From contig NZ_RJVI01000003.1 of assembly GCF_003751635.1 (NCBI RefSeq), forward strand, positions 124,001 to 188,000: 64,000 bases of DNA, written 5' to 3'. Shown in pieces: positions 1-64,000 of this stretch. Numbering within the stretch: position 1 is the stretch's first letter; every line of letters begins with the position of its first letter. The position numbers and the translations under genes are program-made. This DNA comes from Inmirania thermothiophila. GTDB taxonomy: Bacteria; Pseudomonadota; Gammaproteobacteria; DSM-100275. The notes beneath the pieces are model-generated. The model saw nothing but the letters and a program-made list of their open reading frames with translations, made no database searches and had not been told where the DNA came from.

Positions 1-410
1 ACTGGATCCGCGCCGCCGGCTTCTACCCGGACTACGTGGTGCGGCTCTACCACCGCGGCCGCGCCGGCTATCTTCCCCGCAAGGCCCACTCCCGCGTGGA
101 GGCCCGGCGCGTCGTGCGCCTGCAGGCGCATCTGCGCCACCTCACCTACCGCGACGTCGCCCACTGGGTCGAGCGCATCAACGCCCTGACCAGCTACGAC
201 GCCTGGGCCGCCTACGAGCGCGGGCGCAGGGCGAGGCCCTGGACGCCGGCGCTGCATGCGGCGGCGGCGCTGGTGCGCAAGCTCATCCTGAAGGGTGGCA
301 TCCTCCAGGGCATGGACGGCTGGAACGTGGCGGTCACCACGGCCTTCCACGCCTATGTCAAGTACTGGAAGCTGCTGGAGCGGCAGCGGCGGGAGGACGG
401 TCCCCGGTGA
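1..410 (+). CDS. Glycosyltransferase family 2, C-terminal part (5' end outside window)
   Basis: The reading frame is open from base 3 and stops at 408-410; the start lies before the window, so about 135 C-terminal residues are seen. The segment FYPDYVVRLYHR, an R-K-x-H-S-R stretch, LTYRDVAHWVERINAL and a terminal aromatic block (AYVKYWKLLERQ) match the C-terminal half of the WaaE/KdtX-like GT2 proteins that decorate the LPS core or a related glycan. The catalytic N-terminal half is not visible, so the sugar is unknown. The stop overlaps the GTG of the next glycosyltransferase in a GTGA, which implies one operon. Confidence 0.8.
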   Translation, partial: WIRAAGFYPDYVVRLYHRGRAGYLPRKAHSRVEARRVVRLQAHLRHLTYRDVAHWVERINALTSYDAWAAYERGRRARPWTPALHAAAALVRKLILKGGILQGMDGWNVAVTTAFHAYVKYWKLLERQRREDGPR

Positions 411-1525
411 GGGTGCTGGAGCTGTGCCTCTCGCCCGATCTCGGCGGTCTCGAGCTCTATGCGCTGCGCGCCGCCGAGGCGCTGGGCGCCTCCGGCCCCA
501 CGGTCATGGCGGTCGCGCCGGACGGGCTGCTGCGCCCGCGGGCCGAGGGGCTGGGTCTCGCCGCGCGTCTGGTGGCGCGGCCGCGGATCCCCCTTGCGCC
601 CGGGGCGGTGCGTGCGCTCGCCGGGCTCCTGGACGAGGTGCGGCCCGAGATCGTGCACGTGCACTGGGCGCGGGACCTGCCGCTGGCGGTGGCGGCGCGG
701 GGTCTCAGCCGGTCGCGGCCGCGCATCGTGCACACGCGCCAGATGGCCATCACCCGGCCCAAGCGCGACCCCTATCACGCCGCCGTCTACCGGCGGCTCG
801 ACCTGATCCTGGCCATCACCCGGCGGCTTGCGGCGGATCTGCGCCGTTTCCTGCCGCCGGAGTGCGCCGGACGGATCCGCACCCTCTACTACGGGGTGCC
901 GGCGCCGCAGGGCCTGAACAGGGCATCGGTGCGCCGCGCGGTGCGGGCGCGGCTCGGCGTCCCCGCCGAGGCCTTCCTCGTGGGCCTCTTCGGCCGCATC
1001 GAGGCCTTCAAGGGGCAGCACCTGCTGGTGGAGGCGGTGGAGAGCCTGCGGGCGCAGGGGCGGGCGGTGCACGGGCTGATCGTGGGGCGGGCGATGGAGC
1101 CCGGCTACCTCGAGGACCTGCGGCGGCGGGTGGCGGCGGCGGGGCTCGACGTGCATTTCCTCGACTTCGTCGAGGATCCGCAGCGCTACATGGCGGCCTG
1201 CGACTGCGTGGCGCTCACCACCGTCGAGGAGACCTTCGGGCTGGTGCTGCCCGAGGCCATGCGGGTGGGCGTGGCGGTGGTGGGCAGCGACCGCGGCGGC
1301 GTGCCGGAGATCATCGACGACGGCGAGACGGGGCTTCTGTTCCGCTCGGGCGATGCCGCATCGCTCGCCGCGGCGATCGCGCGACTCCACGACGATCCCG
1401 GCCTGCGGAGCCGGCTCGCCGCCGCGGGCAAGGCCAAGGCGGACCGGATGTTCGACGAGGCCGCGCATTTCCGCGCCCTGCGCGGGATCCTCGCGGGGCT
1501 CGTCAGCGCAGGAAGTGCGCGCTGA
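407..1525 (+). CDS. Glycosyltransferase family 4 (GT-B)
   Basis: A 372-residue GT-B protein. The N-terminal half has the glycine-rich acceptor loop (DLGGLELYALR) and VHVHWARDLPLAV. The C-terminal half has GRIEAFKGQHLLVEA and the nucleotide-sugar binding stretch EETFGLVLPEAMRVG followed by GGVPEIIDDGETG, the E-x7-E pattern of GT4 retaining enzymes. GTG at 407 is chosen because it overlaps the upstream stop by four bases. It probably adds a sugar to LPS core or another lipid-linked glycan on the cytoplasmic face of the inner membrane. Its 3' end overlaps the convergent heptosyltransferase-like gene by 23 bp. Confidence 0.88.
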   Translation: MRVLELCLSPDLGGLELYALRAAEALGASGPTVMAVAPDGLLRPRAEGLGLAARLVARPRIPLAPGAVRALAGLLDEVRPEIVHVHWARDLPLAVAARGLSRSRPRIVHTRQMAITRPKRDPYHAAVYRRLDLILAITRRLAADLRRFLPPECAGRIRTLYYGVPAPQGLNRASVRRAVRARLGVPAEAFLVGLFGRIEAFKGQHLLVEAVESLRAQGRAVHGLIVGRAMEPGYLEDLRRRVAAAGLDVHFLDFVEDPQRYMAACDCVALTTVEETFGLVLPEAMRVGVAVVGSDRGGVPEIIDDGETGLLFRSGDAASLAAAIARLHDDPGLRSRLAAAGKAKADRMFDEAAHFRALRGILAGLVSAGSAR

Positions 1526-2552
1526 TCGCGCGCGCGGCCGCGGCGAGGTCGATGCGCCCCATGTCCTCCTCGGGGGCCCCGTGCGGGGGCGTGAAGGCCA
1601 GGCGCCGCCCGGGGGAGTTCAGCGTCTGCCAGCGCAGGGGCGTGGCCGAGCGGCGCCGCGGGTAGAAGGCCGCGGTGGGCACGTCGAGGGCGCCGGCGAT
1701 GTGCAGCGGCCCGGTGGAGCCGCCGATGAAGAGGGCGGCGAGGGCGAGGTGGCGGGCGAAGTCGACGAGGCCCGCCCGCGGCGGCAGGGCGCTCGCGGCG
1801 AGCCCGTCGCCGCGCAGGCGGCGGGCGAGGGCCTCGGCGCCGGCCTCCTCGCCGGGGCCCGCGGTGACCAGGAAGTGGACCGGGAAGGCCGGTTGCAGCC
1901 GCCGGGCCAGCTCCGCATACTGCGCCGGCGCGAGGTTCGCCGCCGAGCCGCCGCTGCCGGGGTGGAGGACGACGATGCGCGCTTCGGGGGCGATGCCGTG
2001 GGCGGTGCGCAGGCGCCGGTCGAGCCCGGCGGTCTCGGCGGCGGGCAGCCGCCAGACGGGCGGGCGCGGGTCCGGCGGCGGCGCGACGCCGTGGTCGGCG
2101 AGCAGCCGCCGGGCGAGATCCAGGTTGTAGGCGTACTCGGGCTTCTCGGAGCGCGAGCGCCGCTGCCGCAGACGGCGGTTGTGGAAGACCTGGGCGATCT
2201 TGGTCGCCGGCGCGAGCCGGTAGGGGATGCGCGCGGCGGCGAGGGCGATGCCGATGCGGGTGGTGGAGAACAGGGTGAGCGCGGCATCGAAGCGGCGGCG
2301 CCGAAGCTCCGCCGCAAGGCCGCGCAGGGCCCGGCCGCCGGCCTCGGGGCCGGGATCCTCCACCACCGCGTCGATCCACGGGCAGGCCTCGGCCAGCTCC
2401 CGCGTGTAGCGGGGCACGAGGGCGTGGATCTCGCCCGCGGGCAGCGCCGCGCGCAGCAGCGCAAGGCTCGGCCAGGCGAGCATGAAGTCGCCGATCTTGT
2501 CGTTGCGCACGACGAGGACGCGGCGCGGTGGAGCGAGGGGGGGACGAGGCAT
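1503..2552 (-). CDS. Glycosyltransferase family 9 (heptosyltransferase-like)
   Basis: About 349 residues with the GT9 (ADP-heptose:LPS heptosyltransferase) layout: [16 protein letters not shown] at the N-terminus, [13 protein letters not shown] in the middle and [16 protein letters not shown] near the C-terminus. It probably transfers heptose or a related sugar to the LPS inner core, which fits hldE-gmhA-hldD 5 kb away. ATG at 2552 is preferred; a TTG two codons upstream (2558) would also be in frame. The ATG shares the palindrome CATG (2550-2553) with the start codon of the divergent UXS gene, so each gene's ribosome binding site lies inside the other. WaaC, WaaF or WaaQ type cannot be told from sequence alone. 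Confidence 0.85.
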
Positions 2553-3513
2553 GCGCAACTACGGCAACCGGCGGGTGCTCGTCACGGGCGGGGCGGGCTT
2601 CATCGGCTCACACCTTTGCGAGCGGCTGCTCGCGAGGGGGCACGAGGTGCTGTGCGTCGACAACTTCTTCACCGGCACGCGCGGCAACATCCAGCACCTG
2701 CTCGACGACCCCGCCTTCGAGGTGCTGCGCCACGACATCACCTTCCCGCTCTACGTCGAGGTCGACGAAGTCTATAACCTCGCCTGTCCGGCGTCACCGG
2801 TGCACTACCAGTTCGACCCCGTGCAGACCACCAAGACCAGCGTCATGGGGGCGATCAACATGCTGGGGCTCGCCAAGCGGCTGCGCGTTCGCATCCTCCA
2901 GGCCTCCACCAGCGAGGTCTACGGCGACCCCGAGGTCCACCCGCAGCACGAGGGCTACTGGGGGCGGGTCAATCCCATCGGCCCCCGCGCCTGCTACGAC
3001 GAGGGCAAGCGCTGCGCCGAGACCCTCTTCTTCGACTACCACCGCCAGCACGGGCTGCGCATCAAGGTGGCGCGCATCTTCAACACCTACGGGCCGCGGA
3101 TGCATCCGGACGACGGCCGCGTGGTCTCCAACTTCATCGTCCAGGCCCTGCGCAACAAGGACATCACGGTCTACGGCGACGGCGGCCAGACCCGCTCCTT
3201 CTGCTACGTGGACGATCTCGTGGACGGGCTGGTCCGGCTGATGGAGGAGACGCCCGACGACTTCACCGGTCCCGTCAATCTCGGCAATCCGCAGGAACTC
3301 ACCATCCGGGAGCTCGCCGAGCGCATCATCGAGCTCACCGGTTCGCGCTCGCGCATCGTCCATCGGCCCCTGCCCGCCGACGATCCGCGCCAGCGCCGGC
3401 CGGACATCCGGCTCGCGCGGGAGGCGCTGGGCTGGCAGCCCACGACCCCCGTCGAGGAGGGGCTGCAGGCGACCATCCAGTACTTCGACCGGCTCCTGGC
3501 CGCCTGCGGATGA
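2551..3513 (+). CDS. UDP-glucuronate decarboxylase (UDP-xylose synthase)
   Basis: A 320-residue extended short-chain dehydrogenase. It has the NAD-binding [16 protein letters not shown] near the N-terminus, then [13 protein letters not shown], which is typical of UXS enzymes, and the catalytic Y-x3-K in [11 protein letters not shown] with the preceding [31 protein letters not shown] and the C-terminal [15 protein letters not shown] also match UXS. It converts UDP-glucuronate to UDP-xylose, a donor for glycan synthesis. The ATG at 2551 follows a G-rich Shine-Dalgarno stretch. The stop overlaps the next glycosyltransferase in an ATGA. Confidence 0.92.
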
Positions 3514-4400
3514 GGGCCGAAGGGAGCCCGGGCGTGGCGCCCCCGCGCATCGAGATCATCGTCGCCGCCTACAACCGGCCCGAGGCCACGCGCCTCGTCC
3601 TCGAGGGCTACCTGCGCCAGCGCGACCGCGACTTCTCGCTGACCCTCGCCGACGACGGCTCGGGCCCGGAGATCGGGCGCCTTGCCCGGGAATACGCCCG
3701 GCGGGGGCTCGCGCTTCGCCACGTCTGGCACGAGGACCGCGGCTACCGCCGCGCCGAGATCCTCAACCGCGCCGTCCTCGGCAGCGAGGCCGACTACCTC
3801 GTGTTCACCGACAACGACTGCATCCCGCACCCGGACTTCGTCGCCGATCACCGCGCGTTGGCCCGGCGCGGTCTCGCCGTGGGCGGCCGCCGCGCCGACC
3901 TCGGGCCGGCGCTCAGCCGCCGGCTCATCGAGCGCGGCATCGACGGGCTGGACGCGCCCTGGTCCATGGTCCGGCACGGGCTCACGGGGGGTGTGCGCCA
4001 CTGGCGCAGCGGCTGCCGCGTGCCGGACTGGCTGCTGCCGCTGTGGCGGGGCCGGCAGGGCGGGCTGCTGGGGGCGAACATGGCCGTCTGGCGCGCCGAC
4101 TTCGAGCGGGTCAACGGCTTCGACCTCGACTTCGTGGGCTATGGCGGCGAGGAGGTGGATCTGGAGCGGCGCCTGCGGACTGCGGGCGTCGGGGTGCGGG
4201 TCTACCGCGGCCGCGCCGTGCTCTTCCACCTCTGGCATCCGCCCCGCCGGGCCGACGAGGCGACGCGCCGCCTGCTCGCCGACAAGCGCCGCAAGGGGCT
4301 CGCGGTGGCCGAGCGCGGCCTGCGCGAGCTTGCCTCCGGGCGCCAGGGGGCCGCGCCGCGGACGCAGACCCCCCGCGCGGGCGTCGAAGGCGGTCCGTGA
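3510..4400 (+). CDS. Glycosyltransferase family 2 (GT-A) with galactosyltransferase-type C-terminus
   Basis: A 296-residue GT-A protein starting in an ATGA overlap with the UXS gene. It has the N-terminal [19 protein letters not shown], the [11 protein letters not shown] loop, the metal-binding DND in [12 protein letters not shown], a [15 protein letters not shown] motif and [13 protein letters not shown] near the end, a pattern shared with chondroitin-polymerase-like and beta-galactosyltransferase-like GT2 enzymes. A xylosyltransferase role is possible because it is coupled to UDP-xylose synthesis, but that is inference. It is the last gene of the plus-strand block and converges on msbA. Confidence 0.85.
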
Positions 4401-4458
4401 TGGCGCCGGCCCCCGGGCGCGGACGCGCCCGTCGGGGGTGCGGACATGCCCCCGGGGC

Positions 4459-6204
4459 CTACCCCTTCGCTCGTTGCAGCCGCTGCAGCTCGGCGTAGAG
4501 GCCGCCGGCGGCGAGGAGGTCGGCGTGGGTGCCGGTCTCGACGATGCGGCCGCGGTCGAGGACGACGATGCGGTCGGCGCGCTCGATGGTGGAGAGGCGG
4601 TGGGCGATGACGATGCTGGTGCGGCCGGTGCGGAGGCGGTCGACGGCGGCCTGGACCCGTCGCTCGGCGGCGCTGTCGAGCGCCGAGGTGGCCTCGTCGA
4701 GGATCAGGATCGGGGCGTCCTTGAGGATGGCGCGGGCGATGGCGAGGCGTTGGCGCTGCCCGCCCGAGAGGCGCACGCCGCGCTCGCCGATGACGGTGTC
4801 GAAGCCCTCGGGCAGGCGCTCGATGAACTCCAGCGCGTCGGCGGCCTCGGCGGCGCGGCGCACCGCCTCGTCGTCGGCGCCGGCGAGCGCCCCGTAGGCG
4901 ATGTTGGCGCGCACGGTGTCGTTGAAGAGCACGATCTCCTGGCTGACGTAGGCGATCTGCGCCCGCAGCCAGGCGAGGTCCAGCTCGCGCAGGTCGACCC
5001 CGTCGAGGAGGATGCGCCCGGCGGTGGGGTCGTAGAACCGCGGCAGCAGCATCGCCAGCGTGGTCTTGCCGCTGCCCGAGGGGCCCACGAGGGCCACGGT
5101 CTCGCCCGGGGCCACCTGCAGGTCCACGTCGTGCAGCACCGGCTCGCGATCGTAGGCGAAGCCCACCCCCTCGAAGGCGAGGGCGGCGCGCACGCGCTCC
5201 GGGCGCAGGCGCCCGCGGGCGGGCTCGGCGGGCTCGTCGAGCAGCGCGAAGGCGCTTTCGGCGGCGGCGATCCCCTTCTGGAGCTGCTCGTTGATCTGGG
5301 TCAGGCGCTTGAGCGGGCGGAAGAGCAGGCCGATGGCGGCGAAGAAGGAGACGAAGCCGCCCACGGTGAACTGATCCGAGGCGGCCTGGCGGGCGGCGAC
5401 GTAGACGATGAGCGCGAGCGCGGCCACCGCCGCCACCTGCACCACCGAGACGAAGGCCGAGGAGGTGGCCGTGACCCGCGTGTTGAGGCGGCGCACGGCG
5501 TCGTTGACCGCGGCGAAGCGGCCGCGCTCGTAGTCCTCGCCGCCGAAGATGCGCACGATGCGGTAGCCGCCCACCGCCTCCTCGAGGACGTGGGTCATGT
5601 CCCCCATCGCCCGCTGCAGCCGCCCGCTGAGGCTTCGCAGCCGCCGGCTCGCGAGGCGGACCGTCACCGCGAGCACCGGCAGCACCACGAAGGCGATCAG
5701 GGTCAGGCGCCAGTTGAGCCAGAGCATCCAGCCGATGAGCCCCACCACGGCGAGCCCGTCCTGGACCAGCACCACCAGGGCCTGGGTCGAGGCCTGCGCC
5801 ACCTGGGCGACGTCGTAGGTCACCTTCGAGACCAGCCGGCCGGTGGCGTGGCCGGCGTAGAAGCGCGCCGGCAGCACCAGGAGCTGCTGGAAGAGGTCGC
5901 GCCGAAGGTCCATGACCACGTGGTTGGCCACCCAGGCCATGCCCACGGTGGCGGCGTAGCTGGAGATGCCGCGCACGAGGAAGACGGCGATCAGGGCCAG
6001 CGGCACCAGCGTCGTCATGCGCGCGTCGCGGGCGATGAAGCTGCCGTCGAGCATGGGCTTGAGCAGCGCCGAGAGCGCCGGCTCCGTGGCGGCGAAGCCC
6101 ACCATGCCGAGCACGGCGACGGCGAAGACGCGCCAGTAGGGGCGGACGTAGCGGAGCAGGCGCAGGTAGAGCTCGCGCCCGGCCATGCCCGCGGCGCCGC
6201 TCAC
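4459..6204 (-). CDS. msbA: Lipid A export ABC transporter (MsbA)
   Basis: A 581-residue half-transporter: a six-helix permease domain (about residues 20-310) and an ATPase with GPSGSGKTT (Walker A), LSGGQRQRLAIARA (signature), ILILDEATSALD (Walker B) and the H-loop in VIAHRLST. It flips core-lipid A across the inner membrane. GTG at 6204 is chosen because it overlaps the lpxL stop in GTGA; an ATG six codons later (6186) is the alternative. The pairing with an LpxL-type acyltransferase supports the assignment over other ABC exporters of this class. Confidence 0.92.
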   Translation of the reverse strand: MSGAAGMAGRELYLRLLRYVRPYWRVFAVAVLGMVGFAATEPALSALLKPMLDGSFIARDARMTTLVPLALIAVFLVRGISSYAATVGMAWVANHVVMDLRRDLFQQLLVLPARFYAGHATGRLVSKVTYDVAQVAQASTQALVVLVQDGLAVVGLIGWMLWLNWRLTLIAFVVLPVLAVTVRLASRRLRSLSGRLQRAMGDMTHVLEEAVGGYRIVRIFGGEDYERGRFAAVNDAVRRLNTRVTATSSAFVSVVQVAAVAALALIVYVAARQAASDQFTVGGFVSFFAAIGLLFRPLKRLTQINEQLQKGIAAAESAFALLDEPAEPARGRLRPERVRAALAFEGVGFAYDREPVLHDVDLQVAPGETVALVGPSGSGKTTLAMLLPRFYDPTAGRILLDGVDLRELDLAWLRAQIAYVSQEIVLFNDTVRANIAYGALAGADDEAVRRAAEAADALEFIERLPEGFDTVIGERGVRLSGGQRQRLAIARAILKDAPILILDEATSALDSAAERRVQAAVDRLRTGRTSIVIAHRLSTIERADRIVVLDRGRIVETGTHADLLAAGGLYAELQRLQRAKG

Positions 6205-7121
6205 GGGTAGACCCCGGGCTCGCCCGGCGGGCGGTGCTTGAAGCGCTTGTGCACCCAGGTGTACTGCTCGGGGGCGGTGCGGATCATGCGCTCGAAGACG
6301 GCGTTGACGGCGGTGGCGTCGCGCTCGGCGTCGCCGCTCGGGAAGCCCTCGAGCGGCGGCAGGAAGGTGAGCTCGTAGCCGCGCGCGCGGGGCAGGCGGC
6401 GGGCGAAGAAGGGCACCACCGCGGCCCCCGAGAGGCGCGCGAAGCGCGCGGTGGCGGTGTTGGTGGAGGCGGGCACGCCGAAGAAGGGGGCGAAGACCGC
6501 CCCCTTGCCGCGGAAGTCCTGATCGGGGGCGTACCAGACGACGCGCCCCTCGCGGAGGCGGCGGATCATGGCGCGCACGTCGTTGCGCTGGATCGCGTGC
6601 TCGTAGAGCCGCTCGCGGTAGCGCTGCATGGCCTCGCCGAAGACCGGATGGCGGTCGCGGCGGTAGGTGACGCTGAAGGGGCGGATCAGCGAGAGCAGCC
6701 GCCCCCCGATCTCCAGCGTCGTGAAGTGGGCGCTCAGCAGGATCACGCCGCGGCCCTCCTCGAGGGCGCGGTCCAGGTGCTCGATCCCCTGCACCCGCAC
6801 CAGCGGGCGCAGCATCCCCTCCCGCCCCCACCAGCTCATGGCCACCTCGAAGACGCCGATGCCGAGGGCGCGGAAGTGGGCGCGGGCGAGGCGCTCGCGC
6901 GCGGCCGCGTCCATCTCGGGGAAGCACAGGCCGAGGTTGATCTCGACGATGCGCCGGTGGCGCGGCGAGAGGCGCGGCAGCAGCCAGCCGAGGGCGGTGC
7001 CGAGGCCGAGCTGCGCGCGGTAGGGCAGGAGGGCCGCGGCGCGCAGCCCCCCGAGGACGAGCCATGCCGGCCAGAGGCGGGGGGCAAGCCGTTGCCTGAG
7101 CGTGCCTGCAGCGGTGGCCAT
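6201..7121 (-). CDS. lpxL: Lipid A late acyltransferase (LpxL/HtrB family)
   Basis: A 306-residue member of the LpxL/LpxM family, which transfers a secondary acyl chain to Kdo-lipid A at the inner membrane. The catalytic H-x4-E motif is seen in [52 protein letters not shown] is the usual N-terminal signature, and the protein ends [15 protein letters not shown] as LpxL proteins do. ATG at 7121 gives the normal length; an open extension to 7217 runs into the promoter and is not used. It overlaps msbA by four bases. LpxL versus LpxM (acyl donor and position) is not resolved. Confidence 0.88.
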
Positions 7122-7154
7122 GCCGGGTTCCGGGCGCGTCGGATGGAACGGGCC

Positions 7155-7160
7155 ATTGTA
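7155..7160 (-). promoter_or_regulatory. Candidate -10 box for lpxL-msbA
   Basis: On the minus strand TACAAT lies 34 bp before the lpxL start in the divergent lpxL/hldE gap. It is a 5/6 match to TATAAT. The -35 region is weak (only TTCCGG-like sequence at the right distance), so this is tentative. Confidence 0.4.
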
Positions 7161-7240
7161 GCGGCTCGCCCCAGGCTCCGGAACGGCGCGGCCCCGTGCT
7201 ACCATGGGCGCCCGCATCGGGCGGCCCGGCAGAGGTCCGG

Positions 7241-8677
7241 ATGAAGGTGCAGATCCCCCCCTTCGGCAAGGCCCGCGTCGTGGTGGCGGGCGATCTCATG
7301 CTCGACCGCTACTGGCACGGCGAGACCGCGCGCATCTCGCCCGAGGCGCCGGTGCCCGTGGTGCGGGTGACGGCGGGGGAGGAGCGGCCCGGCGGCGCCG
7401 GCAACGTCGCCCTCAACCTCGCCGCCCTCGGCGTCGACGTCCACCTGGTGGCGGTCACGGGCGAGGACGAGGCCGCGCGCGAGCTCGAGGCCGTGCTCGC
7501 CGCCGAGGGCGTGGGCTGCAGCCTGGTGCGGCTCGCCGGGGCGCGCACCATCACCAAGCTTCGGGTCCTCAGCCGCCACCAGCAGCTCATCCGCCTCGAC
7601 TTCGAGGACGGCTTCGGCGGCTTCGACGGCGCCGCCCTCGCCGCGCCGTTGCGCGCGCGGCTCGCCGGCGCCGGCGCCGTGGTCCTCTCCGACTACGGCA
7701 AGGGGACCCTGCGCGAGGTGGGAACGCTCATCGAGGCCGCGCGCGCGGCCGGCGTGCCGGTGCTGGTGGATCCCAAGGGGCGCGACTTCGGCCGCTACCG
7801 CGGGGCGAGCCTCGTCACCCCCAACCTCGCCGAGTTCGAGGCCGTGGTGGGTCCCTGTGCCGGCGAGGCGGAGCTCGTCGAGCGCGGCCTGCGCCTGCTC
7901 GCCGACTGCGGCATCGAGGCGCTGCTCGTCACCCGCGGCGAGCACGGCATGAGCCTCGTGCGCCCGGGCGAGGCGCCGCTGCACCTGCCGGCGCGGGCGC
8001 GCGAGGTCTACGACGTCACCGGCGCCGGCGACACCGTCATCGCGGTGGTGGCCGCGGCGCTGGCGGCGGGGGCCGCGCTGCCCGAGGCGACGGCGTTGGC
8101 CAACCTCGCCGCGGGCCTGGTGGTGGCCAAGCTCGGCGCCGCCACGGTGAGCGTGCCGGAACTCGAGCAGGCCCTGCACCAGGTGGAGGAGACGCGCCTC
8201 GGCATCGTCGACGAGGAGGCGCTGCTCGCCCACGTCGCCCGCGCCCGCGCCCGGGGCGAGCGCATTGTCATGACCAACGGCTGCTTCGACATCCTCCATG
8301 CCGGGCACGTGGCCTACCTCAACGAGGCCCGCCGCCTCGGCGACCGCCTCGTCGTCGCCGTCAACGACGACGACTCGGTGCGCCGCCTCAAGGGGCCCGG
8401 GCGGCCGGTGAACCGGCTCGCCGAACGCATGGAGGTCCTGGCGGGCCTCGCCGCGGTGGACTGGGTCGTGGCCTTCTCGGAGGACACCCCCGAGCGGCTC
8501 ATCTGCCGCGTGCGGCCCGACGTCCTGGTCAAGGGCGGGGACTACCGGCCCGAGGAGATCGCGGGTGCCGGCTGCGTGCGCGCCGCCGGCGGCGAGGTGC
8601 GCGTGCTGCCCTTCCGCGCCGGCTGCTCCACCAGCCGCATCATCGAGGCGGTGCGTGCGGTGGAGGCGGGACGATGA
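7241..8677 (+). CDS. hldE: Bifunctional heptose-7-phosphate kinase / heptose-1-phosphate adenylyltransferase
   Basis: A 478-residue two-domain protein. Residues 1 to about 325 are a PfkB-type kinase ([52 protein letters not shown]). The rest is a cytidylyltransferase-fold domain with [18 protein letters not shown] (HxGH motif) and LVKGGDY. It makes heptose-1,7-bisphosphate and, after phosphatase action, ADP-D-glycero-manno-heptose for the LPS core. ATG at 7241 follows AGAGG; an in-frame extension upstream lies in the promoter gap. ATGA overlap with gmhA shows a heptose operon. Confidence 0.96.
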
Positions 8678-9264
8678 GCGAGCAGGTGCGGGCGCTGGTG
8701 GCGGCGAGCCTCGAGGTCAAGCGGGCGATGCTGGAGGATGCGGCGCTGCTCGCCGCGATCGAGGAGGCGGCGGCGCGCTGCGCCGGCACGCTCGCCCGCG
8801 GCGGGCGCATCCTCCTGGCCGGCAACGGCGGCAGCGCGGCGGATGCGCAGCACATCGCCGCCGAGCTCGTGGGCCGCTTCAGCGGCGAGCGCAGGGCCCT
8901 GCCGGCCATCGCCCTGACCACCAACACCTCCACCCTCACCGCGGTGGCCAACGACTACGGCTACGAGCACGTCTTCGCCCGCGCCCTCGAGGGGCTGGCC
9001 TCGCGCGGCGACGTCTTCATCGGCATCTCCACCTCCGGCAGCTCGCCCAACGTGCTCGCGGCCATCGACACCGCGGCCCGCCTCGGGGTGGAGACCATCG
9101 GCCTGACCGGCCGCCGCGGCGGGGCCATGGCCGGGCGCTGCGGCCTCTGCCTGCGCGTGCCCAGCGACGAGACCCCGCGCATCCAGGAGGGACACATCCT
9201 CATCGGCCACATCCTCTGCGCCCGCATCGAGGCGCGGCTCTTCGGCGAGAGGGGACAGGCGTGA
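8674..9264 (+). CDS. gmhA: Sedoheptulose-7-phosphate isomerase
   Basis: A 196-residue single SIS-domain protein with [36 protein letters not shown] and [17 protein letters not shown], the hallmarks of GmhA. It converts sedoheptulose-7-phosphate to D-glycero-D-manno-heptose-7-phosphate, the first step of ADP-heptose synthesis. DiaA-type paralogues share the fold, but the position between hldE and hldD with four-base overlaps on both sides supports GmhA. Confidence 0.94.
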
Positions 9265-10202
9265 TCATCGTCACCGGAGGCGCCGGCTTCATCGGCAGCA
9301 ACATCGTCAAGGCGCTCAACGACGCCGGCGAGCAGGACATCCTCGTCGTCGACGACCTCACCGACGGCACCAAGTTCCGCAACCTCGCCGATCTCGAGAT
9401 CGCCGACTACCTGGACAAGGAAGACTTCATCGAGCGCGTCCGCCGCGACGAGGGCTTCGGCCCCCTGCGTGCGGTGATCCACCAGGGCGCCTGCTCCTCC
9501 ACCGTGGAGTGGGACGGCCGCTTCATGCTCGCCAACAACTACGAGTACTCCAAGCGGCTGCTGCAGTACTGCCTCGAGCGCGAGGTCCCCTTCCTCTACG
9601 CCTCCAGCGCCTCGGTCTACGGCGCCGGGCCCGTCTTCCGCGAGGAACGCCGCCACGAGCGCCCCCTCAACGTCTACGCCTACTCCAAGTTCCTCTTCGA
9701 CCAGTACGTGCGCCGTCGCCTCCCGCAGGCCCGCAGCCAGATCGCCGGCTTCCGCTACTTCAACGTCTACGGCCCGCGCGAGGCCCACAAGGGCGGCATG
9801 GCCAGCGTCGCCTTCCACTTCAACCGCCAGCTCCTCGAGGACGGCAAGGTCCGCCTCTTCGAGGGCTCGGACGGCTACGCCGACGGCGAGCAGCGGCGCG
9901 ACTTCGTCTACGTCGGCGACTGCGCCGCGGTGGCCCTGTGGTTCCTCGACCACCCCGAGGCCTCCGGCATCTTCAACGTCGGCACCGGGCGCAGCCAGAG
10001 CTTCAACGACGTCGCCCGCGCCGTCATCGCCTGGCACGGCCGCGGCGAGATCGAGTACATCCCCTTCCCCGAGCACCTCAAGGGCCGCTACCAGAGCTTC
10101 ACCGAGGCCGACATCTCGGCCCTGCGCGCCGCCGGCTACACCGCCCCGTTCAAGACCGTCGAGGAGGGCGTGCGCCTCTACATGGAGTGGCTCAACGGCT
10201 GA
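9261..10202 (+). CDS. hldD: ADP-L-glycero-D-manno-heptose 6-epimerase
   Basis: A 313-residue extended SDR starting with GTG in a GTGA overlap with gmhA. It has [54 protein letters not shown], the catalytic Y-x3-K in [14 protein letters not shown] and [20 protein letters not shown], all typical of HldD. It epimerises ADP-D,D-heptose to ADP-L,D-heptose, the substrate of heptosyltransferases. It is the last gene of the operon; a tandem array of G/C-rich palindromes follows within 50 bp. Confidence 0.96.
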
Positions 10203-10248
10203 GGCCGCGTCCGCCCCCCGCAACCCGGCCGCCCTCCAACCCCGCACA

Positions 10249-10403
10249 CCCCTCCCCCGCGAAGCGGGGAGGCCGGGAGGGGGCCAACCCCTCCCCCACG
10301 AGTGGGGGAGGCTGGGAGGGGGAAAAACCCCTCCCCCACGAGTGGGGGAGGTTGGGAGGGGGCTCAGCTCCTCCCCCGCGAAGCGGGGGAGGTCGGGCGG
10401 GGG
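10249..10403 (+). repeat. Array of four ~40-bp G/C-rich palindromic repeats
   Basis: Four units start near 10249, 10288, 10328 and 10368, a 39-40 bp period. Each unit reads CCCCTCCCCC, then a short loop (GCGAAGC or ACGAGT), then GGGGGAGG, then a T/C-rich link and GGGAGGGGG. Each can form a hairpin. All four point the same way. The loops differ in a compensated manner (GCGAAGC against ACGAGT), so the stem is kept. Related units flank the DUF559 gene on the other side and recur at 41.1 kb. The rest of the hldD-DUF559 gap shows no gene. Confidence 0.9.
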
Positions 10404-10453
10404 CCAAGAGGGGGCCAGAAGGGAACCGCAACGGGCCCCGACCGCCGCCGAAC

Positions 10454-10870
10454 CTACCCGCACACCGGCCGGTTCCCGCGCTCCGCTGCGGGTTCTGCAT
10501 CCGCCGGGCGCGACGCGCCCCGCCCCGCCTTCGCCAGCGCCTCGACCTCCATCCGGATGCGTTCCAGCACCGAATCGGTGGCGCCGAGGACCTCATGGTT
10601 CCAGAAGCGCAGCACCCTCCATCCGTGGGCGCGCAGCCACCGGTCGCGCGCCTCGTCGTGCCGCCTTCGGCCCGCGGCATGCTGCCCGCCGTCCGCCTCG
10701 ATCACGAGACGCAGCCCGACGCAGGCGAAATCTGCGAGGTAGGGCCCGATGGGATGCTGGCGCCGGAACCGCACACCGAGCCCGCGACGGCGCAGGTGCT
10801 GCCAGAGGCGTCGCTCCGCGTCGGTCATGGAAGCGCGCAAACGGCGCGCACGCAGCGTCGTCGGATGCAT
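10454..10870 (-). CDS. DUF559 (Vsr/PD-(D/E)XK-like) endonuclease-domain protein
   Basis: A 138-residue protein of the DUF559 family. It has RRLRASMTDAERRLWQHLRRRGLGVRF in short blocks at the N-terminus, then HPIGPYLADFACVGLRLVIEADGGQH (the D...E-x-D pattern of a Vsr-like nuclease core) and LRAHGWRVLRFWNHEV near the C-terminus. The family is related to very-short-patch-repair endonucleases, but its cellular role is not known. The last ~20 residues are low in conservation. It is flanked on both sides by G/C-rich palindromic repeats. An internal ATG (MTDAERR) is an alternative start. Confidence 0.85.
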   Translation of the reverse strand: MHPTTLRARRLRASMTDAERRLWQHLRRRGLGVRFRRQHPIGPYLADFACVGLRLVIEADGGQHAAGRRRHDEARDRWLRAHGWRVLRFWNHEVLGATDSVLERIRMEVEALAKAGRGASRPADAEPAAERGNRPVCG

Positions 10871-10947
10871 CCCTGCAGCCTCCGGAAGGAACCGATCCGT
10901 GGCCCCCCAAGCTTAGCCCGAGGCGTCCGGCCCGACCACCCGCCCCG

Positions 10948-11141
10948 CCCCTCCCCGGCCCTCCCCGCTCCGCGGGGAGGGGGCACGCCGCCGCCATGCC
11001 CAGCAACTCCTCCCACACCCCCCGCTTCTCCCGCACGCAGTGGAGAAGGCCGGAAGGGGGCGCAACTCCTCCCCCGCGAAGCGAGGGAGGTTGGGAGGGG
11101 GAAAACCCCTCCCCCACGCAGTGGGGGAGGTTTGGAGGGGG
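10948..11141. repeat. Second cluster of ~40-bp G/C-rich palindromic repeats
   Basis: One unit at 10948-10983 is in reverse orientation relative to the first array. A degenerate unit covers about 11004-11060, and two forward units lie at 11066-11101 and 11106-11141. Together with the array at 10249-10403 they bracket the DUF559 gene. The stretch 10871-10947 shows nothing else recognisable. Confidence 0.85.
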
Positions 11142-11159
11142 AGACCCGGAAGGCACCCC

Positions 11160-12152
11160 TCACGCGCCGCCTTCTGCGTAGGGCCGGAAGGCGGGCGAGT
11201 CGGCCGTAACGGCGAGGATGGCCTCCACCGCCCCGGCGGGCAGCTCTTCCCGCCAGCCCCAGGCGCTGCGCCGCGGATCCTTGACCACGCTGTAGTAGCC
11301 GCGGTCGTGGCCGCCCGTGCTGGCGGCGACGAAGGCGGCGGTCTGCTCGTGCCAGCCCAGCCCGCAGTGGGCGAGAAGCGCCCGCGCCTCCTCGGCGGGC
11401 GCCTCGCAGAGGCGCTCGTAGACCAGCAGCCGGTGCCCGGCAGCACCCTCCAGATCGTCGAGCGCCTTCTCGTTGGTGAGCACCCACCGCCACGCCAGGC
11501 GCTGCCAGGGCGAGGCCCCGCGGAGGTGCTCCATGCGCAGGCCGCGTCTGCGCGCAGCGTCGGTCTTCAGGAGCATCTCGAAGATGCCCCAGTCCTCGGC
11601 GGCGGTGCCGGCGCCGGTGAAGCGGCCGCCCGCCTCGCCGCGGGCGACGGAGGCCGCGTAGCCGCAGGGGTGGCGCAGGATGTGGACGCTCACCGCGTCG
11701 GGAAGCGCATGCCGCAGGGCCCCGAGACGCCCGAGGGACTCGATGGACTTCCACACCAGCCGCACGCCGGGTGTGTCCGCCCCCCAGGCCGCCCCCGGCA
11801 CCGGCAGATCCAGCCCCGCGCGTGCAGCGGCCTTGGCCGCCACCACGCCGGCGCGCAGCAGCACGCCCCGCCCCGGCCCGAGGTGGCGTTTGGGGAAGAT
11901 GGGCAGCTTGCCGCAGGTGCGCACGTCGCGCATCCGCGGCAGGGCCGCGGCGTAGCGCCGCAGGGCCGGGGCCAGGCCGTCCCACTCGCCGCGCGCGGGG
12001 AAGAGGGGCACGCCCTGGAGGAGGTGGCGCGAGTCCGGCTCGTGCCGGTAGAGGGTCTCGGGATGGCTGTCGAGGATCTTCGCCACCCACGTGGTGCCCG
12101 AGCGCGGCATGCCGAAGAGCAGGATCAGGCCCGCGCCGTCGCGCCGGGTCAC
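11160..12152 (-). CDS. Sulfotransferase family protein
   Basis: A 330-residue protein with the PAPS 5'-phosphosulfate loop LLFGMPRSGTTWVAKIL at the N-terminus and HILRHPCGYAASVARGE (3'-phosphate binding) in the middle. These define the family that moves sulfate from PAPS to a hydroxyl or amino group of a glycan or other acceptor; the acceptor is unknown. The GTG start overlaps the stop of the duplicated asnB 3' fragment in GTGA, so it was originally coupled to a full-length asnB-like gene. It is one of four sulfotransferases in the locus. Confidence 0.85.
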   Translation of the reverse strand: MTRRDGAGLILLFGMPRSGTTWVAKILDSHPETLYRHEPDSRHLLQGVPLFPARGEWDGLAPALRRYAAALPRMRDVRTCGKLPIFPKRHLGPGRGVLLRAGVVAAKAAARAGLDLPVPGAAWGADTPGVRLVWKSIESLGRLGALRHALPDAVSVHILRHPCGYAASVARGEAGGRFTGAGTAAEDWGIFEMLLKTDAARRRGLRMEHLRGASPWQRLAWRWVLTNEKALDDLEGAAGHRLLVYERLCEAPAEEARALLAHCGLGWHEQTAAFVAASTGGHDRGYYSVVKDPRRSAWGWREELPAGAVEAILAVTADSPAFRPYAEGGA

Positions 12153-12650
12153 CGCGGCGCCTCCGCCCGGCGCAGCCACGCCTCCAGCATCACCAGCACC
12201 CAGAGCATCTCGCCGTAGTAGTTGGGGTGGTCGCGGTTGCCGGCGAGGAGCCGCTGGATCCAGGCGGCACGGACGATGCCGCGCCGGCCGAGGGCCTCGA
12301 GGTGGTCGCGGGCCAGCGTGCCGAGGTCGGGATCGGTGTTGAGCCAGTGGCCGAAGGGCAGGCCGAAGCCGTGCTTGGGCTTGGCGAGGACCTCGGGCGG
12401 CAGGAAGCCGGCGAAGGCGTCCTTGTAGAAGGCGCGCAGCCTGCCGCCGGCGAGGTGCAGGCGTGGCGGGATGCGGTGGGCGAGCTCGAGCACAGCGGCG
12501 TCGAGCATGGGGAAGCGGGCGCGCACGCCTGCGGCCTCGGCCATGTGGCGCACCTTGCGCAGGTCGTTGTCGGCGAGCGTGATGCGAAGGTCGAGCGCCA
12601 TCATGCGGTCGACCAGCGCGCCGGCCGAGGCCTCGCGCCAGAGGGTGCGC
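12149..12650 (-). pseudogene. Duplicated 3' fragment of the asparagine-synthase-like gene
   Basis: This encodes about 165 C-terminal residues nearly identical to those of the full-length asnB-like protein at 14071-15825 (TLWREASAGALVDRMMALD to MLEAWLR), then its own ending RAEAPR. It lacks the N-terminal domain and the PP-loop, so it cannot make a working enzyme. Upstream it is joined in frame to a foreign glycosyltransferase-like segment. The end coupled by GTGA to the sulfotransferase suggests that this is the original 3' end of the gene and that the cassette upstream was inserted later. Confidence 0.85.
12171..12650. repeat. 480-bp direct repeat, copy 1
   Basis: This matches 14084-14563 at a constant offset of 1913 bp. 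By eye only two differences were found (12309/14222 and 12647/14560). The identity breaks abruptly at both edges. The copies flank the deacetylase cassette. Confidence 0.92.
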
Positions 12651-12924
12651 TCTGCGCGCAGTGTCAGTGGCGGTACATATCCTGCGATTGCGAGGTGTGT
12701 TCGCAACTTCAGGGCAGACTTGCAATCGATACAGGCGAGGAGCACGGTGTCGTGGGTGGTGGACAGATGGTTTGCCAAGGCGAGGCTTTGGTCAGGTCAA
12801 AGAAACCTCCTCCAGTCACCAGCAGGACTACGGTTTTGCGGCTCTGTGGGACCATTTGGCTGGTAATCGCCTTGAGTCGGTCGTTCATAAAACTATCACA
12901 AAGTGATCTTTTTTGTCTAGCCAT
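12651..12924 (-). pseudogene. Frameshifted N-terminal fragment of a glycosyltransferase-like gene
   Basis: An ATG at 12924 overlaps the TAA of the deacetylase gene (TAATG). The product begins MARQKRSLCDSFMNDRL and reaches KTVVLLVTGGGFFDLTKA. Adding one base near 12783 then restores LALANHLSTTHDTVLLACID and AIAGYVPPLTLRAE. The glycine-rich loop after a hydrophobic strand resembles the start of Alg14/PssD- or MurG-like GT-B proteins, but that is a weak match. The frame runs into the asnB fragment at 12650, so the gene is both frameshifted and cut. Base composition is lower in GC than the surroundings. Confidence 0.55.
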
Positions 12925-14045
12925 TACGGTCGCGCTCGGGCTACTGGAGAATCGAGATTCTTCCTTCTCCGTAGAAGCAAGATGAGGAGGGCAAAAGACA
13001 CCGCGCCAGCGGGGGATAGAGCCATCGCAGCGTTTTTCCACCCATCGCCGAACCGCTCCCAAGCGCGCAGGTAGGTCAGCCAGAGGCCCGTCGTAGGGAC
13101 GAAGTCGCGAGCAGGCGTGCATTGGATGGCGCCGCGCCTCCACCCGTCGAGGAATTCCCTGGTTCCGCGGAATTGCAGCGATTCGTTCTCGTGCACGAAC
13201 TGCGCAATGCGGGCGAGCTTTGTTGCGGGCCGTCGGTCGGCTTTCCCGTATCGAGTCAGGCTGAAGCTGTGCATCATGATGTTGACCGCACATCCGTTTC
13301 GTCGCGCGAATGCGGCAAGAACGGCAAGAATTTCCTCCGCGCTGCTGCTTTCGATGTCGACAAGGCGCAGCGATTCGTAGGGGCCAAGGCGAATCTGCGC
13401 GTAGTACGTGACGGGCAGCTCGACGATTTCCTCGATTTCCGCCACGTCATTGTATGGCGCGGGAATCTGCTTCGAGAGGGGAGAGGGGACGGACGGGGCG
13501 AGGGAGGCGTCGGCGACGAACCCGAGCGCTTGGAGGGCCTGGAGTGTGTCGAGGTTTGCCATGTACCCTCCTGCCCGATGGATCAGGATCGGCATGCCGG
13601 ACCAATCTGAAAGAAGATCCCGCCCCCAGGCCAGGATCTGCTTTTGAATGGCGAGGGGATGGCGCGAGAGGCCGCCGGGGCCGAATGTCGGCTGGGGGTG
13701 GGTATGGAGACCGATTTCGTGGCCGTAGGCGAGAATGTCGCGGATCGCACGCCGCAACACGGTGTCGCCATACTTGGCTCGCTCGTAGACGTTCACGTAG
13801 AAGGTGCCCCGGATGCCCAGCTCGGCGAACCGCCTGGCCATGAACGGCACCCCGAGAGGTTCGGAGCTGTCGGGCACCGCGCCGAGGACCTGCAAGGAAG
13901 GGTCACCGTTCGTATAGGACTCCACATCCACAGTGACGAGGACAGACGTGTCGGCCCACGCTGGAGCGTGAAATAAGCCTGCAACCGCAAGGAAAGTGAA
14001 GAGGGCCGACGAGGAAAATCGTTCCATCAGGGTCTTCCATGGCAT
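12924..14045 (-). CDS. Secreted polysaccharide deacetylase (NodB-like)
   Basis: A 373-residue protein with a signal peptide (hydrophobic stretch SALFTFLAVAGLF ending near APAWA). A NodB-like domain follows: VLVTVDVESYTNGD carries the first metal Asp, and GHEIGLHTHPQPTFG is the H-x3-H motif. A C-terminal transmembrane segment ends in RRRKN. It probably removes N- or O-acyl groups from a polysaccharide outside the cytoplasm. ATG at 14045 follows CGGAGGAACGCC. GC content and codon use are visibly lower than in the neighbours, and the gene sits between two copies of the asnB 3' end, which points to transfer. Confidence 0.82.
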   Translation of the reverse strand: MPWKTLMERFSSSALFTFLAVAGLFHAPAWADTSVLVTVDVESYTNGDPSLQVLGAVPDSSEPLGVPFMARRFAELGIRGTFYVNVYERAKYGDTVLRRAIRDILAYGHEIGLHTHPQPTFGPGGLSRHPLAIQKQILAWGRDLLSDWSGMPILIHRAGGYMANLDTLQALQALGFVADASLAPSVPSPLSKQIPAPYNDVAEIEEIVELPVTYYAQIRLGPYESLRLVDIESSSAEEILAVLAAFARRNGCAVNIMMHSFSLTRYGKADRRPATKLARIAQFVHENESLQFRGTREFLDGWRRGAIQCTPARDFVPTTGLWLTYLRAWERFGDGWKNAAMALSPAGAVSFALLILLLRRRKNLDSPVARARP

Positions 14046-14070
14046 GGCGTTCCTCCGTTTCCTTTGGTTC

Positions 14071-15825
14071 TCACACGCTCGCCCGCAGCCACGCCTCCAG
14101 CATCACCAGCACCCAGAGCATCTCGCCGTAGTAGTTGGGGTGGTCGCGGTTGCCGGCGAGGAGCCGCTGGATCCAGGCGGCACGGACGATGCCGCGCCGG
14201 CCGAGGGCCTCGAGGTGGTCGTGGGCCAGCGTGCCGAGGTCGGGATCGGTGTTGAGCCAGTGGCCGAAGGGCAGGCCGAAGCCGTGCTTGGGCTTGGCGA
14301 GGACCTCGGGCGGCAGGAAGCCGGCGAAGGCGTCCTTGTAGAAGGCGCGCAGCCTGCCGCCGGCGAGGTGCAGGCGTGGCGGGATGCGGTGGGCGAGCTC
14401 GAGCACAGCGGCGTCGAGCATGGGGAAGCGGGCGCGCACGCCTGCGGCCTCGGCCATGTGGCGCACCTTGCGCAGGTCGTTGTCGGCGAGCGTGATGCGA
14501 AGGTCGAGCGCCATCATGCGGTCGACCAGCGCGCCGGCCGAGGCCTCGCGCCAGAGGGTACGCAGGTGCGCGAGCGGCCGTGCCGCGTCGACGCCGGCGA
14601 GAAATCCGGGCTCGAAGACCTCCGCGGGCGGGAAGCGCAGGAGGAAGTTGTAGCTCTCGAGCCGGTCCGGAAGCGGCACGCGGGCCTGGGCGATGTAGCT
14701 TTGCGCCTTGCGCAGCAGCACGGGGCGCCCGGGCAGGTGCGGCGCGAGCGCCTCCAGGGGCCGGCGCAGCGGCGCCGGCAGGCGCCACCAGCGCTCGAAG
14801 ACGTGCTGCTTGAGGTAGCGGGCGTTGCCGCCGAAGAGCTCGTCGCCGCCGTCGCCTGCGAGGAGCACCGCGACCCCCGCCTCGGCCGCCATGCGGGCGC
14901 AGAACCAGGCCGCGGCCGCCGAGGCGTTACCGAAGGGCTCGTCGTAGACGGCGGCGATGCGGGGGATGGCCTCGGCCACGTCCGCCGGGCGCATGTAGCC
15001 TTCGTGATGGCGCAGGCCGAAGTGGCGCGCGGCGATGCGGGCGTAGTGCATCTCGTCGTAGCCCGGGGCGTCGAAGCCCACCGAGAAGGCGTCCACCGCC
15101 TCGCCGCGAAGGCGCGCGAGCAGCCCCGCCACCGCCGAGCTGTCGGTGCCGCCGGAGAGGAAGGCACCGCAGGGCTCCGCCCCCGCCGCCTGCTGCACCG
15201 CCACCCGCAGCCGCTCGCGCAGCTCCTCGGCCAGCGCCTCGGCGTCGGCCTCCTCCGGCTCCACGTAGTGCGGCCGCCAGTGCTGGATGCGTTCCGTGCG
15301 GCCGTGACCGACGCGCAGGTGCTCGCCGGGCCCGAGCCGGTGCACGCCGCGCCAGGCGCTCCAGGGCGCGGGGATCATGTGGAAGAAGAGGTAGTCGTGC
15401 ACCGCCTGCGGGTCGAGCTCGGGGCTGCGGCCCAGGGCCTCGAGGGCGGCGCGGCCGCCTCCGGCGAGGGCCACCCCCTGCGGGCCCTCGGCCCAGTAGA
15501 CGGGGAAGGTGGCGAAGCGGTCCACGGCGGCCACCGTCTCGTGCCGGACGGTGTCGTGCGCCACGAGGAGCCACGCCCCCTCCAGCGCCTCCAGGAGCGC
15601 CCCACCCTGCTCGCGCCAGAGGCGGGCGAGGATGAGGCCGAGATCGGGATCGCGGAAGTCCTCGCCGTGGCGGATCCGCGGCTCACCGAGCCACAGGATC
15701 CGCACGCCCTCGGCCTCGGCCGTGCCCCCGGGCCAGACCCCGGGCTCCACGGCAAGCTCCGCGGGGGCGCCGTCGGCGGCGGCGAGGAGCGCCCGCCAGG
15801 ACGGGGCCGGCATCCCGCCGCTCAT
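14071..15825 (-). CDS. Asparagine-synthase-like amidotransferase lacking the glutaminase cysteine
   Basis: A 584-residue protein with an N-terminal Ntn-hydrolase-like domain and a C-terminal synthetase domain (PP-loop SGGTDSSAVAGLL, FSVGFDAPGYDEMHYAR, LLAGDGGDELFGGNARYL). The protein starts MSGGMPAP, so the Cys2 nucleophile of true AsnB is missing and glutamine use is doubtful. Such proteins are common in exopolysaccharide/exosortase loci, where they may form amide bonds on glycans. ATG at 15825 overlaps the ligase stop (ATGA). The C-terminus LRASV differs from the LRRAEAPR of the duplicated copy because the cassette junction replaces it. Confidence 0.85.
   Translation of the reverse strand: MSGGMPAPSWRALLAAADGAPAELAVEPGVWPGGTAEAEGVRILWLGEPRIRHGEDFRDPDLGLILARLWREQGGALLEALEGAWLLVAHDTVRHETVAAVDRFATFPVYWAEGPQGVALAGGGRAALEALGRSPELDPQAVHDYLFFHMIPAPWSAWRGVHRLGPGEHLRVGHGRTERIQHWRPHYVEPEEADAEALAEELRERLRVAVQQAAGAEPCGAFLSGGTDSSAVAGLLARLRGEAVDAFSVGFDAPGYDEMHYARIAARHFGLRHHEGYMRPADVAEAIPRIAAVYDEPFGNASAAAAWFCARMAAEAGVAVLLAGDGGDELFGGNARYLKQHVFERWWRLPAPLRRPLEALAPHLPGRPVLLRKAQSYIAQARVPLPDRLESYNFLLRFPPAEVFEPGFLAGVDAARPLAHLRTLWREASAGALVDRMMALDLRITLADNDLRKVRHMAEAAGVRARFPMLDAAVLELAHRIPPRLHLAGGRLRAFYKDAFAGFLPPEVLAKPKHGFGLPFGHWLNTDPDLGTLAHDHLEALGRRGIVRAAWIQRLLAGNRDHPNYYGEMLWVLVMLEAWLRASV
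14084..14563. repeat. 480-bp direct repeat, copy 2
   Basis: Partner of 12171-12650, inside the 3' end of the full-length asnB-like gene. The 1433 bp between the copies (12651-14083) hold the deacetylase gene and the broken glycosyltransferase-like fragment. Confidence 0.92.
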
Positions 15826-17099
15826 GCCGCCGCCCCCTGGGGCCGCGCCGCCTCGGTGGGGCTCGCCGCGGCCTCGGCCTCCACCTCGCGGCGCACGAAC
15901 GCCTTGAGCAGCACGGCGCAGAAGACGAGCTGGTAGAGCAGGTCCCAATAGGTGATCCCGAGGGTGAGCGCGCCCGCCAGGTAGGCGATGAGCGAGGCGC
16001 GCATCATCACGGCGTAGTCGCGCGCCCAGGCGATGCGCTCGTCGCGGCGGGCCTGCCAGGCGATGCGGGTCAGGCTCGCCAGCGTCCCGAAGACCAGCAG
16101 CCCCCACAGCAGCGCCCCGGGGAAGCCGTGCTCGGCCAGGATCTCCACGTAGGCGCTGTGCCAGTCGCGCTTGGTGACGTAGCGCCAGCCGTCGAAGCCC
16201 GCCCCGGTGACCGGGTGCTCCAGCACGTAGCGGATGCCGTCGGTCCAGGCCTCGATGCGGTTCATGGCCGAATTGTCCTGCTGGTATGTGCTAATGGTCT
16301 CCATGCGGGCGAACCACGCCTCGGGCAGGAAGCGCGGCGCCGCAAGCGCCGCCAGGAGCACCGCGACGGTGAGCACCAGCTTGTGGCGGCTGTGCCACCA
16401 CATGACGAGGGAGAGCGCCCCGAGCGCGATGAGCCCTCCGCGCGACCACGAGGAGATCACCGAGGCCACGGCCAGCGGCACCGCCGCCATCGCCCCCCAG
16501 CGCACGAGCCGCCGCCAGCCCGACGTGCCCTTGAGCTCCCGCGCCACCAGCACCAGCAGCGGCACCGCCACCAGGGTCGCGATGCCGAACTCGTTGTTGC
16601 CCCCGTACATGGTGCCCTCGGGCCCCCAGACGCGGTAGTGGAAGCCGCGGGTGATGCCGAAGATCCCGCCCTTGGCGGCGAGCAGCCCGAAGGAGAAGCC
16701 GATGGTGGCGAGCAGCCAGAAAAGCCGCTCGCGGCCCGTGATGAGGATCAGGCTCAGGATGAGGGGGGTGTAGACCTTGCTCACCTCCCAGAGCTTGGGC
16801 CACGCCGCCCAGCCGATGGGGGAGACCGCGGTGGTGACCAGGAACCAGAGCCAGAGGAGGTAGAAGACCGGGATCCGCCAGTCCCGCGGCAGCCCCTGCC
16901 GCTCGCGGGCGCCGATTGCGGCGAGAAACGCCACCGCGAGCAGGATCTGGTAGACGGGGAGCGTCGTGGCGAAGCCCCAGGCGTAGCGGTGCGGGTTGGC
17001 GTAGCCGAAGAAGGCGAGCGCGAGCACCCCGAGCCAGGGGCGGTATACGGTCACAAGGCATGCGCCGGCGAGCAGGGCGAGGACGGCGAGATCACGCAT
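15822..17099 (-). CDS. O-antigen-ligase-like protein, exosortase A-associated type
   Basis: A 425-residue polytopic membrane protein of the Wzy/WaaL superfamily. The N-terminal YANPHRYAWGFATTLPVYQ, KGGIFGITRGFHYRVWGPEGTM in short blocks, YGGNNEFGIATLVAVPLL and the SSWSRGGLIAL motif are characteristic of the putative O-glycosylation ligases linked to exosortase A (TIGR03097 type). The periplasmic loop contains HPVTGAGFDGW. It probably joins or polymerises lipid-linked glycan on the periplasmic side. PEP-CTERM proteins at 52.9-54.7 kb support the exosortase link, but no exosortase gene is in the window. It overlaps the GT2 gene upstream by 8 bp. Confidence 0.85.
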   Translation of the reverse strand: MRDLAVLALLAGACLVTVYRPWLGVLALAFFGYANPHRYAWGFATTLPVYQILLAVAFLAAIGARERQGLPRDWRIPVFYLLWLWFLVTTAVSPIGWAAWPKLWEVSKVYTPLILSLILITGRERLFWLLATIGFSFGLLAAKGGIFGITRGFHYRVWGPEGTMYGGNNEFGIATLVAVPLLVLVARELKGTSGWRRLVRWGAMAAVPLAVASVISSWSRGGLIALGALSLVMWWHSRHKLVLTVAVLLAALAAPRFLPEAWFARMETISTYQQDNSAMNRIEAWTDGIRYVLEHPVTGAGFDGWRYVTKRDWHSAYVEILAEHGFPGALLWGLLVFGTLASLTRIAWQARRDERIAWARDYAVMMRASLIAYLAGALTLGITYWDLLYQLVFCAVLLKAFVRREVEAEAAASPTEAARPQGAAA

Positions 17100-18033
17100 C
17101 GTCGCCTCCTCGCGGCCCGGCGGGATCCGCTCCCGGTGCGGGGGCGTCCGCTGCGCCCCGCCATCGGCCGAAGCGGCTCGGGCGCATCCAGGATGCGCGG
17201 GCGCGGAAGCGCGCGTAGCGGGACGGCCGCTCCGGATAGTGGACGACGCCGAAAGGCTCGGTGTGCCCGATGCGCAGCCCCGCCCGCGACGCGCGGTGGA
17301 AGAAGTCCTCGTGATCGCCGCCGATCTTGATGCGCTCGTCCCAGCCGCCCACCCGCTCCCGCACCGCCCGGGTGCGCGCGATGAAGAAGTTCTGCACCAG
17401 CTCGCAGCGGGTCACCGGGGGTGTGAGTGCCACGGGCTCGATGGCGGTGGTGCCGTCGTCCCGGTCCCGGAAGTTGCCCATGAAGCGTCGCGGCACGCCC
17501 TGCATGGTCCACCGCTGGCGCAGGCGATAGAGGCGGAGCCGGAGGAGATCCGCCGCGAGCGCCGGCAGCCCCACCGGGGCCACGTCGTAGCAGAGCCCGC
17601 CCAGGATGTCGAGGTCGTGCGCCTCGAGCAGGTGGACGGCGGCGTCGAGGTCCGTGCGCCGGTCGAAGACGAAGTCGTCGTCGCAGTGCACGAAGTAGGG
17701 CGTGGCCACCTCGCGCAGAAGCAGATTCCGCCCGGCGCTCACGCCGCTGTCGAAGGGCATGATGAAGACCCGCGTGCGAAGCGCGGGGTACCGTGCCGCC
17801 ACCCGCTCGGCATAGGGGGCGCGGCTGTCGTCGGCGACCAGCACGGTCAGCCCCGGGTAGCGGCGGGCGATGGAGCGCAGCAGCCGTGCCAGGCAGCGCG
17901 GCCGCTCGAAGGTCTTGACGATCGCGGTCACCTGGTCGCGCACCACCTGCCCCGGGCCATGCCCCTCCCGTCGGCTGCGGCTTCCGACGGCGCTGGAACC
18001 ATCGAGCCTCGGGTCCGTGCCCTCGCTCCGCAT
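17092..18033 (-). CDS. Glycosyltransferase family 2 (N-acetylgalactosaminyltransferase-like)
   Basis: A 313-residue GT-A protein. VTAIVKTFERPRCLARLLRS opens the fold, then VLVADDSR, ASAGR-like SGVSAGRNLLLREV, the metal-binding CDDDFVF and GGWDERIKIGGDHEDFFHR. This layout resembles the animal B4GALNT-like GT2/GT12 proteins found in bacterial capsule loci. The first ~35 residues are poorly conserved, so a start at an internal codon near residue 32 is possible. ATG at 18033 lies two bases after the pyruvyltransferase stop. Confidence 0.8.
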   Translation of the reverse strand: MRSEGTDPRLDGSSAVGSRSRREGHGPGQVVRDQVTAIVKTFERPRCLARLLRSIARRYPGLTVLVADDSRAPYAERVAARYPALRTRVFIMPFDSGVSAGRNLLLREVATPYFVHCDDDFVFDRRTDLDAAVHLLEAHDLDILGGLCYDVAPVGLPALAADLLRLRLYRLRQRWTMQGVPRRFMGNFRDRDDGTTAIEPVALTPPVTRCELVQNFFIARTRAVRERVGGWDERIKIGGDHEDFFHRASRAGLRIGHTEPFGVVHYPERPSRYARFRARASWMRPSRFGRWRGAADAPAPGADPAGPRGGDDA

Positions 18034-18035
18034 CG

Positions 18036-19235
18036 CTAGGACCCGAAGCCGGCAGCCGGACTGCGCACGAGGCCGCGCAGGCCTTCAAGCAGCGCCGCTC
18101 GCGCCTGTCGCGCATGCGCGCCCATCGCGGCATGGACCTCCCCGACGCGGTCGCGGTCCGCGGCCGCCTCGGCCACGCGCGCCGCGGTCCAGCGCAGCGC
18201 CCGCGGACCCCGGATCTCCCCTTCGAAGACGTAGAAGTCCATGGCGCCGTACAGGGCATACAGGGCGCGCTTCTTGCCGTCGGACACGGTGCCTACGTTG
18301 CGGTCCGCTCCGCGCCCGACGCAGATCGCAGGCACCCCCTGCCGCCACGCGTTGACGCAGAGATGATAGGTGTCCGTGACGATGCAGCGATAGCGGGCGA
18401 GATCGGACAGAATCTCCTCGACCGGGCGCGGTCGGTACCCCCGGTGAAAGCCGGTGAGACGGAAGAAGGCGCCGTAGCGGTTCCGGTTCGGCGGAAACCA
18501 GTGGATCCAGGTCAGCGGCTCGCGCAGGCGCCGGGCGAGGCCGCGGGCCAGGAAGTGGACCGGCCAGGCGGATCGGTTGCGGCCGCAGAAGAGCGCCACA
18601 CCGCCGGTCCGCGGACCTTCCCGGGGCGGCGCCCAGTTGCCCCAGCCGTCGCTGCCGAGGAGGAAGGCGGGGTCCACCCCCAGCGTCTGCCGGCCGGGGC
18701 GCAGCGGCGCCGCATACGCGGCGGAGAACGGATCCCGGAACCAGACCCCGCGGGCCGAGGCGAGCAGCTCCTGCAGGGCCTCCGTGTACCGCCTGCCGCC
18801 CCGGGAGCGGATGTCGTTGGTGATGAGCGTGCCGCCGAAGACGAGGACCTTCTCCTTCATCGCGCGCGGCGCGCCCTCGAGGAGGTGGTGGCGGTAGGCC
18901 AGGCTGCGGGCCTCGTCGCGGCTGGAAGCCAGCCCGTGCGCGATCAGCCGGGCCGCGAGGTCGCGCTCGATGTAGGTGTCGGCATGGAGGAAGTCGCCCC
19001 AGTAGAGGATCGCATCCGAGCCCAGGACGGCGTCGAGGTGCCCCTGCAGCGGAAGATAGCGGAGGGGATGCCCGGGATCGGTCTCCTCGATCGGGGACGG
19101 ATCGCCGAGGACGAAGCTTCGAAGTGTCGCCCCGGGGCACGCGCGGCCGAGCAGCCGATGCGCCGCCAGGTCCACGCTCGCCATGCCCGGATTGTGCGCC
19201 GCGGGGTAGGCGTGGATGACGCTCAGGACCGTCAT
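18036..19235 (-). CDS. Polysaccharide pyruvyl transferase family protein
   Basis: A 399-residue protein that fits the CsaB/WcaK polysaccharide pyruvyl transferase family. It begins VLSVIHAYPAAHNPGMASVDL, has SDAILYWGDFLHADTYIE, VFGGTLITND, RDPFSAAYA with TLGVDPAFLLG, and a C-terminal YRCIVTDTYHLCVNAWRQGVPAI, the usual D-R/T-x-H substrate-loop region. Such enzymes add pyruvate ketals from phosphoenolpyruvate to glycans, giving a negative charge. Members of the family also include non-pyruvyl enzymes, so the substrate is uncertain. ATG at 19235 is the first one consistent with the family start. Confidence 0.75.
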   Translation of the reverse strand: MTVLSVIHAYPAAHNPGMASVDLAAHRLLGRACPGATLRSFVLGDPSPIEETDPGHPLRYLPLQGHLDAVLGSDAILYWGDFLHADTYIERDLAARLIAHGLASSRDEARSLAYRHHLLEGAPRAMKEKVLVFGGTLITNDIRSRGGRRYTEALQELLASARGVWFRDPFSAAYAAPLRPGRQTLGVDPAFLLGSDGWGNWAPPREGPRTGGVALFCGRNRSAWPVHFLARGLARRLREPLTWIHWFPPNRNRYGAFFRLTGFHRGYRPRPVEEILSDLARYRCIVTDTYHLCVNAWRQGVPAICVGRGADRNVGTVSDGKKRALYALYGAMDFYVFEGEIRGPRALRWTAARVAEAAADRDRVGEVHAAMGAHARQARAALLEGLRGLVRSPAAGFGS

Positions 19236-19572
19236 GGCCGATGTCCCCGAAGCGCGCGGCGCGTGAAGGGCCGGCCCCGGCCGAACCCTGGATCGGGGCG
19301 CCTCCGTTCCATCACGCGACCCTCCCGGAGGGAGTCCAGCGGCGACGCAGTCCCTGCCCCGCCGAGCCTGCAAGCGCGAGCATCGCGGCGAGCCCCTCGT
19401 GCTGCGGCAGGGCACGGTGGAGGGCGGGGCGCACGATCAGGCCCGAGAGCCACGGGCGGATTGCGCACGAGGCGGCAGGGTCCCGCAGGCAGCACCATCC
19501 AGGACCGTGCTGCATGCGTGGCTCTCGGGACATGGACTCTCCTGTCCCGATCGTGCGCTGGAACGTTCCCGA
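19236..19572 (-). other. Intergenic gap, possible remnant of a flippase 3' end
   Basis: No convincing gene is seen in these 337 bp. On the minus strand, codons ending at 19312 read RALPQHEGLAAMLALAG and LRRRW, which resembles the C-terminus of the intact flippase at 21811-23322 (LALPQHSGLSALWDLAQ). This could be the decayed 3' end of an earlier wzx-like gene, or chance. Short ORFs here lack a good ribosome binding site. Confidence 0.25.
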
Positions 19573-20505
19573 TCATGTTCCGCCTTCCTTGCGTCCGTAG
19601 GCCGCGGTCCACGTGCCCCGAAAGATCCCGAGGTGCTCCCATCCGCGCAGTTCCGCGCGGAAGGATGCCTCTGGGTGGCGCGCGAGCTTCAGCCGCAGGC
19701 TTTTGGCGAAGGAGCGTGCCGCCACACGCAGCATCCACGGCCGCGGGCGGAGGCCCTCCTCGGCCGCGAGATGCCATCCGCGCTGCGTGGCCGAATCGAA
19801 ATGCCAGCGACGGAAGTAGCGGCGGCGAAGCCGCTCCGGCGGGATGTAGTGGCGAACCGGGGCGTCCGGGATGAAAAGCACCTTGCCTCCCTGGGCCAGG
19901 ATCCTGCGAAACAGCGCGCTTTCCTCGCCGAGGCCCAGAAAGTTCCCCAGGCGCCCAAGGCGCGGGTCGAAACCGCCCGCCGACAGCAGCGCCTCACGTC
20001 GGAACGCCATGTTGGCCCCGTAAGGCATCCAGTCGTTTTCGGTGAGCAGTCGCGCGTCACCTTCTGGGGGACGCAGCGCCAAGCAGGGGTAGAGGAAATC
20101 CCCGAACCACGAGGGCAGGGATGCGGTGTGGTCGATGTCGGGCAGGACCGGGCCTCCCAGCGCGTCGCACCGTCGTGTCTCGAAGTGGCGCATGCCCGTT
20201 GCGATCCAGTCTTCGGGGACACGGACGTCGTCGTCGGTGAAGAAGAGATACTCGCCGCGTGCCGCCCGGACCCCAGCGTTCCGGGCAGCGGAAATTCCCT
20301 GTACCAGCTCCCTCAGCACGCGCAGGCGGCCGTCCGATGCCGCGAGTGCGTTGAGGACAGCGGGCGTGTCGTCTGCGGAGCCGTTGTCGACGACGATCAC
20401 CTCGTAGGGCGGGGCGCCTTTTTGCGCGAGCACGTGTCGTACCGCCGTGCCGATCAGCCGCGCCCGGTTGTAGGTGGGAATGATGACGCTGACGAGGAGG
20501 GGCAT
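19573..20505 (-). CDS. Glycosyltransferase family 2
   Basis: A 310-residue GT-A protein. LVSVIIPTYNRARLIGTAV, EVIVVDNGSADDTP, AARNAGVRAARGEYLFFTDDD (metal-binding DDD) and PYGANMAFRREALLSAGGF with LGLGEESALFRRIL are seen in order. It transfers a sugar from a nucleotide donor to a lipid-linked glycan; the sugar is not known. ATG at 20505 is five bases after the sulfotransferase stop; an upstream in-frame ATG at 20538 (MDPQSEED) would overlap that gene and is less likely. Confidence 0.85.
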   Translation of the reverse strand: MPLLVSVIIPTYNRARLIGTAVRHVLAQKGAPPYEVIVVDNGSADDTPAVLNALAASDGRLRVLRELVQGISAARNAGVRAARGEYLFFTDDDVRVPEDWIATGMRHFETRRCDALGGPVLPDIDHTASLPSWFGDFLYPCLALRPPEGDARLLTENDWMPYGANMAFRREALLSAGGFDPRLGRLGNFLGLGEESALFRRILAQGGKVLFIPDAPVRHYIPPERLRRRYFRRWHFDSATQRGWHLAAEEGLRPRPWMLRVAARSFAKSLRLKLARHPEASFRAELRGWEHLGIFRGTWTAAYGRKEGGT

Positions 20506-20509
20506 CAGG

Positions 20510-21814
20510 TTATCGTCTTCCTCGGACTGGGGATCCATGCGGCGGTGCGTCCGCGGGTTCCGTTCCCGCCGCCGGTTCGGCCGCGGGATCGTGGACGGTG
20601 ACCAGCGCCTCCAGGGCTCGCTCCAGCACGCGGCGGGGCTTCCACGCCACCTCCGCCGCTTGCGGAGGGCGGACCCAGTGCAGCTCCCGCCGGATGCGGG
20701 CGGCATTGGCAAGAGCGACTGCGGCGCGGGCCGCGGCACTTGCCCGGCTCGGGGCGTTCAGGATGCGCCGGGCGAAGTCCTCGCAGGTGATGGTGGGCAC
20801 GCGGGGCAGGCGGTCATGGGCCGGGGATGCGATGAGCACTTCCCCCGGAGCGAGGTCGGCGCACGCCGTCCGGATCAGCTCGCTCGCCTTGGCCCATTGC
20901 CGGCCCGAGGTGTCCACCCCTCCGACCACGAGGCGGACCTGCCCTCGGGGCGGGGTCTCGAGCGGGTAGCGCATCTGTGCCAGCACGCGCCCGAGCACGG
21001 TGTCCATGTAGCGAAGGGTCTCGGTATCGCAGGCATCCCGCCAGGCATGAGCCAGCCTCGGGTCGACGCGGTGGAGCACGTTCTGCTTATATCCCGACGC
21101 GGCCTCGAGGAGCGCGTGCTCGTCTTCGGTCGGGCTGAGCATGGCGTCGGAGAAGGGGAGGCCGAGGAAGCGCGTCACCTCTCGAAGGGTAGCCTCGGGA
21201 TCGGTGACCAGCGCCTCATAGCGGATCTCGAGCGCGCGCCGGTCGCGGGCGACCCAACGCGAGGCGGCCGGCACCCAGTGGCCCCAGTAGGCGAGTCCGC
21301 CCGTGAGCCCGCTGCCCCACCACCGCATGCGCCCCAGCGAGGTCGCGACGGCACGGCCGTCCCGCACGATGTGGAGGATCGCCGCCTCCGGGAAGAGGCG
21401 CCGCAGCAAGGCGAGGTACTGGATGTGCTGGGGCGTCTTCTCCACCAGCACGGGAGCATCGGGGTGGGGGGCGGCATCCCGGATGACGGCGAGAAAGATG
21501 CGGCGCAGGGCACCCAGGAGGTCCCGCCGGTCGAGATCCAGGCAGGCGCCGAAGGTCCGCTCGGGCTCTGCAACCCAGTTCGGCGTGCGTATCGTCTGGA
21601 GCCGGCTGCAGAGCCACTCTGCATTATTGGGCCAACTCCTTACGAAGCGGACCGGGCCGCCGGGATAGACGTGAACATGACACAAGAAGTGAGTTTCTGG
21701 CGTGCCACAGGCAAGCGGATGGCGGTGCAGCATGTGGGTCAGCAGGGTCGTTCCGCTGCGCGGTGCGCCCACCACGAAGACAAGCCGCTGGGATGGTGCT
21801 CGCGGGGCCTTCAC
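20510..21814 (-). CDS. Sulfotransferase family protein with C-terminal extension
   Basis: A 434-residue protein. VFVVGAPRSGTTLLTHMLHRHP is the PAPS-binding loop, VLVEKTPQHIQYLALLRRLFP and HIVRDGRAVATSLGRM form the rest of the sulfotransferase core. The last ~170 residues form an extra region of unknown role with VRLVVGGVDTSGRQWAKA, which looks like part of a second nucleotide-binding fold. The GTG at 21814 overlaps the flippase stop (GTGA). The acceptor is unknown. Confidence 0.85.
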   Translation of the reverse strand: MKAPRAPSQRLVFVVGAPRSGTTLLTHMLHRHPLACGTPETHFLCHVHVYPGGPVRFVRSWPNNAEWLCSRLQTIRTPNWVAEPERTFGACLDLDRRDLLGALRRIFLAVIRDAAPHPDAPVLVEKTPQHIQYLALLRRLFPEAAILHIVRDGRAVATSLGRMRWWGSGLTGGLAYWGHWVPAASRWVARDRRALEIRYEALVTDPEATLREVTRFLGLPFSDAMLSPTEDEHALLEAASGYKQNVLHRVDPRLAHAWRDACDTETLRYMDTVLGRVLAQMRYPLETPPRGQVRLVVGGVDTSGRQWAKASELIRTACADLAPGEVLIASPAHDRLPRVPTITCEDFARRILNAPSRASAAARAAVALANAARIRRELHWVRPPQAAEVAWKPRRVLERALEALVTVHDPAAEPAAGTEPADAPPHGSPVRGRR

Positions 21815-23322
21815 GTGGCTGGCTCCTGGTGTGTCCGTCCGTGCAGGCGGCCCCATGCCCACTGTGCGAGATCCCAGAGGGCGGACAACCCGGAATGTTG
21901 CGGCAGGGCAAGGCGCAGGGCGAAGAGGGTGAACAGGCCCGCGGCGGCAACGGCGGCGCCGTTCCACGCGAGCGCGATCACGTCGCCCGCCCACGGCGGC
22001 AGCGTGGGCGCCGGGGGCGGCGCCCAGGCGGACGCGGCGAGGAGCGCGCAGGCTCCGGCGAGCACCGCGGGCCAGGCACCGTCGGCGAGGTCCCGGGCGC
22101 GCACGCCGGTGCGCGGCAGGATCACCGAGACCGCCAGCGCAAGGCCGAGCGTGTTTCGGGCGACGATGCCCCAGGCGGCGCCTTCGAGGCCCCACTGCAG
22201 GCCCAGGGTCACGAAGAGCGCCGTCGCGGCAAGGCTCACCCCCTCGAGCACGGCCTGCCTGCCCGCCTGCCCCACGGCGCCGGCGTACATGGAGACGAGC
22301 CCCCGCAGGGTGGTGATGGCGGCGGCGAGCAGCAGGATCCGCATGGCCGGCACCGCCCCCAGCCACTTCTCGCCGTAGAGGAAGCGGATGAAGGGCTCGG
22401 CGCTCGTCCACAGCCAGGCCAGGGCCAGATAGATGGGCACGGCCATGGCGGTGGCGAGCTTGCGGAAGGCCTTCCGGGAGCGCTGGGGGTTTTCGCGGAT
22501 GCGGGCGAAGGTGGCGAAGACCAGCGAGTACAGACGGCCGAGAAGCTCGGTGACGGGGAGCCGCGACGAGGACAGGGCCCGGTTGTAGAGACCGAGCTGC
22601 GCCGTGCCTGCGGCGCTGCCGATGATCATGGCATCGACGCGGTCGCCTGCGACGTTGAGGGAGCTTGCGGCGTGGAGCCGCCAGCCGTAGCCGAGGACGG
22701 CCCGGGCCCGCGCCGCGTCGAAGGCGGGGCGGGGCCGCCAATTGCTGCGCCGCAGGGCGAGGGTGACGAGGACGAGGGCGGCGGTGCCGCCGCCGACGAC
22801 GAAGGCATAGGGGCCGGCGCCGGCGGCAGCCGCGCCGATCGCTGCCGGCATCGCCAGGACGGAGGCCGCAAGGTTGTGGCGCGCCGCCTGGTCGTGGCGC
22901 AGGCGGCGGCGGATCTCCGTCTGGGCTGCGAAGGCGGCCGGCTGGAGCAGGAAGAGCACGGCCACGAGGCGCATGAGATCCACGAAGCGGGGGTCGGCAT
23001 AGGCCCGGGCGAGCAGCGGGGCGAGCAGCCAGGCCGCCAGGAAGCAAACGAGCGCGAGCCCCTGCATGACCCAGAAGCCGCTGTGGAGCGCGGGCTGGTC
23101 GTCCTCGGGGGTGCGCAGGAGCGCCTCCGGGATCCCGAACTGGAGCTGGCGGGCGAGGATCGCGGTGTAGGCGGAGACGGCGGCGAAGACGCCGAAGTCG
23201 GCGGGCTCGAGCAGGCGCGCCATGACGATGCTGCCGCCGAAGCTCGCCACCGTGGAGGCCCAGCCCTGGAGATAGATCCAGAAGGCCCCCTTGCGGAAGC
23301 GCTCGCCGATGTCCGCGCTCAC
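21811..23322 (-). CDS. Lipopolysaccharide/oligosaccharide flippase (Wzx-type, MOP superfamily)
   Basis: A 503-residue protein with many transmembrane helices. The N-terminal FRKGAFWIYLQGWASTVASF and GSIVMARLLEPADFGVFA are typical of the Wzx/WzxC branch of the MOP superfamily, and YNRALSSSRLPVTELLGRL with FLYGEKWLGAVPAMRIL follows. It would move lipid-linked oligosaccharide across the inner membrane. GTG at 23322 overlaps the sulfatase-fold gene in GTGA and the downstream sulfotransferase gene is also overlapped, so expression is coupled. Confidence 0.88.
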   Translation of the reverse strand: MSADIGERFRKGAFWIYLQGWASTVASFGGSIVMARLLEPADFGVFAAVSAYTAILARQLQFGIPEALLRTPEDDQPALHSGFWVMQGLALVCFLAAWLLAPLLARAYADPRFVDLMRLVAVLFLLQPAAFAAQTEIRRRLRHDQAARHNLAASVLAMPAAIGAAAAGAGPYAFVVGGGTAALVLVTLALRRSNWRPRPAFDAARARAVLGYGWRLHAASSLNVAGDRVDAMIIGSAAGTAQLGLYNRALSSSRLPVTELLGRLYSLVFATFARIRENPQRSRKAFRKLATAMAVPIYLALAWLWTSAEPFIRFLYGEKWLGAVPAMRILLLAAAITTLRGLVSMYAGAVGQAGRQAVLEGVSLAATALFVTLGLQWGLEGAAWGIVARNTLGLALAVSVILPRTGVRARDLADGAWPAVLAGACALLAASAWAPPPAPTLPPWAGDVIALAWNGAAVAAAGLFTLFALRLALPQHSGLSALWDLAQWAWGRLHGRTHQEPAT

Positions 23323-25439
23323 GACCGCGCTCCTTCCCGGGCCGCGACCTCGCCGCCGCAGTCCGGCCGCAGGGGCGCCGCCGCCGGGTCCTCCACCCAC
23401 GCCTCCAGCGCCCGGCGCAGGCAGGCGGCGAGCGCAGGGTGGTGCGCGGTGACGTCGCCGGCCTGCGGCTCGGCGAGATCGTACAGGGCGTAGCGGGGCC
23501 CCGCCTTCGTCGGGATGCGCACGAGCTTCCAGCGCCCGTAGCGGACGGCCCGGTCGCGGGCGGCTTCGATGCGCCGCCGGCCCTCGGCGGAGAGGGCGAT
23601 GGTTCCGGTCCCGTGGTCGGGGATCTCCAGGAGTTCGAGCAGGGGCGGCACACGCAGATGGTCCTCGGCCATCCCCTGGACGCGGGCGAGCCAGGCCCCG
23701 GTGGCGAAGTAGGCGGCGCGGGGTGCGGCCTCGACGCCGTCCATGAAGGGGACCAGGGAGCGGCCGTCGGCCTGCAGCCGGCCGGGGTCGAGGCCAGCGA
23801 GCTCCAGCAGCGTGGGCGCGAGGTCCACCGAGCGCACCGTGGCTCGCACCGTGCGCGGGCCGCGGCGGCGGGGATCGACGACGACGAGCGGGATGCGGTT
23901 GCTCGGGTCGTCGCCGAGGACGGTGTTGCCCTGGCCCCAGGTGCCGCGCTCGAAGAGGTCCGTGCCGTGGTCGCTGAAGACCACCACGATGGTGTCGTCC
24001 AGCAGCCCGCGTGCGGCGAGGTGCTCGACGATGCGCCCGACCTCGTCGTCGAAGCGGCGCACCGCGCCGTCGTAGAGATCCACGATCTGCTGCACGTCGA
24101 AGGCCTCGGCCCCTTGCGCCTGGCGGCGTGCGATGTCCTCCGGGGTGAAGACCCCGGTCATGGAGAACTTGGAGCGCCCCCGGTAGCCGCCGCCGCTGAA
24201 CAGCGTGTAGTAGGGATACTCGCTGCCGAAGGGGGCATGGGTGGTGGCGATGAAGGTGAGCAGGAAGAAGGGCCGCCTCCCCGCGGCGAGGCGGTCGATG
24301 GCGCGGCGGGCCGCACGGCCGACGTCGGCGGTGAGGGGGCGGCCGGCGAGGTAGTAGAGCTCGGGCAGCAGGAGGCGGCCGGCCGCGTTGTGGGTGAACA
24401 GGGCGACGAACAGGCGCAGGTCCTTGGGCCCCTGGCGCAGCAGGTACTTGAGGTTCCACTGGTCGGGCGAGACCTCGAGCGCGTCGAAGCCGAAGGCGAT
24501 CTTGCCCACGTCGCTCGCCGCCCAGTCGCCCACCGCCGCGGTGCGGTAGCCGGCCTCGCGCAGCAGCGCCGGCAGCGCGGGGACGGGCAGGCGCGTGGCC
24601 TCGTCCGGGATGAAGTTGCTGGTGACGCCGTGGCGGCGCGGCCAGGCGCCGGTGAGCAGCGTCGTGATGCTGGGCGCGGTGCGGGCGATGGGGACGTAGG
24701 TCTCGGCGAACCACGTCCCCTGCGCGGCGAGGGCGTCGATGTGGGGCGTGAGCCTGCGTGGGTAGCCGGCGAGGCCGAGGCGGTCGGCGCGCAGGGTGTC
24801 GGAGCCGATGAGGACGATGTTGGGCCGCCCGGCGGCGGCGCCCGCCGCGGGGGGCGGAGCGCCGGGGCGGGGCAGCACGGCGGCCAGCGCGGCGGATGCG
24901 GGGACGGCGGCGAGGGCCGCGGCGGGCCAGGGACGTCCGGCCCTCACGAGCCGCAGCGCGAGCACGGCGAGGGCGAGGGTGACGAGCCCTGCCAGCGCCA
25001 GGCCGATCCCGGCCAGGGGCAGGGGCTCCACCAGGAACCAGAGACGCACCAGGTGGGCGACGTCGTAGAGCCAGCTCGCCACCAGCGTGCCGGGCTCGTG
25101 GACGAGGGCGCGGGCGAAGGTCCACGCGGTGCCGAGGCCGATGGCGGCGCCGCCGGCGACGAAGGCGGCGAAGGCCGGGCGGCGCCGGGCGGGCAGGAAG
25201 GCCGCCTGCACGGCGGCCCCGGCCATCGCCAGCAGCCAGGCGATGACGAAGGCGGCCACCGCCAGGCGCCCGACCGCGTAGACGGCGTAGCCGAGGTAAT
25301 GGGCCTCGATCTCGGCGCGGATGGCCGGTCCCGTGCGGCCGAAGTCCGCCACCGACTTGGCCGTGAGCAGCGCCGTGAAGGCGAGCGCCGCAAGGGCCGA
25401 GCCCGCAGCGAGTGGGCGAAGCCTCGGCACGCGGTTCAC
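23319..25439 (-). CDS. Sulfatase-fold (alkaline phosphatase superfamily) membrane protein with Thr nucleophile
   Basis: A 706-residue protein: about 200 N-terminal residues contain several transmembrane helices, and a periplasmic sulfatase-fold domain follows (NIVLIGSDTLRADRLG, RTAPSITTLLTGAWPRRHG, FSDHGTDLFERGTWGQGN). At the nucleophile site the usual C/S-x-P-S-R reads T-A-P-S-I. A threonine there is typical of LtaS/EptA-like phosphotransferases rather than sulfatases, which need Cys or Ser for formylglycine. It may therefore transfer a phospho-group to a glycan. GTG at 25439 and the stop both overlap neighbours by four bases. Confidence 0.85.
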   Translation of the reverse strand: MNRVPRLRPLAAGSALAALAFTALLTAKSVADFGRTGPAIRAEIEAHYLGYAVYAVGRLAVAAFVIAWLLAMAGAAVQAAFLPARRRPAFAAFVAGGAAIGLGTAWTFARALVHEPGTLVASWLYDVAHLVRLWFLVEPLPLAGIGLALAGLVTLALAVLALRLVRAGRPWPAAALAAVPASAALAAVLPRPGAPPPAAGAAAGRPNIVLIGSDTLRADRLGLAGYPRRLTPHIDALAAQGTWFAETYVPIARTAPSITTLLTGAWPRRHGVTSNFIPDEATRLPVPALPALLREAGYRTAAVGDWAASDVGKIAFGFDALEVSPDQWNLKYLLRQGPKDLRLFVALFTHNAAGRLLLPELYYLAGRPLTADVGRAARRAIDRLAAGRRPFFLLTFIATTHAPFGSEYPYYTLFSGGGYRGRSKFSMTGVFTPEDIARRQAQGAEAFDVQQIVDLYDGAVRRFDDEVGRIVEHLAARGLLDDTIVVVFSDHGTDLFERGTWGQGNTVLGDDPSNRIPLVVVDPRRRGPRTVRATVRSVDLAPTLLELAGLDPGRLQADGRSLVPFMDGVEAAPRAAYFATGAWLARVQGMAEDHLRVPPLLELLEIPDHGTGTIALSAEGRRRIEAARDRAVRYGRWKLVRIPTKAGPRYALYDLAEPQAGDVTAHHPALAACLRRALEAWVEDPAAAPLRPDCGGEVAAREGARS

Positions 25440-26122
25440 CGCCTCCCCTCCCCGGGCGCGGGGTAGCCCCGCGGGCAGCCGCGTGCGGCCCGTCCGTCGA
25501 GGCAGGCCAGCCGCAGCCGCAGCCGCCGGGCCTGAGGCTTGCGTGCAAGCCCCGCCTCGAGGGCCCGGCGAGCCTCCGCGGCCTGTCCGGCCCGCACCGA
25601 AAGGTCGGCAAGGAGGGCGATGCCGCGCACGTAGTCGGGCTTGGCCTGCACCGATCTTCGCGCCTCGGCGAGGGCCGCCCCGAGATCGCCGAGGCCCGCG
25701 TGGGTCTCGGCGAGGAGCACGTGGAGCTCGGCCCGCAGCACGAAGCCTGAACCCACGCGCTCCCTCACGTATTCCAGATTGTTGAGCGCCACCTGGTACA
25801 TGCCGCGCCGCCGGTCGGGGTCCGCCTCCGTCCGCGCCTTGTGCAGCCGCAGCAGCGCCTCGCAGTAGTGGTGCATGTGGATGTAGTCGCCGCCGAAGAC
25901 CTGGAGCCAGCGCCGGACTTCGGGGCGGTTCGCATCGTTGCCCCAGGGCTGCGCGCGGGGGCCGCAGTAGGCGGGCAGCAGGCGCAGCTCCGCGGGGCTC
26001 GGGTTGAAGTTGCCGATCGCCATGGCCGTCTGCGCGCAGACGGTCGCCAGGATGCCGGCGACGGCCCACAGCCGGCGTGCGGAGCGACCGGCGGCAGCCC
26101 CCTGTCTGCGGCGCCGGCTCAT
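25436..26122 (-). CDS. Exported TPR-like protein of unknown function
   Basis: About 228 residues. A positively charged start and a hydrophobic stretch (LWAVAGILATVCAQTAMA) look like a signal peptide. A Cys-containing segment (LPAYCGPRAQ, HHYCEALLRLHKA) follows, then about three TPR-like helical repeats (RAELHVLLAETHAGLGDLGA, VRGIALLADLSVRAGQAAEA). Similar proteins occur next to exopolysaccharide genes, but no function is assigned. ATG at 26122 is chosen to give the signal peptide; upstream in-frame starts to 26404 cross the methyltransferase gene. Confidence 0.65.
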   Translation of the reverse strand: MSRRRRQGAAAGRSARRLWAVAGILATVCAQTAMAIGNFNPSPAELRLLPAYCGPRAQPWGNDANRPEVRRWLQVFGGDYIHMHHYCEALLRLHKARTEADPDRRRGMYQVALNNLEYVRERVGSGFVLRAELHVLLAETHAGLGDLGAALAEARRSVQAKPDYVRGIALLADLSVRAGQAAEARRALEAGLARKPQARRLRLRLACLDGRAARGCPRGYPAPGEGRR

Positions 26123-26159
26123 CCCCGGCCCGCCGTGCGTGTGCCCGCCGAGACCGCCA

Positions 26160-26870
26160 TCATGACGCGCCACCCTGGGCCTCCTGCTCCGGCGGTATCG
26201 CCCAGCGGACGTCCTGCCCTCGATCGTGCGTGTCGCAGAGAAAGAGGTAGCGGAAGGTCTCCACGGCGTTCCGCTCCTGCTTGCGGCCGATCTTTCGGAC
26301 GTTGGTGAGCCCGGGCACGCCCTTGAGCCAGTCGAGGGCATAGTCGGTGACGCTGCGCTCCTCGTCGTCGTCGAAGCGAGGCTCCCGATAGCCGTACTTG
26401 TCATTGCTTGCGGCGAACTCGATGACGAGGTGGCGGCGGGCCTTGCCGGCGAGCTTGGCGACGATCGCTTGGGCGTAGGCGTCGCCGTGCTCCTTGACCC
26501 ACCAGTGGTGGACCGAAAGGAGGAGCACGAGGTCGAAGGAGGGCAGCAGGTCCACGGATTCGCGGGTCAGGGGGAACTTGCCGAATGCGGGTGTTTTCGG
26601 GGCGTAGCGCATGTCCATCAGGGTCGTCAGGTAATAGGGCGCGACGTCGAGACCCACCGCGAACTTGCCGGCTTCGGCAAACAGTCGGGTGATCCTGCCC
26701 GCGTTGCAGCCGATGTCCAGGACGCTACCGATCTGGGAGAGATCCACGTGGTCGCAGATGAGGCGGAAGCGGCCCTCCGGGTCGCGGCCATCTTGGTAAT
26801 CTCCGCCGGGATAGGTGAAGAACCGGCGAACGATGCTTCGCCGCATCCGGTCGCTGATGGATGTCTTCAA
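26160..26870 (-). CDS. Class I SAM-dependent methyltransferase
   Basis: About 236 residues. SVLDIGCNAGRITRLFAEAG is the SAM-binding motif I, GLDVAPYYLTTLMDM the acidic motif II, and FDLVLLLSVHHWWVKEHG motif IV. It probably methylates a sugar or lipid in the glycan pathway. Start choice: TTG at 26870 is 8 bases after GGAGG, while ATG at 26924 overlaps the upstream glycosyltransferase gene by 17 bp and lacks a clear ribosome binding site; neither is proven. Confidence 0.8.
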   Translation of the reverse strand: MKTSISDRMRRSIVRRFFTYPGGDYQDGRDPEGRFRLICDHVDLSQIGSVLDIGCNAGRITRLFAEAGKFAVGLDVAPYYLTTLMDMRYAPKTPAFGKFPLTRESVDLLPSFDLVLLLSVHHWWVKEHGDAYAQAIVAKLAGKARRHLVIEFAASNDKYGYREPRFDDDEERSVTDYALDWLKGVPGLTNVRKIGRKQERNAVETFRYLFLCDTHDRGQDVRWAIPPEQEAQGGAS

Positions 26871-26907
26871 TGCGCATCCCTCCGTGCGGTTGCTCTTGCC
26901 TCCGGTT

Positions 26908-27795
26908 TCACAGACGCCGCGCAAGCGCCGCGGGCAGCAGCCCCAGGATCATCCGCCCCCGCGCCAGCGGCGCCCGCACGAGCCCCTCTGCGAGATGGAC
27001 GAGCGCGGCGGCGCGCCTGCCCGCCCGCGCCTCCCACTTGGCGTAGTCGCTCAGCATCCCGGCGTAGCAGCGGTTCCAGAACCGGCCGCGCCGATCCGGG
27101 GGGAGCAGGGTGCGGTTCTTGCGCATGACGCGGATGGCGGCGCCGCGCATGCGGTCGAGGTCGCGGCTCATGCTCTGCGCGCCCCGCCGGATCACCACCA
27201 GCGGCTCGGCCACGCAGGCGTAGGCGCTGATCGCGGCCAGGCGCATCCAGAGATCGATGTCCTCCAGCGCGGGCAGGGTCTCGTCGAACCGACCGGCGCG
27301 CTCGAGCACCTCCCGTCGCACGAGCACGGCCGAGCCGCTGCCGGCCACGGTGGCGTGGCGCTCGAAGATCGCCTCGAGAATCGCGCCCTCGCAGGGCGGG
27401 CAGCGCCAGCGTCCCACCTCCGTGCCGTCGTCGTCCACCACCGTGGCCTCGGTGGAGCAGAAGCCCACCTCCGGCCGCTCCCGCATGAGGGCGAGCTGCG
27501 CCGCGAGCTTGCCCGGGCGCCACCAGTCGTCGGCGTCGAGGAAGGCGATGAGGTCGCCGCGCGCGGCGGCGATTCCCGCGTTGCGCGCGGCGGGCAGGCC
27601 GCGGTTGTCCTGCCGGACGACGCGGATCCGGTCGCCGTAGCCCGCGAGGATGTCCGGGGTCTCGTCGGTGCTGCCGTCGTCCACGACGACGATCTCGTCG
27701 GGCCGATGCGTCTGGGCGAGGACGCTGTCGATGGCCCGCCGGATCCAGCGCGCCGCGTTGAAGGCCGGGACGACCACCGTGATCCTCGCCGCCAT
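26908..27795 (-). CDS. Glycosyltransferase family 2
   Basis: A 295-residue GT-A protein: ITVVVPAFNAARWIRRAIDS, EIVVVDDGSTDETPDIL, GLPAARNAGIAAARGDLIAF, the metal-binding LDADDWW, and ALEDIDLWMRLA near the catalytic end. It is a typical cytoplasmic sugar transferase of capsule/EPS loci. It follows the GT4 gene by four bases. The sugar and acceptor are unknown. Confidence 0.88.
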   Translation of the reverse strand: MAARITVVVPAFNAARWIRRAIDSVLAQTHRPDEIVVVDDGSTDETPDILAGYGDRIRVVRQDNRGLPAARNAGIAAARGDLIAFLDADDWWRPGKLAAQLALMRERPEVGFCSTEATVVDDDGTEVGRWRCPPCEGAILEAIFERHATVAGSGSAVLVRREVLERAGRFDETLPALEDIDLWMRLAAISAYACVAEPLVVIRRGAQSMSRDLDRMRGAAIRVMRKNRTLLPPDRRGRFWNRCYAGMLSDYAKWEARAGRRAAALVHLAEGLVRAPLARGRMILGLLPAALARRL

Positions 27796-27799
27796 CGGT

Positions 27800-28927
27800 T
27801 CAGCAGGCCTCCGCGGTCCGGTCTGCACCGCCGCCCAGCGCCCGGTAGATCGCGCGCAGTGTCCGAATCGGGCGCTCGAGGAAGCGCTCGCGCCCCCAAG
27901 CGGCGATCCCCCCGCGGCGGTCGGCGGCCGGGCGGCCTTCCAGCACCCGGGCCAGGGCCTCGGCGAGGTTCTGCACCGAAGGCGAGGCCACGTACAGGCC
28001 CGAGAGCCCCTCCTCGACGTACTCACGGACGCTGCCGCCCCTGGAAGTCACCACGGGTACACCGGCCACCGCCGCCTCCTCCAGCACCGCCGGGCAGGGC
28101 TCCTCGCCGAGGAAGGGCAGCAGCAGGGCGTCCGCGGTGGCGTAGACATCCTCGATCCGCGCCACGTGCCCGAGGAGCTCAACCTGCGGCGCAGCCGCGA
28201 TGCGCGCCCGCAGCGTCTCCTCGTCCCAGGTGTCGGGCAGCCTGTTGCCCCGCTGCACGCTGAGCAGGAAGCGGGTGTCCGGCAGCAGCCCGGAGGCCGC
28301 CACCTCCAGGAAGAGACCGATGCCCTTGGCCGTCCGCGGCCGCCCCACGAACGCCACCACCCGCGTCTCGGGCGGAATGCCCAGCTCGGCACGGAGGGAT
28401 CTCCCCGCCTGCATCCGCTCGGCGTCCACGAGGTCGTGGACGGCGTGGACCGGGGCATCGCACCGGAGCTCGCCCGCGAGGTAGGCGGAGCATGCCGCCA
28501 CGGCATCCGTATGGCGCAGATAGGGGGAGGCGGCAGGGATGGGGCGCTGGGTGTGGACGAGCACGGGACAGCCGGCGCGGCGCAGGGCGCGCAGCTCCCA
28601 GGCCCGCCAGCCGAAGGCCCCGGACAGGCAGTGCACGAGGTCCAGGTCGTGCTCGCGCACGAGTCCCCGGATGCGGACGGCGCGGAAGGCAGCCGCGGCG
28701 ACGCCCTGGTCCTCCTTGGGCCAGACGGTCCACGGGATGCCGCGCGCCTCGAGCTCCGCCACCCCCGGCCCGCGCCGCGAAAGCACCGCCACCGGCTCGA
28801 TGCCGATGCGGTCCGCGTGCCGGAGGACGTTCCAGAGGATCCTCCCCGCCCCGCCGTAGTCGCCGTCGGTGCCGAGGAAGCAGCCGACCCGCAGCCGCCG
28901 GGTGCCCTGCGCAGCCTCAGGCGTCAT
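27800..28927 (-). CDS. Glycosyltransferase family 4 (GT-B)
   Basis: A 375-residue GT-B protein: the N-terminal FLGTDGDYGGAGRILWNVL acceptor loop, AFVGRPRTAKGIGLFLEVA linking the domains, and the donor site FLGEEPCPAVLEEAAVAGVP (E-x7-E) with SVREYVEEGLSGLYV. ATG at 28927 overlaps the 3' end of the sulfotransferase gene by 11 bp. It probably extends the same glycan as its neighbours. Confidence 0.86.
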   Translation of the reverse strand: MTPEAAQGTRRLRVGCFLGTDGDYGGAGRILWNVLRHADRIGIEPVAVLSRRGPGVAELEARGIPWTVWPKEDQGVAAAAFRAVRIRGLVREHDLDLVHCLSGAFGWRAWELRALRRAGCPVLVHTQRPIPAASPYLRHTDAVAACSAYLAGELRCDAPVHAVHDLVDAERMQAGRSLRAELGIPPETRVVAFVGRPRTAKGIGLFLEVAASGLLPDTRFLLSVQRGNRLPDTWDEETLRARIAAAPQVELLGHVARIEDVYATADALLLPFLGEEPCPAVLEEAAVAGVPVVTSRGGSVREYVEEGLSGLYVASPSVQNLAEALARVLEGRPAADRRGGIAAWGRERFLERPIRTLRAIYRALGGGADRTAEAC

Positions 28928-29861
28928 ACCCCAGCCGCTCCTGCATCGGCGCGATGCGGTCGAGGATGGATTCCACCGCCTCGCGGTTGCGCTCCTTCCA
29001 CTTGGCCCGCTTCGGCGGCCCGCTGACGAGGCTCGTGGGGTGGCGGGCGAGCTCGGCGCAGCGCCGGCGGATGGCGGGCGTGAATTCGAGGCCGAGGCGC
29101 GCATAGAGCCGTTCGAAGGCCTCCACCGGGGCCTCGAGCAGCGCCTCGTAGCGCAGCACGTGCCAGCGGTCCGGATCGACGTGGCGCGCCCCCTCGAGGG
29201 CGAGGCGGTTGGCGCTGATCCACTGGTGGGCGCAGGCCTCGGCGAGGCTCGCGCGGTTGTAGTCGCGCCAGCCCGGGGGGAGGAAGAAGTGCCACTCCCG
29301 GAACCGCCCGCCCTCGATGGCCACCTCCTCCGGGCAGGGGCCGAGGAACTGCGTCAGGGCGAAGTGGCGGTCCTTGCGCCAGCCGTCCATGAGGGAGCTG
29401 ACGTTGTCGCGCCCGTCGCGGTGGACGTAGACGAAGTGCGCGTCCGGGAAGAGCCGCGCGAGGTAGGGGACGCGCAGGACGTTGATGCAGGTCTTGTCGA
29501 GGATGCGCCCGGCGCCGAGGCGGGCGTAGTAGAAGCGGCGGGCGAGGCGCCCGTGCGCCGGGCGGGCGTCCTCGGCGGTGGCGGCCTCGGAGTGCCAACC
29601 GTTGTGCCAGGGGCCCCAAATGCGGTGCCAGAGCTGGGGCACCTCGTAGCCGAGACTGCGAAGCCCCGGCGCGAGGGCGAGGGTCTCGTAGGTGACGGTG
29701 GTGCCCGAGCGCGAGCAGCCGACGACGAAGATGGGCTCGGGCAGGGCCGGGCGGGCGATGTCCCACCACGCCTCGCGGGCGGCGAGCCGCGCCGCCTCGA
29801 GGTTCTTGGCGCGGATCTCGGGATCGCGCAGCTTGCCGAGCTTGTGCAGGATCGCGCTCAC
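28917..29861 (-). CDS. Sulfotransferase family protein
   Basis: A 314-residue protein. IFVVGCSRSGTTVTYETLA is the PAPS loop, RILDKTCINVLRVPYLARLFPDA and VYVHRDGRDNVSSLMDGWRK complete the core, and a conserved Y-E-x-L (LRYEALLEAP) follows. GTG at 29861 overlaps the upstream GT4 gene in GTGA. Third sulfotransferase of the operon; the acceptor is unknown. Confidence 0.85.
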   Translation of the reverse strand: MSAILHKLGKLRDPEIRAKNLEAARLAAREAWWDIARPALPEPIFVVGCSRSGTTVTYETLALAPGLRSLGYEVPQLWHRIWGPWHNGWHSEAATAEDARPAHGRLARRFYYARLGAGRILDKTCINVLRVPYLARLFPDAHFVYVHRDGRDNVSSLMDGWRKDRHFALTQFLGPCPEEVAIEGGRFREWHFFLPPGWRDYNRASLAEACAHQWISANRLALEGARHVDPDRWHVLRYEALLEAPVEAFERLYARLGLEFTPAIRRRCAELARHPTSLVSGPPKRAKWKERNREAVESILDRIAPMQERLGYDA

Positions 29862-31015
29862 GCCGCCTCCTCCAGGGCGCGGGTGCGCTCGGCGACGCGC
29901 TCCCAGGAGAGCTCCTCCACGGCGCGCCGCCAGGCGTTCTCGGCCAGGCGGCGGGCCAGCTCCGGCTCGGCGAGCAGCCGTGCGAGCCCCTCGGCCACGG
30001 CCTCCACCGATTCGCCGTCGACGCGAAGGCCCGTCTCGCCGTCGAGCACGGCGGCGCCGGTGCCGCCGTGGCGCCCGGCCACGGCCGGGGTGCCGCAGGC
30101 GGCGGCCTCGATGTAGACCATGCCGAAGCCCTCGGCGTCGGCCCCCACCGGCCGGTTGGGCATGGCGAAGACGTCCGCGGTGCGGTACCAGGCGGGCAGC
30201 TCATCGGGGGGCACATGGCCGAGCAGGTGGACGCGCCGAGCCACGCCGCAGCCCTCGGCGAGCGCCCGCAGGTGCGCCTCGTCCTCGCCGATCCCGATGA
30301 CGGCATAGTGCACGTCGAGGCCGCGTGCAAGGAGCGCGGGCAGCGCCTCGATGACGCGGTCGAAGCCCTTGCGGCGGCTGAGGCGGCCCACCGAGAGGAT
30401 GAGGCGGGTGCCCTCGGCGAGCCCCAGGCGCGCGCGCAGCCGGGCGTCGGCGGGGCCGCGGCGGAAGCGCGCCGTGTCGACGCCGGGGTGGATGACGCGG
30501 ATGCGCGCCGCCGGCACGCCGAGCTCCAGGAGCCGCTCGCGGGTGAAGTCGCTGTTGGCGATGACGTGGGTGGCGCGGCGGTAGACGAAGCGCATGGCGC
30601 GGCGCCGGCGCGGGATGCGGCCCCAGGTGGTGATCTCCTCGCCGTGGGCGTAGACCACCAGCGGCCGGCGCCACAGGGCGGCCACGCTCCAGCCCACCAG
30701 CCCCTCCGGGAGGACGCGCCCGGCGTGGACGGCGTCGAGGCGGTGGCGGGCCATGAGGGCGTGGGCGGTGGCGGCGAGCCGGGCGTAGATGGGCAGCGAG
30801 TAGGGCCGCAGCCAGCGGCTCGGGCGCCAGCGGATGCGGTGGACGGTGTTCGGGTGGTCGCGGTCGTGCTCGGCGGCGCCGGGCACGGCGGCGGTGACGA
30901 TGTGGGTGCCGCGGTCGCCGAGGCGGCGGTAGACCTCGTCGAACCACACTGCCGTGCCCCCCTTGGTGGGGAGGAAGAGCTCGGTGAGGACGAGGTAGCG
31001 GCGCTCAGCGGGCAT
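29858..31015 (-). CDS. Glycosyltransferase family 4 (GT-B)
   Basis: A 385-residue GT-B protein: LTELFLPTKGGTAVWFDEVY at the N-terminus, YAHGEEITTWG, then ILSVGRLSRRKGFDRVIEAL at the domain junction and the donor site AEGFGMVYIEAAACGTPAV with GGTGAAVLDGETGL. These are the PimA/WaaG-like features of retaining GT4 enzymes. ATG at 31015 overlaps the next upstream gene by 11 bp. Confidence 0.88.
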   Translation of the reverse strand: MPAERRYLVLTELFLPTKGGTAVWFDEVYRRLGDRGTHIVTAAVPGAAEHDRDHPNTVHRIRWRPSRWLRPYSLPIYARLAATAHALMARHRLDAVHAGRVLPEGLVGWSVAALWRRPLVVYAHGEEITTWGRIPRRRRAMRFVYRRATHVIANSDFTRERLLELGVPAARIRVIHPGVDTARFRRGPADARLRARLGLAEGTRLILSVGRLSRRKGFDRVIEALPALLARGLDVHYAVIGIGEDEAHLRALAEGCGVARRVHLLGHVPPDELPAWYRTADVFAMPNRPVGADAEGFGMVYIEAAACGTPAVAGRHGGTGAAVLDGETGLRVDGESVEAVAEGLARLLAEPELARRLAENAWRRAVEELSWERVAERTRALEEAA

Positions 31016-32219
31016 GGGCGGTCCTCGGCGCGTCCGCGGGGGCGGCCAGGCGCCGCGCGAGGTCGAGGATGCGCACCGCCACCGCCGCCGGGCCGAGAAG
31101 GCGGCGCAGGGCCGGCTCGCGGCGGATGCGTGCGCAGCAGGCGGCGATCCGCCTCCGGCGCGAGCGGGTGAAGAGGTCCGAGGCCTCGGGGCGGGCGTAG
31201 GCCGCGGCGAGGGTCTCCGGGGCGACGAAGCGCAGCCCCGGCAGCTCCGCCGCGGCGCGGCGCAGCAGCTCGGCGAGCGCGCCCCGGTGGCGCGAGGCGT
31301 CGGGTCCGAGGTAGTTGAAGCGGTGGCTCTCCACGAGGGCGGGCCGGCCCTCGGTGACGCGGGCGGCGACGGCGGCGAGGGCCTCCTCCACGCGGTGGCC
31401 GCGGGCGGGCTCGAAGTAGACGTCGCGGACGAGGTAGCGGGCCCCGCCCGCGGCCTCCTCGCCGTTGAGGATGCGCGGGCCGGCCAGCGGGGCGCCGTCC
31501 GCCCCGCGGCCCTCGTGGCGCACCCCGGGGGTCACGATGACGCGCACGCCGCAGGCCGCCCAGGCCTGCTCCACGGCCTCGGTCCAGACGAAGGTGGGCG
31601 GCACCGCCACCACCGCGGGGCGGCCGAGGACGGCGGCGAAGGCCGCGGTCTCCTCCGCCGCCATGGCCGCGACCTCGTCGGCGGGGAGCGCCCGTGTGGG
31701 CAGGAGCGCGCCGTCCACCCAGCGGCTCTGCAGCGGCGGCGGCAGCGCCTCGGGGTCCGGGTCCTCGAGCCAGGCGCGCAGGGCCGGATCGCGCCCCGCG
31801 GCGGCCAGCACCGAGGCCGGGCGCAGGTGCTCCATGCCGTGGAGCTGGAGGGCGAAGACGCCGCGGCGCTCGCCCTCGCGCAGGGCCTCGAGGACCACGG
31901 CCTGGGCGGGGTCGTCGAGGCGCGTGCGGCGGTAGTGCTGCGGCGTGGAGGGGGCGGGGCGGGCGAGGCAGAGGCCGATGGCGGCGAGGGCCGGGCGTCC
32001 CTCGGCGTCCTGCACCGTGGCCAGCGTCGCCGCAAGCGCGCGCAGCGCCGCCGCCTCGGCCTCGCCGCCGGGACCCCAGTCGTCGCTCTCGACCGCGAGC
32101 ACCGGCCGCGCCAGCACCGGCTCGCGCCAGAGCCGCACGAGAAGCCCCCGCCGCCGCCACAGGGCGAGGCCCCAGGCGAGGGCGGCGAGGGCGGCGGCCG
32201 CGGCGAGGAGCGCGCTCAT
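31005..32219 (-). CDS. Membrane-anchored polysaccharide (de)acetylase-like protein
   Basis: A 404-residue protein. A single N-terminal transmembrane segment (ALLAAAAALAALAWGLALW) is followed by VLAVESDDWGPGGEAEAAA, where the paired Asp residues resemble the first motif of NodB-type deacetylases, then LQLHGMEHLRP with spaced His residues and PALVESHRFNYLG. Similar proteins occur in exosortase-type EPS loci. The classic H-x3-H is not obvious, so the activity is uncertain. The ATG at 32219 overlaps the sulfotransferase gene in ATGA. Confidence 0.6.
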   Translation of the reverse strand: MSALLAAAAALAALAWGLALWRRRGLLVRLWREPVLARPVLAVESDDWGPGGEAEAAALRALAATLATVQDAEGRPALAAIGLCLARPAPSTPQHYRRTRLDDPAQAVVLEALREGERRGVFALQLHGMEHLRPASVLAAAGRDPALRAWLEDPDPEALPPPLQSRWVDGALLPTRALPADEVAAMAAEETAAFAAVLGRPAVVAVPPTFVWTEAVEQAWAACGVRVIVTPGVRHEGRGADGAPLAGPRILNGEEAAGGARYLVRDVYFEPARGHRVEEALAAVAARVTEGRPALVESHRFNYLGPDASRHRGALAELLRRAAAELPGLRFVAPETLAAAYARPEASDLFTRSRRRRIAACCARIRREPALRRLLGPAAVAVRILDLARRLAAPADAPRTAHAR

Positions 32220-33046
32220 GCCGCCGCCTCCTCCATGCGCGCAAGCAGGGCGGAGCAGGTCGCGGCCAGGGGGGGCGAGACGGCAAGCGCCGCGCCCTGC
32301 GCGTGCCGGGGGGCGCGGACCCCGTCGGCCCAGGCGGGGCGGAAGGCGAGGCCGGCGTGGGCGAAGAGGGCCGCGAACGATCCCGCGGGGTCTTCCAGCA
32401 GCCGCTCGTAGCGCACGAGGCGCACCCGCGGGTCGCGCGCAAGGCCGAGGTCGAAGAGGAGCCGGTTGCGGAACCACGAGAAGAGGGCGGCGCTGTCGGC
32501 GTCGTGCATCTCGGCCTCGGCCGCCAGGGCCCGCGCCTCGCTCAGCAGGGGCCCCTGCAGCCCGCGTCCGATCCACCCGCCCACCGCCGGGTCCTCCAGC
32601 GTGCGCCGGATCCAGCCCGGATGCCTCGGGAAGGAGCGAAGCTGCGAGCGGACGCTGTGGCGCCAGTCGCGGTAGATCCAGACCGCGCGGGCGGGGGCGA
32701 GCGCCTCCAGCAGGCGCGGCAGCAGGTCCAGCTCGCACAGGGCCTTGACCACCATGACCCGCGCCCGACAGCGCCCACGCAGCGCCTCGATGGTGTCGAG
32801 GGGCCGCATCTCGTAGCGCCGGAAGGCGCGCGGGTCGCGCTTGTGGAAGACCACGGTCTCGAGGCTGCGCTCGAGGACGTCCATCACCATGTTGGTGCCC
32901 GAGCGCTGCACCCCGGCGACGAAGAGGGTCAGCGGCGGCCCCTGGCGCGGCCGCAGGCGCTGGGCGAGCGCCTTGCCCGCGAGCCGCCCCCGGCGCCGCA
33001 ACGCCGCCGCCACCTGCGCCGCCCGTGCCTGCGGAGTCGTGCTCAT
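32216..33046 (-). CDS. Sulfotransferase family protein
   Basis: A 276-residue protein. LTLFVAGVQRSGTNMVMDVLE is the PAPS loop (with N in place of the second T), AVWIYRDWRHSVRSQLRSF gives the R-D-x3-S 3'-phosphate motif, and VRYERLLEDPAGSFAALF follows. Four-base ATGA overlaps with both neighbours place it in the long minus-strand operon. Fourth sulfotransferase of the locus. Confidence 0.82.
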   Translation of the reverse strand: MSTTPQARAAQVAAALRRRGRLAGKALAQRLRPRQGPPLTLFVAGVQRSGTNMVMDVLERSLETVVFHKRDPRAFRRYEMRPLDTIEALRGRCRARVMVVKALCELDLLPRLLEALAPARAVWIYRDWRHSVRSQLRSFPRHPGWIRRTLEDPAVGGWIGRGLQGPLLSEARALAAEAEMHDADSAALFSWFRNRLLFDLGLARDPRVRLVRYERLLEDPAGSFAALFAHAGLAFRPAWADGVRAPRHAQGAALAVSPPLAATCSALLARMEEAAA

Positions 33047-34410
33047 GCCGCCGCCTGCGCGTAGGGGTCGACCCGGCTGATGACGTAGCGGTGCTTGCCC
33101 GAGGGCAGGGGGGGGATGCGCTCGACGGTCTCGACGTCGATCTCCACCCCCTCGCCGAGGCGCTGGCGGAAGCCGGCGCGGATGCGCTCCACGTGCCCCG
33201 CCTCGAAGCCCGGCCCCGGCACGAGGAGGACGCGGGTGCGCTCGAGGCTCTCCTGCTCGATGCGGAAGCGCTCGATCCCGGGCAGGTCGCGCACCACGTA
33301 GATCAGGGCGAGCCCGTGCATGACGGTGCCGTCGCGGGCGACGACGAAGTCGGTGGTGCGGCCCATGACTTCGCGCAGCACGGGCAGGCCGCGCCCGCAG
33401 GGGCAGGGCGCGTCGTCGAGGACGGCGACGTCGCCGGTGCGGTAGCGGATGAAGGGGAAGTCGCCGGTGGCGAGGTGCGTCACCACCACCTCGCCGGGCT
33501 CGCCCGGCGGGACGGGGCGGCCGGCGGCGTCCACCAGCTCGAGGACGACGTCCTCGGCGGTGATGTGCATGCGCCCCTCGGGGCACTCGTGGGCGAGGAA
33601 GCCGGCGTCGCGGCCGCCGTAGCCGTTGGCGACGCGGCAGCCGAAGACGCGCGCGATGCGGCTTCGCTGCTCGTCGTAGAGCCGCTCGGCGGTGACGAAG
33701 GCGACGCGGATGCCGAGCCCGTCGAGGCGCAGCCCCTCGCGCTCGGCCGCGCGGGCGAGCAGATCCAGGCTCGACGGATAGCCGAAGAGCATGCGCGGGC
33801 GGCTGCGGCGGATCACGGCGAGGTAGTCGCGGATGCGCCCGGGCGACATCTCGAAGGCGGGCAGCAGCCGTGTGCGCAGGATGCGGTCGCGCACCGCGCG
33901 CAGCCGGTCCTGGGCGCCGATCTCCACCGGCGAGCCCCAGACCACGATCTCGCGGTCGCCGATGTCGACGCCCCACCAGCGCGTCGCCCGCCACTTGGCG
34001 GCGACGTCGCGGGTGACCCGCTCGCGGCCGATCCAGAAGACCAGCGGCTCGCCGGTGGAGCCGCCGGTGTTGAAGCGGGCGAGCCCCCGCGCGTCCTCGG
34101 CCCGCAGGGCCTCGGCGTGGGCGCGGATGTCGGCCTTGGTGAGGAAGGGCAGCGCCGCCAGGTCCCCGAGGGAGGCCACCGCCGCGGGGTCGAAGCCGTG
34201 CTCGGCGAAGAGCCGCCGGTAGTAGGGCACCTGGGCGCCCGCGCGGGCAAGCAGCCGGCGCAGCCGCGCAAGGCGCAGGGCCTCGAGCCGCTCGGGCGGC
34301 CACCACTGGCTCGCCTCGAGCTCCCGGAGGGCGCGTACGGTGTCGTGGCCCTTGAGCCGCTCGTGAAGCGGAAAGAGCAGGCCGCTGACGAGGCGGGTGT
34401 AGGGGCTCAT
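33043..34410 (-). CDS. CapK / phenylacetate-CoA-ligase-like protein
   Basis: A 455-residue adenylate-forming enzyme of the CapK/PaaK branch. FNTGGSTGEPLVFWIGRER is the phosphate-binding loop, VTAERLYDEQRSRIARVFG, CRVANGYGGRDAGFLAHEC, PFIRYRTGDVAVL with a Cys pair (DAPCPCGRG), and a C-terminal PSGKHRYVISRV lysine motif. In EPS/capsule loci such proteins probably activate an acyl group for transfer to the glycan; the acid is unknown. ATG at 34410. It is the first gene after a plausible sigma-70 promoter, so it may open the whole minus-strand operon. Confidence 0.85.
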   Translation of the reverse strand: MSPYTRLVSGLLFPLHERLKGHDTVRALRELEASQWWPPERLEALRLARLRRLLARAGAQVPYYRRLFAEHGFDPAAVASLGDLAALPFLTKADIRAHAEALRAEDARGLARFNTGGSTGEPLVFWIGRERVTRDVAAKWRATRWWGVDIGDREIVVWGSPVEIGAQDRLRAVRDRILRTRLLPAFEMSPGRIRDYLAVIRRSRPRMLFGYPSSLDLLARAAEREGLRLDGLGIRVAFVTAERLYDEQRSRIARVFGCRVANGYGGRDAGFLAHECPEGRMHITAEDVVLELVDAAGRPVPPGEPGEVVVTHLATGDFPFIRYRTGDVAVLDDAPCPCGRGLPVLREVMGRTTDFVVARDGTVMHGLALIYVVRDLPGIERFRIEQESLERTRVLLVPGPGFEAGHVERIRAGFRQRLGEGVEIDVETVERIPPLPSGKHRYVISRVDPYAQAAA

Positions 34411-34516
34411 GGGCGGCGGCGGTTCCTCGCGCTGCGGCCGGCGCCGTGCCCGGAGGGTCCGGGCGGGTTTTGCGGCGCCGGCGGCTGATCACGAACGTGC
34501 GTCGTGACTATCAAGT

Positions 34517-34545
34517 TTTCTAGTCTTTCCCGGGCGCCGTTGCAA
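34517..34545 (-). promoter_or_regulatory. Candidate sigma-70 promoter for the capK-led operon
   Basis: On the minus strand TTGCAA (34540-34545), a 17-bp spacer and TAGAAA (34517-34522). Each hexamer matches the consensus at four of six positions. It lies about 105 bp before the capK-like start in an unusually AT-richer patch of the 207-bp gap. Confidence 0.4.
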
Positions 34546-34617
34546 CCGCGGCCGGCGCAAAGCTGCGTAAGCATCGGCTGACGCCGCGGCACGGCCCCTG
34601 CCGGGGCGGCGGCCCGG

Positions 34618-36156
34618 CTAGCGGCGCTCGTCCACCACGACCAGGCGGTCGCGTCCGGCGACCTTGGCGGCATAGAGCGCCTTGTCGGCGGCGCGCACGA
34701 GCTCGTCGGGCGACTCGTAGCGCTGGTGCTCGCCGTGGGTGGCGAGCCCGATGGAGGCGGTGACCGCCACGTGCCGGCCCGGGGCGACCTCGGTGGCGGC
34801 AGCGCGGCAGGCGGCGAGGAGCCGCTCGCAGAAGGCCTGGGCGCCGCGGCGCCCGCTGCCCGGCAGGAGGAGGACGAACTCTTCGCCGCCGTAGCGGGCG
34901 ACGATGTCGGTCTCGCGGCTGTTGTCCAGCAGCAGGGCGGCGATCCGACGCAGGACGGTGTCGCCTGCGGCGTGGCCGTAGGTGTCGTTGATGGTCTTGA
35001 AGCGGTCGAGGTCGATGAAGGCGACGCTGAGGGGCCAGCCGTAGCTCTCGGCGCGGCGGAACTCCTCCTCCAGCATCTGGTCGAGCCAGGCGCGGTTGTA
35101 GAGCCCGGTGAGGGAGTCGCGCCGGGCCCGCTCCTCGAGCTCGCGGGCCCGGGTCTCGAGGGCCTGGGCGTGGCGGCGGATCTGCTGCGCCTGCTGCACG
35201 GCATGGAGGCTGCGCGCGGTGGCGAGCTCGCGGGCCCGCTCCTGCAGCAGTGCAAGCTCCTCCGGGGAGGCGAGCTCGCACTCCAGCAGGGCCTCGGTCT
35301 CCGGCACGTGGGCGGCGATCCGCTCCAGCGCCTCGCCGCAGGCGGCCCCGTCCCAGCCGATGGCCGCCGCCACGGCGCGCACGGCCTCGCTGCCCTGCTC
35401 CGGACCGTCGCCGTCGATCCAGGCGCCGGCGACCACGGCGGCGCCGGCCACCGCCCAGTCCAGCAGCCCCTGCAGATCCTCCGCCTCCTGCGGGGGCGCG
35501 AGGCGGTGGCTGCGGGCCACCGCGCGACGCAGCCTCGCCGGCAGCGCCCAGCGTGCGAGCAGCCAGGCGCCCACCGCGGCGTGATCGGTGCCGAGGCGCT
35601 CCCGCTCGCGCGCGGCGATGGCGTCGTGGCCGGCATCGGGGCCGAGGCCGGCGTAGAGGCCGGGCTCGACCCGCTCGAGGGCGAGGATGCCGATGTCCTG
35701 GAGCAGGCCGGCGAGGAAGGCGTCTTCGAGGCCGGGCAGGCCTGCGCGGTCGGCGAGCACCTGGGCGGCGAGGCTCCCGAGGCAGGTGCGGCGCCAGAAG
35801 CGCGCGTGGTCGAGGCCGTCGCGGCCGCCGTCCCGAAGCGTCGGCACGAGGGAGAAGCTCAGGGCCAGGGTGAGGGTGCCGTTGAGGCCGAGAAGCAGGA
35901 TGGCCTGGCGCAGGTTGTCGATGTTGCGCTGGCGGGAGTAGAGGGGCGAGTTGGCCACGCGCAGGACCTTGGCCGCGAGGGCGGGGTCGTGGCGCAGGAT
36001 GCCGACGATCTCGTCGAGGTCGGCCTCCGGGTCCTCGCCGAGGCGCACCAGCCGCAGCGCCACCCCCGGCGGACTGGGGAGGTCGCGGCAGAGCTCGAGA
36101 CGTCTCGCGAGCTCGGGCCGTGCCGCTTCCAGTGCCCCGGCCTCGTCCTCCGTCAT
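34618..36156 (-). CDS. HDOD-GGDEF protein (putative diguanylate cyclase)
   Basis: A 512-residue protein. Residues ~15-220 form an HDOD domain (LPSPPGVALRLVRL, LRHDPALAAKVLRVANSPLY, LGLNGTLTLALSF). A coiled-coil linker of ~60 residues (ARELATARSLHAVQQAQQI and following) leads to a GGDEF domain with SLTGLYNRAWLDQMLEEE, FIDLDRFKTINDTYGH and the active-site GGEEF in RYGGEEFVLLLPG. It should make cyclic di-GMP, which commonly controls EPS production. It lies between the EPS operon and the acetate-symporter operon. Confidence 0.9.
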   Translation of the reverse strand: MTEDEAGALEAARPELARRLELCRDLPSPPGVALRLVRLGEDPEADLDEIVGILRHDPALAAKVLRVANSPLYSRQRNIDNLRQAILLLGLNGTLTLALSFSLVPTLRDGGRDGLDHARFWRRTCLGSLAAQVLADRAGLPGLEDAFLAGLLQDIGILALERVEPGLYAGLGPDAGHDAIAARERERLGTDHAAVGAWLLARWALPARLRRAVARSHRLAPPQEAEDLQGLLDWAVAGAAVVAGAWIDGDGPEQGSEAVRAVAAAIGWDGAACGEALERIAAHVPETEALLECELASPEELALLQERARELATARSLHAVQQAQQIRRHAQALETRARELEERARRDSLTGLYNRAWLDQMLEEEFRRAESYGWPLSVAFIDLDRFKTINDTYGHAAGDTVLRRIAALLLDNSRETDIVARYGGEEFVLLLPGSGRRGAQAFCERLLAACRAAATEVAPGRHVAVTASIGLATHGEHQRYESPDELVRAADKALYAAKVAGRDRLVVVDERR

Positions 36157-36231
36157 CCTGGCCCCCTGCGGCGGGTCCCCGGCGCAGGATCGGAGCCGGC
36201 GGGGCCTTTGTCAAGGCGTCCCGGCCGAGAT

Positions 36232-36292
36232 GTTACGCGACGTAACGCCGAGGGCGCGCGTGGGGCGCGGGCCGGACGTTACGACGGGTAAC
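36232..36292. promoter_or_regulatory. Two GTTAC-N5-GTAAC dyads (candidate regulator sites)
   Basis: Perfect dyads GTTAC-GCGAC-GTAAC (36232-36246) and GTTAC-GACGG-GTAAC (36278-36292), 46 bp apart. They lie upstream of the DUF4212/symporter operon and 54 bp or more before a sigma-54 type promoter, which is a usual place for an activator. They could also serve the divergent GGDEF gene. The cognate regulator is not in the window. Confidence 0.6.
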
Positions 36293-36344
36293 GGGCGGGT
36301 GCGGTGCGGCGCGCAACTTGCGGAAAGCACAGGCTCAGCGCCAC

Positions 36345-36360
36345 TGGCCCGGAACGTGCA
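36345..36360 (+). promoter_or_regulatory. Candidate sigma-54 promoter for DUF4212/symporter operon
   Basis: TGGCCC-GGAAC-GTGCA has GG at 36346-36347 and GC at 36358-36359 with exactly ten bases between, matching TGGCAC-N5-TTGCA except at two positions. It lies about 90 bp before the DUF4212 start. Confidence 0.5.
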
Positions 36361-36449
36361 TGCCGATCCCGAAGGTCCGGCACGACCGGGCCGTGCACGG
36401 GCGCGCCCGGCGGGGGCGCCACGGGGGACAACGAGAAGGAGGATCGTCG

Positions 36450-36698
36450 ATGAGCACACAGGACAGGTCGCCACAGGCCTACTGGCGGGCCAACATGCGC
36501 CTGGTGGGCATCCACCTGGCGGTGTGGGCCTTCGTCTCGTACGGCATGGCCATCCTCTTCCGGGGGGCCGAGCCGGGCGTGGACATCGGGTTCTGGTTCG
36601 CGCAGCAGGGCTCGATGCTCGTCTTCATCATCCAGATCTTCATCTACGCCTGGCAGATGAACCGTCTGGATCGCGAGTTCGACGTCCACGAGGACTGA
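36450..36698 (+). CDS. DUF4212 small subunit of sodium/solute symporter
   Basis: An 82-residue protein with two transmembrane segments (LVGIHLAVWAFVSYGMAILF and GSMLVFIIQIFIYAWQM) and the family-typical YWRANMRL start and NRLDREFDVHED end. DUF4212 proteins always sit before an SSS-family symporter and are thought to be its small subunit. ATG at 36450 follows AAGGAGG. The symporter gene starts 10 bp after its stop. Confidence 0.92.
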   Translation: MSTQDRSPQAYWRANMRLVGIHLAVWAFVSYGMAILFRGAEPGVDIGFWFAQQGSMLVFIIQIFIYAWQMNRLDREFDVHED

Positions 36699-36708
36699 GG
36701 GGGGAGCC

Positions 36709-38439
36709 ATGGATCTGCAGACCATCACCTTCATCGTCGTGGGCGCCACCTTCGCCCTCTACATCGGCATCGCCATCTGGTCGCGCGCGGCGAGCACGGG
36801 CGAGTTCTACGCCGCAGGCCGCGGCGTGCATCCGGTGGCCAACGGCATGGCCACGGCCGCGGACTGGATGTCGGCCGCCTCGTTCATCTCCATGGCGGGG
36901 CTGATCGCCTTCCAGGGCTACGACGCCTCGCTCTTCCTCATGGGCTGGACCGGCGGCTACGTCCTCCTCGCCATGCTCCTTGCGCCCTATCTGCGCAAGT
37001 TCGGCAAGTACACGGTGCCGGAGTTCATCGGCGAGCGCTACTACTCGCAGACCGCGCGCGGGGTGGCCGTGATCTGCCTCATCGTCGCCTCGCTGACCTA
37101 CGTCATCGGGCAGATGAAGGGCATCGGCGTGGCCTTCTCGCGCTTCCTCGAGGTGGAGTTCGCCACCGGCCTCTTCACCGGCATGGTGATCGTGTTCTTC
37201 TACGCGGTGCTCGGCGGCATGAAGGGCATCACCTACACCCAGATCGCCCAGTACTGCGTGCTGATCACCGCCTACACGATCCCGGCGATCTTCATCTCGC
37301 TGCAGCTGACGGGCAATCCGCTGCCGCAGCTCGGCCTGTTCGGCACGGTCGAGGACGGCACGCCGCTGCTGGCCAAGCTGGACCAGGTGCTGGTGGAGCT
37401 GGGCTTCGCCGAGTACACGGCGCGCAAGACCGGCCTGCTCAACATGCTGCTCTACACCTTCTCGCTGATGATCGGCACCGCGGGCCTGCCGCACGTCATC
37501 ATCCGCTTCTTCACGGTGCCGAAGGTGCGGGATGCGCGCGCCTCGGCGGGCTGGGCGCTGGTGTTCATCGGCATCCTCTACACCACCGCCCCGGCGGTCG
37601 GCGCGATGTCGTTCTACAACCTCATCAAGACGGTGCAGCCGGACCTCTCGGGCAACCCGCAGGCCTCGCTGCCCTATGAGCAGCGTCCGCAGTGGTTCAG
37701 GAACTGGGAGACCACGGGGCTGCTCAAGTTCGAGGACAAGAACGGCGACGGGCGCATCCAGTACCGCAAGGGCGGCGACAACGAGCTCAAGGTCGACCGC
37801 GACATCATGGTGCTCGCCAACCCGGAGATCGCGCGCCTGCCCAACTGGGTCATCGCCCTGGTGGCGGCGGGCGGTCTGGCGGCGGCGCTCTCCACCGCGG
37901 CGGGCCTGCTGCTGGCCATCTCCTCGGCCATCTCCCATGACATCCTCAAGGGCATGATCAAGCCCGACATCACGGAGAAGGGGGAGCTGCTGGCGGCGCG
38001 CATCGCCATGGCGGGGTCGATCCTGGTGGCGGGCTACTTCGGCCTGAACCCGCCGGGCTTCGCGGCCCAGGTGGTGGCCCTGGCCTTCGGGCTTGCGGCC
38101 TCGTCCATCTTCCCTGCGCTCATGATGGGCATCTTCAACAAGAGGATGAACAGCCAGGGCGCGGTGGCGGGCATGCTCGCCGGTCTCGGCACCACCCTGA
38201 TCTACATCTTCTGGTTCAAGGGGTGGTTCTTCATCCCCGGCACCAACATGGCGCCCAACACGCCGGACCACTGGTTCCTCGGCATCTCGCCGGAGGCCTT
38301 CGGCGCCGTGGGGGCGATGATCAACTTCGCCGTCGCCTTCGCGGTGTCCAAGGTGACGGCGCCGCCGCCGGAGCACATCCAGCACCTGGTGGAGGACATC
38401 CGGGTGCCGCGCGGCGCGGCCGGGGCCGTGGCCCACTGA
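36709..38439 (+). CDS. SSS-family sodium:solute symporter (acetate-type)
   Basis: A 576-residue polytopic inner-membrane protein. It has AAGRGVHPVANGMATAADWMSAASF, split here as AAGRGVHPVANG and ADWMSAASFISMAG, then GYVLLAMLLAPYLRKFGKYT and ALSTAAGLLLAISSAISHD. These match the SSS branch paired with DUF4212, usually annotated as acetate permeases. A charged loop of ~60 residues (LKFEDKNGDGRIQYRKGGDN) in the middle is a mark of this branch. Substrate is inferred, not shown. A strong intrinsic terminator follows. Confidence 0.9.
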   Translation: MDLQTITFIVVGATFALYIGIAIWSRAASTGEFYAAGRGVHPVANGMATAADWMSAASFISMAGLIAFQGYDASLFLMGWTGGYVLLAMLLAPYLRKFGKYTVPEFIGERYYSQTARGVAVICLIVASLTYVIGQMKGIGVAFSRFLEVEFATGLFTGMVIVFFYAVLGGMKGITYTQIAQYCVLITAYTIPAIFISLQLTGNPLPQLGLFGTVEDGTPLLAKLDQVLVELGFAEYTARKTGLLNMLLYTFSLMIGTAGLPHVIIRFFTVPKVRDARASAGWALVFIGILYTTAPAVGAMSFYNLIKTVQPDLSGNPQASLPYEQRPQWFRNWETTGLLKFEDKNGDGRIQYRKGGDNELKVDRDIMVLANPEIARLPNWVIALVAAGGLAAALSTAAGLLLAISSAISHDILKGMIKPDITEKGELLAARIAMAGSILVAGYFGLNPPGFAAQVVALAFGLAASSIFPALMMGIFNKRMNSQGAVAGMLAGLGTTLIYIFWFKGWFFIPGTNMAPNTPDHWFLGISPEAFGAVGAMINFAVAFAVSKVTAPPPEHIQHLVEDIRVPRGAAGAVAH

Positions 38440-38470
38440 CCGACCTCAGGGAGGCACCTGCTTGAGGTGC

Positions 38471-38499
38471 GGGCCCCGCCTTCGGGCGGGGCCCTTTTT
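38471..38499 (+). terminator. Intrinsic terminator after the symporter operon
   Basis: GGGCCCCGCC-TTCG-GGCGGGGCCC hairpin followed by TTTTT, with a stable TTCG loop, 32 bp after the symporter stop. Confidence 0.92.
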
Positions 38500-38562
38500 C
38501 ATGCCCGGCGTGGGCTGCCGGTGCCCATGGCAGAATGCGGTCACAGGCAGGAGGAGGCAGGG

Positions 38563-40419
38563 ATGGACGTCGAGCTTCTCGAGATCCGCGACTTCCTGGC
38601 GGCGCACGAGCCCTTCAGCGAGCTGCCGGACGAGGCCCTGCGCGAGCTCATCCCGCATCTGGAGATCCGCTACTTCCGCCGCGACAGCCGCATCCCGGAG
38701 CGCGGCGAGCCCGAGGCGCGGCTGTTCGTGGTGCGAAGCGGCGCGGTGGACCTCCACGACGCGCGCGGCGAGCTCGCGGCCCGGCTGGGCGAGGGCGACG
38801 TCTTCGGCTACCGCACCGGCACCGCCAAGGGCGGGCGCGCGGTGGCGATCGAGGACACGCTCCTCTACGTCCTGCCGCCGGCGCAGATCGACGCCCTCTG
38901 CGAGGCGCATCCGGCCTTCGCGGCGTTCTTCGTCCCGGCCGGGGGCGAGCGCCTGCGGGGCGCGGTCGCCCGCTTCCTGCAGCCCGCCGATGCCCAGGTC
39001 AGCCTCACCACCACGCCCATCCGCGACCTCCTCACCCGCGAGCCCGTCACCATCCCGCCTGAGGCGAGCATCCGCGAGGCGGCCCGCCGCATGAGCGAGG
39101 AGCGGGTCTCGTCCATCCTGGTCGTCCACGAGGGGCACCTCTTCGGCATCGTCACCGACCGCGACCTGCGCGCGCGCGTGGTGGCCGAGGGGCTCGACTA
39201 CGACGCCCCGGTCTTCGACATCGCCACCGTGGCCCCGCTCACCATCTCCGTGCACGCCTACGCCTTCGAGGCGCTGCTGCTGATGGCGCGGCACAACATC
39301 CACCACCTGCCGGTGACCGAGGGCGGGCGCGTGGTGGGCATGATCACCGCCACCGACCTCACCCAGCGCCACAGCACCTCGCCGGTCTACCTCGCCGGCG
39401 ACGTCGCCAAGCAGACCACGGTGGAGGGGCTGCGCGAGATCGCGGCCCGCATCCCCGCGCTGCTGCGCAACCTGGTGGCGGCGGGTGCGAGCGCCCACAG
39501 CATCGGCCACGTCATCACCGCGCTGGGCGATGCCATCACGACCCGGCTGCTGCAGATGGCCGAGGCCGAGCTCGGCTCACCGCCGGTGGACTACGCCTGG
39601 GTGGCGGCGGGCTCGCAGGCCCGCAACGAGCAGACCGCGCGCTCGGACCAGGACAACTGCCTGATCATCGACGACGCCTACGACGAGCGCGAGCACGGCG
39701 CCTACTTCGAGGCCCTGGCGCGCTACGTCACCGACGGGCTCAACGCCTGCGGCTACGTCTACTGCCCCGGCGAGATGATGGCGCGCACCGCCGAGTGGCG
39801 ACAGCCGCTCAAGGTCTGGAAGCGCTACTTCGGGCGCTGGATCGACGCCCCGGAGCCGAAGGCGCTCATGCTGACCTGCGTCTTCTTCGATCTGCGCCAC
39901 ATCTACGGCGACGACCGCCTCACGCGGGCCCTGCGCACCTTCTTCCTCGAGCGCAGCCGCGGCAACCGCATCTTCCTCGCCCACATGGTCAACAACGCCC
40001 TCTCGCACCAGCCGCCCCTGGGCTTCTTCCGCAACTTCGTCCTCATCCGGGGCGGCGAGCACGACCAGACCTTCGACATCAAGCACCGCGGCATCATCCC
40101 CATCGTCGACCTCGCGCGCATCTACGCGCTCGCGGGCGGCAGCGACGCCGTCAACACCCAGGACCGGCTCGCCTACGCCGCCCGCAGCGGCGAGATCACC
40201 GAGTCGGGTGCGCGCGACCTGCGCGACGCGCTGGAGTTCATCAGCCACGTCCGCCTCGAGCACATGGCGCGGCAGATCGCCGAGGGGCGCGAGCCCGACA
40301 ACTACGTCTCGCCCGCGGCGCTGTCGCAGTTCGAGCGCAACCACCTCAAGGACGCCTTCGAGGTGGTGCGCACCATGCAGTCGGTGCTCGCCCAGCGCTA
40401 CCAGGCCGGCCGCTTCTGA
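38563..40419 (+). CDS. CNBD-CBS-DUF294 putative nucleotidyltransferase
   Basis: A 618-residue protein. Residues ~15-140 are a cyclic-nucleotide-binding-like domain (RLFVVRSGAVDLHDARGE, LGEGDVFGY), ~155-270 are two CBS domains (SSILVVHEGHLFGIVTDRDL, HHLPVTEGGRVVGMITATDL), then a DUF294 nucleotidyltransferase-like domain with AAGSQARNEQTARSDQDN (G-S-x-A-R-x-E-Q, D-x-D) and its substrate-binding partner. Such proteins are thought to be GlnD-like regulators. ATG at 38563 follows GGAGG. It stays next to the acetate-type symporter and a DnaQ-like exonuclease in many gammaproteobacteria. Confidence 0.9.
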   Translation: MDVELLEIRDFLAAHEPFSELPDEALRELIPHLEIRYFRRDSRIPERGEPEARLFVVRSGAVDLHDARGELAARLGEGDVFGYRTGTAKGGRAVAIEDTLLYVLPPAQIDALCEAHPAFAAFFVPAGGERLRGAVARFLQPADAQVSLTTTPIRDLLTREPVTIPPEASIREAARRMSEERVSSILVVHEGHLFGIVTDRDLRARVVAEGLDYDAPVFDIATVAPLTISVHAYAFEALLLMARHNIHHLPVTEGGRVVGMITATDLTQRHSTSPVYLAGDVAKQTTVEGLREIAARIPALLRNLVAAGASAHSIGHVITALGDAITTRLLQMAEAELGSPPVDYAWVAAGSQARNEQTARSDQDNCLIIDDAYDEREHGAYFEALARYVTDGLNACGYVYCPGEMMARTAEWRQPLKVWKRYFGRWIDAPEPKALMLTCVFFDLRHIYGDDRLTRALRTFFLERSRGNRIFLAHMVNNALSHQPPLGFFRNFVLIRGGEHDQTFDIKHRGIIPIVDLARIYALAGGSDAVNTQDRLAYAARSGEITESGARDLRDALEFISHVRLEHMARQIAEGREPDNYVSPAALSQFERNHLKDAFEVVRTMQSVLAQRYQAGRF

Positions 40420-40430
40420 GCGGGTGCGCC

Positions 40431-41135
40431 GTGCTCGGCGGCTGCGGCTGGCCGATTCCGCTGGGGCTGCGCCGGCGCTGGCAGCTGCGCCGCGCCCCCG
40501 CGGGGCCCCTGCGCGACTTCTACCGGGTGCCCTTCCCCGACCCCGGGATGGCCTGGCACCGGGTCGAGTACGTGGCCATGGACATGGAGACCACGGGCCT
40601 CGATGCGCGCCGCGACGAGATCCTCAGCATCGGCTGGGTGGTGATCCGCGACGGCGCGGTGCGCCTCGGCGAGGCCGGCCACCTCTTCGTGCGGCCGACG
40701 CGGCCGGTGCCCGAGGAGGCGGCGGTGGTGCACGGCATCCTCGACGACATCGCCGCCCGCGGGCGGACGCTGGCGGAGGTGGTGCCGGAGGTCCTCGCGG
40801 CCCTCGCCGGCAAGGTGCTGCTCGCCCACCACGCCGTCATCGAGCAGCGCTTCCTGGACCGGGCCTGCCGGCGCCTCTACGGGCGGGGCCTGCTCTGCCC
40901 CGTGGTGGACACCCTGCAGCTCGAGGCGCGCCGCTTCCACATCGAGGGCCGCCCCATCGTCCAGGGGGACCTGCGCCTGCACCAGGCCCGCGCCCGCCAC
41001 GGACTGCCCCGCTACCCCGCCCACGACGCCCTGAGCGATGCCCTCGCCGCCGCCGAGCTCTTCCTCGCCCAGGCGCAGCAGCGCGCGGTGGGCGGCCGCA
41101 CGCCGCGCCTGCGGGATCTCGCCGTGCGCTGTTAG
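40431..41135 (+). CDS. DnaQ-like 3'-5' exonuclease
   Basis: A 234-residue protein of the DEDDh exonuclease family. VAMDMETTGLDARRDEIL is Exo I (D-x-E), LLAHHAVIEQRFLDRA is Exo II, and YPAHDALSDALAAAELFL is Exo III (H-x4-D), so the catalytic set is complete. It resembles the polymerase III epsilon-like nucleases found next to DUF294 proteins. GTG at 40431 is the best start; there is no strong ribosome binding site, suggesting coupling with the gene 11 bp upstream. Confidence 0.86.
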   Translation: MLGGCGWPIPLGLRRRWQLRRAPAGPLRDFYRVPFPDPGMAWHRVEYVAMDMETTGLDARRDEILSIGWVVIRDGAVRLGEAGHLFVRPTRPVPEEAAVVHGILDDIAARGRTLAEVVPEVLAALAGKVLLAHHAVIEQRFLDRACRRLYGRGLLCPVVDTLQLEARRFHIEGRPIVQGDLRLHQARARHGLPRYPAHDALSDALAAAELFLAQAQQRAVGGRTPRLRDLAVRC

Positions 41136-41217
41136 CCCCTCCCCGGCCCTCCCCCCGCCTGCGGCGCGGGGAGGGGGCATCTCCTCCCCCGCGGCAGCGG
41201 GGGAGGCCGGGAGGGGG
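41136..41217. repeat. Inverted pair of G/C-rich palindromic repeats between convergent genes
   Basis: A reverse-orientation unit (41136-41177) and a forward unit (41181-41217) of the same family as at 10.2 and 11.0 kb. They begin directly after the exonuclease stop and end 9 bp before the stop of the convergent membrane gene. They can fold as two hairpins or one long one and could serve as a two-way terminator. Confidence 0.85.
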
Positions 41218-41225
41218 AAAACGGA

Positions 41226-41915
41226 TCAGCGCCGCCCGCCCCCGCCCGGCTCGATGCCGAGGGCGATGGCGAGGACCGTGTCGGCGTAGCGGTGGCCCGC
41301 GCGGCGCGCGGTCAGCAGCAGGAAGAGATACTGCGTGCCGAAGACGAAGAGATAGGGCGCGGCGACGGCGAAGGGGAGGGCGCCGTTGATGGGCCAGGAG
41401 ACCAGGAAGGCGAGGAGGACGGCGAGCGAGAGCAGGTGCAGGTCGCGGACCAGCAGCCAGTAGGCGCGGGTGCCCGCGACGATGGGATGGGCGGCGCGCT
41501 CGGCCTCCAGGCGCCGCCACACCGCGAGCTGCCGGGCGGGGGCGAAGGCGGCCTCCTTCACCTCCGGGAAGGCGCGCACGGCCTCGGCGCCGTCGAAGGG
41601 CTGGCGGCGGGTGGTGAAGAAGACGTCGCGGGCGGGGTGGGCCTCGCCGCCGCGCCAGTAGGTGAGGCGGTCCTTCCAGCGCTCGGGCAGGGCGGAGACG
41701 GCGAGGCGTGCCACCACCGCGAGCGCCGCGGCCAGCGCCGCGGCGACGAAGATCCGCGGGGTCAGCCGGTCCCAGTGGCGGAGGCTCGCCAGGAAGGGCG
41801 TGAGGCCGAACGGGAACTGGAGCAGGAAGAGATAGAGGATGGCGCCGTTGACGGCGACGAACACGCCGGCGACGACGCCGACGAAGCGTTCGGCGGCGGG
41901 TCTGGTCTCGCGCAT
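41226..41915 (-). CDS. Predicted inner-membrane protein, unknown function
   Basis: A 229-residue protein with about four transmembrane helices: two near the N-terminus (VVAGVFVAVNGAILYLFLL; IFVAAALAAALAVVARLAV) and two after residue 160 (LLSLAVLLAFLVSWPINGAL; AAPYLFVFGTQYLFLLLTA). A cytoplasmic or periplasmic loop with charged residues lies between. No family is recognised. ATG at 41915. It probably stands alone. Confidence 0.65.
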   Translation of the reverse strand: MRETRPAAERFVGVVAGVFVAVNGAILYLFLLQFPFGLTPFLASLRHWDRLTPRIFVAAALAAALAVVARLAVSALPERWKDRLTYWRGGEAHPARDVFFTTRRQPFDGAEAVRAFPEVKEAAFAPARQLAVWRRLEAERAAHPIVAGTRAYWLLVRDLHLLSLAVLLAFLVSWPINGALPFAVAAPYLFVFGTQYLFLLLTARRAGHRYADTVLAIALGIEPGGGGRR

Positions 41916-42007
41916 CGTTCCCCCGAAGCGGTTCCCCCAGCAAGGCCGCCTACCTTGCCCGAGCCGGCGCCGGAGGGGAAGGCCCCGCCGGCGTGGCGGG
42001 CGGCGGC

Positions 42008-45000
42008 TCAGCGGGCCGGGCCGATGCGGCCGACGCCCTCCACCTCGACGCGGTCGCCGTCATCGAACCAGACGCGCAGGGGCCCGGCGGGGCCCGCGAT
42101 CTCGGCCCCGAGGCGCCCGCCCGCCTCCAGGCGGCGGATGCGCACGTCGAGGGGATCGCCGGCGAGCCGCGGCACGAGGGCCACCAGGAAGCGCGCATCG
42201 CGCCCTTCCTCGTCGGCGCTGAGTTCGAGCCGCCAGCGGCCCGGCTCGGGGCGCGGCGGTCGGCGGTGCCGCCCCGCGATGTGCCGCCACAGGGTCCCCT
42301 GCTCGTCGTAGTTGCGCCCGTCGACCCAGAACTCGAACCCGGGGCCGCCGATGGCGTGGATCCGGGCGTTGCCCGGCGCGAGGACCTCGCCCACGAGCAC
42401 GCCGTCGGGCAGCCCGGGCACGGTGGCGGGCGACTGCACGGTGAAGCGGCGGCCCGCGATGGCGGGGCGGGTGCGGGTGTGGAGCAGCCAGCGCTTGCGA
42501 AACGCGGCGCGACTCGCGCGCAGGCGGTCGTGCACCAGGACCACGTCGTTGCCGCGGTCGTAGAGGAAGGTGCGCACGTAGCGCTCGACGCGGCGGGTGC
42601 GGTGGCTGAAGGTGCCCTCGCCGGAGCGGGCGTTGGTGTAGGCCGGGGTGAGATCGGCGACCACCACGGCGAGGCGCGCGTCCTGGTGGCGGGCGAGGAC
42701 CTCGGCGGTGTGGTAGGTCTCGCGGCGCCGCTCCCACTCGGCGCGGTCGAGGGGGGCCGGCTCGACGCCCCAGCCGGAGCCGATGCGGCGCTGACCCCCG
42801 TCGTTGGCGATGGGGCGCGGCCCCTCGCGCGCCGGTGCCGGCACCGTGTCGTCGGGGTCGGTGACCGTGACCACGTTGTGGGCGATGCTCTGGTAGGCGT
42901 AGTTCATGTGGTGGTCGGAGCCGTAGCGGGGGCCGTAGTAGCCGCTGTCGATGGCCAGCGCCCCACCCTTGAAGAGGGTGAAGGCGCCCTGGTCGAGGTG
43001 GCTGTGGGACCAGTAGTTGTCGCCGGCCTTGAAGCTCACCCAGGTCGCCCGCGCGGACCAGTCGCTGCGGGCGATGAGCATGCCGATGCCGTCGAACCAG
43101 CTCGCCCAAGGCAGGCGCGCCGCCGCTCCCGGGTCGCACAGCGCGGGATCCGTGAGCGGCCCCCACGGCCAGGAGGTGGGCTCGACGGTGCGCGGGCAGC
43201 CGCCGAGGCTGTAGGCGGCCGCGTGGCGGTGGCGCAGCGCCAGGGCGAGGCGGTCGGGGCTGTCGCGGTCGAACCAGGCGCCGTCGCCCCAGCGCATGTG
43301 GCTGCCGTCGGGCCGTGTGCGGTAGACGAGGAAGTCGAGGAAGCCGCGCAGGCCCGGGACCGCGGCGAAGAGGTCCTCGCCCGTGGCCGCCCACATGGCC
43401 GGCACCTTGTACACCGCATCGCCGATGCCGATGCCCACGTACTCGGCCCCCTCGTGCCAGCCGCCGTTCACGCCCATGACCTGCCGCCAGGCCGGCACCA
43501 CCACGCGCCAGACCAGGTGATGGGCGAAGGCCATCAGCGGCGCGGCGCGCGGATCCTCGCCGAAGGTGGCGACGCTGCAGGCGACGAGGGCCTGCAGCGG
43601 CGCGTTGTAGAGGATCACGTTGTAGGGCGAGAGGCGGGCGCTGCGGATGAACTCGACGACGTGGCCGCAGCCTGCGAGAAGCTTGTCCAGCAGCGCCCGG
43701 CGCTGCTCCGGGCTCCAGCGGTCGTGGAGCCAGTCGTAGGCCATGGCCAGGGGCAGGACCTGGTCGTGGCCGCGGTCGCGCACCTTGAGGGCGAGCAGGC
43801 GGCGGGCGAGATCCCCGAGGTCGATGCCGCCGGGCTCGGCGTAGGCGGCGAGCACCGCCGCCTCGAGCCGCGTGCGCCGGCTGCCGCCGCGCGCGGCGAG
43901 CGCCCGCTGCGCCTGGAGATAGCCGGGGTTGTCCCTGCGCAGGCGGGCGAGGTCCGCCGCCGTCGGTGCCGGCAGGCGCGGATGCGGCGTGCGGAACTGG
44001 GGCAGCGCCGGCACCGGCAGCGTCGAAGGCGCCGGGTGCGTGGGCAGGGCCCGTTCGTCCACCAGCGGCTCCGGCGGCGCCGCGGCGGTGCGCACGAGCC
44101 CCAGCCCGCGCGCCGCCGGGACCAGGGCGAGGGCGGCGAGCAGCACGGGGACGGCGGCCCACCGGGTGCCCGGGGCAGGGGGCGGGGGTGCGGTCCCGTC
44201 CGCCGCGGGCCGGCGCAGCAGATGCAGCAGCCAGGCCCCGGCCCAGCCCGCGGCGGCGCCGATGAGGACGTTGGTGGGGTCGGGCCGGATGCCGGCGAGG
44301 AAGAGCCGGCCGGTCTCCACCCCGAGGGCGAGGGCGGCGACGGCGGCGGCGCTCGCCGCCGGGCGCACGCGCACCCGCGGCCGCGCCGCGGCCACCAGCA
44401 GGCCCGCGGGGAGGTAGAGCCCGAGGTGGGCGACGAGGCTGCGCACGGCCTCGGCCTCGGTGGTGAAGTAGTGGTAGTAGAAGGGGATCCAGCGCACCGC
44501 GGCGAGGCGGGCGAGGGCCTCGTCCAGGGGCAGCAGGGGGCCGCGCCCCCACCACGCCGCCGCCGGCACCGCCGCGCACCAGGCCAGCGCCGCGAGCCGC
44601 CAGGGCAGGCTGCCGGGCAGCCAGCCGCGGGGGCGGAGGTGCGCGGCCAGCAGCACGCCGGCCAGCGCCCCGAGGGTGCGGGCGAGCGCCGAGGCCCCCT
44701 GGGCCACCCCCGAGGCGACGAGGATCTGGGCCGCCTCGAGGGCGGGGGCGGCCGCGAGCGCCGCCGCCGCGGCCGCGGCGGTGCGGCCCGTGAGCAGGCG
44801 CAGGGCGGCGCCGGCGACGACGGCGGCGGCGGCCTCGGCCGCGAGCCCCGTCGCGCATCCTCCCGCGCAGGCGGGGGCGAGCCACCACCCGGTGAGGTCG
44901 CCGGTGAGCTTCCAGGCGAGCTCGGCGCGCGAGGCGAGCAGGTCGTAGGGAAAGAGGGCGAGGGCGAGGTAGACGAGCAGGAAGGCGGCGGCGAGGGGCC

Positions 45001-45463
45001 TCGGGCCGCCCGGCCCCCGGCCGGCGAGGGCACGCGCCAGCGCGGCCAGGCGGGGGCCGGCGAGCAGCCAGAGGTTGATGCCGAGGGCGGCGCCGATGGC
45101 CTCGGCGTGGATGTCGTTGAGGGAGACCGTGCGGGGGCTGAAGAAGATCTGCACGAACTCGATCCCGGCGGCGAGGGCGAGCAGGGCGAGGAAGAGGCCA
45201 GCGGCGCGGGCGAGGGCGGCGCCCGCGCGCAGCGGCCGGCCCAGGGCGAGGGCGGCGCCGGCGAAGCCTGCAGGGAGGTAGAGGAGGATATTGGCGACCC
45301 AGTCGGCGCGCAAGCCGAGGCCGAGCTGCAGGTGGCGGATGGCGCGGAAGCGGGCGAGGGCCTCCTCCAGCGGCAGGGGCCGCAGCTCGAAGGGCACGAG
45401 GCTGGCGTAGACGATGGCGCCGAGGGCGAGGAGCAGGGCGGCGCCGCGGCGCGGTCGGCTCAT
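42008..45463 (-). CDS. VanZ-VanZ-heparinase II/III fusion protein
   Basis: A 1151-residue protein. Residues 1 to ~450 are membrane-embedded and hold two VanZ-like units, first YASLVPFELRPLPLEEALAR with WVANILLYLPAGF and GIEFVQIFFSPRTVSLNDI, second FYYHYFTTEAEAVRSL with HLGLYLPAGLLVA and GVETGRLFLAGIRPDPTN. From ~470 a heparinase II/III-like lyase follows, with NVILYNAPLQAL, NGGWHEGAEY, NYWSHSHLDQGAFTLFKGG and AIDSGYYG. It may cut an acidic polysaccharide at the outer face of the inner membrane. ATG at 45463. Confidence 0.82.
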   Translation of the reverse strand: MSRPRRGAALLLALGAIVYASLVPFELRPLPLEEALARFRAIRHLQLGLGLRADWVANILLYLPAGFAGAALALGRPLRAGAALARAAGLFLALLALAAGIEFVQIFFSPRTVSLNDIHAEAIGAALGINLWLLAGPRLAALARALAGRGPGGPRPLAAAFLLVYLALALFPYDLLASRAELAWKLTGDLTGWWLAPACAGGCATGLAAEAAAAVVAGAALRLLTGRTAAAAAAALAAAPALEAAQILVASGVAQGASALARTLGALAGVLLAAHLRPRGWLPGSLPWRLAALAWCAAVPAAAWWGRGPLLPLDEALARLAAVRWIPFYYHYFTTEAEAVRSLVAHLGLYLPAGLLVAAARPRVRVRPAASAAAVAALALGVETGRLFLAGIRPDPTNVLIGAAAGWAGAWLLHLLRRPAADGTAPPPPAPGTRWAAVPVLLAALALVPAARGLGLVRTAAAPPEPLVDERALPTHPAPSTLPVPALPQFRTPHPRLPAPTAADLARLRRDNPGYLQAQRALAARGGSRRTRLEAAVLAAYAEPGGIDLGDLARRLLALKVRDRGHDQVLPLAMAYDWLHDRWSPEQRRALLDKLLAGCGHVVEFIRSARLSPYNVILYNAPLQALVACSVATFGEDPRAAPLMAFAHHLVWRVVVPAWRQVMGVNGGWHEGAEYVGIGIGDAVYKVPAMWAATGEDLFAAVPGLRGFLDFLVYRTRPDGSHMRWGDGAWFDRDSPDRLALALRHRHAAAYSLGGCPRTVEPTSWPWGPLTDPALCDPGAAARLPWASWFDGIGMLIARSDWSARATWVSFKAGDNYWSHSHLDQGAFTLFKGGALAIDSGYYGPRYGSDHHMNYAYQSIAHNVVTVTDPDDTVPAPAREGPRPIANDGGQRRIGSGWGVEPAPLDRAEWERRRETYHTAEVLARHQDARLAVVVADLTPAYTNARSGEGTFSHRTRRVERYVRTFLYDRGNDVVLVHDRLRASRAAFRKRWLLHTRTRPAIAGRRFTVQSPATVPGLPDGVLVGEVLAPGNARIHAIGGPGFEFWVDGRNYDEQGTLWRHIAGRHRRPPRPEPGRWRLELSADEEGRDARFLVALVPRLAGDPLDVRIRRLEAGGRLGAEIAGPAGPLRVWFDDGDRVEVEGVGRIGPAR

Positions 45464-45566
45464 GGGCGCGGGGCCGCTCCCGGGCCGCGGCGGGGGGCGG
45501 GGCTCGGGCGGGGCATGCCGGGGGATCCGTCCACGGCCTCCATGTTAGCAGCGCCCGCGCGGGGGC

Positions 45567-46673
45567 TCAGGCGCGCCGCGGGACCAGGGCCTTGCGGGCG
45601 AGGTGGGGCAGGAGCAGCCGCGGCGGCATGCGCAGCCAGTGGCCGCGCAGGTAGACGGCGCGCCGGGCGAGCCCGCTCCAGGCGTCGTCGCAGGCGGCAT
45701 GGGGCGGGCGCAGGGCCCGCTCCCAGACCGCGTCCATGATGCGCCCGAGGGGAGGCGGCGGCAGGTGCGCGGCGACGGCGGCGAGGGTGCCGGCGGGCAC
45801 CGCCGTGCCGAAGCGGCGCCGGCACCACCGCAGGGCGTAGGCCAGCGGCCGCTCGAGGCCGAAGGCGGCGGCGCGCGCGGCGAGGGTGTCCCAGAAGCCC
45901 GGCTCCCCGCCGAAGGCGCCGAGGAGCAGGTGCAGGTCCCAGAGGTCGCGCAGGGCGTGGTCGCACTCGCCGTCGTCGAAGAAGCGGTGGGCGGCGGCGT
46001 GCAGCACCATGTCCGCCGGCGCGAGCACGCGCAGGCCGGGGCGGCCCGGCACCGCCACCGCGGCCTCGAGGAGCGCCGCCCCCTGCGGGCGGGCGCGCGA
46101 GGTGCGGGGCAGGATGTTGTGGTGGAGGTCGATGCTGCTGCCGCGGTGGACGTGGCGCAGGGGCGGGATCTCGTGCATCCAGCGGCGGTAGTAGCGCTGG
46201 TCGTAGGGGTCGTGCTTGACCGGGGCCCATCCGGCCAGCTTGAGGGCGAGCTCGGCTTCGGCGAGGCGCGTCTCGGGCACCAGGAGGTCGATGTCGCCCA
46301 TGAGCCGTCCCTCGGCGCAGGGCAGGCCCGCGGCGAGGTAGGCCGCCCCCTTGAGCAGCACGGGCTCGATGCCGCGCCGGCCGAGGAGGGTGGCGAGCCG
46401 GTGCAGCTCGTCGTCGGCGGCGCGGGCCTGGGCGGCGGCGAAGCGCCGCGCCGCCTCGAGGTGGCGGCGCGCCCGCGCCGGCACGCGCTCGACGAGTCCG
46501 GCCGCCGCCACGCGCTCGGCGAGGGTGGCGAGGAGCCCCGCCGCGCGCGCCGCAGGCAGCAGCGCGTCCCAGTCGGCGAGGCGCAGCCCGGCGAGGGCGG
46601 CCGGCTCCAGCAGCCCCGCGGCGAGACGGGCGTGGACGGGCTCAGGCGCCCGCCGCGGCACGGTCGCGGGCAT
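45567..46673 (-). CDS. Nucleotidyltransferase-family protein (HPr-kinase-related/PqqD system)
   Basis: A 368-residue protein of the NTP_transf_5-like family. GIEPVLLKGAAYLAAGLP and GRLMGDIDLLVPETRLAEA (G-x5-D-x-D pattern) form the nucleotidyltransferase core, followed by IDLHHNILPRTSR and APADMVLHAAAHRFFD. It overlaps the HPr-kinase-like gene by 32 bp. In exosortase-bearing bacteria such proteins accompany an HprK-related kinase and a PqqD-like protein; the substrate is not known. Confidence 0.82.
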   Translation of the reverse strand: MPATVPRRAPEPVHARLAAGLLEPAALAGLRLADWDALLPAARAAGLLATLAERVAAAGLVERVPARARRHLEAARRFAAAQARAADDELHRLATLLGRRGIEPVLLKGAAYLAAGLPCAEGRLMGDIDLLVPETRLAEAELALKLAGWAPVKHDPYDQRYYRRWMHEIPPLRHVHRGSSIDLHHNILPRTSRARPQGAALLEAAVAVPGRPGLRVLAPADMVLHAAAHRFFDDGECDHALRDLWDLHLLLGAFGGEPGFWDTLAARAAAFGLERPLAYALRWCRRRFGTAVPAGTLAAVAAHLPPPPLGRIMDAVWERALRPPHAACDDAWSGLARRAVYLRGHWLRMPPRLLLPHLARKALVPRRA

Positions 46674-47574
46674 GGCGGGTGAGCCCGTCCACCAGCGCCG
46701 CCGCCTGCGCGAGGTCGTCGAAGCGGAGCCGGTAGGCGGGCACGGAGGCGGCGATGTCGGCGAGGCGCTCGAAGGCGTCGGGGCCGACGGCGGTGTAGTT
46801 GACGCACTGGCGGACCAGGGCCATGAGGGCCCGGCCCGGGCCGACGCCCCCCACCGCGGGGGGGCTTCCCGGGGTCACCTCGGGCAGGATCAGCCAGGCG
46901 GCGCGGGCGGGTTCGCGGGCGCGGGCGACGCTGCCGGGGGGCGGCCGCAGATGCGCCACCCAGCCCTTGCCGTCGGTGGCCACGGGGTCGCTGAGGACGG
47001 CCCCGGGGGCGAGGCCGGCGACGAGCTCGATGGCGCGGTCCTTGAGGCTCACCGGGCGCGGCAGCGGCTGGATGCGCCCGTCGCGCGGGTCGAGCAGGGC
47101 GAGCTCGTCCGAGAGCAGCCGCCAGCCGCGGGTGAGCAGCGCGGCGCACAGCGTGCTCTTGCCGGCGCCGGAGTCGCCCGCGAGCAGCAGGGCGCGGTCG
47201 CCGTCGGCCACCACCGCGGCGTGGACCACGATCCACCAGTGGGCCTGGCTGTAGACGCACCAGTTGAGGCCCCACTCCAGCAGCGGGCAGGCCTGGCCCC
47301 GCGGCAGCGGGCGGAAGGGCTCGTGCCCGTCCACCACCAGCCGTGCCTGCGGGCGCAGCCGCCGGCGCAGGCCGCGCCCGGGCAGCAGTTCGACGCTCCA
47401 GTCCGCGAAGGCGTCGGGCCCGCTCAGGCGGTGGTCGGGATAGAGGCGGTGCAGGTGTGCGGCGATCTCGGGGAAGGGGGTGCGCAGGCGGAAGGCGAGC
47501 GGGCCCACCTCCAGCACGAGCCCGCGGGCGAGGCGCCGCGCCAGCGCCCGCGGGGGGCAGTCGGCCACCCTCAC
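46642..47574 (-). CDS. HPr kinase-related protein (HprK-related kinase A type)
   Basis: A 310-residue protein. The P-loop LLLAGDSGAGKSTLCAALL and LLSDELALLDPRDGRI (acidic Walker-B-like) match the C-terminal kinase domain of HPr kinase, but the protein lacks the rest of HprK and is found with PqqD-like proteins (HPr-rel-A system). It might phosphorylate a protein or small substrate. GTG at 47574 overlaps the PqqD-like stop in GTGA, and the 3' end overlaps the nucleotidyltransferase gene. Confidence 0.85.
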   Translation of the reverse strand: MRVADCPPRALARRLARGLVLEVGPLAFRLRTPFPEIAAHLHRLYPDHRLSGPDAFADWSVELLPGRGLRRRLRPQARLVVDGHEPFRPLPRGQACPLLEWGLNWCVYSQAHWWIVVHAAVVADGDRALLLAGDSGAGKSTLCAALLTRGWRLLSDELALLDPRDGRIQPLPRPVSLKDRAIELVAGLAPGAVLSDPVATDGKGWVAHLRPPPGSVARAREPARAAWLILPEVTPGSPPAVGGVGPGRALMALVRQCVNYTAVGPDAFERLADIAASVPAYRLRFDDLAQAAALVDGLTRHARDRAAAGA

Positions 47575-47861
47575 GCCCCCGCCTCCTCGACCAGATCGAG
47601 CCGGCGCAGCGCCCGCAGCGCATCGTGCACGGCGGCCTCGCGCAGGACCGGGCAGCGGTCCTCCGGGGCGAGGCGCGCGGCGATGGCGGCGGTGTCGAGG
47701 GGCGCGCCGCCAGCGAGGAGTTCGAGGATGGCCGCGGCGGCGGGCGCGACCAGGTGGGTGGCCCCGGTGGCCTCGTCCAGCAGCGCCACCTCGCCGCCGA
47801 GGGCGCGCCGGCGAAGCCGCAGCCCGCGGCGCAGCCGCCACACCGTTGCCGTCGCCGTCAT
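47571..47861 (-). CDS. PqqD-like peptide chaperone (HPr-rel-A system)
   Basis: A 96-residue protein. LRRRALGGEVALLDEATGATHLVAPAAAAIL (given here as its key blocks EVALLDEATG and THLVAPAAAAIL) and VHDALRALRRLDLVEEAG give the PqqD fold, a small winged-helix domain that binds leader peptides in peptide-modifying systems. It is coupled to the HPr-kinase-like gene (GTGA). ATG at 47861. Confidence 0.82.
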   Translation of the reverse strand: MTATATVWRLRRGLRLRRRALGGEVALLDEATGATHLVAPAAAAILELLAGGAPLDTAAIAARLAPEDRCPVLREAAVHDALRALRRLDLVEEAGA

Positions 47862-47890
47862 CGCGCGCCCCCGCGGTGCCCCCCCTGCCG

Positions 47891-48448
47891 TCAGGAGACC
47901 TCCAGCGCCTCGTAGAAAGCCTTGAGGTCCTCCGCGGTGCCGGTCCAGTTGCGGTAGATGTCGACGATGTCGCCGGGCGCGTAGCCGAAGCTTCCGGGGT
48001 AGAAGCGCTGGGCGTTGAGCACCGCGGCGACGGCGTGGAAGCCCAGCCTCTTGGGATCGTCCCCGCCCGTGAGCTGCAGCACCTGGAGCAGCGTGCGGTC
48101 GCCGAAGTCCACCGTCCCCGTGTCGGGGAAGGCGCGGACGGGGAAGCCGTGGCTCGGGTCGTGGAAGCGGAGCTCGGTACGGTAGGTGAGGCCGGTGCCG
48201 TGGTCCCACTCGCTGGTGTGGTTCTTCCAGTAGCCCGGAGAGAGCCCCTCGCAGGTGACGGTGGGCGCCGAGAGGTTGCCGGAGAGCTGGGCCGAGAGGG
48301 TGCAGCGGTTGCCCCACGCCGGGCGCGCGGCCACCGAGAGCAGCACCGGGGCGGCGAGCCCGGCGCCGGTCAGGCGCCGTCGCGTGCGGTCGGGCGCCGG
48401 GGCCTCGCCGCTGCGCGTCCCTGGCCTGGTGGGCTGTTCCTGATCCAT
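47891..48448 (-). CDS. Tat-exported protein with GYWKNH motif
   Basis: A 185-residue protein. TRRRLTGAGLAAPVLLSVAA is a twin-arginine-type signal ending near RPAWG. The mature part has two early Cys residues, then the motif LSPGYWKNHTSEW and a region with GDRTLLQVLQLTGGDD, VAAVLNAQRFYPG and DIVDIYRNW. GYWKNH-type motifs occur in many surface proteins of unknown role. ATG at 48448 follows GAGGAGG. It is the first gene of an operon with PqqD, HPr-kinase-like and nucleotidyltransferase genes and has a sigma-54 type promoter, so it may be the substrate of that system (inference). Confidence 0.78.
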   Translation of the reverse strand: MDQEQPTRPGTRSGEAPAPDRTRRRLTGAGLAAPVLLSVAARPAWGNRCTLSAQLSGNLSAPTVTCEGLSPGYWKNHTSEWDHGTGLTYRTELRFHDPSHGFPVRAFPDTGTVDFGDRTLLQVLQLTGGDDPKRLGFHAVAAVLNAQRFYPGSFGYAPGDIVDIYRNWTGTAEDLKAFYEALEVS

Positions 48449-48562
48449 GGGCCGGACCTCCTCGACCGGTGCCTTGCGGCGGGATCGATGATCAGCTTAG
48501 TTGCTCGATCGTATCGGTGCAAACGGTTCGCAAGCGCCCCGCTCGCGTCTGACACGGCTCGA

Positions 48563-48578
48563 TGCAATTTTCGCGCCG
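48563..48578 (-). promoter_or_regulatory. Candidate sigma-54 promoter for the Tat-protein/PqqD operon
   Basis: On the minus strand CGGCGC-GAAAA-TTGCA, with GG at 48577-48576 and GC at 48565-48564, ten bases apart. A transcript would start near 48552, about 100 bases before the ATG. The upstream dyad at 48641-48661 is 64 bp from the -24 element. Confidence 0.7.
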
Positions 48579-48640
48579 CACGAACCGATGCGTGGGAAAT
48601 CAACGGTATGCGCGTCCCCTGCGGGGGCGCAGGGGACGCC

Positions 48641-48661
48641 GGTGTAAAGAAATCCGACACC
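48641..48661 (-). promoter_or_regulatory. Upstream activator-type dyad (PEP-CTERM regulon type)
   Basis: Plus strand GGTGTAAAGAAATCCGACAC plus C; on the minus strand it reads TGTCGGATTTCTTTACA. The outer five bases on each side are exact inverted repeats (GGTGT...ACACC). It matches the dyads at 51452, 54789 and 54948. Confidence 0.75.
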
Positions 48662-48672
48662 GCGGCGGCGGC

Positions 48673-49691
48673 TCAGCGGCGCACGCCGTAGAAGTCGCAG
48701 TACCAGTCCACGAAGCGCTGCACGCCCACCTCCACCGGGGTGGAGGGGGCGAAGCCGGTGTCGGCCTCGAGCTCGGTGGTGTCGGCCTGGGTGGCGGGGA
48801 CGTCGCCCGGCTGCATGGGCAGCAGCTCCATTTCGGCCTTGCGCCCGAGGCAGGCCTCGAGGACGCGGATGTAGCGCATCAGCTCCACCGGACGGCCGTT
48901 GCCGATATTGTAGACGCGGTAGGGGGCGAAGCTCGTGGCCGGGTCGGGGCGGTCGCCGTCCCAGGTGGGGTCCGGGGCGGGGATGCGGTCGGCCACCCGC
49001 ACCACCCCCTCCACGATGTCGTCGATGTAGGTGAAGTCGCGCACCATCCGGCCGCGGTTGTAGACCGGGATGGGGCGGCCCTCGAGGATGCCCTTGGTGA
49101 AGCGGAACAGGGCCATGTCCGGCCGTCCCCAGGGGCCGTAGACGGTGAAGAAGCGGAGCCCCGTGCACGGCAGCCCGTAGAGGTGGGCGTAGGTGTGGGC
49201 CATGAGCTCGTTGGCCTTCTTGGTGGCGGCGTAGAGGGAGAGGGGGTGGTCGACGTTGTCGTGCACGGAGAAGGGCTGGCGGGTGTTGGCGCCGTAGACC
49301 GAGCTCGAGGAGGCGAAGACGAGGTGGCCGACGCCGCCGTGGCGGCAGCCCTCGAGGATGTTGCCGAAGCCGACGAGGTTGGTGTCCACGTAGGCGTCGG
49401 GGTTCTCCAGCGAGTAGCGCACCCCGGCCTGGGCCGCGAGGTGGATGACGCAGTCGAAGCGCTCGGCGGCGAAGAGGGCGCGCATGGCGGCGCGGTCGGC
49501 GACGTCGGCGCGCACGAAGCGGAAGGCCGGGAAGGGGGCGAGGCGCGCGAGCCGCGCCTCCTTGAGCGAGACGTCGTAGTAGTCGCTGAGGTTGTCGAGG
49601 CCGACCACCTCGTCGCCGCGCTCGAGCAGGCGCAGGGCGGTGGCCGCGCCGATGAAGCCGGCCGCCCCCGTGACCAGGTAGCGCCTCGCCA

Positions 49692-49692
<1 letters not shown>
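48673..49692 (-). CDS. NAD-dependent epimerase, UDP-glucuronate 4-epimerase-like
   Basis: A 339-residue extended [22 protein letters not shown] binds [38 protein letters not shown], the catalytic Y-x3-K in [13 protein letters not shown] and [19 protein letters not shown] are typical of UDP-glucuronate 4-epimerases (UDP-GlcA to UDP-GalA). The ATG at 49692 overlaps the dehydrogenase stop by one base (TGATG), so the two enzymes work in one pathway for acidic sugar donors. Confidence 0.88.
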
Positions 49693-50975
<1,283 letters not shown>

Positions 50976-51116
50976 GCGGGAGGGCTCCTTGTGCAGAGGA
51001 TGCGGCCGATGGCGCCGCAAGGGTCTATTATTGGGGCTGCGGCGGCGGGCGGGCAAACCGCCGTGCGGCAGGACCCGTCGGGGCGGGAAGGGGGGCGTCC
51101 GGGAGGATCGCGGGCA

Positions 51117-51434
51117 ATGGCAGTGGCCGAGGAACCGCAGGGCGAGGACGGCGTGGTGATCACGCCCATGGAGTGGCTGCTGGATGACAAGCGGCCCGAG
51201 GGCTATCAGCCCACCACCGACATCCGGCTCAAGGCCGAGGCGCGCGGCGTGCGCTACCGGGAGGCAGTGCCCGAGCCCGTGCGCCGCGAGTGGTCGCTGC
51301 TGCTGCGCAAGGCCAAGACCCGCGGCCTGACCGCGCGGGAGGCCCGGCGCATCGCGCGGCTGTCGGTGAGCATCAACGAGCACCTGGAGGCGGCCATGGC
51401 CCGCCTCGGGTCGGATGGCGGCGACGCCGGCTGA
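51117..51434 (+). CDS. Conserved-looking small protein, unknown function
   Basis: A 105-residue soluble, charged protein: VVITPMEWLLDDKRPEGYQP, TTDIRLKAEARGVRYREAVP, WSLLLRKAKTRGLTAREARR and a C-terminal helix with LSVSINEHLEAAMARL. No family is recognised. ATG at 51117 follows GGGAGG. It is divergent from the nucleotide-sugar dehydrogenase and precedes a sigma-54 type regulatory module. Confidence 0.6.
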   Translation: MAVAEEPQGEDGVVITPMEWLLDDKRPEGYQPTTDIRLKAEARGVRYREAVPEPVRREWSLLLRKAKTRGLTAREARRIARLSVSINEHLEAAMARLGSDGGDAG

Positions 51435-51451
51435 GGCGGCCCCACTCCCGG

Positions 51452-51470
51452 CGTCGGCATGCTTTACACA
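51452..51470 (+). promoter_or_regulatory. Upstream activator-type dyad (PEP-CTERM regulon type)
   Basis: CGTCGGCATGCTTTACACA, which shares TCGG-x-AT-x-CTTTACA with the dyad at 54948. It lies 63 bp before the -24 element of the next promoter, in the same orientation as in the PEP-CTERM case. Confidence 0.65.
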
Positions 51471-51531
51471 TCGCCGGCCGACCGCATGGGCCAGGGATGC
51501 AACGCTTTGAAATCGAAAGAGCCGATGAGTT

Positions 51532-51547
51532 CGGCACGGCGTGTGCA
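51532..51547 (+). promoter_or_regulatory. Candidate sigma-54 promoter for the small-protein/protease operon
   Basis: CGGCAC-GGCGT-GTGCA, GG at 51533-51534 and GC at 51545-51546 with ten bases between. Its position was predicted from the 63-bp spacing at the PEP-CTERM promoter and fits exactly. Confidence 0.65.
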
Positions 51548-51582
51548 TGGCCTTCCTCGCAGGGAACGCGGAGGGATGTCGC

Positions 51583-51765
51583 ATGCTCTGGGTGGATGCC
51601 ACGCAGGTGCGGATCATGGGCTCGCTGGGCTATCTGCCGCTGCCCGCGCTCTGGTTCGTGCCCGACCCCTCGGGGCGGGCGGTCAACGGCTACCTGGTCC
51701 CGCCCGCGGAGCGCCCGCGCGTGATCGCGGAGCTGCGCCGGCTCGGGGTCTACTTCCGCGCCTGA
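51583..51765 (+). CDS. Small protein of unknown function (60 residues)
   Basis: A 60-residue protein, MLWVDATQVRIMGSLGYLPL then PALWFVPDPSGRAVNGYLVP and a basic end. ATG at 51583 follows GGAGGG with a seven-base spacer and lies after the predicted sigma-54 start site. An upstream GTG (51541) would lie inside the promoter. It overlaps the protease gene in TGATG. The hydrophobic patches are too short for a clear membrane segment. Confidence 0.6.
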   Translation: MLWVDATQVRIMGSLGYLPLPALWFVPDPSGRAVNGYLVPPAERPRVIAELRRLGVYFRA

Positions 51766-52529
51766 TGCGGGCGGCCGGGACGCTGCTTGCCGCGGCGCTG
51801 TCCGCCGCCGCCTCCCCGGCCGCGGAGCTGCCGGACACCGTGGAGCGGGTGCGTACCGCGGTGGTGGGGGTGGGGACCTTCCTGCCCACGCGCCAGCCGC
51901 CGGCGAGCTTCCGCGGCACCGGCTTCGCGGTGGCCGACGGCCGCCACGTCCTCACCAACGCCCACGTCGTGGCCGGGCCCGTGGACGTGGAGAAGGGCGA
52001 GGCGCTGGCGGTCTTCGTCGGGCGCGGCCCCTCGGGGCGGGCCCTGCGCGTGCGCAAGGTGGCCGAGGACGCTCTGCACGACCTCGCCCTGCTGCGCATC
52101 GAGGAGGGCACGACCCGCCTGCCGGCGCTCACCCTGGGCGGCTCGCGTCCGGTGCGCGAGGGGGCGGAGTACGCCTTCACGGGCTTCCCCATCGGCACCA
52201 TCCTCGGCCTCTACCCGGCGACCCACCGCGGCATCGTCTCGGCGGTGACCCCGGTGGTGATCCCGGCCGGGCGCGCGCGCGAGCTCGACCCCGTCCTCAT
52301 CCGCCGCCTCCAGCGGCCCTACGAGGTCTACCAGCTCGACGCCACCGCCTACCCCGGCAACAGCGGCAGCCCCCTCTACGAGCCCGACACCGGCCGGGTG
52401 GTGGGCATCGTCAACAAGGTCTTCGTCCAGGGGACGAAGGAGGCGGCGCTGGAGCGGCCGAGCGGGATCAGCTACGCGGTGCCCATCGAGCACGCCGTCG
52501 CGCTGCTGCGCCGCGCGGGGCTGCGCTGA
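51765..52529 (+). CDS. Secreted trypsin-like serine protease
   Basis: A 254-residue protein. A signal peptide (GTLLAAALSAAASPAAE) precedes a chymotrypsin-fold domain: FRGTGFAVADGRHVLTNAHV (catalytic His), LHDLALLRIEEG (Asp) and YPGNSGSPLYEPDTGRVVGI (Ser). No PDZ domain is present, so it is not a full Deg protease. The ATG overlaps the small gene's stop. A sigma-54 type promoter shared with PEP-CTERM genes suggests a role at the cell surface or in the matrix. Confidence 0.85.
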   Translation: MRAAGTLLAAALSAAASPAAELPDTVERVRTAVVGVGTFLPTRQPPASFRGTGFAVADGRHVLTNAHVVAGPVDVEKGEALAVFVGRGPSGRALRVRKVAEDALHDLALLRIEEGTTRLPALTLGGSRPVREGAEYAFTGFPIGTILGLYPATHRGIVSAVTPVVIPAGRARELDPVLIRRLQRPYEVYQLDATAYPGNSGSPLYEPDTGRVVGIVNKVFVQGTKEAALERPSGISYAVPIEHAVALLRRAGLR

Positions 52530-52535
52530 GCCGCC

Positions 52536-52925
52536 TCACTGCAGGGCGCGGGCGAGGTCACCCGAGAAGACCACGGCGACGATGTGGGCCATGACCGCGA
52601 GCAGGAACACGAGCAGGGTCCTCCCGGTGAGGCGGTGGCGCAGCGCGGCGAGGGCGACCCACCCGTAGGTGAGGAGGAACAGGCTGCGCAGGCCCAGGAG
52701 GGCGTACCAGGCGGCCGTGCCGCGGTGCACGGTGACCGGGGCGCCCCGGCGCGGCGGCTGCCGCTCCGGCCGGTTGGCGGGGACGGCCATGTGGTCGATC
52801 CAGACCGGGGCGCGGACGAAGCGGACGAGATCCACCGCCGAGACCAGGGGCAGGGCGAGGAGCACGGCCGTGACCAGCGCCGCCCCGGCGCGCCCGCCCC
52901 GGCCGGACCGCCCCGCTCCGCCCAT
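52536..52925 (-). CDS. Small membrane protein of unknown function
   Basis: A 129-residue protein with about three transmembrane segments (AALVTAVLLALPLVSAVDLV, WYALLGLRSLFLLTYGWVAL, TLLVFLLAVMAHIVAVVF). It lies 15 bp after the LamG PEP-CTERM gene and is probably in the same operon. No family is recognised. The stop is 6 bp from the stop of the convergent protease gene. Confidence 0.6.
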   Translation of the reverse strand: MGGAGRSGRGGRAGAALVTAVLLALPLVSAVDLVRFVRAPVWIDHMAVPANRPERQPPRRGAPVTVHRGTAAWYALLGLRSLFLLTYGWVALAALRHRLTGRTLLVFLLAVMAHIVAVVFSGDLARALQ

Positions 52926-52940
52926 GGGCCCGCTCCAGCC

Positions 52941-53798
52941 TCACCGCCCGGAGGTCGGTGCGGTCCCCGCGCCGCCGGGACGTCGGGGGCGGGCCCTGCG
53001 CCGCCCGGCGGCGGCGATCAGCGCGCCGGTGACGAGCAGCGCCAGGCTCGCGGGCTCCGGCACCGAGGCGGTGGCGGGGCCGTCCGCGGCGAGCCGCCGC
53101 ACCGCCTCGGCGTCGAGGGCGACATCGTAGATGGCGAGATCGTCGATGGCGCCCCGCCACCAGTCCCAGGCCCAGCTCGACTTCCGCCCGATGTTGGCGC
53201 TGCCCGCAAACTCCGGCACCACGGCGAGGGGGTTGGACGCCACCAGCATGCCGTCGACATAGAGGCGTGCCCCGTCCGCCGGGTCGCCCACGGCGGCGAT
53301 GTGATACCAGCGCCCCGCCTCCAGGGGGTCCGGCGTGCTCACGCGTGCAGGTGAGCCGCCGACGCCGCCGTAGTCGAAGGAGAGGGTCCGTGCGGTGCCC
53401 GTGCCCCACGTGAAGAGGGTGTAGCCGTGGTGGTCGTTGTAGCTCAGGATGCGCGGATTCCAGGAGCCCCCCACCTCGAACCGGATCCACACCGAGAGGG
53501 TCAGCGGGCCCGTGATCTGCAGCGCGGACGGGCTGCCGAGATCGATGTAGCCCCCGGCGTCGAAGGCGAGCGCCGCCCAGGGGGTGCCGTCGTGGCCCGC
53601 GGTGGCGGTGACGCTGCCGTGGATGGTGCCGTCGAGCCCGTTGCCGCTCGCGTCCGCGGCGTCGCCGTCGAGGGGATACCAGGCGACGGGGACGGCGGCG
53701 GGGATGGCGTGGGTGGCGCCGCTCGCGGCCAGCGCGAGGGCCGCGGCGAGGAGGCGCAGACGGCGGCGGTGCCGGGCGAGGTGGGCAGGTCTCGTCAT
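52941..53798 (-). CDS. PEP-CTERM protein with LamG-like domain
   Basis: A 285-residue exported protein. A signal peptide (LRLLAAALALAASGATHA) is followed by a concanavalin/LamG-like domain (AWYPLDGDAADASGNGLDGT, SVWIRFEVGGSWNPRILSY, WYHIAAVGDPADGARLYVDG, GAIDDLAIYDVALDAEAV). It ends with the sorting signal ASVPEPASLALLVTGALIAA and RRRARPRR, to be cut by an exosortase. ATG at 53798 follows AGGAGAGGGAAG. It is in an operon 34 bp after the other PEP-CTERM gene. Confidence 0.9.
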   Translation of the reverse strand: MTRPAHLARHRRRLRLLAAALALAASGATHAIPAAVPVAWYPLDGDAADASGNGLDGTIHGSVTATAGHDGTPWAALAFDAGGYIDLGSPSALQITGPLTLSVWIRFEVGGSWNPRILSYNDHHGYTLFTWGTGTARTLSFDYGGVGGSPARVSTPDPLEAGRWYHIAAVGDPADGARLYVDGMLVASNPLAVVPEFAGSANIGRKSSWAWDWWRGAIDDLAIYDVALDAEAVRRLAADGPATASVPEPASLALLVTGALIAAAGRRRARPRRPGGAGTAPTSGR

Positions 53799-53832
53799 CT
53801 TCCCTCTCCTGTTCCTGGGATGGCGGCCGGTA

Positions 53833-54672
53833 TCAACCGGCGGCGGCGCGCCGTCGCGCCGCGATGACGGCAAGCCCCGGCACAAGCAGCGCCAGGCTCG
53901 CGGGCTCCGGCACCGAGGCGGTGGCGGGGCGGCTCAGGTCATCGATGCGCAGGTTGTCGAGCGCCCAGGGCTCGTCGTAGTAGTTGAGCCCGCACCAGAA
54001 GACCGTGCACTGGTCGCCCGCCGCGGGCGTGGTCTGCCCGAGGAACTCCAGCACGAGGTCACCGCCGCCGTGGGTGAAGTCGAAGAGCATGGAATAGCGG
54101 TAGTTGGCGACCCGCGCCCCGGCCGGCGAGCCGGCGAAGGGGGTGATGTCGAGGACGTTGAAGCCGCTGTTGCCCGTCGCGGGCGTGTTGTCCACCGTGT
54201 TGCGGGCGAGCGGGGTGAGGGGCGAATAGCCCTGGTGCTGGTTGCTGCCCGGGTTGTTGGAGAAGGTGGCGTCGACGAAGGGCGTGCCGTTGACGCTGAA
54301 GCGGAAGAAGTCCGGCTGGCAGCAGCCGCCATGGCCGTCCCAGCTCAGGATCAGGAACAGGTCGAAGGAGACCTCGTAGTGGCCGGGCGCGAGCCCCGGG
54401 AGGGTGAAGGTCACGGGCCCGGTGGCGCCCCAGGACAGGCCGGCGACGCTCCCGGACTTGGTGGGGAAGACGCCGAGGACGGTCTCGCCGTTGTTGTCCG
54501 TGGTGCGGGTGGTGTGGCTCCACCCGCTCATGTCGGGCGCACCCTCGAAGTCGTTGACGTAGACCGGTGCCGCCTGGGCCGTGGCGGCGAGCAGCGCGCC
54601 GGCGACGGCGCAGCCGGCGGCGAGGGCGCGGACGAGGGCCGGGACTTCCCGGAACCGTTGGATGGTCGACAT
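53833..54672 (-). CDS. PEP-CTERM exported protein
   Basis: A 279-residue protein: signal peptide (LAAGCAVAGALLAATAQA), a beta-rich body (VYVNDFEGAPDMSGWSHTTR, PGHYEVSFDLFLILSWDGH, ENLRI-like LDNLRIDDL) and a C-terminal ATASVPEPASLALLVPGLAV then ARRRAAAG, a clear PEP-CTERM signal. ATG at 54672 follows AGGGAGC. An upstream ATG at 54723 lies inside the sigma-54 promoter, so it cannot be the start. It opens a two- or three-gene operon with its neighbour. Confidence 0.9.
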   Translation of the reverse strand: MSTIQRFREVPALVRALAAGCAVAGALLAATAQAAPVYVNDFEGAPDMSGWSHTTRTTDNNGETVLGVFPTKSGSVAGLSWGATGPVTFTLPGLAPGHYEVSFDLFLILSWDGHGGCCQPDFFRFSVNGTPFVDATFSNNPGSNQHQGYSPLTPLARNTVDNTPATGNSGFNVLDITPFAGSPAGARVANYRYSMLFDFTHGGGDLVLEFLGQTTPAAGDQCTVFWCGLNYYDEPWALDNLRIDDLSRPATASVPEPASLALLVPGLAVIAARRRAAAG

Positions 54673-54711
54673 GGCGAATGCTCCCTGATCGTGGGCCATG
54701 CCGTCCCGGCA

Positions 54712-54727
54712 AGCAAGCATCATGCCA
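54712..54727 (-). promoter_or_regulatory. Sigma-54 promoter of the PEP-CTERM operon
   Basis: On the minus strand TGGCAT-GATGC-TTGCT, near the TGGCAC-N5-TTGCA consensus, GG at 54726-54725 and GC at 54714-54713. Start near 54700 gives a short leader of ~28 bases with a ribosome binding site. The dyad lies 63 bp upstream. Confidence 0.8.
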
Positions 54728-54788
54728 TCAAAAACGTGATCTTTTGCATCAATACATTAGGCTGTTGACAAGACCCTATCGCCCGTCA

Positions 54789-54809
54789 GGTGTAAAAAAA
54801 TCTGACACC
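54789..54809 (-). promoter_or_regulatory. Upstream activator-type dyad of the PEP-CTERM operon
   Basis: On the minus strand TGTCAGATTTTTTTACA with GG and CC outside (exact GGTGT...ACACC ends). Position relative to the -24/-12 promoter is as expected for an enhancer-binding protein. Confidence 0.8.
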
Positions 54810-54947
54810 GGCGGCGGGTGGGGTCCGGGTGTGCGCCGCCGTGCGCCTTGCGACGGGTCCGGTGGCGCGCCGGCCGGGCTCGCGCTGGTCGCAGGGGCGG
54901 TCGGCGGGGACCGGGGCGGGCGTCCGCCGGGGGGGGGCGGCGCCGTG

Positions 54948-54968
54948 GGTGTCGGAATTCTTTACAGG
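54948..54968 (+). promoter_or_regulatory. Fourth activator-type dyad, no matching promoter seen
   Basis: GGTGTCGGAATTCTTTACAG on the plus strand, inverted relative to the copy at 54789. It overlaps the stop codon of the VanZ gene. No GG-N10-GC promoter was seen at 63 bp on either side. The 138 bp between the two dyads hold no recognisable gene. Confidence 0.6.
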
Positions 54969-55309
54969 CCCCGGCGACGCCGCAGGGCCAGCGCCGCGGC
55001 GAGGGCGCCAACGGCGTCGAGGACGGCGTCGAGGAGGGAGGCCGAGCGGCCCGGGACCGCCGCCTGGTGCAGCTCGTCGAGCCCGCCCCAGGCGGCGGCG
55101 AGGGCGGCGGCGATCCAGGCCGCGGCCGGGCGCGGGGTGAGCGCCCGCCACCACAGCCAGGCGAGGGCGGCGTAGAGGGGCGGGTGGAGCAGGTTCTGCA
55201 GGCCCGGCGCGACGGCGCCCACGACCGGGGTGTCGGGCGTGCCCGGCACCGACGACAGGGCGAGGATCGCCGCCATCAGCGCGAGCGGCGGCCAGAGCCT
55301 TGCGTTCAC
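54962..55309 (-). CDS. VanZ-like membrane protein
   Basis: A 115-residue protein with three or four transmembrane segments. LWPPLALMAAILALSSVPG, LLHPPLYAALAWLWWRAL, WGGLDELHQAAVPGRSASLL and DAVGALAAALAL match short VanZ-family proteins. GTG at 55309 overlaps galE in GTGA. Role unknown; the family appears in glycan loci and as part of the fusion at 42008-45463. Confidence 0.8.
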   Translation of the reverse strand: MNARLWPPLALMAAILALSSVPGTPDTPVVGAVAPGLQNLLHPPLYAALAWLWWRALTPRPAAAWIAAALAAAWGGLDELHQAAVPGRSASLLDAVLDAVGALAAALALRRRRGL

Positions 55310-56298
55310 CGCGCCCCCTGCGCGAGCCGGCGCTCCCAGGCGAGGGCGCTGGCGACGATGGTGTCGAGGTCGTCGTGGCGCGGCCGCCAGTCGAGGACTT
55401 CCCGGATGCGCTCGGCGCGGGCGATCAGCATGGGGGGGTCGCCGGGGCGGCGCGGGGCCTCGCGCACGGGCAGCGGGGCGCCGTGGGCGCGCTCCACCGC
55501 GGCGATGACCTCGCGCACGCTGTAGCCGCGCCCGTAGCCGCAGTTGAGGGTGAGCGAGGCGCCGCCGGCGCGGAGGTGGTCCAGCGCCCGCAAGTGGGCG
55601 TCGGCGAGGTCGGTGACGTGGATGTAGTCGCGCACGCCGGTGCCGTCGGGCGTGGGGTAGTCGGTGCCGAAGACGGCGAGCTCCGGCCGTCGGCCCAGGG
55701 CCACCTCGCAGGCGACCTTGATGAGCAGCGTCGCCTCCGGGGTGGACTGGCCGATGCGCCCCGCGGGGTCGCAGCCGGCGACGTTGAAGTAGCGCAGCGT
55801 CACGTGCCGCAGCGCCCCGGTGGCGGCGAGGTCGCGCAGCATCCACTCGCTCATGAGCTTGGAGCTGCCGTAGGGGTTGATGGGGGCGGTGGGGGTGTCC
55901 TCGTCGGCGATGCCGCCCTCGGGGACGCCGTAGACCGCGGCGGTGGAGGAGAAGACGAAGTGGCGCACCCCCTGGGCGGCGCAGGCCTCGAGCAGGCTGC
56001 GCGTGGCGCAGGTGTTCTCACGGTAGTACTTGAGCGGGTCGGCCACCGATTCGGGGACCACGGTGCGGGCGGCGAAGTGCATGACGGTGTCGATGCCGTG
56101 GGTGCGAAGCAGGCGGCGCACGAGGGCGCCGTCGCCGACGTCGCCCACCACCAGCTCGCCGTGCAGGACCGCGTCGGCGCGCCCGGTGGAGAGGTCGTCG
56201 AGGACCACCACCCGCTCGCCGCGCTCGCCGAGCGCCAGCACCACGTGACTTCCGATGTAGCCGGCCCCGCCGGTGACCAGGATCGTGCCCCGTGCCAT
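55306..56298 (-). CDS. galE: UDP-glucose 4-epimerase
   Basis: A 330-residue extended SDR: ILVTGGAGYIGSHVVLAL, MHFAARTVVPESVADPLKYY, FSSTAAVYGVPEGG, the catalytic Y-x3-K in NPYGSSKLMSEWML and FNVAGCDPAGRIG, all typical of GalE. It interconverts UDP-glucose and UDP-galactose (or the N-acetyl forms). ATG at 56298; coupled to the VanZ gene downstream. Confidence 0.92.
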   Translation of the reverse strand: MARGTILVTGGAGYIGSHVVLALGERGERVVVLDDLSTGRADAVLHGELVVGDVGDGALVRRLLRTHGIDTVMHFAARTVVPESVADPLKYYRENTCATRSLLEACAAQGVRHFVFSSTAAVYGVPEGGIADEDTPTAPINPYGSSKLMSEWMLRDLAATGALRHVTLRYFNVAGCDPAGRIGQSTPEATLLIKVACEVALGRRPELAVFGTDYPTPDGTGVRDYIHVTDLADAHLRALDHLRAGGASLTLNCGYGRGYSVREVIAAVERAHGAPLPVREAPRRPGDPPMLIARAERIREVLDWRPRHDDLDTIVASALAWERRLAQGAR

Positions 56299-56362
56299 CG
56301 TGCCCTCCCTCGGCCCGTTCCCGAGCGGGCCAGTCTAGCAGGGCTGCGCCGGGCGCGGGCCC

Positions 56363-56368
56363 TATAAT
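56363..56368 (+). promoter_or_regulatory. Perfect -10 box upstream of manC
   Basis: TATAAT 30 bp before the manC start. The -35 region (AGGGCT-like) does not match, so an activator or an extended promoter may be needed. Confidence 0.55.
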
Positions 56369-56398
56369 CGGCCGCAGGCACAGGGAAGGAGAGCGATC

Positions 56399-57805
56399 GT
56401 GACCGAGATCGTGCCGGTGATTCTCTCGGGCGGGGCGGGCAGCCGCCTGTGGCCGCTCTCGCGCGAGCTGCACCCCAAGCAGTTCCTGCCCCTCGTGGGC
56501 GAGCGCAGCATGCTGCAGGAGACGGCGCTGCGGCTCGGGGAGACGGGGGCGGCGCCGCTGGTGGTGTGCAACGAGGCCCATCGCTTCATGGTGGCCGAGC
56601 AGCTGCGCGAGGTGGCGGTGCGGCCGCGGGCGGTGGTGCTGGAGCCGGCGGGGCGCAACACCGCCCCCGCGGTGGCGCTGGCGGCCCTGGCGGCGCAGGA
56701 GGGCGGCGCCGATCCGCTCCTGCTGGTGCTGCCCTCGGATCACCTGGTGCGGGATGCGGCGGCGCTGCGCGCGGCGGTGGAGGCGGGGGCTGCACACGCC
56801 GCGGCGGGGGCGCTGGTCACCTTCGGCATCGTGCCGGACGCGGCCGAGACCGGCTACGGCTACATCCGCGCCGGCGCGCCGCTCGACGGCGGCGCCTTCC
56901 GCGTCGCGCGCTTCGTCGAGAAGCCCGACCGCGCCACCGCCGAGCGCTTCCTCGCCGAGGGGGGCTACTACTGGAACAGCGGCATGTTCCTGTTCCGCGC
57001 CGGGCGCTATCTGGAGGAGCTGGCGCGCCATGCACCGGCGATCCTCGAGGCCTGCCGGGGGGCGTGGGCGGGACGCGCGGAGGACGCCGACTTCGTGCGC
57101 CCGGACCGCGGCGCCTTCGAGGCCTGCCCGTCGGATTCGGTGGACTATGCGGTCATGGAGCGCACCGAGGCCGCGGTGGTCCAGCCGCTGGATGCGGGCT
57201 GGAGCGACGTCGGCTCGTGGTCGGCGCTGTGGCAGGCGCGCGAGCAGGACGAGGCGGGCAACGTCGTCCTCGGCGACGTCCTCGCCGAGGACGTGCGCGG
57301 CTCCTACCTGCACGCCACCAGCCGCATCGTCGCCGCGGTCGGGCTCGAGGGCCACGTGGTGGTGGAGACCGCCGACGCGGTGCTGGTGGCGCCCAGGGAG
57401 CGGGTCCAGGACGTCAAGGCGCTGGTCGCCCGCCTCAAGGCGGAGGGACGCGAGGAGGCGCTCCTGCACCGGCGCGTCTACCGCCCCTGGGGCAGCTACG
57501 AGACGGTGGACCGGGCCGAGCGCTTCCAGGTCAAGCGGATCACGGTGAACCCCGGCGCGAGCCTGTCGCTGCAGATGCACCACCACCGGGCCGAGCACTG
57601 GGTCGTGGTGCGCGGCACGGCGCGGGTGACCCGCGGCGAGGAGAGCTTCCTCCTCACGGAGAACCAGTCCACCTACATCCCGGTGGGGGTGCGCCACCGC
57701 CTCGAGAACCCGGGCAAGATCCCGCTGGAGCTGATCGAGGTGCAGTCCGGGCCCTATCTGGGCGAGGACGACATCGTCCGCTTCGAGGACCGCTACGGGC
57801 GCTGA
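56399..57805 (+). CDS. manC: Mannose-1-phosphate guanylyltransferase / mannose-6-phosphate isomerase
   Basis: A 468-residue bifunctional enzyme. The N-terminal guanylyltransferase domain has [20 protein letters not shown] and [27 protein letters not shown] and NSGMFLF. The C-terminal cupin has [39 protein letters not shown] (metal His residues) and [16 protein letters not shown]. It supplies GDP-mannose for glycans. GTG at 56399 follows AAGGAGAG. Confidence 0.94.
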
Positions 57806-57814
57806 CCGCGGCCC

Positions 57815-59077
57815 TCAGCCGAAGCGGGCGAGGGCGTAGTCGGCGGGGTCGAGGTGCGGAGTGCGGCCGGTGACGAGATCGGCCACGAGGCGGCCCGCGC
57901 CCCAGGCCAATGTCCAGCCCAGGTGGCCGGTCCCGGTGCAGAGGAAGAGCCCCTCCACCGGGGTCGGCCCGAGGATCGGTACGCCGTCGCAGCTCATGGG
58001 GCGAAGGCCCGCCCACTCGGCGATCTCGGCGCTGCGCAGGTGCGGTGCGAAGGTGGGCAGGAGCTCCTCCACGAGGCGCCTGAGCATGGCGATGCGTCCG
58101 GGGCGGACGGTGGTGTCCCAGCCCGTGAACTCGGCGGTGCCGGCGACGCGCAGGCGCCGTCCGAGAGGCGTGATCGCCAGGTGCAGGTCGTCGTCCACCA
58201 CCGGCAGGTGCAGCTCCTCCTTCCAGTCGCCGCAGGGGACGGTGATGGAATAGCCCTTGACCGGGCGGATGGGCAGGTCGAGGCCGAGGCGGCGCGCGAG
58301 CAGGGGGCTGTAGCTGCCGGCGGCGAGGACGAAGGCGTCGGCCTCCACCGGACCCTCCGTGGTCTGCACCGCGGCGAGGCGGCGGCCGCGGCGGACAAGG
58401 CCCGTGACCTCGACCCCGAAGCGGAAGACGACGCCGGCCCGGGCGGCGTGCTCGGCCACCTGGCGGCAGGCGAGGTGGGCGTCGCCGGACTCGTCGCCGG
58501 GGTAGTGGATGCCGCCGACGAGGCGCGCGCGCACCGGCGCCAGCGTCGGCTCCACCTCCAGCACGCCGTCGACGTCGAGCACGCGCGAGACGACCCCGTG
58601 CTCCTCGAGGAAGCGCGCCAGCTCCACCATGTGGCGCATGGCCTCGTGGCTGCGGAAGACCTTGAGGGTGCCGAGGGTGCGCTGATCGTAGGCGAGCCCG
58701 AGCTCGTCGCGCAGGCGGCGCAGGGTCGCGAGGCTGTAGTTGGCGAGACGGGCGTTGCGGGCGGTGTTGCGCAGGTAGCGCTCGGGTGTGGAGTTGGCGA
58801 GGAAGCGCAGGCCCCAGCCGAGCATCGACGGCAGCGCCTGCGGGCGCAGCAGCATCGGTGAGTCCTCGCGCCCGAGCCAGCGCAGCACCTTCCAGAAGAC
58901 GCCGGGGGCGTTCCAAGGGTCGGCCATGCTGGGGGTGAGCATGCCCGCGTTGGCGAAGCTGGTCTCCAGCGCCGCCCCCTCGCGCCGCTCGAGCACGGTC
59001 ACCTCCGCCCCCGCGCGGCGCAGGAACCAGGCGGCGGCCACCCCGAGCAGCCCGCTGCCGACGACCACGACCCGCAT
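57815..59077 (-). CDS. dadA: D-amino-acid dehydrogenase (DadA-like)
   Basis: A 420-residue FAD protein of the DAO family. RVVVVGSGLLGVAAAWFLRR binds FAD; SFANAGMLTPSMADPWNAPG is the DadA signature, and WAGLRPMSCDGVPILGPTPV plus LFLCTGTGHLGWTLAWGAGR form the C-terminal FAD contacts. It oxidises D-amino acids such as D-alanine at the inner membrane. ATG at 59077. It is convergent with manC. Confidence 0.9.
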   Translation of the reverse strand: MRVVVVGSGLLGVAAAWFLRRAGAEVTVLERREGAALETSFANAGMLTPSMADPWNAPGVFWKVLRWLGREDSPMLLRPQALPSMLGWGLRFLANSTPERYLRNTARNARLANYSLATLRRLRDELGLAYDQRTLGTLKVFRSHEAMRHMVELARFLEEHGVVSRVLDVDGVLEVEPTLAPVRARLVGGIHYPGDESGDAHLACRQVAEHAARAGVVFRFGVEVTGLVRRGRRLAAVQTTEGPVEADAFVLAAGSYSPLLARRLGLDLPIRPVKGYSITVPCGDWKEELHLPVVDDDLHLAITPLGRRLRVAGTAEFTGWDTTVRPGRIAMLRRLVEELLPTFAPHLRSAEIAEWAGLRPMSCDGVPILGPTPVEGLFLCTGTGHLGWTLAWGAGRLVADLVTGRTPHLDPADYALARFG

Positions 59078-59099
59078 CGCGATCCGACCTCCCTCGCTG

Positions 59100-60251
<1,152 letters not shown>

Positions 60252-60304
60252 GGCGCCGACTAAGCTAGCACGCCGCCCATCCTGCCGCCACGGAGGTGTT
60301 CCGC

Positions 60305-61063
60305 ATGGTGGATCTGCGCGCCCTGGTGGCCTATCTCGACACGCTGCTGGAGTGCGGGCGCATCCAGGACTACGCGCCCAACGGGCTGCAGGTGGAGGGC
60401 CGGGCGCGGGTCGGTCGGCTGGTGACCGGGGTGAGCGCGAGCCTCGCCCTGCTGGAGGCGGCGCGCGAGGCGGGTGCCGACGCCGTGCTCGTCCACCACG
60501 GCTACTTCTGGCGCGGCGAATCGCCCTGCGTGACGGGGATGCGGCGGGCGCGCCTGGCGCTGCTGCTGGAGGCGCAGATGAGCCTCCTCGCCTACCACCT
60601 GCCCCTGGACGCCCACCCCAAGCTCGGCAACAACGCCGCCCTCGGCCGCATCCTCGGGCTGCCCCAGGACGGACGCTTCGCCCCCGGGGAGGGGCCGGAG
60701 ATCGTCTTCTGGGGCGAGCTCCCCGAGCCGCTGCCCCTGGCGGAGCTGGCCCGGCGGGTGGCGACGCGGCTCGGGCGCGATCCGCTCGTGGTCGCGGGCG
60801 GCGAGCATCCGGTGCGGCGCATCGCCTGGTGCAGCGGGGCCGCCCAGGGCTATCTCGAGGCGGTGGCCGCGCGCGGCTTCGACGCCTACCTCAGCGGCGA
60901 GATCTCGGAGCCCACCTTCCACGCCGCGCGGGAGCTCGGCGTGCACTACCTCGCCGCCGGCCACCACGCCACCGAGCGCTACGGGGTGCGGACGCTGGGC
61001 GAGCACCTGGCGCAGCATTTCGGCATCGAGCACCGCCACGTGGAGATCGACAACCCGGTCTGA
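60305..61063 (+). CDS. Nif3-like dinuclear metal-centre protein (YbgI type)
   Basis: A 252-residue protein. VDLRALVAYLDTLLECGRI, DYAPNGLQVEG, VLVHHGYFWRGES, AYHLPLDAHPKLGNN and YLAAGHHATERYGVRTLGEH give the two-metal Nif3/YbgI hydrolase-like fold. Its cellular reaction is unclear. ATG at 60305 follows GGAGG. It is divergent from the DegS-like gene and precedes petABC, a common order in gammaproteobacteria. Confidence 0.9.
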   Translation: MVDLRALVAYLDTLLECGRIQDYAPNGLQVEGRARVGRLVTGVSASLALLEAAREAGADAVLVHHGYFWRGESPCVTGMRRARLALLLEAQMSLLAYHLPLDAHPKLGNNAALGRILGLPQDGRFAPGEGPEIVFWGELPEPLPLAELARRVATRLGRDPLVVAGGEHPVRRIAWCSGAAQGYLEAVAARGFDAYLSGEISEPTFHAARELGVHYLAAGHHATERYGVRTLGEHLAQHFGIEHRHVEIDNPV

Positions 61064-61072
61064 GCCGGGCGC

Positions 61073-61101
61073 TTGACCGGGGGGGGACGCTTCCCCATAA
61101 T
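61073..61101 (+). promoter_or_regulatory. Sigma-70 promoter of petABC
   Basis: TTGACC, 17-bp spacer, CATAAT. Both boxes match the consensus at five of six positions. Start near 61108 leaves ~80 bases of leader. Confidence 0.75.
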
Positions 61102-61188
61102 GCGGTCCCGATTTTTTCCCTGAAACAAAACGTTATCCGTCCATAAGGGGCTGTCGGGGCGGCCCCGGAAAATCGGCGGGAGGGCATC

Positions 61189-61782
61189 ATGGGCAACAAC
61201 GGTACGGACGTCGGGAGGCGGCGCTTCCTGACCGCGGCGACCTCGGTGGTCGGCGGGGTCGGTGCGGCCTTCGCCATCGTCCCCTTCGTGGCCTCGCTCA
61301 AGCCCAGCGCGCGTGCGCAGGCCTTGGGCGCGCCGGTGGAGGTGGACATCTCGAAGCTGGAGCCGGGCCAGCGCATGATCGTGGAGTGGCGCGGCAAGCC
61401 GGTCTGGATCGTGCGGCGCACGAAGGAGATGCTGGAGGCGCTGCCGACCCTCGACGACCAGCTGCGCGACCCCGAATCCAAGGAGCCGCAGCAGCCGCCC
61501 TACGCGCGTAACCTCTACCGCTCCATCAAGCCCGAGATCCTGGTCCTGGTGGGCATCTGCACGCACCTGGGCTGTTCGCCCCTGTACCGCCCGGAGGTCG
61601 CCCCCGAGGACCTCGGCCCCGAGTGGAAGGGGGGCTTCTTCTGCCCCTGCCACGGCTCGCGCTTCGATCTCGCGGGTCGCGTCTTCAAGGGGGTGCCGGC
61701 GCCGCTCAACCTCGTGGTGCCGCCGCACAAGTACCTCGCCGACAACCGCATCATCGTCGGTGTTGACCAGGAGGCCGCGTGA
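61189..61782 (+). CDS. petA: Ubiquinol-cytochrome c reductase, Rieske iron-sulfur subunit
   Basis: A 197-residue protein. A Tat-type N-terminus (GRRRFLTAATSVVGGVG) forms the membrane anchor. The cluster-binding boxes are CTHLGC and CPCHGS (residues ~124 and ~147) in ICTHLGCSPLYR and FFCPCHGSRFDLAGRVF. It passes electrons from quinol to cytochrome c1. ATG at 61189 follows GGGAGG. The stop overlaps petB. Confidence 0.97.
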   Translation: MGNNGTDVGRRRFLTAATSVVGGVGAAFAIVPFVASLKPSARAQALGAPVEVDISKLEPGQRMIVEWRGKPVWIVRRTKEMLEALPTLDDQLRDPESKEPQQPPYARNLYRSIKPEILVLVGICTHLGCSPLYRPEVAPEDLGPEWKGGFFCPCHGSRFDLAGRVFKGVPAPLNLVVPPHKYLADNRIIVGVDQEAA

Positions 61783-63002
61783 TGGCGAGCGCAAAGAGCA
61801 GGTTCATGGAGTGGGTGGATGCGCGCTTCCCGGCCACCGAGCTCTGGGAGGGCCACCTCTCCAAGTACTACGCGCCCAAGAACTTCAACTTCTGGTACTT
61901 CTTCGGGTCGCTGGCGCTGCTGGTGCTGGTCAACCAGATCGTGACCGGCATCTTCCTCGCCACCGCCTACAAGCCGGACGCCAACCTCGCCTTCGCGTCG
62001 GTGGAATACATCATGCGCGACGTCGAGTGGGGGTGGCTCCTGCGCTACATGCACTCGACCGGGGCGTCGGCGTTCTTCGTCGTCGTCTATCTGCACATGT
62101 TCCGCGGACTCATGTACGGCTCCTACCGCAGCCCGCGGGAGCTGGTGTGGCTGATCGGGATGCTCATCTACCTGGGCCTGATGGCCGAGGCCTTCTTCGG
62201 CTATCTCCTGCCCTGGGGGCAGATGTCCTACTGGGGCGCGCAGGTGATCACGTCGCTGTTCGGCGCCATCCCGGTGATCGGGCCCGGTCTTGCGGAGTGG
62301 ATCCGCGGTGACTTCGTCATCTCCGATGCGACCCTGAACCGCTTCTTCTCGTTCCACATCATCCTGGTCCCGATCCTGCTGCTGGGGCTGGTGGTGGTCC
62401 ACATCATGGCCCTGCACCACGTGGGCTCCAACAACCCCGACGGGATCGAGATCAAGAAGAACAAGGACGAGAACGGCGTGCCGCTGGACGGGATCCCCTT
62501 CCACCCCTACTACACGGTGAAGGACATCATGGGGGCGGTGGCCTTCATGTTCCTGTTCGCGGTGGTGGTGTTCTACTTCCCGGAGATGGGCGGCAAGTTC
62601 CTGGAATATCCGAACTTCGAGCCGGCCAACCCGCTCAAGACCCCGGAGCACATCGCCCCCGTGTGGTACTTCACGCCCTACTACGCGATCCTGCGGGCGA
62701 TCCCCGACAAGTTCCTCGGGGTCGTGGCGATGGGGGCGGCGGTGCTGATCTTCATGGCGCTGCCCTGGCTCGACCGCAGCCCGGTCAAGTCGATCCGCTA
62801 CAAGGGGCCGCTGTTCAAGCTGGCGCTGGCGCTGTTCGCGGTGGCCTTCCTCATCCTCGGCTACCTGGGCATGCTGCCGCCGACGCCGGCGCGGACCCTC
62901 GTCGCGCGCATCTGCACCGTGATCTACTTCGCCTTCTTTGTGCTGATGCCGCTCTACAGCAAGATCGACAAGACCAAGCCGGTTCCGGAGAGGGTGACGT
63001 GA
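61782..63002 (+). CDS. petB: Cytochrome b subunit of the bc1 complex
   Basis: A 406-residue polytopic protein. HSTGASAFFVVVYLHMFRGL gives one pair of heme His residues, FFGYLLPWGQMSYWGAQV is the Qo region, and LLGLVVVHIMALHHVGSNNP the second pair; the PEW motif is replaced by PEH-like TPEHIAPVWYF. ATG at 61782 overlaps petA in TGATG (GTG at 61779 is also in frame). Confidence 0.97.
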   Translation: MASAKSRFMEWVDARFPATELWEGHLSKYYAPKNFNFWYFFGSLALLVLVNQIVTGIFLATAYKPDANLAFASVEYIMRDVEWGWLLRYMHSTGASAFFVVVYLHMFRGLMYGSYRSPRELVWLIGMLIYLGLMAEAFFGYLLPWGQMSYWGAQVITSLFGAIPVIGPGLAEWIRGDFVISDATLNRFFSFHIILVPILLLGLVVVHIMALHHVGSNNPDGIEIKKNKDENGVPLDGIPFHPYYTVKDIMGAVAFMFLFAVVVFYFPEMGGKFLEYPNFEPANPLKTPEHIAPVWYFTPYYAILRAIPDKFLGVVAMGAAVLIFMALPWLDRSPVKSIRYKGPLFKLALALFAVAFLILGYLGMLPPTPARTLVARICTVIYFAFFVLMPLYSKIDKTKPVPERVT

Positions 63003-63727
63003 TGAGGAAGATCGTTGCAATCCTGCTGCTGGCCTGGCTGCCGGGCCTGGCGGCGGCGTCCGAGGGGGGGCACCTCAAGGAGGTCGACATCGACCTCGCC
63101 GACAAGGAATCGCTGCGGCGTGGGGCGAGGCTGTTCGTCGACTACTGCCTGAGCTGCCACGGGGCCTCCTTCCACCGCTGGAACCGCATGGGGAAGGACC
63201 TCGGCATCGACGAGGAGACCCTGAAGACGGAGTACCTGCGCGGCGCCGAGAAGGTGGGCCAGCTCATGGCCGTCAACGTCGACCCCAAGCAGGCCGCCAA
63301 GTGGTTCGGCACCACGCCGCCGGACCTCACCCTGGTGGCGCGCTCGCGGGGTGTGGACTGGCTCTACACCTATCTCACCTCGTTCTATGCCGACGAGAAG
63401 CGCCCGTGGGGGGTCAACAACGCCCTCTTCAAGGACGTCGCCATGCCGTGGGTGATGGCGGATCTGCAGGGGCTGCAGCGGGCCGTGTTCACCAAGAACG
63501 CCGAGGGGCAGACGGTGATCGAGCGGCTCGAGCCCGGCACCCCGGGGAAGATGAGCCCCGAGGAGTTCGACCGCGCCGTCCGCGACCTCGTGGCCTTCAT
63601 GGCGTATCTGGGCGAGCCCATGCAGCTCGAGCGGCAGCGCCTCGGCTTCTGGGTCCTGCTCTACCTCGCGGTGCTCTTCGTCCTGAGCTACCTGCTCAAG
63701 AAGGAGTACTGGAAGGACGTGCACTGA
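63002..63727 (+). CDS. petC: Cytochrome c1 subunit of the bc1 complex
   Basis: A 241-residue protein. A signal peptide (IVAILLLAWLPGLAAAS), the heme box C-L-S-C-H in LFVDYCLSCHGASFHRW, the methionine ligand region (VAMPWVMADLQGLQ) and a C-terminal anchor (LGFWVLLYLAVLFVLSYLL) fit cytochrome c1. TGATG overlap with petB; last gene of the operon. Confidence 0.96.
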   Translation: MRKIVAILLLAWLPGLAAASEGGHLKEVDIDLADKESLRRGARLFVDYCLSCHGASFHRWNRMGKDLGIDEETLKTEYLRGAEKVGQLMAVNVDPKQAAKWFGTTPPDLTLVARSRGVDWLYTYLTSFYADEKRPWGVNNALFKDVAMPWVMADLQGLQRAVFTKNAEGQTVIERLEPGTPGKMSPEEFDRAVRDLVAFMAYLGEPMQLERQRLGFWVLLYLAVLFVLSYLLKKEYWKDVH

Positions 63728-63747
63728 GCGCGTCCGCTGCGGGATGC

Positions 63748-63780
63748 GGGCGCGGGAGGCCGTCCGGGCCTCCCGCGCCC
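63748..63780 (+). terminator. Hairpin after petC (terminator-like)
   Basis: GGGCGCGGGAGGC paired with GCCTCCCGCGCCC around a GTCCGG loop. There is no T-run after it, so intrinsic termination is uncertain. Confidence 0.5.
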
Positions 63781-63830
63781 CGTTGCGTTACGATCATCGC
63801 CTGGACACAGCCTGCAAGGGGGGGGCAGAC

Positions 63831-64000
63831 ATGGCGCTGGCCGCGACCCGCCGCACGGTGATGACGCTGTTCTCGGACCCGCTCGATCCCTACAGCCACC
63901 AGACCCGCATCGTGCTGGCGGAGAAGGGGATCCAGGGGGAGGTGGAGTACGTCGCCCCGGGTGCGTTCCCCGAGGATCTGCTGGAGCTGAATCCGTACCA
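63831..64000 (+). CDS. sspA: Stringent starvation protein A (5' part; 3' end outside window)
   Basis: The open frame from ATG 63831 gives TVMTLFSDPLDPYSHQTRIV, LAEKGIQGEVEYV and LLELNPY, matching the thioredoxin-like N-terminus of SspA, an RNA-polymerase-associated GST-fold protein. It follows petABC as in most gammaproteobacteria. The frame is open to the window edge. Confidence 0.92.
   Translation, partial: MALAATRRTVMTLFSDPLDPYSHQTRIVLAEKGIQGEVEYVAPGAFPEDLLELNPY

Follow-up and report, generated by a model that had tools for sequence, protein, structure and literature searches.

Which protein do the enzymes of the HPr-rel-A system act on? The names of the NCBIfam families that define this system (TIGR04352 and TIGR04353) provide no substrate, regulon or mechanism, and in the literature we searched no paper mentioned HPr-rel-A or GYWKNH and none joined PEP-CTERM with HPr kinase or PqqD. 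A 64,000-nucleotide stretch of Inmirania thermothiophila DNA (hereafter the window) contains an operon in which a PqqD-type protein, an HprK-related kinase and a nucleotidyltransferase-like enzyme follow a gene for a protein with a Tat signal. A sequence-only reading had proposed that these four genes share a sigma-54 type promoter of the PEP-CTERM regulon and that the Tat-exported GYWKNH protein is the obvious candidate substrate. We confirmed the gene arrangement, which consists of the following features:

48643..48659, minus strand: upstream activator site of the PEP-CTERM regulon (PrsR-type motif 1), TGTCGGATTTCTTTACA
48563..48578, minus strand: sigma-54 promoter element CGGCGCGAAAATTGCA (-24 GG / -12 GC), 64 nt after the activator site and 114 nt before the start codon
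47891..48448, minus strand: Tat-leader secreted protein (185 aa) with a GYWKNH-type domain, the proposed substrate
48311..48397, minus strand: twin-arginine leader of this protein, residues 18-46, conserved across the system and the proposed PqqD docking site
48269..48304, minus strand: residues 49-60, CTLSAQLSGNLS, a conserved C-x-x-S...S-G-N-x-S segment and proposed modification site (Ser52 or Ser56 first choice)
47571..47861, minus strand: PqqD-type RiPP recognition element (RRE; PqqD_rel_X, TIGR04353)
46642..47574, minus strand: HprK-related kinase A (HprK_rel_A, TIGR04352)
45567..46673, minus strand: NTP_transf_5 nucleotidyltransferase-fold enzyme (NTase; PF14907), comparable by context to PsmN/BsfN/LppN

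The last three genes overlap by 4 and 32 nt. The kinase and the PqqD protein both exceed their curated cut-offs (310 bits against 200 and 42.3 bits against 35, respectively), which makes this locus a member of the HPr-rel-A system, and the last gene matches PF14907 with an E value of 1e-58. The Tat protein matches no Pfam or NCBIfam family and has no paralogue in its own genome. It begins with a 22-residue n-region, RRR, a hydrophobic stretch and ARPAWG, which is a Tat-type signal; the twin arginine is invariant in 34 aligned leaders and TatC is encoded in the genome. An Rfam search of the promoter and leader region returned nothing.

We next asked whether the operon belongs to the PEP-CTERM regulon. 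A pair of motifs has been described upstream of proteobacterial PEP-CTERM genes, in which motif 1, for an activator, is followed after an average of 63 nt by a sigma-54 motif (Haft et al., 2006; PMC1569441). The conspicuous 17-mer TGTCGGATTTCTTTACA is the activator site of this pair, rather than the sigma-54 site it had been taken for, and the sigma-54 site proper lies 64 nt downstream. Within one mismatch, the activator site occurs 13 times in the 2.6-Mb genome, against 0 for the reversed control. Seven of these sites precede genes with a visible PEP-CTERM tail, five of them with a 62-64 nt gap to a sigma-54 site. The genome also encodes PrsR (724.7 bits) and the exosortase XrtA (365.7 bits), and RpoN dependence of a PEP-CTERM gene has been shown elsewhere (PMC9850573). 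By sequence, the operon thus belongs to the PEP-CTERM regulon, although its first gene product is a Tat protein without a PEP-CTERM tail.

To address whether the Tat protein is a constant partner of the enzymes, we surveyed 369 genomes of the class and found that HprK_rel_A passes its cut-off in 39. A profile grown from the window's Tat protein identified a leader protein before PqqD in 37 of the 38 loci other than our own, with the remaining locus cut by a contig end. Counting our own, 38 of 39 loci therefore carry the leader protein, as do 79 of 80 named loci from a second collection, which shares at least two loci with the first. Seventy-nine of the 80 also hold the NTase. The Tat protein is the most constant neighbour of the kinase/PqqD pair, and the absence of co-occurrence that would have counted against the proposed partnership was not observed.

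This regularity bears on two alternatives. The enzymes could act on PEP-CTERM proteins or the exopolysaccharide in general, with the Tat protein an unmodified, co-regulated matrix component. The shared regulon favours this idea, but it seems very unlikely, as the Tat protein, not PEP-CTERM proteins, is the constant partner and the pair persists outside the class in genomes without PrsR. Alternatively, HprK_rel_A could be a regulatory kinase of an HPr-like protein that controls sugar use or EPS output, with incidental neighbours. The kinase does show distant similarity to HPr kinase, but only a P-loop segment matches, below the Pfam cut-off, and this alternative leaves the conserved unit with a leader protein unexplained. 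We consider it very unlikely.

Comparison of the partner proteins revealed two substrate types. Type 1, which includes the window's protein, has the leader, then C-x-x-S-G-x-x-S-G-N-x-S, then a GYWK-like domain; the first C, the first two serines, a second C, a W and an N are invariant in the aligned mature set. Type 2 has the same leader and a different mature part, often with C-x-x-S-[FIL] near its end. When the same 369 genomes were searched with the mature type-1 profile, all matches that include the C-x-x-S start fell in 28 HprK_rel_A genomes and none in the 330 others (Fisher p about 2e-33). Four matches lacking this start are GYWK domains in other proteins. Leader matches at E<1e-7 outside HprK_rel_A genomes occur in only two genomes, both of which hold a related HprK-like kinase. 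These profiles were built from the loci themselves, so only their absence elsewhere is informative, and the sampled genomes are related, so Fisher values overstate independence. GYWKNH is not the defining element: the domain also occurs in unrelated secreted proteins, including one of 479 aa, and is missing from about a quarter of the class-sample substrates, while the leader and the CxxS..SGNxS segment track the system. The substrate domain has no recognisable fold, with no PDB match and a model of only pLDDT 75.

The best PDB sequence-profile match of the PqqD family is TbiB1 (1.6e-6), followed by TfuB1, both lasso-peptide proteins solved with bound leaders. The predicted structure of the PqqD protein (AlphaFold, pLDDT 92) best matches the TbiB1-leader complex, with a probability of 1.00. 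The kinase His, GxGKS/T and DE, and the NTase KG...R...DxD, are invariant in the aligned members and are candidate catalytic residues, though the second Asp of the lasso-kinase HKDD motif is Glu here. A search of the NTase against PDB sequences found nothing.

Related enzyme sets have been characterized in other systems. In Bradymonas, the PqqD-type BsfB1 accelerates phosphorylation of core Ser3 by BsfK, and a nucleotidyltransferase gene is present in the cluster (PMC10368454). PsmN is needed for hexose on phospho-Ser in pseudomycoidin (PMC9266682). Like these Bsf and paeninodin/pseudomycoidin lasso clusters (BsfK/B1/N, PadeK, PsmK/PsmN), the window's operon combines a PqqD-type protein, an HprK-like kinase and a nucleotidyltransferase with a leader-bearing protein, but it has no B2 protease, no adjacent lasso cyclase and no lasso-type core. 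Asn-synthase-like proteins at 14071-16107 and 12149-12778 match XrtA or N-acetylglutaminylglutamine amidotransferases best, below curated cut-offs. In Bacillota, linear polyphosphorylated peptides (LPPs; LppA/K/B/S/D/N) are phosphorylated on Ser3 by LppK in clusters of RRE, HprK-like kinase and NTP transferase, with precursors of 35-200 aa, no macrolactam cyclase and frequent proximity to capsule loci (Popov et al., 2026; PMC13381572). The window's operon shares with LPPs this discrete enzyme set, a leader-bearing partner, the lack of a lasso cyclase in the unit and a conserved Ser shortly after the leader. It differs in that the leader is of the Tat type and does not follow the LPP consensus YxxPxVLxHQxIxFETxxS, the substrate is a domain-sized protein, an RpoN/PEP-CTERM-type promoter precedes it, and neither an SpI-like leader peptidase nor an MsbA-like transporter is among the four genes. 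The next downstream gene encodes a VanZ-heparinase fusion.

Taken together, these observations suggest that the operon encodes a substrate and the machine that modifies it, a reading that we consider probable and that supports the sequence-only proposal, although binding and modification remain inferences without biochemical evidence. In this model, the PqqD protein binds the conserved Tat leader in the cytoplasm, which is likely, and presents the protein to HprK-related kinase A, which phosphorylates one or more serines just after the leader, which is slightly more probable than not. The NTP_transf_5 enzyme then extends or caps the phosphate, as PsmN appears to do in adding hexose in pseudomycoidin, though this step is tentative. 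The modified protein is exported by Tat, which accepts folded cargo and would suit a substrate altered in the cytoplasm, signal peptidase removes the leader, and the protein joins the extracellular matrix made by the co-regulated exopolysaccharide/PEP-CTERM programme, a role for which the case is evenly balanced. The Tyr of the lasso YxxP motif is not conserved in HprK_rel_A substrates and the Pro is Ser, Gly or Ala in many betaproteobacterial members, so PqqD may read another part of the leader. Several Ser/Thr are conserved, so the acceptor is not unique, and in type-2 substrates the shared CxxS is near the C terminus. The proposal would give a widespread but unexplained gene set a candidate substrate, acceptor site and regulon and, if right, would extend HprK/PqqD/NTase modification from Bacillota peptides and lasso peptides to domain-sized exported proteins of Gram-negative matrix builders.

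Two other accounts retain the Tat protein as the partner. In the first, PqqD is a Tat proofreading chaperone for the leader, while the kinase and NTase make a group other than phosphate on a serine, for example a small-molecule or glycan group attached to the folded domain. Tat-signal-binding chaperones do appear to be established for cofactor proteins. In addition, the YxxP motif is not strict here. This account nonetheless seems unlikely, as the closest PqqD relatives by sequence and fold are lasso leader-binding RREs and related RRE, HprK and NTase sets phosphorylate serines of the leader-bearing peptide (PMC10368454, PMC13381572). In the second, the protein is a true RiPP precursor from which a short N-terminal piece is cut and released as a signal or antimicrobial peptide, with the GYWKNH domain a carrier. 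One HprK_rel_A substrate is only 74-77 aa and related systems use short peptides with the same leader type. However, most substrates keep a conserved, folded-looking domain of 130-190 aa and no dedicated protease or exporter is in the four-gene unit, which leaves this possibility improbable as well.

We further asked how far the pairing and its regulation extend. All 39 HprK_rel_A genomes of the class carry PrsR, against 69 of the other 330 (Fisher p about 5e-24), and four have prsR within 8 kb. The activator site is present within 450 bp upstream in 69 of 114 loci, where about 1 is expected and the reversed control gives 0. Gaps between the activator and sigma-54 sites cluster at 63-64, 74-78, 85-87 and 96-97, a suggestive helical phasing, but the test was driven by one cluster of related loci. 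In other classes of the phylum, only 8 of 35 genomes have PrsR and the fetched loci lack the site, so that the regulon tie is a lineage feature and not universal. Of 20 loci fetched from the phylum sample (three of them from this class), 14 show the leader protein, while in 6, some at contig ends, none was detected near the kinase. The enzyme-substrate pairing is thus more general than its regulation, and less complete outside the class.

A further possibility, marginally more probable than not, is that one stretch serves at the same time as Tat signal peptide and RiPP-type leader. This stretch would be read by PqqD to direct ATP-dependent phospho- or phospho-sugar tagging of a domain-sized matrix protein, and release from PqqD would then license Tat export, so that modification is checked before secretion. 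The same logic would appear in a second, separate kinase lineage. Kinases below the cut-off occur in genomes of the same class with proteins of 63-153 aa that carry S-R-R-x-F...Y-x-A-P leaders. All nine of these short Tat peptides have the YxxPx[VIL] RRE motif inside the Tat leader and a Ser 16 or 17 residues after the Pro, against 16 in BsfA and 15 in the LPP consensus. As the motif holds only partly in HprK_rel_A substrates, identical recognition is not claimed. Of six kinase-bearing loci, five have PqqD and three the NTase, some peptides lie on contigs without the kinase, and these kinases form a lineage apart from HprK_rel_A.

We identified a second, separate kinase lineage that is associated with short Tat-leader peptides (63-153 aa) at loci L085-L093 (for example, L086:8964-9200, L087:7613-7843, L088:5194-5451, and L092:4555-4746). 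These peptides carry YxxP inside the Tat leader and a Ser 16-17 residues after the Pro. Some of the peptides lie on contigs without the kinase, which is encoded elsewhere in the genome.

Outside the class, HprK_rel_A substrates (loci L224-L236 and L240) share the leader but carry C-x-x-S-[FIL] (mostly SCWxSF) near the C terminus, and most of these genomes lack PrsR. Second substrate copies were also observed, including a paralogue away from the operon (locus L094:7908-9110) and pairs downstream of the kinase (loci L159, L161, and L189).

Inspection of the window identified additional features:
51452-52529, a trypsin-like peptidase gene and the activator-like and sigma-54-like sites that it follows
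54791-54966, two activator-like sites on opposite strands upstream of a PEP-CTERM gene
42008-45463, a 1151-aa protein directly downstream of the operon
12149-12778 and 14071-16107, amidotransferase-type sequences

The activator-like site that precedes the trypsin-like peptidase gene (CGTCGGCATGCTTTACA) has a sigma-54-like site 63 nt on, suggesting a possible regulon member without a PEP-CTERM tail. Of the two activator-like sites upstream of the PEP-CTERM gene, the plus-strand one has no clear sigma-54 site.

The amidotransferase-type sequences comprise an amidotransferase of the XrtA/N-acetylglutaminylglutamine type and, separately, a fragment matching only its C-terminal part, though both fall below curated cut-offs. 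The 1151-aa protein combines VanZ and heparinase II/III-like domains, and homologues are found in 8 of the fetched loci.
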